A DNA stretch of 34,411 bases from Sulfuricurvum sp. (GTDB lineage: Bacteria > Campylobacterota > Campylobacteria > Campylobacterales > Sulfurimonadaceae): contig JAABPY010000067.1 of assembly GCA_011391735.1 (NCBI GenBank), positions 1-34,411 of the forward strand. The letters are read 5' to 3'. The notes beneath the pieces are model-generated. The model did not search any database. It was not told where the DNA came from and was given only the letters and a program-made list of their open reading frames with translations. Positions 1 through 34,411 of this stretch are shown one piece after another (the stretch's first letter is position 1; each line of letters begins with the position of its first letter). A program made the translations under genes and the position numbers.

Positions 1-565
1 TATTTATAAGAAATTCGAAGCACTAAAGAATGTCAAAACGGGTCTGTATGGCAAGATAAAATTCACATACTTGTCGGCTGTTGTTGAACATAAAAAAGTT
101 GGGAAAATAAAGATAGTTTTTATCAAAACAAAAGATAAATTGATACCATTAGTCTCAACCAATTTAGAACTTACTGATGATGAAGTTATTGAGATTTATA
201 AAAGAAGATGGGACATCGAACAAGGCTATAAAGAGCTTCGTCAACACTTTGGATTTGGTAAGGAAGAAAACCGCATTTACGAAGCATTGATTGGTAGAAT
301 TACCCTCTCATTTTTCACTTACAATATCGTTAGCTACATTAACCGTATTAGTAATGAACCTAAAACCATTGGTGGACTATTCGCAGATTTAGAGTGTGAA
401 CTCTCGACTTTGGCAATCGCCATGAAGTATTTTATTCAAATACTTGAAGGGCTAGCAAAAGTTGAAGATATTGTAAATAGAAATGAAGATTTAGTGAATA
501 TCATCACTGTGCTGCAGGATGTAACTCAAAAAATACTCGGTTTTAGGTGCGAAAGTTAAGATCAA
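1..565 (+). mobile_element. Right-hand end of an IS4-like insertion sequence (approximate)
   Basis: The window begins inside an insertion sequence. Its right end is placed near 553-565, because the opposite-strand RelE-like toxin is recognisable up to about base 565 (reading leftwards) and loses all family similarity beyond it. The left end, the full inverted repeats and any target duplication are outside the window, so the boundary is inferred, not measured. Confidence 0.55.
2..559 (+). CDS. IS4-superfamily transposase, C-terminal part (5' end outside window)
   Basis: This is the C-terminal portion of a DDE transposase. The reading frame is open from base 2, so the true start lies upstream of the window; an internal TTG at 71 is not a credible start. 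The IS4 'YREK' signature is visible as YKRRWDIEQGYKELR, which carries the catalytic Glu (Y-x2-R-x3-E-x6-R). The tail ends in GFRCES and stops at 557-559, which is probably within or beside the terminal inverted repeat of the element. The stop region overlaps the 3' end of the opposite-strand toxin gene, suggesting the element inserted into that gene. The exact IS family within IS4 cannot be assigned without the N-terminal part. Confidence 0.85.
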   Translation: MYKKFEALKNVKTGLYGKIKFTYLSAVVEHKKVGKIKIVFIKTKDKLIPLVSTNLELTDDEVIEIYKRRWDIEQGYKELRQHFGFGKEENRIYEALIGRITLSFFTYNIVSYINRISNEPKTIGGLFADLECELSTLAIAMKYFIQILEGLAKVEDIVNRNEDLVNIITVLQDVTQKILGFRCES

Positions 566-772
566 ATTATCCTCTTGATAAAATACAACTCTATAATCCC
601 CGATTCGCAATCTGTAAGCCCCATCAAATGGGGTTTTGAGCTTTTTGATTTTTGTTAAGACTGGATAACTTGCAAAATCTTCAATCCCATCAAGTAAAGA
701 CGAAGCGATTGATTTGTCAAGTTTACTGAGTTGTTTGACGGCTTTTGGATCGTATTGTATATCATAAGCCAA
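491..772 (-). pseudogene. RelE/ParE-family toxin with C-terminus replaced by IS sequence
   Basis: This encodes a ribosome-dependent mRNA interferase or gyrase-type toxin of the RelE/ParE superfamily, in a type II toxin-antitoxin pair with the gene just upstream. The first ~70 residues fit the family: YDPKAVKQLSKLD near the start, then the core YRLRIGDYRVVFYQEDN. After DNLIL the expected final strand, usually an RxGHR-type motif with catalytic basic residues, is missing. Instead there is a tail of about 21 residues (starting TFAPKTEYF) read from the end of the IS element. The start is a TTG at 770-772 that overlaps the antitoxin stop by 11 bp, typical of such pairs. The toxin is probably inactive; a weakly active hybrid cannot be excluded. 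Confidence 0.75.
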
Positions 773-977
773 GAGATGCTCTTACATTTTGGTGTGGAAT
801 GGTTTCTAAAGTTCCCATTTTATAGTCTTGAACCGTTTTTGTGACAGCTTGCACATCAAAATACTCCTGCAATGCTTCCCTGATCACTTGAGTTTTTTTC
901 TTGCCACTCTCCAAAGCGATCATACACAATTCATCTATTAAATTTTCTTCCAAAGTGATAGTTACTTTTTTTGTCAT
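762..977 (-). CDS. Ribbon-helix-helix antitoxin
   Basis: This is a 71-residue antitoxin. The N-terminal half (KKVTITLEENLIDELCMIALESGKKKTQVIREALQEYF) has the strand-helix-helix pattern of the CopG/RHH fold that binds operator DNA as a dimer; the C-terminal ~30 residues would wrap the toxin. The start is ATG 975-977 with an AAGGAA ribosome site close upstream on the minus strand. It precedes and overlaps the toxin gene, so the pair is co-transcribed and, as usual for the family, probably autorepressed. The gene is intact even though its toxin partner has lost its natural C-terminus. Confidence 0.8.
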   Translation of the reverse strand: MTKKVTITLEENLIDELCMIALESGKKKTQVIREALQEYFDVQAVTKTVQDYKMGTLETIPHQNVRASLGL

Positions 978-1015
978 AGTGATTTCCTTCTATTTTGCCA
1001 TATTTTACCATACTT

Positions 1016-1207
1016 TTAATAAGATACTTTACAATTCCAACACAAATTAATCAACGTGTTGGCTTGGCAATCGCCTGTCATATCACCAATACAGATAGAA
1101 ATTTCCCTTTTCATGTGAATGTTCAAAATGAAATCTAAGCGGATTTGTAATGACGGAGCAAGTAAAATCGATTGATTATCGGACATCGTAAAGAAGTCTA
1201 TTAACAT
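1016..1207 (-). CDS. Small hypothetical protein (63 aa)
   Basis: I do not recognise this protein. It has an ATG at 1205-1207 preceded on the minus strand by a good AGGAG ribosome site about 4 bases upstream, and it follows the small ORF at 1235-1327 by 27 bp. The translated product has a hydrophobic middle and three Cys in its C-terminal third (GDCQAN and CWNCKV), a pattern that could bind a metal. It may be a genuine short gene, a truncated gene in a decayed island, or chance. Confidence 0.3.
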   Translation of the reverse strand: MLIDFFTMSDNQSILLAPSLQIRLDFILNIHMKREISICIGDMTGDCQANTLINLCWNCKVSY

Positions 1208-1229
1208 TTAACTCCTGACTCCTATTTTA

Positions 1230-1258
1230 TTGACTTATTTTATCTTTTTGGATACAAT
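1230..1258 (+). promoter_or_regulatory. Near-consensus sigma-70 promoter pointing into the toxin antisense strand
   Basis: TTGACT (1230-1235) and TACAAT (1253-1258) are separated by exactly 17 bases. The expected transcript would start near 1265 on the plus strand, where no plausible gene is present; it would be antisense to the 3' end of the PemK-like toxin gene. The match may be chance in AT-rich DNA. Confidence 0.4.
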
Positions 1259-1327
1259 CAGTTCATTAACTCGCTGCTCATCTTCATTGGTGAGTGTAGC
1301 CTCCCCTCGAAAGAGGGGTTGAGTCAT
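1235..1327 (-). CDS. Possible small ORF (30 aa) overlapping the PemK-like toxin 3' end
   Basis: An ATG at 1325-1327 opens a 30-codon frame in a different phase from the PemK-like toxin, overlapping its last 44 bases. The product is strongly charged, with the core GEATLTNEDEQRVNELI, which reads like real protein sequence (amphipathic helix, no rare-codon run). No clear Shine-Dalgarno sequence is seen. It might be the displaced C-terminal end of another gene, or a short protein translated by coupling from the toxin frame. No family was recognised. Confidence 0.3.
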   Translation of the reverse strand: MTQPLFRGEATLTNEDEQRVNELIVSKKIK

Positions 1328-1712
1328 AAAACTCTACAAATGACTTTTCTAAACTTTCGAATACATTTTTATCAAGATTTCCTGTTTTGTAAGCCAGCCT
1401 TTTAGCATCTATCGTTTTCACTTGACTTAGTATCGCACTATTTTGTTTCTCTTTAAAATCAATAATGCAATGAAATTTATCCTCTTTGATTTTTGACGTC
1501 AAAGGAATAGCCAAAAAAGTGTTTTTATTTATTTTTCTAAAAATCACTACGGGTCTTAGAAAATTCTCCCCTTTCCCATATACTTCATAACCAATATTTT
1601 GTCCAATAGATACAAACTAAATCTCCCCTTGTCGAAAATGTATACGATTTTTATTTTTATGAATCTCTTTTTTTATAGCATTCCAACTGTCAAAGTTTAT
1701 TATCTCTTCCAC
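1284..1712 (-). pseudogene. PemK/MazF-family toxin interrupted by one amber codon
   Basis: PemK/MazF toxins are sequence-specific mRNA endoribonucleases. An open frame from GTG at 1545-1547 contains only the C-terminal two thirds (IFRKINKNTFLAIPLTSK, then SAILSQVKTIDAKRL, both family landmarks). Reading the same frame upstream gives the missing N-terminus: a GTG at 1710-1712 behind an AAAAAAAGGG ribosome site, then VEEIINFDSWNAIKKEI, HFRQGEI, a TAG at 1617-1619, and FVSIGQNIGYEVYGKG. Family members carry an aromatic residue (often Trp or Tyr) at the stop position, so a TGG-to-TAG change is the simplest explanation. The full product would be 142 residues. The only visible lesion is this codon, so inactivation looks recent; no cognate antitoxin was seen beside it. 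Confidence 0.8.
1303..1318. repeat. Perfect hairpin with GAAA loop
   Basis: CCCCTC (1303-1308) and GAGGGG (1313-1318) form a perfect 6-bp stem around GAAA, a stable GNRA tetraloop when transcribed on the plus strand. There is no T-run after it on either strand, so it is not a canonical terminator. It lies inside the 3' end of the PemK-like gene. Confidence 0.5.
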
Positions 1713-1791
1713 TTTTTATCCCTTTTTTTGGGTCTGATCCCATTATTATTTTATCACGGACAATATCTAACAATTTCTTTTTAATCTCCAT
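1690..1791 (-). pseudogene. Putative start of an integron integrase (intI) remnant
   Basis: A 33-codon frame starts at ATG 1789-1791 with a GAGAGGTG ribosome site 6 bases upstream. Its first 15 residues (MEIKKKLLDIVRDKI) resemble the N-terminus of integron-type tyrosine recombinases, where a KLLDxVRDKIR-like segment is followed by a KHYSxRTE helix. After that the sequence departs abruptly (IMGSDPKKG) at the GGGTCTGATCCC motif and ends in the 5' part of the PemK-like gene. It points away from the cassette at 2078, the normal orientation of intI relative to attI and cassettes. Only a short match supports it, so the identification rests largely on context. Confidence 0.45.
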
Positions 1792-2058
1792 AATTCACAC
1801 CTCTCGCTTAAGGGACATCATGTCCTTTTAATGGGTTATTTGACAAATAACGGAACACTTTGTCCAAATAACAGCTACTTTCATGCTAAATGGACACTCT
1901 TTTCTTTAAGAATAATAATGTAAATGATGAAAAAACATCGGAAAAATGACAATTTGACCTATAATTGCTTGAATTGATGCTTATAAATGGACAGTTTGCA
2001 TGTTCCTTTAATAATTACTATTCAGTGTTTTTGTGTTACAGTGTTCCTTGAATAAATA
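1792..2058. promoter_or_regulatory. attI-like intergenic region with repeats
   Basis: This 267-bp gap contains no credible gene. It carries several related motifs: a palindrome GGACAT-C-ATGTCC (1813-1825), two copies of AAATGGACA (1888-1896 and 1985-1993), and two near-identical direct repeats, GTTCCTTTAATAA (2002-2014) and GTTCCTTGAATAA (2043-2055). In integrons the attI site lies here, between divergent intI and the first cassette, and has direct repeats bound by the integrase. The layout fits, but the function of these repeats is inferred. Confidence 0.45.
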
Positions 2059-2059
2059 G

Positions 2060-2971
2060 TTATGAGAAGGGAGCGTCATGAGTATTAAGCAACAAGTCGA
2101 AGATGCTATTTTTCTAGCTAAGAATGAAAGGCACTTAGGTGCGCTTACTAATTTGATGCTCGCCGTCGCTGCGTCATCCAGAAAAACATTTCCAAAAGGT
2201 AAAGCTAAATCATTGAAAGACCCAACAAAGAATATGGGAGACGGGGAAGCGTTCAGTTTGTTTGTTGGTGGCCGAATCAGAAAAATTCTCTTTGGCGATT
2301 ATGGAGGGCCAGACACTGGTAATAGCGGTATTAGTGTTAACTTTAAAGGTAAGCAGCATGACGTTGCATATATCCTCTACAAATACTATCGGTGTGAACT
2401 CGTACATGAAGGTGAGCTACCTGAAGATATTGAGTTCAGCGCTCCCAGCGAAAACCAAAACATGGGAATTAATAATGGTGGCGTAGGCGTATCAATTGGG
2501 TGCGGTAATGCGATGGTTCTTGATTATGGGTGGATAGATCTTTTAGTTAACGCAGTTGTTTACGCAAGGTGTAATGGCAAAGTTTTCGGTATTGATCACA
2601 TTGAATTGGTTGCGGTTGAAGGAGTGAGCGAAAAAGAGCATTGCGAATCAATGGTGGAGGCTTATGGCATTACTCCTGGGCGATATCAAATATTAAAAGA
2701 AGCAACTAAACATATAACACCAGACTGTGTTGTTAAAGATAGTGATGAAGTGTTGGTTAAGAAATTTAGCGATCTTGTTTCAAAGAACGTTATAAGTGGC
2801 GGTGCAATAACTGGACTTTCTAGTCATGATTTGTCAGATCGAGAGGGCAAACTCTTACCAAAAGGCCTAGAGATTCTTAAAGAAATTGGAGCTGTGTATC
2901 AAATCGTTGCAGCATAATCTCATAACAAAGCATTGCACCGGACTCGCTGCGCTCGCACGGTGAATGCGGCG
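2060..2971 (+). mobile_element. Integron gene cassette (one ORF plus attC)
   Basis: The unit runs from a GTTATGA recombination core (2059-2065) to a GTTATGC core (2971-2977). It contains one ORF with 12 bp of leader-side slack to its ribosome site and ends in an attC hairpin 4 bp past the stop codon. This compact, promoterless layout is that of an integron cassette of about 0.9 kb. The boundaries follow the known cut between G and TT in the core. Confidence 0.7.
2078..2917 (+). CDS. Cassette-borne hypothetical protein, 279 aa
   Basis: I do not recognise a characterised family. The protein is soluble, without signal peptide or membrane segment. A segment around residue 105 reads LYKYYRCELVHEGELP, an R-x4-H pattern of the kind seen in HEPN-fold RNases, and the helical N-terminal half would be compatible with such a fold; this is only suggestive. 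A glycine-rich stretch (MGINNGGVGVSIGCG) follows. The C-terminal third is helical and charged. The start is ATG 2078 after GAAGGGAG. The gene sits alone between an attI-like site and attC, and its somewhat higher GC than its AT-rich surroundings fits horizontal origin. Cassette genes of this kind often act in defence or stress, but nothing here proves it. Confidence 0.85.
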   Translation: MSIKQQVEDAIFLAKNERHLGALTNLMLAVAASSRKTFPKGKAKSLKDPTKNMGDGEAFSLFVGGRIRKILFGDYGGPDTGNSGISVNFKGKQHDVAYILYKYYRCELVHEGELPEDIEFSAPSENQNMGINNGGVGVSIGCGNAMVLDYGWIDLLVNAVVYARCNGKVFGIDHIELVAVEGVSEKEHCESMVEAYGITPGRYQILKEATKHITPDCVVKDSDEVLVKKFSDLVSKNVISGGAITGLSSHDLSDREGKLLPKGLEILKEIGAVYQIVAA

Positions 2972-2977
2972 TTATGC
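2921..2977 (+). repeat. attC recombination site
   Basis: The sequence folds as an integron attC site. Outer boxes CATAAC (2921-2926) and GTTATG (2971-2976) pair; AAA faces GGC as an unpaired central spacer; GCATT (2930-2934) pairs with AATGC (2963-2967); G2935 is an extrahelical base; and CACCG (2936-2940) pairs with CGGTG (2958-2962). The remaining 17 bases (2941-2957) form the variable tip. The extrahelical base is the feature by which the integrase chooses the strand. The site begins 3 bp after the cassette stop codon. Confidence 0.8.
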
Positions 2978-3015
2978 TACAAATGGAAGGCTTGAAGAAA
3001 AAGGGAGAACTGTCG

Positions 3016-3111
3016 ATGTATGAAATAGCTGAACGCTTTGAGATGGAAGGGAGGGGACTTTTACTAAATAGGGTTCTGCCCCCATATTTTAGCAGTTTAT
3101 TTTTCGGGTAG
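3016..3111 (+). CDS. Possible short or truncated ORF (31 aa) after attC
   Basis: An ATG at 3016 follows GGGAGA by about 7-9 bases and opens a 31-codon frame (MYEIAERFEMEGRG, then a hydrophobic end). The same frame is open back to an ATG in the attC core at 2974, which would give 45 residues. No family is recognised. It could be the beginning of a second, truncated cassette gene, or chance. Confidence 0.2.
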   Translation: MYEIAERFEMEGRGLLLNRVLPPYFSSLFFG

Positions 3112-3144
3112 AATCGTAGACGAACTTAGAAAGTTTAAAAGGAG
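3109..3144 (+). promoter_or_regulatory. Candidate -10 box and strong ribosome site upstream of the DUF1016 gene
   Basis: TAGAAT (3109-3114) resembles a -10 element, and AAAAGGAG (3137-3144) is a near-perfect ribosome site. The latter drives a 15-codon ORF (3153-3200) whose end overlaps the ATG of the nuclease gene at 3188, so the small ORF may be a coupled leader or the remnant start of another gene. Confidence 0.35.
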
Positions 3145-3187
3145 TATTCCCAATGAGCAATCAAGAATTCAGTAAAAGGGCTTGTTT

Positions 3188-4234
3188 ATGGATAAAATAA
3201 AAGAGTTGCATCATACAGTTAACTATAATTCCTTTTTGGTAGAGATCAAAAATCAAATAAAAATTTCGCAGCAAAAAGCATTTAGTGCTATCAATCAAGA
3301 GATGATAATGCTTTATTTTCATATTGGGGCTATGATTGAACAAAGACAAAAAGAGCTTGGTTGGGGTGCAAAGGTTATCGATAAATTGAGTCAAGATATT
3401 TTACGTGAGTTTCCGAATATGAGTGGATTTTCAACGAGAAATATTAAACTTATGGTGCAGTTTTACAAAGAATATGCCGATGATGAAATTGGGCAACTAT
3501 CGGTTGCACAAATTCCTTGGACTCATAATATTATCTTGATTCAAAAAATAAAAGATAAAGAATTACGATATTGGTATATACAAAAAATCCTTGAAAATGG
3601 CTGGAGCAGGGACGTTTTGACGCTTATGATTAAAAGTGAAGTTCATAAACGAGAAGGAAGTCTCGTCTCTAATTTTAAAAATATTTTGCCTCCGCTTGAG
3701 AGTGATTTGGTGCAGCAATCTTTTAAAGATCCGTATCGATTTGATTTTTTGACCATCACGGAGCCATTTAGAGAAAAAGAGCTTGAAAATAGTCTCATAA
3801 AACACATGGAGAAATTTTTAATCGAGCTTGGAAGCGGATTTGCATTTGTAGGACGACAATATAAGCTTGAAGTCGGTGATGATGACTTTTATATCGATCT
3901 ACTTTTTTATCATTTAAAGCTTCGATGTTTTGTCGTCGTTGAGCTTAAAAAAGGGAAATTTAAACCTGAATATTCGGGACAAGTGAATTTTTATTGCAGT
4001 GCTGTTGATAGTGTTTTAGCTCAAAAAGAGGATAAACCCACTATTGGGCTAATCCTTTGCCAAGAAAAAAATGAGATCGTTGCAGAGTATTCGTTGCGAA
4101 ATATGTCTCAACCTATTGGAATATCAGAATATCAACTGACTGAAATTTTACCAAAAGAGTTCGAGTCTTGTTTACCGACGATAGAGATGATAGAAAATGA
4201 ACTAAAGAGTAATTTGGAAGAATTGCTAATTTAA
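3188..4234 (+). CDS. DUF1016/YhcG-type PD-(D/E)xK nuclease domain protein
   Basis: The protein has 348 residues and matches the layout of the YhcG family: an N-terminal helical DUF1016 domain (about 1-150, including YFHIGAMIEQRQKELGWG and FSTRNIKLMVQFY) and a C-terminal nuclease domain. The PD-(D/E)xK core is visible as DDFYIDLLFYH with the catalytic Asp, then VVVELKKG with the Glu-x-Lys pair, followed by GQVNFYCSAVD. Family members are commonly found near restriction-modification and other defence genes; the substrate is not settled. The start is taken at ATG 3188 (AAAAGGG 7 bases upstream) rather than the TTG two codons earlier. It is the last gene of the accessory island before leuS. Confidence 0.88.
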   Translation: MDKIKELHHTVNYNSFLVEIKNQIKISQQKAFSAINQEMIMLYFHIGAMIEQRQKELGWGAKVIDKLSQDILREFPNMSGFSTRNIKLMVQFYKEYADDEIGQLSVAQIPWTHNIILIQKIKDKELRYWYIQKILENGWSRDVLTLMIKSEVHKREGSLVSNFKNILPPLESDLVQQSFKDPYRFDFLTITEPFREKELENSLIKHMEKFLIELGSGFAFVGRQYKLEVGDDDFYIDLLFYHLKLRCFVVVELKKGKFKPEYSGQVNFYCSAVDSVLAQKEDKPTIGLILCQEKNEIVAEYSLRNMSQPIGISEYQLTEILPKEFESCLPTIEMIENELKSNLEELLI

Positions 4235-4257
4235 TAGGGCGTTTATCGTAAATGAGA

Positions 4258-4263
4258 TAAAAT
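4258..4263 (+). promoter_or_regulatory. Candidate -10 box for leuS
   Basis: TAAAAT lies 38 bases upstream of the leuS ATG, in the 66-bp gap after the nuclease gene. Campylobacterota sigma-70 promoters often lack a clear -35 box, and none is seen. The assignment is by position and motif only. Confidence 0.35.
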
Positions 4264-4300
4264 CGCCTACAACTATATACATATTTTAGGGCAACAAAAA

Positions 4301-6751
4301 ATGAATTATTCCCCCTCGACTATCGAAGCAAAATGGCAAAAATTTTGGGCTGACAATAAAAGTTTTGAGCCTAGTGAAGATTTTACCAAAGAAAAAAAAT
4401 ACATTCTCAGTATGTTCCCTTTCCCAAGCGGACGGCTGCATATGGGGCATGTGAGAAACTACACCCTTAGCGATACATTCGCCCGTTATTACCGTCAACA
4501 AGGTTTTAATGTTCTTCACCCTATTGGTTTTGACAGTTTTGGGATGCCTGCGGAAAATGCGGCGATTAAAAACGGGTCTCATCCTAAGGGGTGGACGTAC
4601 GATAATATTGATTATATGAAAAAAGAGTTCGCCTCTTTGGGTTTTTCTTTTTCTAAAGAACGAGAATTGGCAACGAGTGATGAACTGTATACGAAGTTTG
4701 AGCAGGGCTTTATTATTGATATGTATGAAAAAGGGCTTCTTTATCGCAAAAAAGGGATGCTCAACTGGTGTCCCCATGATTTGACCGTTTTGGCGAATGA
4801 GCAAGTGGTTGACGGATGTTGCTGGAGATGCGATACCCCCATTGTCAAAAAAGATATGAATCAGTATTATTTTAAGATTACCCAATATGCGGATGAGCTT
4901 TTGGACGATTTGCATAAACTTGAGGGGGGTTGGCCGAAACAAGTTTTGACGATGCAGGAAAACTGGATCGGAAAATCGAACGGTTTGGCGTTTGATCTGT
5001 TTTTTGATGAAGCTAGCAAGGTAAAATTAGCCTCAAATTTTGATCGTTTTGATGTCTTTACCACGCGCCCTGATACGATTTACGGTGTTTCCTATACGGC
5101 GTTAGCCCCTGAACATCCCATTGTCTCATATATGATAGAGAACGCTTTATTGAGCGATGACGTTGTTTCTCAAATCAAAGAGATGAAAAATAGCTCTTCC
5201 ATTGATCGCCAAAAAGAAAAAAGTGGCGTTCCTCTGGGGCTTGATGTGATCCATCCCCTCACAGGTGAGAAGGTTCCTGTGTGGGTCGCTAATTTCGTTT
5301 TGATGGATTACGGCAGTGGTGCGGTGATGGCGGTTCCTGCGCATGATGATCGAGATTTTGATTTCGCTCAAAAGTATGATTTGCCGATTCATGCCGTTAT
5401 TAAACCCTTGGACGGTGAATTGGATTTAAGCAAAGCGTACACAGAGGTAGGGGTTCTTTTTAATTCACAACAATTCGATGGGATCAACTCAAAAGAGGCA
5501 CAATCTAAAGTAATAGAGTATTTTGAGTCTGAAAAAATTGGGCAAAAAACGACGAATTATAAACTCAAAGATTGGGGGGTTTCCCGTCAACGCTATTGGG
5601 GTGCTCCACTTCCTTTCGTCCATTGTGATGATTGTGGACTAGTGATGGAGAAAAAAGAGAATCTTCCTGTCGCTCTTCCTCATGATATTGAGATTACGGG
5701 AGAGGGAAATCCTCTCGAAAAACATCCGACATGGAAACATTGTCAATGTCCACAATGTGGAAAAGATGCGATTCGTGAGACCGATACGATGGATACGTTC
5801 GTTGAGTCAAGCTGGTATTTCCTACGCTTTTGTGCATCGCCTGAAAACTGGGAGAGTGAAGCGTTTTCGAGTGAACAAATCAAATACTGGATGGGTGTTG
5901 ACCATTACATCGGCGGGATTGAACACGCTATTTTGCATCTGCTCTACGCACGATTTTTTACCAAAGTATTTCGAGATTTGGGATACATCGAGTTTGATGA
6001 ACCGTTTGAAAAACTGTTAACGCAGGGGATGGTTCTCAAAGATGGGGCAAAAATGTCCAAATCCAAAGGCAATACCGTTGATCCTGATGCCATAATCCTA
6101 AAATACGGTGCGGATACAGCACGTCTCTTTATCCTCTTCGCTGCTCCTCCTACCCAAGAACTAGAATGGAATGACAGCGCGGTTGAGGGGGCGTTTCGTT
6201 TTCTCAAGCGGTTTGCCGATAGAGCGCAGTATGTGAACAAAAGTAATACCATTGTAAAAATAAACCACGCCTCCCTTTCTAAAGAGGAAAAGCATGCCCG
6301 TAAAAAAGTGTACGAAGCACTTAAACGTGCTCAAGACGTGTATGTTGAGCGTTATACCTTTAATACAATGATCGCAGGGTGTATGGAAGCGATGAATGCG
6401 TTGGGTGAGCAAAACAATCGTGAGGTGTGGAGTGAAGGATATTGGATTCTAGCTTCAATTTTAGAGCCTATTATTCCCCATTTGTGTTGGGAACTCTCCT
6501 ATACCCTTTTTGGAGGGAAAAATTTGGGTAGCCAAGAGGTATGTGACGAAGTTTTTGACGTGGATGCACTCACTCTTGGGGTTTCGGTTAATGGAAAAAA
6601 TCGTGCTACTATCGAGGTAGGAGTTAGTGAGACGAACGAAGCGATTATTGAAATAGCCAAAGCGTCGGTTGAGAAATGGATAGAGGGGAAAGAGATTGTA
6701 AAAGCAATTGTTGTCCCGAACAAATTGGTTAACTTGGTTATCAAGGGATAA
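4301..6751 (+). CDS. leuS: Leucyl-tRNA synthetase
   Basis: This cytosolic class Ia synthetase charges tRNA-Leu. Its 816 residues are the expected length for a bacterial enzyme. The HIGH motif appears as HMGH (residues 47-50), preceded by MFPFPSGRL, which is typical of LeuRS. The CP1 editing domain follows ([12 protein letters not shown], then [15 protein letters not shown] with the conserved Asp of the editing site). KMSKS is at 584-588. A zinc-binding set of CxxC pairs occurs in the insert region (CDDCG, CPQCG). The C-terminal anticodon-binding and tail domains are complete. The start is ATG 4301. It heads a run with lptE, a GGDEF gene and folC with gaps of 2-3 bp or overlaps, almost certainly one operon. 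The leuS-lptE-folC order is also found in H. pylori. Confidence 0.98.
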
Positions 6752-6753
6752 AG

Positions 6754-7263
6754 GTGAAGTTTCTTCCCGTTTTTATAGTACTTATTCTAATGATAGGGGG
6801 GTGTGGTTATGCCCCTGCGTCCCATTACGCACAAATGGTGGTGGGTGAGAGTGTCAGCACGGAAGTGGTGATACGAGCAGAAGATCCTCAAAATACGGTT
6901 ATTATCAAAGATGCCGTTGATATGGCGATTATTACGAAATTTCGGACGGCATTGGTCGCCAAAGGTTTGGCTCAAACGCATCTAAAGTTTCAGATTGCTT
7001 CGGTCTCTTTCCTCCCGTTACGGTATGATTCCAATGGGTATGTTATTACCTATCGTACCATAGTTGCTATGAGTATTGAGCGAACATCTCTGAGCGATCA
7101 TGGGAATTATAGTGTTTCGGGGATGTATGATTTTGATATTCAGCCCAATGCTATTATCTCCGATCAAGCTCGCTTTGATGCGATTCGATTGGCTTCTCAA
7201 AAGGGTGTTGATGCGTTTAGTGCGCAAGTGGCATCTCAAGGTACAAAATCTCTTAAGGAGTAG
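6754..7263 (+). CDS. lptE: LptE-like LPS-assembly lipoprotein
   Basis: The 169-residue product has a short N-terminal hydrophobic signal ending in a lipobox (MIGGC, Cys17) followed by GYAPAS, as in LptE, the outer-membrane lipoprotein that plugs LptD and delivers lipopolysaccharide to the surface. The rest is a compact alternating-strand domain with no other motif. Sequence conservation in LptE is low, so the call leans on the lipoprotein signal, the size and the position between leuS and folC that is shared with other Campylobacterota. It starts with GTG 2 bp after leuS, with the ribosome site AAGGGATAAAG inside the end of leuS. Confidence 0.8.
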   Translation: MKFLPVFIVLILMIGGCGYAPASHYAQMVVGESVSTEVVIRAEDPQNTVIIKDAVDMAIITKFRTALVAKGLAQTHLKFQIASVSFLPLRYDSNGYVITYRTIVAMSIERTSLSDHGNYSVSGMYDFDIQPNAIISDQARFDAIRLASQKGVDAFSAQVASQGTKSLKE

Positions 7264-7266
7264 ACA

Positions 7267-8802
7267 GTGACGATTAATCAAATTGTACGTAACACGGTAG
7301 AGCGGTTAAAAGCAGAGGGGAAGGCTTGGACTCCTGAATATTATACTGAGGCATTTTGTGCAGAAGCTAAAAAAGCAGGGATTGTAATGGTAGAGTGTAG
7401 TGGTGTAGAACGTTTTACATCGTTACTGGATAAAAAAACACAAGAAGAGCTCAAGCAGTACCGTGTTCGAACTACGGCAGAATTGATCCGTTTTTTAATT
7501 TCAAAACTGAGTCGAATGAATCCGAATGAAGCTTCTGTGATGGTTGAATTATTAACATCACTTGTGAGATCGATAGCACAAAGTATTGATATCCTCCATA
7601 ATCCCGAAGCATCTGCCTTGGCAAAAAAAACAATGTCTATATTGGAAGTGCAAGGGGGAAAAACCCAATTGGAGCTTTTGAAACAAGCGTGGGGAAATTT
7701 TGCTGCTATTTATGATGATGGTTTTTTGATGAAACTCTCCCCCTACGGACAGATTGATCGGTTTGATTTGAAGAAAACCGTCGAAGGGTTGACCCCCTTG
7801 TCTAAATCCTCCTCTCATGATGATGTGACAACAATCTCTTCTTTATTGATGCTGGGACTCTCCCCCTCCATTGCTCCTCAAATGAATGATGAATTAATGA
7901 CATTAACACAAAAGATATACACTAATCCTGAATTTATTTTAGAGTCTTCTTTTGAGCATGAACTCAAAATGGCAATTGCAATGCGGATCGCTTTGGATAA
8001 AAAAAATGTGAATGATATGCTCAAAGTTCTTGATTCTCTTCTTGGGAAGCTTTCGGTACAGCTCATAGATTTGATTGAGAGAAGCGATATTTCCAGTAGC
8101 GAGATTAAAGGGATCAAAAAAGATTTGGAAGGATTAGGTGAAGAGAGATCGGGAGATTTCAAAACGGCACATAGAAAATTGTATACCATTGCGACGACTC
8201 TTGAAGAGAAAGTGGAGCTTCTAAGCAAAGATCTTAAAGCGCATAATGACAAAGTGGTGACGATGGGAAGCCGTATTGCGACCCTTGAACAAGAGTTAGC
8301 GGAAGTAACGCAAGCATCACGTGAGGATTTTCTCACGAAGCTCTACAATAAGCGAGCATTAGAGGAGATGATGGCGCAAAAAGAGGCGGACTTTGAACGG
8401 TATGGGCACTCTTATTGTATTGCTATGTTTGATTTGGACCATTTTAAGAGTGTGAATGACACGTATGGACACGATGCTGGGGATGCCGTCTTAAAAGCAT
8501 TTGCCCAAATACTCAAAAATAATGGGCGTACCAATGATATTATTGGTCGTTTTGGTGGAGAAGAGTTCTTGGCAATTCTAGGGGATACCGATATAGAGGG
8601 GGCGAAAGTATTTGCCAATAAAGTACGCCTTCAAGTGGTAAAAGCCCATTTTGTCTATCAAGATAAACGGATTGCGGTGAGTGTGAGTATCGGCTTGGCG
8701 CTTCGAACCGATTATCCGTCATTGCGTAGTACAATCGTAGGGGCAGATGAGAGGCTCTATGATGCGAAGAAAAAAGGGCGCAACCGCGTCGAGCCTGCAT
8801 GA
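7267..8802 (+). CDS. Cytoplasmic diguanylate cyclase (GGDEF domain)
   Basis: This 511-residue protein makes cyclic di-GMP from two GTP. Residues about 1-280 form a helical domain I do not recognise. It is followed by a coiled coil (about 285-345, rich in heptads such as LEEKVELLSKDLKAHNDKV) and a GGDEF domain from REDFLTKLYNKRAL to the end. The active loop GGEEF is at 430-434, and the inhibitory-site motif RTND is at 421-424 (RxxD), so product inhibition is expected. There is no signal peptide or transmembrane segment. It starts with GTG 3 bp after lptE, behind AAGGAG, and its last 4 bases overlap the folC start. The coiled coil would allow dimerisation and transmit a signal from the N-terminal domain; its ligand is unknown. 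Confidence 0.92.
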   Translation: MTINQIVRNTVERLKAEGKAWTPEYYTEAFCAEAKKAGIVMVECSGVERFTSLLDKKTQEELKQYRVRTTAELIRFLISKLSRMNPNEASVMVELLTSLVRSIAQSIDILHNPEASALAKKTMSILEVQGGKTQLELLKQAWGNFAAIYDDGFLMKLSPYGQIDRFDLKKTVEGLTPLSKSSSHDDVTTISSLLMLGLSPSIAPQMNDELMTLTQKIYTNPEFILESSFEHELKMAIAMRIALDKKNVNDMLKVLDSLLGKLSVQLIDLIERSDISSSEIKGIKKDLEGLGEERSGDFKTAHRKLYTIATTLEEKVELLSKDLKAHNDKVVTMGSRIATLEQELAEVTQASREDFLTKLYNKRALEEMMAQKEADFERYGHSYCIAMFDLDHFKSVNDTYGHDAGDAVLKAFAQILKNNGRTNDIIGRFGGEEFLAILGDTDIEGAKVFANKVRLQVVKAHFVYQDKRIAVSVSIGLALRTDYPSLRSTIVGADERLYDAKKKGRNRVEPA

Positions 8803-9953
8803 GTTTAGATCTTTTTCTTTCTCAAAAACCCCTTTTTTACGATGTTATTGATCTTGAGCGTTTTCCTAACGCTTTTGATCGGATTGCTCACCATTTTAAG
8901 CTTCCTAAAATTATTCACCTTGTTGGAACCAACGGCAAAGGGTCTACGGGACGCTTTTTAGCCACGGCATTGCACCGTATGGGTAAGAAGACAGGACACT
9001 ACACCTCTCCTCATATTCTTTGTTTTAATGAACGCATTTGGATCGACGGGGACGATATTTCGGATGACAAGCTTGAGGGTACCCATCAAAAGCTTTACTC
9101 TTTATTGCCTATGGATATTTCGGACTCTTTGAGTTATTTTGAGTATACGACACTTCTTGCCCTTGTTGCGTATGAAGAGTGTGAATACGTCGTCCTTGAA
9201 GCAGGACTTGGGGGGGAGTTTGATGCGACCAATGTTTTTGATAAAGTCTTGAGTATCTTCACCCCCATTGATTTTGACCACAGTGCTTTTTTGGGGGATA
9301 CGATTGCCTCCATCGCAGGGACAAAATTACGAAGTATGCAAACCAAAGCGTTGATAGGGAAACAGCCTTATATCCAGACGAAAATTATCGCCCGTCAGAT
9401 TGCAACCCAAAAGAGTTGTACCCTCTTGTGCAGTGATGGGATGATTACGGAAGCGATCAAGGAGAATGCGGTAACTCTTGCGGTTAAAAATAGACTTAGT
9501 GATTATTTGCGGGAAAATCTGGAACTTGCCATGGCGGCTTTTGAGATTTTGGGCTATGAGGCTACAATAGAACTTTTTGATCAAGAAGCACTCTTTGGGC
9601 GACTTACCAAAATACGAGAGAATATCACCCTCGATGTAGGACATAATGCCCTAGCGGCAAAAGCAATCGCTGAAACGTTTGCTGGACAAAAAATAACACT
9701 TGTTTATAACACCTACGCCGATAAAGAGTATCGAGAAATTTTGTCACTTTTATCGCCGATAGTTGAAAAAGTTGAGATTATTGAGGTGAATGAAGCTCGG
9801 ATAGTAGAGAGAGATTTCCTTGAATCTGCCCTTCGAGAATTGGGAATAGCCTATAGTATGTTTGAAGTTTTAGATGAGACGAGAGAGTATTTAGTCTTTG
9901 GTAGCTTTAGTGTGGCGGAGGCGTTTTTGAAACGTTTGAGCCATAATAATTAA
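8799..9953 (+). CDS. folC: Folylpolyglutamate synthase / dihydrofolate synthase
   Basis: FolC adds glutamate to dihydropteroate and to folates. The ATP-binding P-loop GTNGKGS is at 43-49, followed by the conserved TSPHILCFNERIWIDG and later EAGLGGEFDATN and DFDHSAFLG segments of the Mur-ligase fold. At 384 residues it is slightly shorter than the E. coli enzyme but complete, and the C-terminal domain contains DVGHNALA. The ATG overlaps the stop of the GGDEF gene (ATGA), indicating translational coupling. Last gene of the leuS operon. Confidence 0.96.
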   Translation: MSLDLFLSQKPLFYDVIDLERFPNAFDRIAHHFKLPKIIHLVGTNGKGSTGRFLATALHRMGKKTGHYTSPHILCFNERIWIDGDDISDDKLEGTHQKLYSLLPMDISDSLSYFEYTTLLALVAYEECEYVVLEAGLGGEFDATNVFDKVLSIFTPIDFDHSAFLGDTIASIAGTKLRSMQTKALIGKQPYIQTKIIARQIATQKSCTLLCSDGMITEAIKENAVTLAVKNRLSDYLRENLELAMAAFEILGYEATIELFDQEALFGRLTKIRENITLDVGHNALAAKAIAETFAGQKITLVYNTYADKEYREILSLLSPIVEKVEIIEVNEARIVERDFLESALRELGIAYSMFEVLDETREYLVFGSFSVAEAFLKRLSHNN

Positions 9954-9971
9954 GTAAAAAAAGGTTTCGAA

Positions 9972-10517
9972 ATGTCAAATTTAGCTTATGTCGAGTTATA
10001 CGATAAAAACGATTATTATCAGTGGGAAGGGGATTGGGAACTTATTCATGGATCTGCTTACGCAATGTCCCCCTCTCCAATGTTTAATCATCAGTTTATT
10101 AATTTAAAAATATCACGTCAGTTGGATGAGAAGCTTGATAATTGCCCTGAGTGTTATGCAATCTTTGAGACTGATTTGGAACTTAGTGATGATACGGTTT
10201 TACGACCCGATTGTATGGTTATTTGCTATGAACCCCAAGAGAGACTCAACAAAGCCCCTGAGATTGTTTTTGAGGTGATTTCAAAAGGGACGGCAAAACG
10301 AGATGAGTATCTTAAGTTTGAACTCTATCAAAGTGAGGGGATTAAATATTACATTCTCGTCTATCCCAATGGAAATAAAGCCAAAGTGTATAAGCTCAAA
10401 GAGGATAGATACGTCAAAGTAGGCGATTTTACGGATGAACACTATACGTTTGAACTTGAAAAATGCAGTATCGATTTTGATTTTAATTTTATCTGGAGGA
10501 AGGGTGTTGTGAAGTAG
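9972..10517 (+). CDS. Uma2-family (DUF820) putative endonuclease
   Basis: The 181-residue protein belongs to the Uma2/DUF820 family, restriction-endonuclease-like folds of unknown role. The N-terminal segment WELIHGSAYAMSPSP is characteristic. The predicted active site is visible as RPDCMVICY (Asp), EIVFEVIS (Glu) and YLKFELYQSEGIKYYILV. It starts at ATG 9972 and lies 18 bp after folC, so it may be read from the same transcript. It is the first gene of an accessory patch between folC and mfd. The cellular function is not established for the family. Confidence 0.85.
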   Translation: MSNLAYVELYDKNDYYQWEGDWELIHGSAYAMSPSPMFNHQFINLKISRQLDEKLDNCPECYAIFETDLELSDDTVLRPDCMVICYEPQERLNKAPEIVFEVISKGTAKRDEYLKFELYQSEGIKYYILVYPNGNKAKVYKLKEDRYVKVGDFTDEHYTFELEKCSIDFDFNFIWRKGVVK

Positions 10518-10567
10518 AGGTAGGATATATTACTTACTGATGTTACACAGTAAATTTATTTCCCCTC

Positions 10568-10631
10568 ATCCTCGAGCTTGACTTGGGGATCCATCCCCAT
10601 AAATCAAGGTTGGACACCCGCTTTTGTGGGT
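10568..10631. repeat. Multi-hairpin intergenic palindromic repeat
   Basis: Three hairpins lie in tandem in the 200-bp gap. The first is ATCCTCGAG (10568-10576) with CTTGGGGAT (10582-10590), 9 pairs including two G-T wobbles. The second is GGGGAT-CC-ATCCCC (10585-10598), which overlaps and competes with the first. The third is ACCCGC-TTTT-GTGGGT (10616-10631). The wording resembles dispersed CCCGCxxxxGCGGG-type palindromic elements found in many copies in bacterial genomes. Copy number cannot be seen in this window. Confidence 0.6.
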
Positions 10632-10666
10632 ATAACGAAATATAAAATACCCTTGTTGAATTCCGC

Positions 10667-10672
10667 TATAAT
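10667..10672 (+). promoter_or_regulatory. Consensus -10 box for the pentapeptide-repeat gene
   Basis: TATAAT lies 46 bases upstream of the preferred GTG start at 10718. No convincing -35 box is seen at the right spacing, as is common in Campylobacterota. The gap 10518-10717 otherwise holds only the palindromic repeat. Confidence 0.5.
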
Positions 10673-10717
10673 TTTTGTATTTTAGTGGATGAGATAGGGA
10701 TTGAGGAGAAAAAAAGA

Positions 10718-12166
10718 GTGGCTAGTATAAAGGCTAAAAACAAAACTATAAAAAAACTTCTCGATGAACAAATTATTACTCAAGAACAATTTGAGATTCT
10801 TTTTGAAGCAAAAGATACATGGTATACTGACCATAATGGTAAACAAAACTGGAATACCTCAGAAGACAAAATCGCATTTTTTTATGAAACATTTGAGTAT
10901 ATTCTAAATCTTTTTGATGTTGAAAATATAACAGATTTAAGCTATATACATTTTCCTCCATTTGAATTTCAAAAGCACATCATCGTTACATCACAAGGTA
11001 TAAATTTTCAAAAAGCCATTTTTTATGGCATTGCAGATTTTACAAAAATTGTTTTTTCAGGCCATGCAGATTTTTGGCAATCAACATTTAATGACGAAGC
11101 ACTTTTTGTTAAATCTGTATTTACTAGCAAAGCTAGATTTGTTAGAACTACATTTTGTACAAAATCCAATTTTTCAATGAGTGAATTTTTGAGTATAGCT
11201 GATTTTAGAGAAGCAGTATTTCAATCAAATTCTATTTTTCATGATGCTATATTTAGAAAAAAAACTAATTTTAAAGGGGTTGTTTTTAGGAATAATGCCA
11301 ATTTTAGAAATACTAATTTTAGTGATATAGCATATTTTAGAAATGTTAAATTTTCTAATTTAGCTGATTTTAGTAGCTGTGGATTTGCTCAAAAACTAAT
11401 TCTACGTGATAGTAAAATTGGAATATTAAAACTAGATGATATTGAAGTTGAAAATCCAAACTTCTTAAATATGTCTGCATACCATGAAGAGTGTCCTAAT
11501 GGCAAAATTCTTACGAAAGTCAATTTTGCCAATAAAGAAACTGTGAGGCTTATCAAAGCTCATCTTGAAATGCAAAACAATATCACTGAGTCAAATAAAT
11601 ATTTTGCTCTCGAACAAGAACTTTACTTAGATGAGTTACTAAAGCCTATTTCTACAGAACCCAACAAATGGCAGACGATCATAACCCTTTTTTTAAATCA
11701 ATATGTTTCTCATTTTGGAACAGATTGGCTGAGGTCACTTATGGTGCTGATTATTACAGGCTATATTGTAATCATGGGATATATGGGGCTAGATGCTTTT
11801 GGATACCTTGAGAATGATAAAGACAACTCTATTAAACATTTCGCAATCGATACATATTGGGCATATTCTTTACTAATGATTATAGGCTGGGGGTTTATTT
11901 ATAACTACACACTCAGTAAAAATAAATATATGGTTATGGCAGGTTTATCGTTGATTGGATGGATTTTTTTTATTGCAAACATTTACAATCTTGAACCAAG
12001 AGCATTTACTAATTACATAGTTCAGATAACCAATCCAATCGGTGCATTTAAAGATGTAGAACTATACAAAGGGATTGAGTTTTATGCAACTATCGTTCGA
12101 ATTACAATAGCTGTAATGATTTATCAGCTCATTGTTGCATTTCGGAACAATACAAGACGTTCGTAA
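10718..12166 (+). CDS. Pentapeptide-repeat protein with C-terminal membrane domain
   Basis: The product (482 residues from the preferred start) has three parts. An N-terminal helical part is rich in Lys and Glu. A long run of degenerate pentapeptide repeats (about residues 95-225), repeating units such as ADFTK, ADFWQ, ARFVR, ADFRE and ANFRN with Phe at the central position, should fold as a right-handed quadrilateral beta-helix. A C-terminal part has four hydrophobic segments (WLRSLMVLIITGYIVIMGYM, SLLMIIGWGFIYNYTL, MAGLSLIGWIFFIANIYNL, IVRITIAVMIYQLIVAF), resembling ion-channel or effector membrane domains. GTG 10718 is preferred over the GTG at 10685 because GAGGAG lies 9 bases upstream. 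The DNA is much more AT-rich than the neighbouring core genes, consistent with transfer. Function is unknown. Confidence 0.85.
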   Translation: MASIKAKNKTIKKLLDEQIITQEQFEILFEAKDTWYTDHNGKQNWNTSEDKIAFFYETFEYILNLFDVENITDLSYIHFPPFEFQKHIIVTSQGINFQKAIFYGIADFTKIVFSGHADFWQSTFNDEALFVKSVFTSKARFVRTTFCTKSNFSMSEFLSIADFREAVFQSNSIFHDAIFRKKTNFKGVVFRNNANFRNTNFSDIAYFRNVKFSNLADFSSCGFAQKLILRDSKIGILKLDDIEVENPNFLNMSAYHEECPNGKILTKVNFANKETVRLIKAHLEMQNNITESNKYFALEQELYLDELLKPISTEPNKWQTIITLFLNQYVSHFGTDWLRSLMVLIITGYIVIMGYMGLDAFGYLENDKDNSIKHFAIDTYWAYSLLMIIGWGFIYNYTLSKNKYMVMAGLSLIGWIFFIANIYNLEPRAFTNYIVQITNPIGAFKDVELYKGIEFYATIVRITIAVMIYQLIVAFRNNTRRS

Positions 12167-12202
12167 AATGCAAGTTAATTAATGATTTGAGAAGGGAATT
12201 AA

Positions 12203-12325
12203 ATGAGTAGTCGTACAAATAAAATAATAACATTTAGTATACATTTAGTTACTAGAGACTATCATTACATCGATAGAGCCTCCCAAGCCTCTTTACAATG
12301 CTCACAGGGGGAGGACTATAATTGA
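12203..12325 (+). CDS. Small upstream ORF (40 aa) coupled to the Abi gene
   Basis: An ATG at 12203 with GAGAAGG 7 bases upstream opens a 40-codon frame that stops at TGA 12323-12325, overlapping the TTG start of the Abi-family gene (TTGA). The product (MSSRTNKIITFSIHLVTRDY and a polar end) matches nothing I recognise. Overlapping stop and start together with a proper ribosome site suggest translational coupling. It may be a leader peptide or a small partner protein; coding status is uncertain. Confidence 0.45.
   Translation: MSSRTNKIITFSIHLVTRDYHYIDRASQASLQCSQGEDYN
12279..12314 (+). promoter_or_regulatory. Potential ribosome-site-sequestering hairpin before the Abi gene
   Basis: CCTCCC (12279-12284) is complementary to GGGAGG (12309-12314), which is the ribosome site of the TTG start at 12322. 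Pairing would hide the site unless ribosomes reading the upstream small ORF open it. The stem is only 6 bp, so this is a hypothesis. Confidence 0.35.
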
Positions 12326-13224
12326 CTTCACATTTTCTCCAATCTTATAACAAATCTTTCAAAACAATAGATGAACAAATCGAGCTTCTAAAATCTCGGG
12401 GTATGTTGTTTCGCGATGAAGATCAGGCAAGACATTATTTGCTAAATCTGAACTATTACCGACTGAGTGGATATTGGCTTCCGTTTAAACAATCGGATGA
12501 GTGTTTTAATCCCAATCTCTATTTCGAGGATATTATCAATATCTATCTCTTTGACAGCGGTTTAAAAGCATTGCTCTATCAGGCATTGGAAACGATTGAA
12601 ATATCGGCAAAAACAAAGTTTGCTTATTATCTTTCACAAGCGTATGGGGCACACCCGCTCAAAGCGGAGAATTTCAAAAATGAATATTATTTTGCCCAAT
12701 CGTATGCGAAACTGCAATCTGAGTTAGAACGGCAAAGAGAGCGAGATTTTATAAAACATTATCGAGAAAAATATTCTGACGAGCTTCCTCCATTGTGGGT
12801 GTGTGTCGAAGTGATGACATTTGGATTACTCTCGCAGTTGACCAAAAATATCAAAAATATAAAAGTCAAAAGATTGATCGCAGGGTGTTATGATTTGGAT
12901 ATGAGAATTTTTGAATCGGTACTGTACCATCTCTCAACCATTAGAAATCACATTGCCCATCATAGCAGGCTCTATAATCAGTCATCCGAAATCACGTTTG
13001 GAATACCGAAAGTTTTAGAGGATCAGTGCAATAAAGATCAGTTAGGATCACTCTACAACACGATTGTAATCAGTGACCATATTTTAAAAAAAATTGATCC
13101 GAATAGTACATTAATGGAAGATGTATTGCTATTAGTAGATAAACATCGAATCGATAAAAGTAAAATGGGTTATAAAAGCCAAGGAAAAAACAAATGTCCC
13201 AACCAAAATTTTATGAATATTTAA
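12322..13224 (+). CDS. Abi-family protein (AbiD/AbiF-like, HEPN motif)
   Basis: This 300-residue protein fits the Abi_2 family (AbiD/AbiF), described as abortive-infection phage defence in lactococci. Typical features are SYNKSFKTIDEQIELLKSRGM at the N-terminus, YLLNLNYYRLSGYWLPFK, and FDSGLKALLYQALETIEISAK. The RN-x3-H motif of HEPN RNases appears as RNHIAH (Arg208, His213), followed by HSRLYN, so RNA cleavage is a plausible activity. The start is TTG 12322 with GGGGGAGG about 7 bases upstream. The 3' end overlaps mfd by 31 bp, and the last ~20 residues are polar and look non-conserved, suggesting the stop is borrowed from mfd leader DNA. Confidence 0.88.
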   Translation: MTSHFLQSYNKSFKTIDEQIELLKSRGMLFRDEDQARHYLLNLNYYRLSGYWLPFKQSDECFNPNLYFEDIINIYLFDSGLKALLYQALETIEISAKTKFAYYLSQAYGAHPLKAENFKNEYYFAQSYAKLQSELERQRERDFIKHYREKYSDELPPLWVCVEVMTFGLLSQLTKNIKNIKVKRLIAGCYDLDMRIFESVLYHLSTIRNHIAHHSRLYNQSSEITFGIPKVLEDQCNKDQLGSLYNTIVISDHILKKIDPNSTLMEDVLLLVDKHRIDKSKMGYKSQGKNKCPNQNFMNI

Positions 13225-16184
13225 AAAACAATCCGAAAAAACGGTGTGATATCATCCTCTGTGAAGATGCCAAAGAAGCCAGTGAACTTGCGGATGTAGC
13301 AACGTTTTTGGAGGTGGAGACCCTTGTCTTGCCCGATTTTAGAGCATCGTATATGGATGATTTGCGCCCCTTTAGTGAAGAGTTATTTGCCCTTTTTGCG
13401 GCGTTGCGGTCGTATTACAGTGCCAAGAAAAAACCGCTGATTATTGCCCCCCTTAAAACACTCCTTTATCCTCTTCCACATCCTTCATTACTTCAAAGTA
13501 TGACCATAGAGTTTGCTTCACGGCTGGATTTGAAACAGTTAAAAGAGACACTGCACCGTTGGGGGTATACCTTTGTGGATATGGTGGAGATGGAGGGTGA
13601 AATATCCCATCGGGGTGATATTCTCGATATTTTTATCCCCAATACTCCTAATCCCTATCGTATTAGCCTTTTTGATGACGAGGTGGAAGAGATCAAGATG
13701 TTTGATGTCCAGACACAGCGAACCGATAAAGAGGAGCTGGCGTCCATCGAGGTTACCAGTGCTTTTTTCTCTCTAAGCCAAGAGCAGGGGGAACGGTTTG
13801 ATAAGGCGATCTTAAACGCAAAAAGTGATAGTTTTGTCAAAGATATGGCATCGCTGGGCTTTTGGGTATTGGGGGAAGAGGGGGCTGATTTTACCCTCGG
13901 TAAATCACTGATGCGCCTTCATGAGATGAAAAGTTTACTGGATGAATCGTATGGGCTTGATTTTCCTGTTATCCCTCGAAGCCATTTGGAAGTGGCGGTG
14001 CTTCCTGATGCGGTGCGGTATCAATCTCTTATCGCCCCCAATTTTCAAACACTCCATGCTCTCCATAAAAATAAAAAGTTTACCCTCATTGCCGCAAGTG
14101 AAACACAGCTCAAAGCGGCAGGGATTTTTGACCTCAACGGGATGAGTGTCAAAACATTGGGGATTGTCCTTAATCTTATCAGTGCCGATGAGGTGATACT
14201 CTCTCTCAATCGCTATGAGAAGAAACGGCGTCGTCGTAAAACCTCAATATTGCTTGATGATCTCAAAGTGGGCGATTATGTTGTTCATGAAGAGTATGGT
14301 GTGGGGATTTTCGTCGGGATTGAGCAAGCGGAAATTCTTGGAGGGATTAAAGATCTTGTCGTCATCAAATACATGGGGGAGGATAAACTTCTCCTCCCTG
14401 TCGAAAATCTTGATACGATTGATCGCTATATCGCTTCAGGAAGTCTTCCTGTTTTAGACCGTTTAGGCAAAGGAAGTTTTGGAAAACTCAAAGAGTCGGT
14501 TAAAGCACGTCTTTTTGAAATCGCCTCGGAAATTGTCTCCATTGCAGCAAGTCGTGCCCTTATCAAAGCCCCTGTTTTGTGCGTCGATGCGGGGGAACTC
14601 AAACGGTTCCAAGCCGCATCGGGATTTGAGTATACTGCCGATCAAGCCAGTGCGATTGCTTCCATTGTGCAGGATATTGGCTCGGGGCATATTATGGATA
14701 AGCTCCTTAGCGGTGATGTGGGGTTTGGAAAAACGGAAGTGGCAATGAATGCTATTTTCGCGGCAACACGTGGGGGGTATCAATCGCTTCTTGTGGTCCC
14801 TACGACGCTTCTTAGCTCTCAGCATTTCAAATCCTTGCAAGAGCGCTTTCGTGATTTTGGGATTCGTGTTGCGAAACTTGACCGTTTTGTGAGTGCCAAA
14901 GAGAAAACGGCGACTCTTAAAGCCCTCTCGGGAGGCGAGCTGGATTGTGTTGTCGGAACTCATGCCCTCTTTGGGGTGAGTTGTGCGAAGCTGGGGCTTG
15001 TTATCATCGATGAAGAGCATAAATTTGGGGTGAAGCAAAAAGAGAAACTCAAATCGCTTTATGAAAACGTCCATCTCCTCTCCATGAGTGCGACCCCTAT
15101 TCCACGAAGCTTGAATCAGGCAATGAGTTCGATTAAGACGATGTGTGAACTTCTGACCCCTCCTAGTGAGCGCTTAGGGGTACGAACGTTTGTCAAAAAT
15201 TACGATGAGAAACTGATTAAAGAGGTGATTTTGCGAGAATTGCGTCGTGGGGGACAGCTTTTCTATGTTCATAACTCCATTGATTCGATGATACTTAAAT
15301 CGGGAGAGCTCAAAGCGATTCTTCCCGATTTACGCATTTTAATTTTACACTCTCAAATTAGTGCGGCGAAAACGGAGGAGGAGTTGGCGAAGTTTGCCAA
15401 TCGGGAGTATGATGTTCTTCTAGCCACCTCCATCATCGAATCAGGGATTCATATGCCTACCGTCAATACGATGATTATCGACGGGGCGGATCGGTTTGGG
15501 ATGGCGGATTTGCATCAGTTGCGCGGTCGTGTTGGACGGGGGCATATTGAGGGGTATGCCTATTTTATCGTCGAGGATAAAGATCATCTCACCGAAGAGG
15601 CGAAAAAACGGCTTGTAGCATTGGAATCAAACTCCTTTTTGGGAAGCGGATCGGTCCTTGCCCATCATGATCTGGAGATTCGTGGTGGTGGTAATCTCGT
15701 GGGCGATGCCCAAAGCGGTCATATTAAGAACATTGGCTACTCTTTGTATCTGAAGATGTTGGAAGATGCGATTAAAATTTTGACCAATCAGACAACAACT
15801 GTGAAAGTAAAAGTGGATATTAAGCTTACCGTAAGTGCCTATATCAGTGATGAGGTTGTCACCGAAGATCGCCTCCGTCTGGAGCTCTATCGTCGTTTGA
15901 GTCACTGTGAGCGTCCTAGTGAAGTGTATGAGATACTTGAAGAGGTAGAAGATCGTTTTGGAAAACCCGATACTCCAACGAAGCAATTTTTTGAGATTAT
16001 GGTGATGAAGCTGTTGTGTATTCAGTTGAAAATCAAAACGGTAAGTAATTACAACCAAAATATCGGTATTGAGTATCAGAATGGTTCCAAGGAGAGTCTA
16101 CAAAGTAAAAGTAAAGACGATGATGATTTGATTGCTACCGTTTTACAGTATTTACGTACTGCCAAGCCAAAGGGTATCTCATGA
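13194..16184 (+). CDS. mfd: Transcription-repair coupling factor Mfd
   Basis: Mfd removes RNA polymerase stalled at DNA lesions and recruits UvrA. The 996-residue protein is shorter than the E. coli protein (about 1150), as in other Campylobacterota. In order it shows a degenerate UvrB-like N-terminus (GEISHRGDILDIFIPN), an RNA-polymerase-interacting domain (LKVGDYVVHEEYGVGIFVGIEQ), a Walker A motif LSGDVGFGKTEVAMNA, the helicase DEEH box (VIIDEEHKFGVKQKEKLK), SMSATPIPRSLN, and LRGRVGRGHIEGYAYF of motif VI, then the C-terminal regulatory domain. The start is ATG 13194, with AAGGA about 9 bases upstream inside the Abi gene. The end overlaps rlmC by 4 bp. Confidence 0.97.
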   Translation: MSQPKFYEYLKNNPKKRCDIILCEDAKEASELADVATFLEVETLVLPDFRASYMDDLRPFSEELFALFAALRSYYSAKKKPLIIAPLKTLLYPLPHPSLLQSMTIEFASRLDLKQLKETLHRWGYTFVDMVEMEGEISHRGDILDIFIPNTPNPYRISLFDDEVEEIKMFDVQTQRTDKEELASIEVTSAFFSLSQEQGERFDKAILNAKSDSFVKDMASLGFWVLGEEGADFTLGKSLMRLHEMKSLLDESYGLDFPVIPRSHLEVAVLPDAVRYQSLIAPNFQTLHALHKNKKFTLIAASETQLKAAGIFDLNGMSVKTLGIVLNLISADEVILSLNRYEKKRRRRKTSILLDDLKVGDYVVHEEYGVGIFVGIEQAEILGGIKDLVVIKYMGEDKLLLPVENLDTIDRYIASGSLPVLDRLGKGSFGKLKESVKARLFEIASEIVSIAASRALIKAPVLCVDAGELKRFQAASGFEYTADQASAIASIVQDIGSGHIMDKLLSGDVGFGKTEVAMNAIFAATRGGYQSLLVVPTTLLSSQHFKSLQERFRDFGIRVAKLDRFVSAKEKTATLKALSGGELDCVVGTHALFGVSCAKLGLVIIDEEHKFGVKQKEKLKSLYENVHLLSMSATPIPRSLNQAMSSIKTMCELLTPPSERLGVRTFVKNYDEKLIKEVILRELRRGGQLFYVHNSIDSMILKSGELKAILPDLRILILHSQISAAKTEEELAKFANREYDVLLATSIIESGIHMPTVNTMIIDGADRFGMADLHQLRGRVGRGHIEGYAYFIVEDKDHLTEEAKKRLVALESNSFLGSGSVLAHHDLEIRGGGNLVGDAQSGHIKNIGYSLYLKMLEDAIKILTNQTTTVKVKVDIKLTVSAYISDEVVTEDRLRLELYRRLSHCERPSEVYEILEEVEDRFGKPDTPTKQFFEIMVMKLLCIQLKIKTVSNYNQNIGIEYQNGSKESLQSKSKDDDDLIATVLQYLRTAKPKGIS

Positions 16185-17302
16185 GCTTTTGTCTTTTTTA
16201 TGATGCCCAAACGTGCCGTTCATGCGGATGGATGGAGTTGCCCTACGCACAGCAGTTAACCAAAAAAGGGGAGCTTTTACATACCCTTTTGGATCCTTTC
16301 AAGCCACAATTATGGTTAAGACCCACTCCTAGTGCAATAAAAGGGTTTCGTAACAAAGCCAAAATGGTGGCAACGCCCAGTTTAGAGGGGGTCGTATTAG
16401 GACTTTCCGATGAGGTGAGTTTGATAGAGTGCCCTTTGTACGATGAGAGTATGCAACGTGTTTTGGGGCAGATCCAAGTTTGGCTGCGAAATTTGGGGAT
16501 CAAGGGGTATGATGTCAAGAAGAAAAAAGGGGAACTGAAATACGTTTTATTGACCCGTAGTAAGTTTGACAACTCCATGATGTTACGTTTTGTCCTCCGT
16601 TCTCATGGGGTTGTATCCCGACTTCAAAACGCCCTTTTGGATTTGATTGCCCTCTCCCCCCAGCTAAAAGTCATTACGGTTAATATCCAGCCTGTTCACA
16701 TGGCGATTTTGGAGGGGGATGAAGAGATCTTTTTGACGGATGAGACGAGACTCGAAGAGCACCTCAATGGCATCCCCCTCTTTATCCGTCCCAAAAGTTT
16801 TTTTCAAACCAATACGGATGTGGCGGCCAAACTTTATAAAACGGCGAGTGAATGGGTCAATGAGAGTCGTCCAACAATAATTTGGGATCTTTTTTGTGGC
16901 GTTGGTGGATTTGCCCTCCATTGCGCCACACCCAATCGCACTATTGTGGGGATTGAGATTGAAAGTGAAGCAATTGCATGCGCTAAAATCTCCGCCGAGC
17001 GTATCGGTTTTGAGAATTTACGATTTGAAGCACTGGATGCGATGAGTTTTACCGCAGAAGCGCAGGGAGTTGCCGATGTGATTATTGTTAACCCTCCACG
17101 ACGTGGATTGGGGGAACAGCTGTGTAAATGGCTAGAGAAAGTTTCCCCCTCACGGATACTCTATTCAAGTTGTAATGCCCAAACGCTTGCCCGTGATCTG
17201 GAATTTTTAGGTGGTTATAGTGTGAGTCGGGTGCAATTATTCGATATGTTTCCCCATACTGCTCACTATGAGACGTTGGTGGAATTAGTTAAAAAAGATT
17301 AA
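16181..17302 (+). CDS. rlmC: 23S rRNA (uracil-747-C5)-methyltransferase RlmC
   Basis: This is a radical-free, SAM-dependent methyltransferase of the TrmA/RlmC/RlmD class. The 373-residue length and sequence match RlmC rather than RlmD: N-terminal iron-sulfur cysteines (CRSCGW), GFRNKAKMV, ELKYVLLTRS, KVITVNIQPVHMAILEGDEEI, FIRPKSFFQTN, the SAM-binding WDLFCGVGGFALHC, NPPRRGLG, and the catalytic SSCNAQTLARDL with nucleophilic Cys, ending in QLFDMFPHTAHYE. RlmC is common in gammaproteobacteria; its presence here may reflect old transfer. ATG overlaps the mfd stop (ATGA). Its stop overlaps the stop of the opposite gene by 4 bp. Confidence 0.93.
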   Translation: MSFCLFYDAQTCRSCGWMELPYAQQLTKKGELLHTLLDPFKPQLWLRPTPSAIKGFRNKAKMVATPSLEGVVLGLSDEVSLIECPLYDESMQRVLGQIQVWLRNLGIKGYDVKKKKGELKYVLLTRSKFDNSMMLRFVLRSHGVVSRLQNALLDLIALSPQLKVITVNIQPVHMAILEGDEEIFLTDETRLEEHLNGIPLFIRPKSFFQTNTDVAAKLYKTASEWVNESRPTIIWDLFCGVGGFALHCATPNRTIVGIEIESEAIACAKISAERIGFENLRFEALDAMSFTAEAQGVADVIIVNPPRRGLGEQLCKWLEKVSPSRILYSSCNAQTLARDLEFLGGYSVSRVQLFDMFPHTAHYETLVELVKKD

Positions 17303-17802
17303 TACAAATGTTCATTAGATTCACAATACGTTAAATACAGGCGCAAATCAAATTCGAGCTGGTGGTAGTGTGGTTCGATGTGGGTACAGAGGCTATAAAA
17401 CGCTTTGTTGTGCTCTTTTTCTTTGAGGTGGGCAAGCTCATGGGTGACAATCATCCTCAAAAAGGGTTCAGGGACTTTTTTGAAGAGATGGGAAATCCGA
17501 ATCTCATTTTTTGCCTTTAGTTTCCCCCCTTGGACACGAGAGACGAAGGTATGGGTTCCCAGTGCTGAGTGTAAATCACGAATTTTGGTATCATAGAGGA
17601 CTTTAGAGAGTGGGGATGAACTGCGCAGATGACTATTTTTAAGATTTATCACATAGTCGTAGAGTGTTTTATCGTTGAAATAGGGATGTGTTTTTGGGTA
17701 CTTCTTTAGGAGATGTTTTCCAAGAGTATTGTTTGTGATGAGGTTTTGCACCTGATCACGTGTCTCTTGGCTATAGTTGGTCAAATATTTAAACGGGTGC
17801 AT
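17299..17802 (-). CDS. YgjP-like zinc metallopeptidase-fold protein
   Basis: The 167-residue protein carries the zinc site HELAHLKEKEHNKAFY, an HExxH motif with a further His as in the YgjP/WrbA-type DUF45 family, followed by a helical tail (PHYHQLEFDLRLYL). The upstream segment FVSRVQGGKLKAKNEIRIS replaces the fuller YgjP sheet. Substrates are not known for this family. It starts at ATG 17800-17802 and lies 9 bp downstream of the J-domain gene, so the two are likely co-transcribed. It converges on rlmC with a 4-bp overlap of stop codons. Confidence 0.82.
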   Translation of the reverse strand: MHPFKYLTNYSQETRDQVQNLITNNTLGKHLLKKYPKTHPYFNDKTLYDYVINLKNSHLRSSSPLSKVLYDTKIRDLHSALGTHTFVSRVQGGKLKAKNEIRISHLFKKVPEPFLRMIVTHELAHLKEKEHNKAFYSLCTHIEPHYHQLEFDLRLYLTYCESNEHLY

Positions 17803-17811
17803 AAAATTTAG

Positions 17812-18570
17812 TTACATTCCGCGTGATTTTTTAATCATCTCATACGCCTCATTAATCTCTTGCACTTTTAGTGTTGCTTCTTTGAGATACTCATCGGAAG
17901 CCCCTTGTGCTTTAATAATGTCGGGATGGACTTCACGTACAAGTGAACGATACGCTTTTTTTACTTCATCATTGGTCGCATTGGAACTGATTTTTAACAG
18001 TGCATACGATTGGTCGATAGAACTCTCTTTGACACTGTTACGATGGTAGGAACCAAAACGTTCCATCATCGCATTGAGATCTGTATCACTAAATCCTAGA
18101 TAATAGCCAATACGGCGCACCATCTCCTCTTCACTATGACTAAGCGTTCCATCAATATAACTAAGATTAATGAGAAATTCGACCATTCTTTGTCGTTTAT
18201 GAGCATCATCGTGCAAAATTTTATAGAGTGCCTGCGCAACTAAATCCAGATTATGCGGGGCATCTTTTTCTTCATCAAAGATCTCTTTGAGAAGTTTTTT
18301 GATTGATGATGGGTCGGGGAAGAGGGCACTGATATCGGTGAGGGTATTGCTGATGAGTTCCGCCTCAAGTTCATCGACTCTTCCATCGGCTTTAGCCACT
18401 TTTGCCATAAGGGCAACAAACAATCCCAATTCACTGTGTGCTAATGCCTCTTTATTGAGTCCAAATCCAGCAAATTGCTTTTTAGCGTAGGTGTGTTGAT
18501 TTTTGGAGTAGCCTTTGGTCAACCAGTAAATGAGGATGATTACAAGTGCGAGAATAATAATTTGCGTCAT
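17812..18570 (-). CDS. Membrane-anchored TerB and J-domain co-chaperone (DjlA-like)
   Basis: The protein (252 residues) begins with one transmembrane segment (IIILALVIILIYWLTKGY), then has a TerB-like helical domain (GLFVALMAKVAKADGRVDELEAELI through about 180, acidic calcium- or metal-binding-type helices), and a C-terminal J-domain (about 185-250) with the essential HPD (REVHPDIIKAQG) and INEAYEMI. This order is that of DjlA, a membrane co-chaperone that stimulates DnaK. ATG 18568-18570 is chosen because GGAG lies 7 bases upstream; a longer frame to 18639 lacks a ribosome site and would spoil the N-terminal signal-anchor. It is divergent from the gene at 18696. Confidence 0.88.
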   Translation of the reverse strand: MTQIIILALVIILIYWLTKGYSKNQHTYAKKQFAGFGLNKEALAHSELGLFVALMAKVAKADGRVDELEAELISNTLTDISALFPDPSSIKKLLKEIFDEEKDAPHNLDLVAQALYKILHDDAHKRQRMVEFLINLSYIDGTLSHSEEEMVRRIGYYLGFSDTDLNAMMERFGSYHRNSVKESSIDQSYALLKISSNATNDEVKKAYRSLVREVHPDIIKAQGASDEYLKEATLKVQEINEAYEMIKKSRGM

Positions 18571-18695
18571 ACAAACTCCTTTGAGAAAAATAAACGGTAG
18601 TGTATCGCTAAAGTGATAATGAAGGGGTATATAACTCAATTTTTTTTACATTGTTATAGTATAGTTTCAGTTAATGCAAACGCCGAAGGTTTAGG

Positions 18696-19277
18696 ATGGA
18701 AAATCAAAAAATTGGCGATTTGGTCGCAAAAATTAAAGCGCTTGAGATGGAACTTGAAGAGGAACTTCATCACGAGTATGAGAAGTTTACCTGTGAAATT
18801 ACGAAAAAACGGGAAGAGCTTCTTTCCACATATCATCATGATCGTGAAAATTTAGTGAGTTATATCGTACGATCTCCAATTTTGCATCTTGCAAGTGTTC
18901 CGATTATTTGGGCGGTAGTACTGCCTGCTATTATGTTGGATGGATTTGTATCTTTCTATCAGTGGAGTTGTTTTCCCATGTATAAAATTGATAAAGTTAA
19001 GCGAAGCGATTATATCATTATTGATCGTCACCGACTTCATTATTTGAATGCGATTGAAAAGCTTAATTGTCTTTATTGTAGTTATTTTAACGGTTTGATG
19101 GGATATATTAGCGAGATTGCAGCACGAACGGAGCAGCATTGGTGTCCGATACGTCATGCCAAAAGGCTCAAATCGATGCACAATAGTTATAAATATTTTT
19201 TTGATTACGGGGACAGTACTAACTTTCGCAAGGGATTGAACGATTTACGAAAGAAATTAAAAGAGGAGAAAGTGTGA
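18696..19277 (+). CDS. Conserved hypothetical protein with CxxC and HWCPIRH motifs, membrane-associated
   Basis: I do not know the function. The 193-residue protein has a coiled N-terminus (about 1-45, EMELEEELHHEYEKF), a hydrophobic stretch (about 60-90, SPILHLASVPIIWAVVLPAIML), and a strikingly conserved-looking C-terminal half: DRHRLHYLNAIEKLNC, LYCSYFNGLMGYISEIAART, EQHWCPIRHAKRLKSMHN and FFDYGD. I believe this block recurs in uncharacterised proteobacterial proteins. Cys pairs (CLYC, and CPIRH with nearby His) suggest a metal or heme site. The ATG has GAAGG/TTAGG upstream and a TATAGT -10 candidate at about 18659. Its end overlaps the GTG of the next gene by 4 bp. Confidence 0.8.
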   Translation: MENQKIGDLVAKIKALEMELEEELHHEYEKFTCEITKKREELLSTYHHDRENLVSYIVRSPILHLASVPIIWAVVLPAIMLDGFVSFYQWSCFPMYKIDKVKRSDYIIIDRHRLHYLNAIEKLNCLYCSYFNGLMGYISEIAARTEQHWCPIRHAKRLKSMHNSYKYFFDYGDSTNFRKGLNDLRKKLKEEKV

Positions 19278-20083
19278 AAATAGCGTTTATAGGGGATATT
19301 GTTGGTCGTCCAGGGCGAGTGATGATTAAAGAACATTTAATGAAATTACGCCGTGAGCATGGAATCGATTTTGTTATCGCCAACTACGAAAATGCGTCGC
19401 ATGGATTTGGAATTACCCCCAAAAACGCAAATGAGCTTTTGGCGATGGGGATTGATGTGATGAGTGGCGGTAACCATACATGGGATAAAAAAGAGATTTT
19501 ACCACTATTAGAAACCCCCCAATTTCTACGCCCCCATAATTATCCTGATGGTGTGATAGGGACGGGGTGTCGTGTTTTTGAGGTGAGGGGGGAAAAGCTG
19601 GCTGTTTTGAACCTTATGGGACATTACGGGATGCCGTATACGGACAATGTCTTTCGATGCGCCCGTGACACAGTAGCTCAGTTAAGAGGGGAAGGGGTAT
19701 CGCATATCTTTATCGATTTTCATGCGGAAGCCTCCAGTGAGAAGCGTGCGATGCTGATGCTTTTACAAGGTCAAGTTAGTGGCATTATCGGAACGCATAC
19801 CCATGTGGGGAGTGACGATTTCCAGATTACCAAGGGGACAGCGTATTTGACCGATATGGGGCTAAGCGGTTGTCGGGACAATGTGATCGGAATGGAACCA
19901 AAAGTGCCCTTAGAGCGATTCCTTACAGGGTTGTCGGGACGGTTCGAAGTACCTGAGAAGTGTAAGAAAATTCTTCAAATTGCTATTATGACGCTGGAAG
20001 AGGGAAAATGTATCGAAGCTTTTAAGCTTAAAGTCTTTGATGATGGGAGAGTAATGCGTACGGATGCGTGGAGCGAAGAGTAA
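19274..20083 (+). CDS. ymdB: YmdB-family metallophosphoesterase
   Basis: The 269-residue protein belongs to the TIGR00282/YmdB family, bimetallic phosphodiesterases that act on 2',3'- or 3',5'-cyclic nucleotides and influence biofilm decisions in Bacillus. The metal ligands are seen in order: FIGDIVGRPGR (Asp), NYENASHGFG (Asn), SGGNHTWDKKE (Asn-His), FHAEASSEK (His), and GTHTHVGSDD (His-x-His). Length is that of the family and there is no signal or membrane segment. The GTG start overlaps the stop of the preceding gene, and the next gene begins at the next base, so these three form an operon. The name ymdB is used as the family name; physiology here is unknown. Confidence 0.93.
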   Translation: MKIAFIGDIVGRPGRVMIKEHLMKLRREHGIDFVIANYENASHGFGITPKNANELLAMGIDVMSGGNHTWDKKEILPLLETPQFLRPHNYPDGVIGTGCRVFEVRGEKLAVLNLMGHYGMPYTDNVFRCARDTVAQLRGEGVSHIFIDFHAEASSEKRAMLMLLQGQVSGIIGTHTHVGSDDFQITKGTAYLTDMGLSGCRDNVIGMEPKVPLERFLTGLSGRFEVPEKCKKILQIAIMTLEEGKCIEAFKLKVFDDGRVMRTDAWSEE

Positions 20084-20734
20084 ATGGAGCTTCATGATTC
20101 GCTGGATCTTTTTAGGGCATTAGAAGGGCTTAATCTTCTCGAAAATTCTCCACCGTTATGGTGGCCCTCCTACGGAACCTTTGAAGTTGTTGTGGGGGCG
20201 ATACTCACCCAAAACACACAATGGTCTCGGGTTCAACTCTCTCTTAAAAATCTCAGTGAGGCTAAACGTCTGACGCCCCAATCGCTTTCAGAGTGCGAGT
20301 CTGAAATAGTGATGGAATTAATCCGCCCCAGTGGTCTTTTTAAAGCCAAAGCCCAAACCCTCATTCGCCTCTCTCAAGCGATTCTTGACGATTTTGGCGG
20401 TTTTGAGAATTTTGCCTTTTTGGTTGATCGCAACTGGCTATTATCCCAAAAGGGGATTGGTCCTGAAACGGCAGACTCTATCCTTTGTTATGCGTGTGAG
20501 CGTCCTGTAATGGTTGTTGATGCGTATACGGCACGATTGTTAAAAGCGTTTGGATATGAATTTGACAATTATCATGATGTACAAGCGTGGTGTGAAATAG
20601 GGATGAGAGGATATTTCGATACGCTTGAACTCCCCGTTAGGTTTGCTTGGTTTCATGGGATGATTGTGGAATATATGAAGAGAAACAGTAAGGGGAAAAC
20701 AGCTAATGTAAAGCTGCTTCGTTGTTGTTTGTAA
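20084..20734 (+). CDS. magIII: 3-methyladenine DNA glycosylase MagIII (endonuclease III superfamily)
   Basis: MagIII removes 3-methyladenine from alkylated DNA. This 216-residue protein shares the distinctive features of the H. pylori enzyme: an aromatic pair followed by Pro near residues 26-28 (LWWPS), GAILTQNTQWSRV, RPSGLFKAKAQ, the helix-hairpin-helix LLSQKGIGPETADSILCYA (about 119-136), and VMVVDAYTARLLKAFG with the catalytic Asp at 146. Unlike endonuclease III it lacks the four-cysteine iron-sulfur loop at the C-terminus. It starts one base after the ymdB-like stop. Its last 32 bases overlap the end of pgaD on the other strand. Confidence 0.93.
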   Translation: MELHDSLDLFRALEGLNLLENSPPLWWPSYGTFEVVVGAILTQNTQWSRVQLSLKNLSEAKRLTPQSLSECESEIVMELIRPSGLFKAKAQTLIRLSQAILDDFGGFENFAFLVDRNWLLSQKGIGPETADSILCYACERPVMVVDAYTARLLKAFGYEFDNYHDVQAWCEIGMRGYFDTLELPVRFAWFHGMIVEYMKRNSKGKTANVKLLRCCL

Positions 20735-21158
20735 TGTGATTCTCCAAACCGATGATATGACCGTACTCATTAAAGTAAACAGTAACCAGTTGGCTATTGA
20801 CACACTCTTGTAACTGCGTTTCCTCTACATGAAAATAATGGGCATAATCGTCAAAATGATAGATTAAATGCTCACTTTGAGATTTATGTCTGTTTAGTCT
20901 TGACAATATAAATAATACGATAGGTGTTGTAATCAGAACTAAGAGGGCATGTTCAAATGTGACACTAGTAATATTATCGAAAATCCAATCCGCTATTTCA
21001 TCGGGTGGTACTTCTGACATAATTATTTTATAGAATATAATTAACACGGGTTTCCATAAATAGATAAAAGCCACCCACAGCAAAATAGTTATACCATCCC
21101 AAATTATTCTTTTGATTTTAGGCAACTCATGACGCTTATTAATAATTAACGTTTCCAT
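20703..21158 (-). CDS. pgaD: PgaD-like accessory protein of PNAG synthase
   Basis: PgaD is a small inner-membrane partner of the PgaC glycosyltransferase, needed for poly-beta-1,6-N-acetylglucosamine synthesis and involved in cyclic di-GMP control. The 151-residue product has two transmembrane segments (WDGITILLWVAFIYLWKPVLI and HALLVLITTPIVLFILSRL) and a polar C-terminus, the shape of PgaD. Sequence identity is low across the family, so the call relies on topology and on its place 3 bp after pgaC. It begins with ATG 21156-21158 and ends inside magIII on the opposite strand. Confidence 0.85.
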   Translation of the reverse strand: METLIINKRHELPKIKRIIWDGITILLWVAFIYLWKPVLIIFYKIIMSEVPPDEIADWIFDNITSVTFEHALLVLITTPIVLFILSRLNRHKSQSEHLIYHFDDYAHYFHVEETQLQECVNSQLVTVYFNEYGHIIGLENHITNNNEAALH

Positions 21159-21161
21159 CTC

Positions 21162-22451
21162 TTACCCTTTTTTAACCTGTTGATGGGCACCACGATCAGG
21201 GCTTACCCATCGTGCACGCCCCTTTTTGCTCATTAATACCTTTGGAAGAGCGACTACGGCGGTAAACAAATTAAGGAGCCAGTAGGCGAATGGGTACCAA
21301 ATCATCCAAAAATAATTTTTTCCCAACCCTTGGTCGTAATGACCATCAAGCCATTTACTAATTGCGAACTGTATCAAACATGCACCGATTAAAATAATAC
21401 TACTTTGATCGGGTAGAATGGGTGAATGATCGGGAGTCAAATACCCAAGCGGGACAAACAAACTAATAAACCAGACTAAAAATACCAGCACCATACTATA
21501 CGCCCAGACGATACTTAAAATTTGTTCCACCATCAGCCCCCAAAGGTGGGTTTGTTTGTGCATAAATAAAACTTTAAAATTTTTAAGCATTACTTGAACC
21601 CCGCCCATCGCCCAACGTAACCGTTGTTTCCACAATCCACTTAGGGTCTCTGGCATCAAAATCCATACCAAAGCACGAGGCTCAAAGCGTACATCCCAAC
21701 CGTTACGTTGCAACTTCCACGTAATGTCAATATCTTCCGTCAACATATCGGGACTCCAATACCCCACCTCATGTACCGCTGCTTTTCTAAACCCAGTAAT
21801 CACCCCTGATACAGTAAAAATCCGTCCAAAACTACGCTGTGCACGCTTAATCATCCCCACAATAGAGGAAAACTCCCCCACTTGAATTTTACCCAATAAT
21901 GTCGTCCGATTACGTATTCGGGGATTTCCTGTGACAGCGGCAACGTGTGGATAACGGATAAAATGTTTCACCATCCAATGAATACACTGCTTATCGATTA
22001 AGGCATCCCCATCAATACACACCAAATACTCATATTTTGCTACTAATGCACCCGCTTGTAGCCCCAACGCTTTCCCCTGATTTTCGGCTAAATTAACCAC
22101 TTTTAATTTGGGGTACTCTTTTGCCAAGTTCACTAATATCTCTAACGTGTCATCACTACTACCATCGTTAATCGCAATGACTTCAAATTTTGGGTAGTCC
22201 ACATTGAGGGCATAGGTAATGGTTTCGATGGCATTTTGACCTTCATTATAACAAGGGATTAAAATACTAACCCCATCCCACTTTTCGTTGCCTCTAAGGG
22301 GTGGAATAGTGTATTTGAGATAGGGTTTTTCATTTTTAAAATAAAAAAAGATGGCTCCTACTATCCACAAACTTGACATAAAAAGGGGATAATAAAAGAC
22401 ATACCCCAATATCGTATGCCACAGTAAATGTAAGAAAATAGTAAAAGTCAT
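21162..22451 (-). CDS. pgaC: Poly-beta-1,6-N-acetylglucosamine synthase PgaC
   Basis: This membrane family-2 glycosyltransferase polymerises UDP-GlcNAc. Motifs in order: VSILIPCYNEGQNAIE, INDGSSDDT (first Asp pair), CIDGDALID (D-x-D), EDIDITWKLQRNGWD (base Asp), and QRLRWAMGG (QxxRW). Membrane segments precede (TFTIFLHLLWHTILGYVFYY) and follow the catalytic domain. At 429 residues from ATG 22449-22451 it matches the E. coli protein's length. This start is preferred to the upstream ATG at 22521-22523 because AAAAAAGGA lies just ahead and the longer version would overlap pgaB by 59 bp. It sits 13 bp after pgaB. Confidence 0.96.
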   Translation of the reverse strand: MTFTIFLHLLWHTILGYVFYYPLFMSSLWIVGAIFFYFKNEKPYLKYTIPPLRGNEKWDGVSILIPCYNEGQNAIETITYALNVDYPKFEVIAINDGSSDDTLEILVNLAKEYPKLKVVNLAENQGKALGLQAGALVAKYEYLVCIDGDALIDKQCIHWMVKHFIRYPHVAAVTGNPRIRNRTTLLGKIQVGEFSSIVGMIKRAQRSFGRIFTVSGVITGFRKAAVHEVGYWSPDMLTEDIDITWKLQRNGWDVRFEPRALVWILMPETLSGLWKQRLRWAMGGVQVMLKNFKVLFMHKQTHLWGLMVEQILSIVWAYSMVLVFLVWFISLFVPLGYLTPDHSPILPDQSSIILIGACLIQFAISKWLDGHYDQGLGKNYFWMIWYPFAYWLLNLFTAVVALPKVLMSKKGRARWVSPDRGAHQQVKKG

Positions 22452-22464
22452 CCAAAATCCTTTT

Positions 22465-24510
22465 TTATTGGTTGGGTATGGTATTGGAATACATACGGAT
22501 GGATTTTTGTGAAAATGCTTCATTCATCCTATGGGCATCAGGATTATTGGTAAACACACTGTCAGGATAATAGGCAATATGGTGAACCCCTAAATCATAT
22601 AAATGTTTTATGGTACTATCCAACTCTTCAGATGAAATAGGTTCATTATCTTTTCTCCAATTGACCGTTTGCAACTCAATGACGGTTCGTTCGAGTCCGC
22701 ACTCTTCTTGTTTGACATGCTTGAGTATTTCATCTAAGAAGTGCTGTGGATCACTTGCTTGTTCCATATAGGGCATTGCCATAATTGCCGTATAATCATA
22801 TTTTTTTATGGACTCTGCCAAACTTTGGGCATACCACTCTTGGGAATCACTATTTAAGGCAACCTGCGCATATAAGTTACGTGCTGTTTTAAGTCCTGGT
22901 TGTTCGTCTCGTACTATTTGAGCCAATTGCATTGCAAAATCATCCAAATAGGCTGTTTTTAGTTGTGTCCACTTTACAAACTGTTTTCGATTTGTTCTAA
23001 TTTGAGTGACACTTTGGGATAATCCCCATTTTTTATATTGCTTATGCGCAAATGTACTATCATCTTCAAAGTCGGACAGTGTTACATCATCATGAAAGAG
23101 TATTCCGTCAATATAGGCTGATTTTGACAAATCTTCATAAATTTCTTGTATGACTTTTCTCGCTTTAGGAGAGAATGGTGATAATCTCGGATATCCCATA
23201 TTGAGATGGGTTGGATCAACTTGCAAAGTTACGACTGTATCTTTAGTTGCTTCATTGTTTTGTGGCAACTCCCAAGCGAGCATCGGCATCCACGCATACA
23301 CACGCTTAACTTGCGTACATTTAGAAATCTGCCATGAAACACGATTAAATAAATTGGCACGCATGGGTATATTTCGATTGGGGAAATAGACACTATCTGC
23401 CGCACCATTGGCATCTGGGTCAGCAAATGCTTGCAAATATACGGTATTAACTCCCAACTTTTTAATACGATCAAGCAATAAATCGATATTTTTTTCTTGT
23501 TGAATAGGCTCGGAATCATAAATATAATCCAAATCAATATGCGCCGCTTTGGTCGTTCTTGCATCATCGGTAAAATTACCGTTTCGCATCCCTATAAGGA
23601 AATCCAAATCTTGAAGAGACATATTCCCTTCAACCAATATACGTCGAAGCCCCCATAATGGTGTAGTGCACGTATTGCTACCATCATCTAATGTTAATCC
23701 TATGGGCATACCCAAACGTTGCGCAATGGTGCGTACTTCTTTATTGTAACGTCCGTAAGGCCACACCATCACACGAGGTTTTTGTCCTGTATAGCTTTTT
23801 AAGAAGATATTGTTTTCTAATAAATCATTGTAAATGCGTTGCTGATAGCTCTTTTCATCTTCATATCTTTTTTTATCCGCAAGCCATTGACGCGTGGTCA
23901 GAGCTGGTTGCATATTGCCCTGCGGGTTGCCAGGGATCCCTTTATGCATACAGCAGCTATGACTGGCAATCTCCACCAAGCCACTGCTTACCATCTCTTT
24001 AATCTCTGCTTGACTTAAAAACTTATTACGATCAATCATGTGCCCGTCAAAATCGACTTTATCTTTAGCACGCATCCAATTTCCGACCAATGCGATAACA
24101 GAAGGGATTTTGTATTTTTTCAGAATCGGATAAGCATTGGCATACACTGATTGATATCCATCATCAAACGTCATCAAAACCGCTTTGTTGGGCAATGCCT
24201 TCTTATTTTTGCGATACGTTAAAATATCATCTACCTTCACAAAGTGGTATCCATGATCGATCAACCAACGGATCTGTTGCTCAAAATGTGCTGGGCTTGT
24301 GGCATACGTCGAATCGAGTGTTTCACTTTGATTGGCTATTTCGTGATAACTAAGAACCGTAAACTCATTTTTGTTTTGATCACGGCTACATACATTTGGC
24401 AACTCATTTGCCATTACATAGCCACTTGTAACCCCTAGCAATATCAAAATTAACGTGAGTATTGGTTTGAATACATTACCTTGATATTTTACTGTGGTTG
24501 AAATCATCAT
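22465..24510 (-). CDS. pgaB: Poly-beta-1,6-N-acetylglucosamine N-deacetylase PgaB
   Basis: PgaB partly deacetylates PNAG in the periplasm, which is needed for export. The 681-residue protein has an N-terminal signal (FKPILTLILILLGVTSGYVMA), a NodB-type deacetylase domain with VLMTFDDGY (Asp116, Asp117) and SHSCCMH (His184, His189), and a C-terminal glycosidase-like domain (about 330-670) with HIDLDYIYD, FHDDVTLSDF and IAYYPDSVF. The arrangement and residue numbers agree closely with E. coli PgaB. The signal lacks the lipobox Cys of the E. coli lipoprotein; an AxA-like site (VMANE) suggests ordinary cleavage. There is no pgaA immediately upstream: the next gene is divergent. Confidence 0.96.
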   Translation of the reverse strand: MMISTTVKYQGNVFKPILTLILILLGVTSGYVMANELPNVCSRDQNKNEFTVLSYHEIANQSETLDSTYATSPAHFEQQIRWLIDHGYHFVKVDDILTYRKNKKALPNKAVLMTFDDGYQSVYANAYPILKKYKIPSVIALVGNWMRAKDKVDFDGHMIDRNKFLSQAEIKEMVSSGLVEIASHSCCMHKGIPGNPQGNMQPALTTRQWLADKKRYEDEKSYQQRIYNDLLENNIFLKSYTGQKPRVMVWPYGRYNKEVRTIAQRLGMPIGLTLDDGSNTCTTPLWGLRRILVEGNMSLQDLDFLIGMRNGNFTDDARTTKAAHIDLDYIYDSEPIQQEKNIDLLLDRIKKLGVNTVYLQAFADPDANGAADSVYFPNRNIPMRANLFNRVSWQISKCTQVKRVYAWMPMLAWELPQNNEATKDTVVTLQVDPTHLNMGYPRLSPFSPKARKVIQEIYEDLSKSAYIDGILFHDDVTLSDFEDDSTFAHKQYKKWGLSQSVTQIRTNRKQFVKWTQLKTAYLDDFAMQLAQIVRDEQPGLKTARNLYAQVALNSDSQEWYAQSLAESIKKYDYTAIMAMPYMEQASDPQHFLDEILKHVKQEECGLERTVIELQTVNWRKDNEPISSEELDSTIKHLYDLGVHHIAYYPDSVFTNNPDAHRMNEAFSQKSIRMYSNTIPNQ

Positions 24511-24716
24511 GGGAGGACTCTCTTTAAATTTTAATTAAGTATTGTACATCAGATCCTCTTTTAAATCTCTAAATATAGGGTGATGTAGCTATTGGGTCTA
24601 ATCGCCAGTTGATTGGGAAGTACGGCGTAATGGATAGTGTTGTGACCACCGCTTTTTAGGATTTAATGAGACTATGTTACAATTCATAAAAATTAAGAAG
24701 AGGGGGTAAGTGTTAA
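24511..24716. promoter_or_regulatory. Divergent intergenic region between pgaB and the sensor operon
   Basis: No gene is seen. On the plus strand TACAAT (24678-24683) is a good -10 candidate for the sensor operon, and AGAGGGGG (about 24699-24706) precedes the GTG start at 24717 by about 10 bases. An AT-rich stretch next to 24530-24545 could hold the pgaB promoter on the minus strand. The 60 bases around 24590-24655 are GC-richer and might hold a regulator site, but no palindrome stands out. Confidence 0.45.
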
Positions 24717-25844
24717 GTGAAAAAATGGCAGCAGTTATTGGGAAATAAAAAGATAATTGCTACGATTTTTTTGGTGATTATGCTTATTCTTGGGGTGATT
24801 TTTTTCCGTTTGGAGAATGAAGTAACCTCTCAAACGCTGGGAAAACTTAGCGATCATCTTTCAATGGCGTTGAATAATCAATTAGAGAAAGAACGGTCCA
24901 CGGATTTGCGTTATGCGTTAATACTGAGTCAAAATGGGGCTTTGAATGATGCTTTAGAACAAGATGATGAAGATAAAGGGTTTGATATTCTCTCGGATGT
25001 AATGGAATCGATTAAGATGTACACCAATACATTGATCCGTTCTCAAATCATTACGGCCGATTATTTTATTTTTGCCCGCAGTTGGGACAACTCGTATGCG
25101 GGGATGCCATTGGATTTTAATCGCCCTGATCTGCTCTATTTCCAAAATCATAAAAAACCGCGCGTGGCTATCGAAGTGGGTCGCAAACTGGGAGTAAAAG
25201 CGACAGTTCCTGTCTACAATCAGACGAATATGATCGGATTTGTGGAGGTAGTCTCCTTTTTTGAATCGACACAGGAGTATTTCGACCGTTTAGGGGTGGA
25301 TATGTATATCCTAATGGACGAGAAGTTTTATGAAACAGCGGTGTTTATGCAAGAAAACCCTGTCCTTGCCAAGGAGTATATTTTAGCCAATGCAAAATAC
25401 ACACAAAGTGATTTGGAATTGCTCAATGGGATTGATTATAAAGTGTTTCGGCAAACACGTGTTGTCTATCGGCAAGGGAAATACCTCTTTTATGAACCGA
25501 TGAAAAATGGTGAAGGGGAGATTGTTGGTGCGTTTATTTTTGCCCTTACCGCCAAGCAAGTTTCGGCGTATGCCCATTCAAATGAGGAGGATATTTCATT
25601 TTTGATCCATCTTAGCCGTAATGAACTGTATGAGGTGATGATGAAAAAATCACTTGACAATGCACTGTTTCAAAGTCTCTATGACAAAGATCTTCTTTAT
25701 CTTAAAGACAGTGTTGCCCCTGAAGATCGGGAGCTGTTTTTAGAGGAGGCGCGTGAACGGTTTAATGCCTATTCTAAAGAGGAGCTCATTGGTATATTAC
25801 TAAACTACAAAGTTGCCAAAGAGGTAAAAGGGGAAATTCGATGA
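24717..25844 (+). CDS. Periplasmic Cache-like sensor protein, single membrane anchor
   Basis: The 375-residue protein has a basic N-terminus and one transmembrane segment (residues about 14-32, IATIFLVIMLILGVIFF), then an extracytoplasmic region resembling a double Cache domain: helix LSDHLSMALNNQLEKERSTDLRYALILSQNGALNDAL, then VGRKLGVKATVPVYNQTNMIGFVEVVSFF, and YLFYEPMKNGEGEIVGAFIFAL. There is no second membrane segment and no kinase, HAMP or GGDEF output domain, so it must signal by interaction, most simply with the kinase encoded two genes on. The last ~85 residues are helical and acidic. The start is GTG. Its stop overlaps the response-regulator ATG by 4 bp. Ligand unknown. Confidence 0.8.
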   Translation: MKKWQQLLGNKKIIATIFLVIMLILGVIFFRLENEVTSQTLGKLSDHLSMALNNQLEKERSTDLRYALILSQNGALNDALEQDDEDKGFDILSDVMESIKMYTNTLIRSQIITADYFIFARSWDNSYAGMPLDFNRPDLLYFQNHKKPRVAIEVGRKLGVKATVPVYNQTNMIGFVEVVSFFESTQEYFDRLGVDMYILMDEKFYETAVFMQENPVLAKEYILANAKYTQSDLELLNGIDYKVFRQTRVVYRQGKYLFYEPMKNGEGEIVGAFIFALTAKQVSAYAHSNEEDISFLIHLSRNELYEVMMKKSLDNALFQSLYDKDLLYLKDSVAPEDRELFLEEARERFNAYSKEELIGILLNYKVAKEVKGEIR

Positions 25845-26494
25845 GGGTATTATTACTCGAAGATGAGTATATGTTGCGTATTAGTGTGACAGAATTTTTG
25901 GAAGAGTTGGGATTTAAAGTGACGGGTTTTTCCAATGGAGACCGAGCACATGAAGCGATTTATGAGACCCATTTTGATCTCTATTTACTCGATGTCAATG
26001 TTTCAGGGATAAATGGATTTGAACTGTTGCGAAGACGGCGTAAAGAGGGGGACAAAACACCCGCTATTTTTCTCACTTCAATGGTCAATGTCAATGATCT
26101 TCAAGAGGGGTATAGCTCTGGATGTTGCGATTATGTTCGTAAACCTTTTGATCTCTCCGAGTTGCAATTACGGATAATGCACGCCGTTAAAAGCTACTAT
26201 CACGGCGGAGAGAATAAGCTTGATTTTGGTGATGGGCTTGTGTACGATACGGAGAATTTCACCCTTACTTATAAGGGTGAAACAATCGCCTTAAGTAAAA
26301 CAGAAAAAGAGATATTTTCGGTATTGCTCAAACATAAGAATCAGATTGTTTCGATGGAGATGTTCCAAGATGAGATTTGGGGAGAGTATGTCGATCCCAC
26401 TAATATTCGAGTACAGATCAATAATTTACGTAAAAAACTCCCCTTGGAAATTATTCAAAATCGACGAGGATTGGGATATCTCATTGAACGATAA
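25841..26494 (+). CDS. OmpR-family response regulator
   Basis: This two-domain transcription factor has 217 residues. The receiver domain carries the acidic pocket (LLLEDEY), the phospho-acceptor Asp51 (LYLLDVNVSGINGF), FLTSMV and the conserved Lys (YVRKPFDLSELQLR). The C-terminal winged helix (about 125-217) has LSKTEKEIFSVLLKHKNQIVS and RVQINNLRKKLP, with the end signature IIQNRRGLGYLIER. It overlaps the sensor gene before it and the kinase after it, so the three are co-expressed in a fixed ratio. Targets are unknown; the divergent pga operon and the downstream sox genes are candidates by position only. Confidence 0.95.
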   Translation: MRVLLLEDEYMLRISVTEFLEELGFKVTGFSNGDRAHEAIYETHFDLYLLDVNVSGINGFELLRRRRKEGDKTPAIFLTSMVNVNDLQEGYSSGCCDYVRKPFDLSELQLRIMHAVKSYYHGGENKLDFGDGLVYDTENFTLTYKGETIALSKTEKEIFSVLLKHKNQIVSMEMFQDEIWGEYVDPTNIRVQINNLRKKLPLEIIQNRRGLGYLIER

Positions 26495-27650
26495 TCTCTA
26501 CGCCCTTAAGAATGCTTTTTGGTACACAATACTGTTTGCTATATTGCTGTTGACGCCGACTTATTTTTATGTTACTTATATGAAATACATCACCGAAATT
26601 CAATACGAATTTAAACTCAAAAAGCAATCTCACCTGATTTTACGCTCGATGGAAGAGTTCGATTCCAAAGAGAAAGAACCCTTCTCTTATCCCCGTTATC
26701 GGTCCTTTCAGTCGGGGTTATATGATGTTCATTTTACCCCCCTCTTTACCCTCATAAAACGTCCGATAACGATACAAAAAGCGGGATACTACGCAGAAGA
26801 TGGATATGCCTATCTTGTGGTAGCATTGCCCGAGAGGCGTTATTTTGAGGCGTCGTATTTGGTTGTTGCGGGGGAACTTTCGTATGTGAATATCTATCGG
26901 GATATCGTCATCATTCTTTTTGGGATAACCGCCCTTATTTTTGTACTATCACTCTTTTTTCTCGACCGCTTTGCCTTACCGTTTCAGCGTCTGAATAAAA
27001 GGCTGGATCTTTTTATCAAAGATTCAATGCACGAGATCAATACCCCCCTTTCTATCATTAATATCAACATTGACCTCTATAACCGCACCAATGCGACGAA
27101 TAAATATCTCCAACGGATCAAAGCAGCTACCAAAACCCTAGCAACCCTCTATAACGATATGGATTATCTCATTAAAAATGAACGTCTCTCTTTTGAATAT
27201 GAAGTGATTGATTTGAGCCGTTATTTGCAAGATCGGATTGATTATTTTTCCGAAGTAGCAGCTTTAAAAAATATCACGATAGAGGGGCGTATTGCGCAAG
27301 AGGTAAAAATACTGTTTAATCCGACACAGCTTCAGCGTATTATTGATAACAATCTCTCCAATGCCATTAAATATTCGCACGAAGAGGGGAACATTGAGGT
27401 TTCACTTCTCGTGGAGGATAGGAGGTGTGTTATGGCGTTTAAAGATCAGGGGGTTGGTATCCAGAATGTAGATCAAATATTTGAACGCTATTATCGTGAG
27501 AACCAAGACAAGGGGGGATTTGGAATTGGGCTTAATATTGTCAAATCGATTATTGATAAAGCAGGTATTGAACTCACTATCGATTCCGAATATGGCAAAG
27601 GGAGCACTTTTTCGTATACGTTTATCCCTCCTCTTACCCTTTTTGGGTAA
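26484..27650 (+). CDS. Sensor histidine kinase
   Basis: From TTG 26484 the protein has 388 residues: transmembrane segment 1 (about 13-31), a small periplasmic domain (about 35-138), transmembrane segment 2 (about 141-160, IVIILFGITALIFVLSLFFL), a dimerisation domain with the phospho-acceptor His183 (KDSMHEINTPLSI), and an ATPase domain with the N box IIDNNLSNAIKYS, DQGVGI and GFGIGLNIV. No HAMP domain is evident between segment 2 and the His box. The frame is open back to 26346 inside the regulator, but that would place ~46 non-family residues before the membrane segment; TTG 26484 overlaps the regulator stop by 11 bp and is preferred. The weak start codon leaves some uncertainty. Confidence 0.92.
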   Translation: MNDNLYALKNAFWYTILFAILLLTPTYFYVTYMKYITEIQYEFKLKKQSHLILRSMEEFDSKEKEPFSYPRYRSFQSGLYDVHFTPLFTLIKRPITIQKAGYYAEDGYAYLVVALPERRYFEASYLVVAGELSYVNIYRDIVIILFGITALIFVLSLFFLDRFALPFQRLNKRLDLFIKDSMHEINTPLSIININIDLYNRTNATNKYLQRIKAATKTLATLYNDMDYLIKNERLSFEYEVIDLSRYLQDRIDYFSEVAALKNITIEGRIAQEVKILFNPTQLQRIIDNNLSNAIKYSHEEGNIEVSLLVEDRRCVMAFKDQGVGIQNVDQIFERYYRENQDKGGFGIGLNIVKSIIDKAGIELTIDSEYGKGSTFSYTFIPPLTLFG

Positions 27651-27665
27651 ATGCCCTTTTTTTTT
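27634..27665 (+). terminator. Possible rho-independent terminator after the kinase gene
   Basis: TTACCC (27634-27639) and GGGTAA (27645-27650) pair around TTTTT. An alternative short pairing GGGT/GCCC (27645-27648 with 27653-27656) sits directly before nine T residues (27657-27665). Either could terminate the sensor operon before the sox promoter; the stems are short. Confidence 0.5.
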
Positions 27666-27688
27666 ACGTTAATTTTACACTTCTCTTC

Positions 27689-27694
27689 TACAAT
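27689..27694 (+). promoter_or_regulatory. Candidate -10 box of the sox operon
   Basis: TACAAT lies 31 bases before the soxX ATG, after a T-rich stretch and the presumed terminator of the preceding operon. AGGAG at 27716-27720 is the soxX ribosome site. No clear -35 element is seen. Confidence 0.45.
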
Positions 27695-27724
27695 ACTCTC
27701 CGAAATAAAGAATTAGGAGAGTCA

Positions 27725-28243
27725 ATGCGAACAATGATATTGCTTGGAATCGCTACCTTTTTGGGTGCTGCTGATTTGTCGCAGGTGATTGAATCACCCG
27801 ATGCGACGGCTATTCTCAAAAAAGATGCCCTTCTCGCACCCAAAATAGCGGTGATGATCGAAGGGTGTATTAGCAGTGACCCCGCTGTAATCGCACGGGG
27901 AAAATACCTTTTTCATAATCTAAACGGGAAAGATACCAAAGAACCTGCTCCCGAAGGGTTAGTGAAGATTTTGCCAAACGGTAAAGAGAAACAATACGGC
28001 AACTGTGTCGCTTGTCACAATATCGAAGGGGCGCAAGGGTACGGCAATATTGGTCCTGATTTGAGCAACTATAAAGGGTTCTTTATGGATAGTGGAGCTC
28101 GAACATCTCAATTTGTGTACCAAAAGATTGCCGATGCGCGTGTCGATAATCCAAAAACCCATATGACGATCAATCTAACTAACGGCTTGTTTAGCGAGCG
28201 TGAAGTGTGTGATTTGACCTCATATATCGTATCGAAAAAATAA
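27725..28243 (+). CDS. soxX: SoxX, cytochrome c subunit of the SoxAX complex
   Basis: SoxAX attaches thiosulfate to the carrier SoxYZ in the periplasm, passing electrons to a small cytochrome. The 172-residue SoxX has a short signal (MRTMILLGIATFLGAA) and one c-type heme motif CVACH (94-98) in the sequence QYGNCVACHNIEGAQGYGNIGPDLS, with Met147 (THMTI) a likely distal ligand. Other Cys (48, 162) may form a disulfide. The size is that of typical SoxX. It opens the soxXYZAB run with a promoter and ribosome site of its own. Confidence 0.94.
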   Translation: MRTMILLGIATFLGAADLSQVIESPDATAILKKDALLAPKIAVMIEGCISSDPAVIARGKYLFHNLNGKDTKEPAPEGLVKILPNGKEKQYGNCVACHNIEGAQGYGNIGPDLSNYKGFFMDSGARTSQFVYQKIADARVDNPKTHMTINLTNGLFSEREVCDLTSYIVSKK

Positions 28244-28259
28244 CACCAAGGAATATCAG

Positions 28260-28733
28260 ATGGAAAGAAGATCATTTTTAAAAAGTTTTACAGCAGCGGC
28301 AGCGTGTGTGGCGGTGTTGCCTCGTATGGCAAGTGCGGCGGATGAAGCAAAAAAAGTTGCAGGTCCCAATGAGATGAGTTATGCAACGGCACTTGCTGCC
28401 ATTACGGGTGGTAAAGCCGTTGTTGAATCAGCGAAAGTAAAAGTAGAAGCTCCTGAAATTGCTGAAAATGGTGCTGTTGTCCCCGTAAAGGTGACCGTTG
28501 ATAGTCCTATGAATGAGAAAGAGTATGTCAAAGCTATTCATGTGTTAAATACAAAAAATGGAAATGCCCGTTGTGCAAATATCTATTTGACCCCCGCTAA
28601 TGGGGAAGCATTTTTTGGTACTCGTATCAAGCTTGGTGGAACGCAAGACGTTGTGGCAATTGCCCAAATGAGTGATGGAACCTTCTTATCGGCAAAACAA
28701 AATGTTAAAGTAACTATCGGTGGATGCGGTTGA
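28260..28733 (+). CDS. soxY: SoxY, covalent sulfur carrier
   Basis: SoxY carries sulfur intermediates on a swinging C-terminal arm. The 157-residue protein ends in GGCG (154-157), where Cys156 is the carrier thiol. The N-terminus has a twin-arginine signal (MERRSFLKSF, then a hydrophobic stretch and ASA before Ala27), so it is exported folded, as a complex with SoxZ. The middle part AENGAVVPVKVTVDSPM and RCANIYLTPANGEAFFGTRIKL is typical of the immunoglobulin-like SoxY fold. It lies 16 bp after soxX. Confidence 0.96.
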   Translation: MERRSFLKSFTAAAACVAVLPRMASAADEAKKVAGPNEMSYATALAAITGGKAVVESAKVKVEAPEIAENGAVVPVKVTVDSPMNEKEYVKAIHVLNTKNGNARCANIYLTPANGEAFFGTRIKLGGTQDVVAIAQMSDGTFLSAKQNVKVTIGGCG

Positions 28734-28794
28734 GCGTGTTGATTAACGTCATCCAATTGTGAGCAAAAACTATTTAAAATATTAGGATAAACAG

Positions 28795-29121
28795 ATGAAA
28801 ACACTTATCAAGATTAAACCAAAAACGTATGCAGTAGGTGATATTGTTAAAATTGATTTTATGGCGATGCACCCAATGGAAACAGGAATGCGTAAAGATA
28901 AAGATACAGGAGCGCTGATCCCTGCTAACTATATTGATGAAGTCAAATTTCTTTTTAACGATACCGTTATCACGAAGATGGTCATTTGGGAATCTCTCTC
29001 TGTCAATCCTCTTTTTACGGTTAGTTTCAAAGTGCCAAGTGTGGGAACGCTTAAAGTCATTGCGAAAACGAATAACGGTCAAAGTGTCGAGAGTAGCGAA
29101 TCTATTACTCCCAAAGGATAA
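28795..29121 (+). CDS. soxZ: SoxZ, partner of the sulfur carrier
   Basis: SoxZ (108 residues) has no signal peptide and is exported with SoxY. It shows the family's IKIKPKTYAVGDIVKIDFMAMHPMETGMRKD opening (with slight variation) and the C-terminal SFKVPSVGTLKVIAKTNNGQ strand. It lies 61 bp after soxY and 3 bp before soxA. Confidence 0.95.
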   Translation: MKTLIKIKPKTYAVGDIVKIDFMAMHPMETGMRKDKDTGALIPANYIDEVKFLFNDTVITKMVIWESLSVNPLFTVSFKVPSVGTLKVIAKTNNGQSVESSESITPKG

Positions 29122-29124
29122 AGG

Positions 29125-29898
29125 ATGCGATTATTATCGGTAAGTACCGCATTAGTATGTTTGGCTCTCTTTAGTGGAGTAAATGCTGAAGAAAAAATGA
29201 GTATGAGTGATGCGGATAAAGCGATGTATGCCGAGATGCTAGAGAATAATCCTGCTGATATGGATGTCGTAGAGGGGAAAGAGTTGTTTAATGCCCTTAC
29301 TTCCCAAGCGGTATATGGACAGATGTTGGGGGTAAAAGAGAAAGATCTCCCATCGTACATCGCAGGGTTCCCCCGTTTTGTTAAGCCAGCAGGTAAAGTG
29401 GTGACCCTCTCTCAAACCCTTCAAATGGCAGCAGCTTTGGGCGCAAAATCGGTTCCTAAGCTAGAGAGTAAAGAGATGTTGCAAATGACAGCATATCTCA
29501 AGTCATTGGCAAACGATCAAACAACTAACATTGATGTCAAAGCAAACAAGCAGATGCAAGAGATGATGAAACTGGGGCAAGAGGTGTTCGAAGAGCGTCG
29601 CGGCGGTCGAGGTCTTTCGTGCAACAGCTGTCACAGCCCTGATGTTATTGGTCAGCGTTTGCGTATGCAGCCACTTCCTGATTTGGGCTCAAAGGTGAAT
29701 GCTTCTGCAGGAACATGGCCCGCATACCGTATGACCAAAAGTGAAACAACACTTCTGGATAAACGGTTTCAGCAGTGTATGGACAATGCCCTTTTAGCCA
29801 AAATTCCTCTCGGTTCACGTGAGATGGTGGCACTTGAGGTCTATATTACGAACAAAACCAAAGGCAACCCGAGTCAAATCCCGGGCTTGAAACGTTAA
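29125..29898 (+). CDS. soxA: SoxA, catalytic cytochrome subunit of SoxAX
   Basis: The 257-residue SoxA has a cleavable signal (about 1-21) and one heme motif, CNSCH (166-170). Downstream, RFQQCMDNAL contains Cys218, the position of the persulfide-modified active Cys that ligates heme. The N-terminal heme of diheme SoxA proteins is absent: that part has no CxxCH, so this is the monoheme type. The start ATG is 3 bp after soxZ, behind AAAGGATAAAGG. Confidence 0.94.
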   Translation: MRLLSVSTALVCLALFSGVNAEEKMSMSDADKAMYAEMLENNPADMDVVEGKELFNALTSQAVYGQMLGVKEKDLPSYIAGFPRFVKPAGKVVTLSQTLQMAAALGAKSVPKLESKEMLQMTAYLKSLANDQTTNIDVKANKQMQEMMKLGQEVFEERRGGRGLSCNSCHSPDVIGQRLRMQPLPDLGSKVNASAGTWPAYRMTKSETTLLDKRFQQCMDNALLAKIPLGSREMVALEVYITNKTKGNPSQIPGLKR

Positions 29899-29908
29899 GG
29901 AGACTATA

Positions 29909-31675
29909 ATGGATGTATCACGAAGAGATTTTTTTCATATCGCAACAGCCTTAGGAATTGGATTACCTACCCTCGCCTCTGCGAAGGGGGGAGTCACGAA
30001 ACGCCTTGATGAGGTAGGCTTAAAAGATATTTATTCTTTTAATGCTAAGGGGAGTGTAACACTGTTGCATATTTGTGATATGCACGCCCACATCAAACCA
30101 CTCTACTGGCGTGAACCTTCAACCTTGATTTCGGCTCCAAACTTGACAGGAACTCCAGGATTTTTATGTGGTGAGTCATTTTTGAAACACTATGGGATGA
30201 AGGGGAAAACTCTTGATGCCTATTTTGATACGTTTATGAATTTCGATGCGTTGGCCCATAAATTTGGAAAAATGGGGGGGATTGCTCATATGAAAACCCT
30301 TATTGATCATGTCAAAAAAGAGCGTGGAGCGGATAACGTATTGCTTTTGGATTCAGGAGATACATGGCAAGGGACGGGCGTTGCCCTCAAAACAACAGGG
30401 GAAGCGATTGTCAAAGCTCAAAACTATTTGGGTGTAGACGTAATGGTCGGTCACTGGGAATTTACCTACGGTAAAACACGGGTAAAAGAGCTTCTTTCGA
30501 TCCTTAATGCCAAATTTATCTCCCAAAATATCGTTGGAGATGATTCATTTGCGGATGATTTTGAAGAACTGATTTTCGAACCGTATACGATTATGGAGCG
30601 TGGTGGTGCGAAGATTGGTATTATCGGTCAATCTTTCCCGTTTACATCGACAGCAAACCCCAAAGAGTTTACCCAAGGGTGGAGTTTCGGTCTTCGTTTG
30701 GATACCCTTCAAAAGTACGTCGATAAACTTCGTAAAGAAGAGAAAGTTGATTGTGTTGTCGTCCTCTCTCATGATGGATTTAGTGTCGATCAAGAGGTTG
30801 CCCGTCAAGTCAAAGGGATTGATTTTATCTTAAGCGGTCATACCCATGATCCTTCTCCTCAACCGACGGTTATTAACGGTACCGTTATTGTTATCGCTGG
30901 AAGTCACGGTAAATACGTCGGACGTTTGGATATTGACATTCAAAACCATAGAGTCAAAGGGTATGAGTATAAACTTATCCCTGTAGCGTCGAATTTGATC
31001 CCTGCTGATCCTGAGGGGGTTGAACTTGTTAATGCTCTTTATGCACCGCATGAGAAAGAGTTTAGTGAAGTATTGGGAATGACGAAAAATATTCTCTACA
31101 AACGCGATACGTTTCATTCTCCGTTTGATGAGCTGATTAACGATGCGATTCTTGATGCGATGGATTCGGATATTTCCTTTACTCCGGGATACCGCTGGGG
31201 AACAACGGTTCTAGGGGGTGAGCCGATCACAATGGACGATGTTTACGGAATGACCGCAATTACCTATCCGAACGTCTATACGTTTGAATTAGGGGGAAAA
31301 CATATCCATAGTTTACTCGAAGATATTGCCGATAATGTTTTTAATCCAAACCCGCTGTATCAACAAGGGGGAGATATGAGCCGTCTTGGCGGTGTAACCT
31401 ACGATATTCGAATCGGTGCCCCAAGCGGAAAGCGCATTACGAATGTAAAAGTCAAAGGGAAGCCGTTAGATGAGAAGAAAATCTACAAAGTCTCCTCATG
31501 GGGCGGTAATTTGCAAAATGCAGGAACCAATTTAAAAGATGCCTTAACGCGTCCTGTGTATGATGTTACCGCCGATTACATCCGTCGTCAGAAAAATGTT
31601 AATATTGATGGTACGAGCAATGTTAAGATCCTTGATTATGATTGTGGATGTCCTCGCAAGGGCTCACGAAGCTAG
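29909..31675 (+). CDS. soxB: SoxB, thiosulfohydrolase
   Basis: SoxB releases sulfate from the S-thiosulfonate on SoxY and uses two Mn ions. The 588-residue protein has a twin-arginine signal (SRRDFFHIATALG, residues 4-16). Metal ligands can be seen in CDMHAHIKP (Asp57, His59, His61), LLDSGDTWQGTG, VGHWEFTYG, VVLSHDG and SGHTHDPSP. The C-terminal 5'-nucleotidase-like domain ends near TSNVKILDYDCGCPRKG. It is 10 bp after soxA, with AAGGAG upstream of the ATG. Confidence 0.97.
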   Translation: MDVSRRDFFHIATALGIGLPTLASAKGGVTKRLDEVGLKDIYSFNAKGSVTLLHICDMHAHIKPLYWREPSTLISAPNLTGTPGFLCGESFLKHYGMKGKTLDAYFDTFMNFDALAHKFGKMGGIAHMKTLIDHVKKERGADNVLLLDSGDTWQGTGVALKTTGEAIVKAQNYLGVDVMVGHWEFTYGKTRVKELLSILNAKFISQNIVGDDSFADDFEELIFEPYTIMERGGAKIGIIGQSFPFTSTANPKEFTQGWSFGLRLDTLQKYVDKLRKEEKVDCVVVLSHDGFSVDQEVARQVKGIDFILSGHTHDPSPQPTVINGTVIVIAGSHGKYVGRLDIDIQNHRVKGYEYKLIPVASNLIPADPEGVELVNALYAPHEKEFSEVLGMTKNILYKRDTFHSPFDELINDAILDAMDSDISFTPGYRWGTTVLGGEPITMDDVYGMTAITYPNVYTFELGGKHIHSLLEDIADNVFNPNPLYQQGGDMSRLGGVTYDIRIGAPSGKRITNVKVKGKPLDEKKIYKVSSWGGNLQNAGTNLKDALTRPVYDVTADYIRRQKNVNIDGTSNVKILDYDCGCPRKGSRS

Positions 31676-31701
31676 TAAAAAGTTAAAATAAGGAAGAAGA
31701 A

Positions 31702-33219
31702 ATGAAAGCAAAACTAAGTATCGTAGCTGCTGCTACGTGTCTGTTGGCAACGTCAGCGTATGCACTTAAATCAGAAGATCGTACGGTAAAAGGAAATTAT
31801 CAAGTCGAGTACACAAAAGCACCAGGTGCCGTGAATTCTATTGGTGAGATGTTCACTAAAGGGGAAGTGTACGGTCGTTTACGTTCAAACAATTTTTTCT
31901 GGGATTGGGATACGCAAAAAGATGGTGTAACGGCTGACAATAAGATGATGGGTCTTGGTGGCAGTTTGGTTTATAAAACTGGATTTTTTCATGGACTCGG
32001 TGCTACAGTAGGTTTTTATGGAACGACTCAGTTACTTGGTGACAATAAAGATGGCTTTAGTCCTACTGCAAACTATGGAAAAGCTGGTAAAGATACCTAT
32101 CACACTCGCCGTGATGGTACTGAAGGTGGGATGGGTAATTTTGCGGAGGCATTTTTAGAATATAAAAATGGTAAAACAAATGTAAAAGTAGGTCGTCAAG
32201 GCATTGATAGCATGATGCTTGCAACGAATGATACGAAGATGATTCCAAATACGTTTGAAGCAGCAATGATCGAAAATAAAGATATTCCAAACACTTCTAT
32301 TCGTGCTGGATACATTATGTCTCAAAAACTTCGTGACCATCAAACGTTCCACAGTGTCATTGCTTTTAGTGGATCAGATAAAACAGCTTACAATGATGAT
32401 TCTGGTGTACACAAGGGGTTAACAGTTGCAAAAATTCAAACTGCAAAGGAAGATGTCGATCCTGAAATGATTTTGTTAACAGCTCAGAACGCTTCTATTC
32501 CAAATTTGAAACTTAATGGCGAATATATCGGATTAAATGGTTTCTTTAGCACGGCGATTGCTGAAGCCAACTATAAAATCAAACTGAATGAGGCATGGAC
32601 ATTGACTCCAGGTGTTCGCTATTTGAAACAAATGGATAACGGTGCTGGTAAAATTGGTGGAGCTTCATTGAGTGGTAATGTTGTCAGCAGTATTTTGGCT
32701 ACAAAAACAGCGGCACGAGCTGCATATACTAATCCTGATAGCGTAGACGGTAGTATTATCATGGCACGTTTAGTTGCAGCAAGCGGACCACTTGAATTGA
32801 CAGCAGGATATTCAAAAATCTCCGATGATGCGGATATTATTGCTCCATGGCGTGGATTCCCTACGGGTGGATATACTCGTTCCATGGCACAAGTGGATTG
32901 GATCGCTAATACTCAAAACTGGGCTGTAAAAGCGGTGTATGATTTTGGTAAAGCAGGTCTTGTTCCGGGATTGTTAATTGCAGCTGATTATGAAAATATG
33001 AATTTTGATGATAAGAAAGCATTTACATCTGGATTTACCGATCGTACTATTTTTCACGTCGATGCATGGCAAACCTTTAAATCACTTCCAAATACTGAAT
33101 TTAAATTACGTTTTGCAACCGTTGATGCGGATCCAGCATATACAAGTGCAACAGTACAATCGACTGTCGATTACAATTCCTACAACGAATACCGTTTCGA
33201 GATCAATTACCTATTCTAA
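31702..33219 (+). CDS. OprD-like outer-membrane porin
   Basis: The 505-residue protein starts with a signal peptide (MKAKLSIVAAATCLLATSAYA, cleavage before LK) and ends in a Phe (FEINYLF), as do outer-membrane beta-barrels. Alternating amphipathic strands, the KGEVYGRLRSNNFFWDWD start and VRYLKQMDNGAGK resemble the OprD/Campylobacterota major porins. It follows soxB by 26 bp with AAGGAAGAAG before the ATG, so it is likely transcribed with the sox genes and may admit thiosulfate or other oxyanions. Substrate is inferred from position only. Confidence 0.85.
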   Translation: MKAKLSIVAAATCLLATSAYALKSEDRTVKGNYQVEYTKAPGAVNSIGEMFTKGEVYGRLRSNNFFWDWDTQKDGVTADNKMMGLGGSLVYKTGFFHGLGATVGFYGTTQLLGDNKDGFSPTANYGKAGKDTYHTRRDGTEGGMGNFAEAFLEYKNGKTNVKVGRQGIDSMMLATNDTKMIPNTFEAAMIENKDIPNTSIRAGYIMSQKLRDHQTFHSVIAFSGSDKTAYNDDSGVHKGLTVAKIQTAKEDVDPEMILLTAQNASIPNLKLNGEYIGLNGFFSTAIAEANYKIKLNEAWTLTPGVRYLKQMDNGAGKIGGASLSGNVVSSILATKTAARAAYTNPDSVDGSIIMARLVAASGPLELTAGYSKISDDADIIAPWRGFPTGGYTRSMAQVDWIANTQNWAVKAVYDFGKAGLVPGLLIAADYENMNFDDKKAFTSGFTDRTIFHVDAWQTFKSLPNTEFKLRFATVDADPAYTSATVQSTVDYNSYNEYRFEINYLF

Positions 33220-33229
33220 AGGATAAAAC

Positions 33230-34138
33230 ATGCGTTGGATGTTGCCATTACTTATTTCTGTTACCACAATGAGTGCATACGATTTTCATTTAATGCCCAA
33301 AAAGGTCACATCGGGGGTTCACTGCTTCTTTGGTGAACCCGAGGCGATGAACACGACGAATAATGGCAACATGGTAAACACCTGTTATCTCGATACTTCC
33401 AAGGGCTACGTCGTCATCGACAGTGGTTCCTCGTATGCGTACGCCCAATCGGCGTACAATGAGATGAAGAAAATCAAACCTTTGCCCATAGCGTTGGTGA
33501 TTAATACTCACGTCCATGATGACCATTGGTTGGGGAACGGCTTTTTTGCTCAAATGGGAGTTAAGGTTTTGGGTTCGGATGATTTTGCACACAATGCACG
33601 GATTGATTCTCCCACTCGAATCCAAACCCATATCTCTCCAGAAGCATACGCCCAAACGGTTCCAACATTGCCTAGCGAAATGATTGATTCAGATACCAAC
33701 CTCACGATAGGGGATCAAAAACTTGAGTTCCATATTATGAAGAAAAAAGCACATAGCGACAAAGATATGGTGGTATATGTACCAAAACTCAAAGCTCTTT
33801 TCGCAGGAGATTTGGTTTTTAATGATCGTGTCCCCTCGTTGAGAGATGGAGATATTAATGGCTGGATTAGTGCACTAGATGAGCTAAAAGGTTATGGGGC
33901 AACGACCATTGTCGGTGGACATGGAGTCCGCAGCGATGACAAGGCAATGGAGTTGACCTACAACTATCTCACACAAATGCGCAGTGAAATTCGTAGTGCA
34001 CTTGATGAGGGGTTAAGTATTGATGAAGCAATCAATAAAATCACGATGCCCTCTTTTAAATCACTACGAATGATGGACTCATTGCACAGAGGTAATGTCG
34101 AAGCCGCCTATCGAATGTTGGAGTGGGAACAAAAATGA
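33230..34138 (+). CDS. Periplasmic MBL-fold metallo-hydrolase (SoxH-like)
   Basis: The 302-residue product has a signal peptide (MRWMLPLLISVTTMSAYD) and the metallo-beta-lactamase zinc site HVHDDH (His94, His96, Asp98, His99), with further ligands in KKKAHSDKDM, FAGDLVFNDR and VGGHGVRS. Proteins of this type (SoxH and relatives) are often encoded beside sox genes; their reaction is not established. It begins 10 bp after the porin and overlaps the next gene's ATG by 4 bp, so it is part of the same operon. Confidence 0.88.
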   Translation: MRWMLPLLISVTTMSAYDFHLMPKKVTSGVHCFFGEPEAMNTTNNGNMVNTCYLDTSKGYVVIDSGSSYAYAQSAYNEMKKIKPLPIALVINTHVHDDHWLGNGFFAQMGVKVLGSDDFAHNARIDSPTRIQTHISPEAYAQTVPTLPSEMIDSDTNLTIGDQKLEFHIMKKKAHSDKDMVVYVPKLKALFAGDLVFNDRVPSLRDGDINGWISALDELKGYGATTIVGGHGVRSDDKAMELTYNYLTQMRSEIRSALDEGLSIDEAINKITMPSFKSLRMMDSLHRGNVEAAYRMLEWEQK

Positions 34139-34411
34139 GACGTTATCTCTTACTTTTGTTGTGTTCTAGCTCGCTATTAATGGCGGAGCTTAGACTCTCT
34201 GAACCCATCCCGAGTATGGAAAAACCACGTGAAGTGGTGATGGGGATCAGTCATGGAGATGATGAAGCGATCAATCATGGTCTTAGTACCGCAAACAATA
34301 TTCTAAAATTCTATGGACCCGAAAAAATTCATCTTCGTATTGTCGCCTATTATCACGGTATCCGTACCCTTTTAAAAAGCGAAAAAGAGATTGCGGTGAG
34401 AGTACGTGCAT
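34135..34411 (+). CDS. DsrE-like protein, N-terminal part (cut by window end)
   Basis: Ninety-two residues are visible before the window ends. A signal peptide (MRRYLLLLLCSSSLLMA) is followed by VVMGISHGDDEAINHGLSTANNILKFYG, IHLRIVAYYHGIRTLLKS and VRVRA, in the style of DsrE/DsrF-like sulfur-handling proteins with periplasmic export. The conserved Cys of such proteins would lie beyond the window. ATG 34135 overlaps the MBL-fold gene's stop (ATGA). Confidence 0.75.
   Translation, partial: MRRYLLLLLCSSSLLMAELRLSEPIPSMEKPREVVMGISHGDDEAINHGLSTANNILKFYGPEKIHLRIVAYYHGIRTLLKSEKEIAVRVRA

Follow-up and report, generated by a model that had tools for sequence, protein, structure and literature searches.

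A gene cassette with a gammaproteobacterial-type attC site in a probable integron remnant of Sulfuricurvum

How did a lone gene cassette come to lie in a Sulfuricurvum genome in which we find no integron integrase? The cassette is in a 34,411-nt stretch of DNA (the window) from Sulfuricurvum sp., on contig JAABPY010000067.1 of assembly GCA_011391735.1, which is a draft (229 contigs, 85% complete). A sequence-only reading had identified a hairpin at 2921-2977 as an attC recombination site. We propose that it is very probably the attC of the single cassette in a decayed chromosomal integron of the Campylobacterales type, whose integrase gene (intI) was later destroyed (Table 1). Integrons are known in Campylobacterota; among the papers searched, the only one that names integrons and Sulfuricurvum together is a drinking-water resistance study.

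When we read the sequence directly, all of the coordinates proposed for the hairpin were correct. The outer boxes, CATAAC (2921-2926) and GTTATG (from 2971 onward), are complementary and contain the AAC/GTT core, and the inner stem has 10 base pairs with one bulged G at 2935. The AAA/GGC spacer, described as unpaired, is mostly so in the fold. The tip was described as variable, and indeed it is 17 nt long here versus 7 nt in two Pseudoalteromonas sites that have the same arms (L101 and L102). The hairpin does begin three bases past a stop codon (TAA at 2915-2917, then TCT, then CATAAC). Folding the bottom strand as single-stranded DNA, which had been suggested as a check, gives the same hairpin (-12.3 kcal/mol, z = -2.1). 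The top strand also folds into this hairpin (-11.8 kcal/mol, z = -1.35), and with these z scores the energy by itself is only weakly unusual relative to shuffled sequence.

We also searched both strands of the window with an attC grammar (6-bp AAC/GTT outer arms, spacers of 1-6 nt, an inner stem of 10 or more perfect pairs, and one bulge in the 5' arm). The hairpin at 2921-2977 was the single match, and dinucleotide shuffles gave any match in 2 of 60 cases. We then built a covariance model from 16 Campylobacterales attC sites of complete integrons and of one sister locus, leaving the window out; its sole match in the window is likewise 2920-2977 (21.8 bits, E = 0.0068 for 66.7 kb). In the alignment of these 16 sites, pairing is backed by two-sided changes in 9 pairs. 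Furthermore, an extrahelical G nine bases past the AAC is invariant (16/16), and the window's site has it at the same distance. On the bottom strand of attC sites, the extrahelical base is usually a G; unlike this, the window's is a C. It is the one extrahelical base of the site and lies in the correct (R''-L'') arm, with no second in the 10-bp stem; characterised attC sites have two or three (PMC2727003). The bottom strand (...CATAAC GCC) has the G after the AAC of R' that is named as a feature in the same study (PMC2727003).

By sequence comparison, homology lifts the hairpin well beyond chance. The arms CATAACAAAGCATTGCA...TGAATGCGGCGTT are common to the window's attC and to sites from Pseudoalteromonas xiamenensis (L101) and P. 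sp. HL-AS1 (L102). Between the window and P. xiamenensis, the arms are identical except for a compensatory change from CACCG/CGGTG to CAGCG/CGCTG. More broadly, Pseudoalteromonas sites (L101, L102, and L016 from P. neustonica) differ from the window's in the length and sequence of the tip, and one pair of the L stem shows a compensatory change. A nucleotide search of plasmids with the attC gave weak E-values, and two of the matches, once read, were true Pseudoalteromonas attC sites. In contrast, the local Campylobacterales type is aaCATAGtAGCC...ACCGTTA, whereas the window's attC is of the gammaproteobacterial type (GGCGTT side, CGGAC tip).

The gene that precedes the hairpin has relatives in cassettes elsewhere. 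A protein from P. haloplanktis (L015) is 82% identical, and the similarity of its DNA to the window extends from beside the attI crossover to within R'' and no further. (In L015, at 4848-5242, the attC of the cassette is broken after CATAAT by an apparent group II intron remnant, with a maturase C-terminus on the minus strand.) A relative from P. neustonica (L016, 66% identical) is flanked by attC sites within an array, and a truncated intI is next to that array. A third, on a viral contig with a P2-like prophage (L162, 77% identical), has the same attC directly past its stop codon; it adjoins an Ogr-like regulator and is close to the portal gene. Because of its structure, the match to an independent covariance model, the arm identity with Pseudoalteromonas sites, and these cassette-borne relatives of the gene, 2920-2977 is an attC site, as the sequence-only reading had held. 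Part of what was to refute that reading was that other cassettes in the genome had no comparable site. Literally, this is the case, as the covariance model finds no second attC in the assembly at E <= 0.05, a genome-wide count that depends on the filters of the search tool. It is not a valid refutation, because the array is reduced to one cassette and sister genomes do hold comparable sites.

Table 1. Features of the cassette locus in the window, with attI-like units from other Sulfuricurvum loci
Feature	Coordinates	Strand	Description or evidence
intI relic, codons 1-15 (MEIKKKLLDIVRDKI)	1747..1791	-	14/15 residues identical to L034 IntI
intI-attI intergenic region and attI side to crossover	1792..2059	+	alignment to L035, ending at attI core
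13-bp palindrome GGACATCATGTCC	1813..1825		just upstream of intI start; second copy GAACACTTTGTCC at 1853-1865
Candidate Pc -10 box, TACAGT	2037..2042	+	position matches conserved TATAAT-like boxes upstream of attI core in other Campylobacterales integrons
attI core GAATAAATAGTT	2050..2061	+	crossover between G2059 and T2060
Gene cassette, 912 bp	2060..2971	+	G^TT at each end; P. haloplanktis DNA similarity limited to 2058-2925
Ribosome-binding-like sequence GAAGGGAG	2066..2073	+	direct reading
Cassette gene, 279 aa, orphan	2078..2917	+	ORF, profile searches, alignments
attC site	2920..2977	+	read from sequence, ssDNA folding, covariance model, grammar search, homology
attC R''	2920-2926		TCATAAC; paired with R' 2971-2977 (GTTATGC), 6/7 pairs
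attC spacers	2927-2929, 2968-2970		AAA, GGC; mostly unpaired in ssDNA fold
attC L''	2930-2940		GCATT-[G2935]-CACCG; extrahelical base G2935
attC variable tip	2941-2957		17 nt
attC L'	2958-2967		CGGTGAATGC
Right flank, chromosomal	2977..4600	+	95% identity to L017 10114-11730 (sister G019); right end is the end of the query used
YhcG-type nuclease gene	3182-4234		in right flank, as is start of leuS; Pfam
attI-like units in other loci	L153 5591-5506; L154 13344-13202; L155 14044-13915; L156 8240-8098; L158 17572-17430; L161 17614-17487; and others

The left side of the cassette, which was absent from the sequence-only reading, contains attI and a truncated intI. We compared it with complete Campylobacterales integrons (L031, L034, L035, L038, and L045). 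Positions 1748-2061 align to the start of intI and the attI of L035 (67% over 318 columns, E = 7e-15), and the attI core matches L031 at 23/23 positions. In 20 loci with an intI, the cassette boundary has this core or one nearly identical to it; in the window the core occurs once, versus 0.01 occurrences expected. On the minus strand, 1791-1747 keeps the first 15 residues of IntI, so the integrase is truncated. The IntI N-terminus of L034 is MEVKKKLLDIVRDKI, and KKKLLDVVRDKI in L026 matches the relic at 92%. Past residue 15, the frame diverges into IMGSDPKKG... and then stops; the alignment of the window's DNA to intI begins at 1748. Because the DNA on the left is co-linear with complete integrons and includes the N-terminus of intI, the window contains the remnant of a complete integron.

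The intergenic DNA between intI and attI has candidate regulatory sites. From its position, TACAGT is a candidate for the -10 box of the cassette promoter Pc. The 13-bp palindrome just upstream of the intI start is a candidate operator: its motif, GRACANNNTGTYC, occurs 7 times in 8.4 kb of intergenic DNA on the intI side of complete integrons versus 6 times in 173 kb elsewhere, which is about 24-fold enrichment. The palindrome is repeated in the intI-attI intergenic regions of L023, L025, L032, L035, L045, and L046. In other integrons its outer bases vary (for example, ACACACAAAGTGTGT), which suggests that the specificity of such an operator may be drifting. Further to the left are a broken PemK/MazF-like gene (1284-1784), which neighbours the intI relic, and a ParE/ribbon-helix-helix pair (491-977), which adjoins an IS transposase fragment at the end of the contig.

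If the locus is a decayed integron, then recombination between attI and attC, mediated by IntI, would have placed the cassette in the attI of an integron in an ancestor of this Sulfuricurvum, with the folded bottom strand of attC cut at the R' box (G^TT). A later deletion or rearrangement would have destroyed intI, leaving about the first 15 codons. The cassette would now be stranded, and its expression, if any, would come from a promoter on the attI side. Without intI, the cassette stays where it is until an integrase comes from another source. The attC is the substrate that such an IntI would fold and cut, and it may still be able to recombine.

We surveyed IntI with TIGR02249. As a positive control, a protein exceeds the cut-off in 43 of the 299 genomes sampled from the order, while at E <= 1e-30 we found IntI in none of the 41 Sulfuricurvum genomes. 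The window's genome has no match over the cut-off for an intact intI; since the assembly is 85% complete and in 229 contigs, an intI could still lie elsewhere in the genome. The tyrosine recombinases of this genome were considered and rejected as IntI (best E = 1e-15, 58 bits versus a cut-off of 265), because the matching is confined to general integrase parts.

Several Sulfuricurvum genomes do contain an attI-like unit of about 140 bp that ends in GAATAAATAGTTA, with as many as about nine matches per genome. We counted 20 occurrences of the 13-bp core, in 11 of the 41 genomes, versus one for the reversed pattern, and none of the 20 core-bearing loci that we examined has an IntI fragment within 1.5 kb. 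The units have sharp left borders near GTTA and are followed by varied cassettes and attC sites; at six loci, an R1-type attC in the same orientation lies 270-3540 bp downstream of the unit. At one of these units, in L153, an AriAB-type (PARIS-type) gene (3874-5469, E = 1e-152) comes directly after the unit and before the attC. The units may represent several decayed integrons, or they may have moved as a piece. It is conceivable, but rather unlikely, that Sulfuricurvum keeps integrase-less attI platforms, on which an incoming recombinase, or one that has escaped recognition, might act in trans, and that the window's locus is an older, Sulfurimonas-like one. These scattered units are more unusual than the window's locus and are a lead worth following.

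A different history would have IntI, acting in trans, insert the cassette at some ordinary GTT site of the chromosome, so that there never was an integron here. Such off-target insertion is among the proposed origins of CALIN elements, clusters of attC sites that lack an integrase (PMC8618304), and it would account for a single attC in an assembly in which we found no integrase gene. However, an attI can be recognised at the left border together with a remnant of intI, and for about 315 bp this DNA is co-linear with complete integrons. Moreover, different cassettes occupy this very position in a sister genome, so we consider this history highly improbable. In the sister (G019, locus L017), 89 bp of the same attI is present at 94% identity and the right flank at 95%, and between these shared flanks are two cassettes other than the window's. 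Where intI would be expected, G019 has mazEF genes. Both lineages have thus lost intI; the left breakpoint is not the same in the two, and their cassettes differ as well. One of the sister's cassettes carries a PD-T7-5 anti-phage gene (L017 8804-9997, PADLOC E = 1.8e-133), and the cassette before it encodes a 219-amino-acid protein that begins MSCYMCNKEKVSVEHAPPKSFFP. The right flank also includes a repeat of about 50 bp (window 3003-3055) that recurs at other places in G019, G027, and G032, at 80-94% identity.

Because the genome is a draft in 229 contigs and the cassette gene is nearest to Pseudoalteromonas, one might instead suspect that gammaproteobacterial integron DNA was wrongly joined to a Sulfuricurvum contig. 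We give this very little credence: both flanks are from Campylobacterales, one of them being 95% identical to G019; the joins coincide with the two recombination points; and the G+C content of the cassette gene (0.41) matches that of the contig (0.40). Last, the hairpin folds and lies three bases past a stop codon, as a transcription terminator or another RNA hairpin might, but it has no T run past the stem, such a role leaves the spacer, the AAC/GTT boxes, and the cassette borders unexplained, and the covariance and homology matches to attC refute it as the sole role.

The decayed integron thus remains our preferred explanation, and it can be compared with known elements. With the sedentary chromosomal integrons of Campylobacterales it shares the attI core, the layout of the intI-attI intergenic region, the N-terminus of intI, and an attC-bounded cassette. 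Unlike complete ones, it has about 15 codons of intI (residues 1-15) beside its attI, an array of one cassette, and an attC of the gammaproteobacterial type. Like CALIN elements (PMC8618304, PMC9024848), it has an attC-bounded cassette and no integrase gene that we could find. It differs from them in having one attC, where IntegronFinder 2.0 by default requires two, and in keeping attI and the start of intI. A decayed integron with one foreign cassette is a known and ordinary kind of element, and it is the history of this one that is informative. Deletion of intI has been proposed as one way in which CALIN elements originate (PMC8618304). Because a locus of about 1.2 kb retains the start of intI, attI, and a foreign cassette, it provides direct evidence that this integrase-less cassette arose by such a route, the decay of a complete integron. 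It also suggests that a cassette passed from Gammaproteobacteria to Campylobacterota together with its own attC of a foreign type. The donor of both was probably an Alteromonadales-like gammaproteobacterium, perhaps a marine one similar to Pseudoalteromonas, with the direction read from few relatives.

What might the cassette encode? Among 397 sampled genomes of the phylum, the protein has no relatives besides the window's own copy, and it has no match in Pfam, NCBIfam, PADLOC, or PHROGs. An R105-x4-H110 motif is invariant in every aligned relative and lies at the end of a predicted helix (96-108); in a relative on a Cupriavidus plasmid, it reads RNGLLH. The motif recalls HEPN ribonucleases, which have R-x4-6-H at the end of a helix, and the neighbours of the Cupriavidus relative include one gene with a HEPN domain and another whose annotation is putative phage abortive infection protein. 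Structures predicted with 3 and then 6 relatives (pLDDT of 51 and then 76) gave no meaningful match to PDB or viral folds, and the profiles of Pfam, NCBIfam, and PADLOC did not indicate a HEPN domain either. Since the motif and the Cupriavidus neighbours are suggestive and the fold searches did not confirm a HEPN ribonuclease, a role for the protein in phage defence is plausible and a reasonable guess.

In P2-like phages of E. coli, a defence hotspot is flanked by gpA and the portal gene (PMC9122126). The relative in L162, with the same attC near the portal gene, resembles this arrangement on the portal side. Together, the PD-T7-5 gene in the sister's cassette and the phage-borne copy near the portal gene fit the idea that integron cassettes are a store of phage defences. 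In L162 itself (3001-3901), the cassette and its attC near the portal gene of the P2-like prophage are an instance of a phage carrying an integron cassette.
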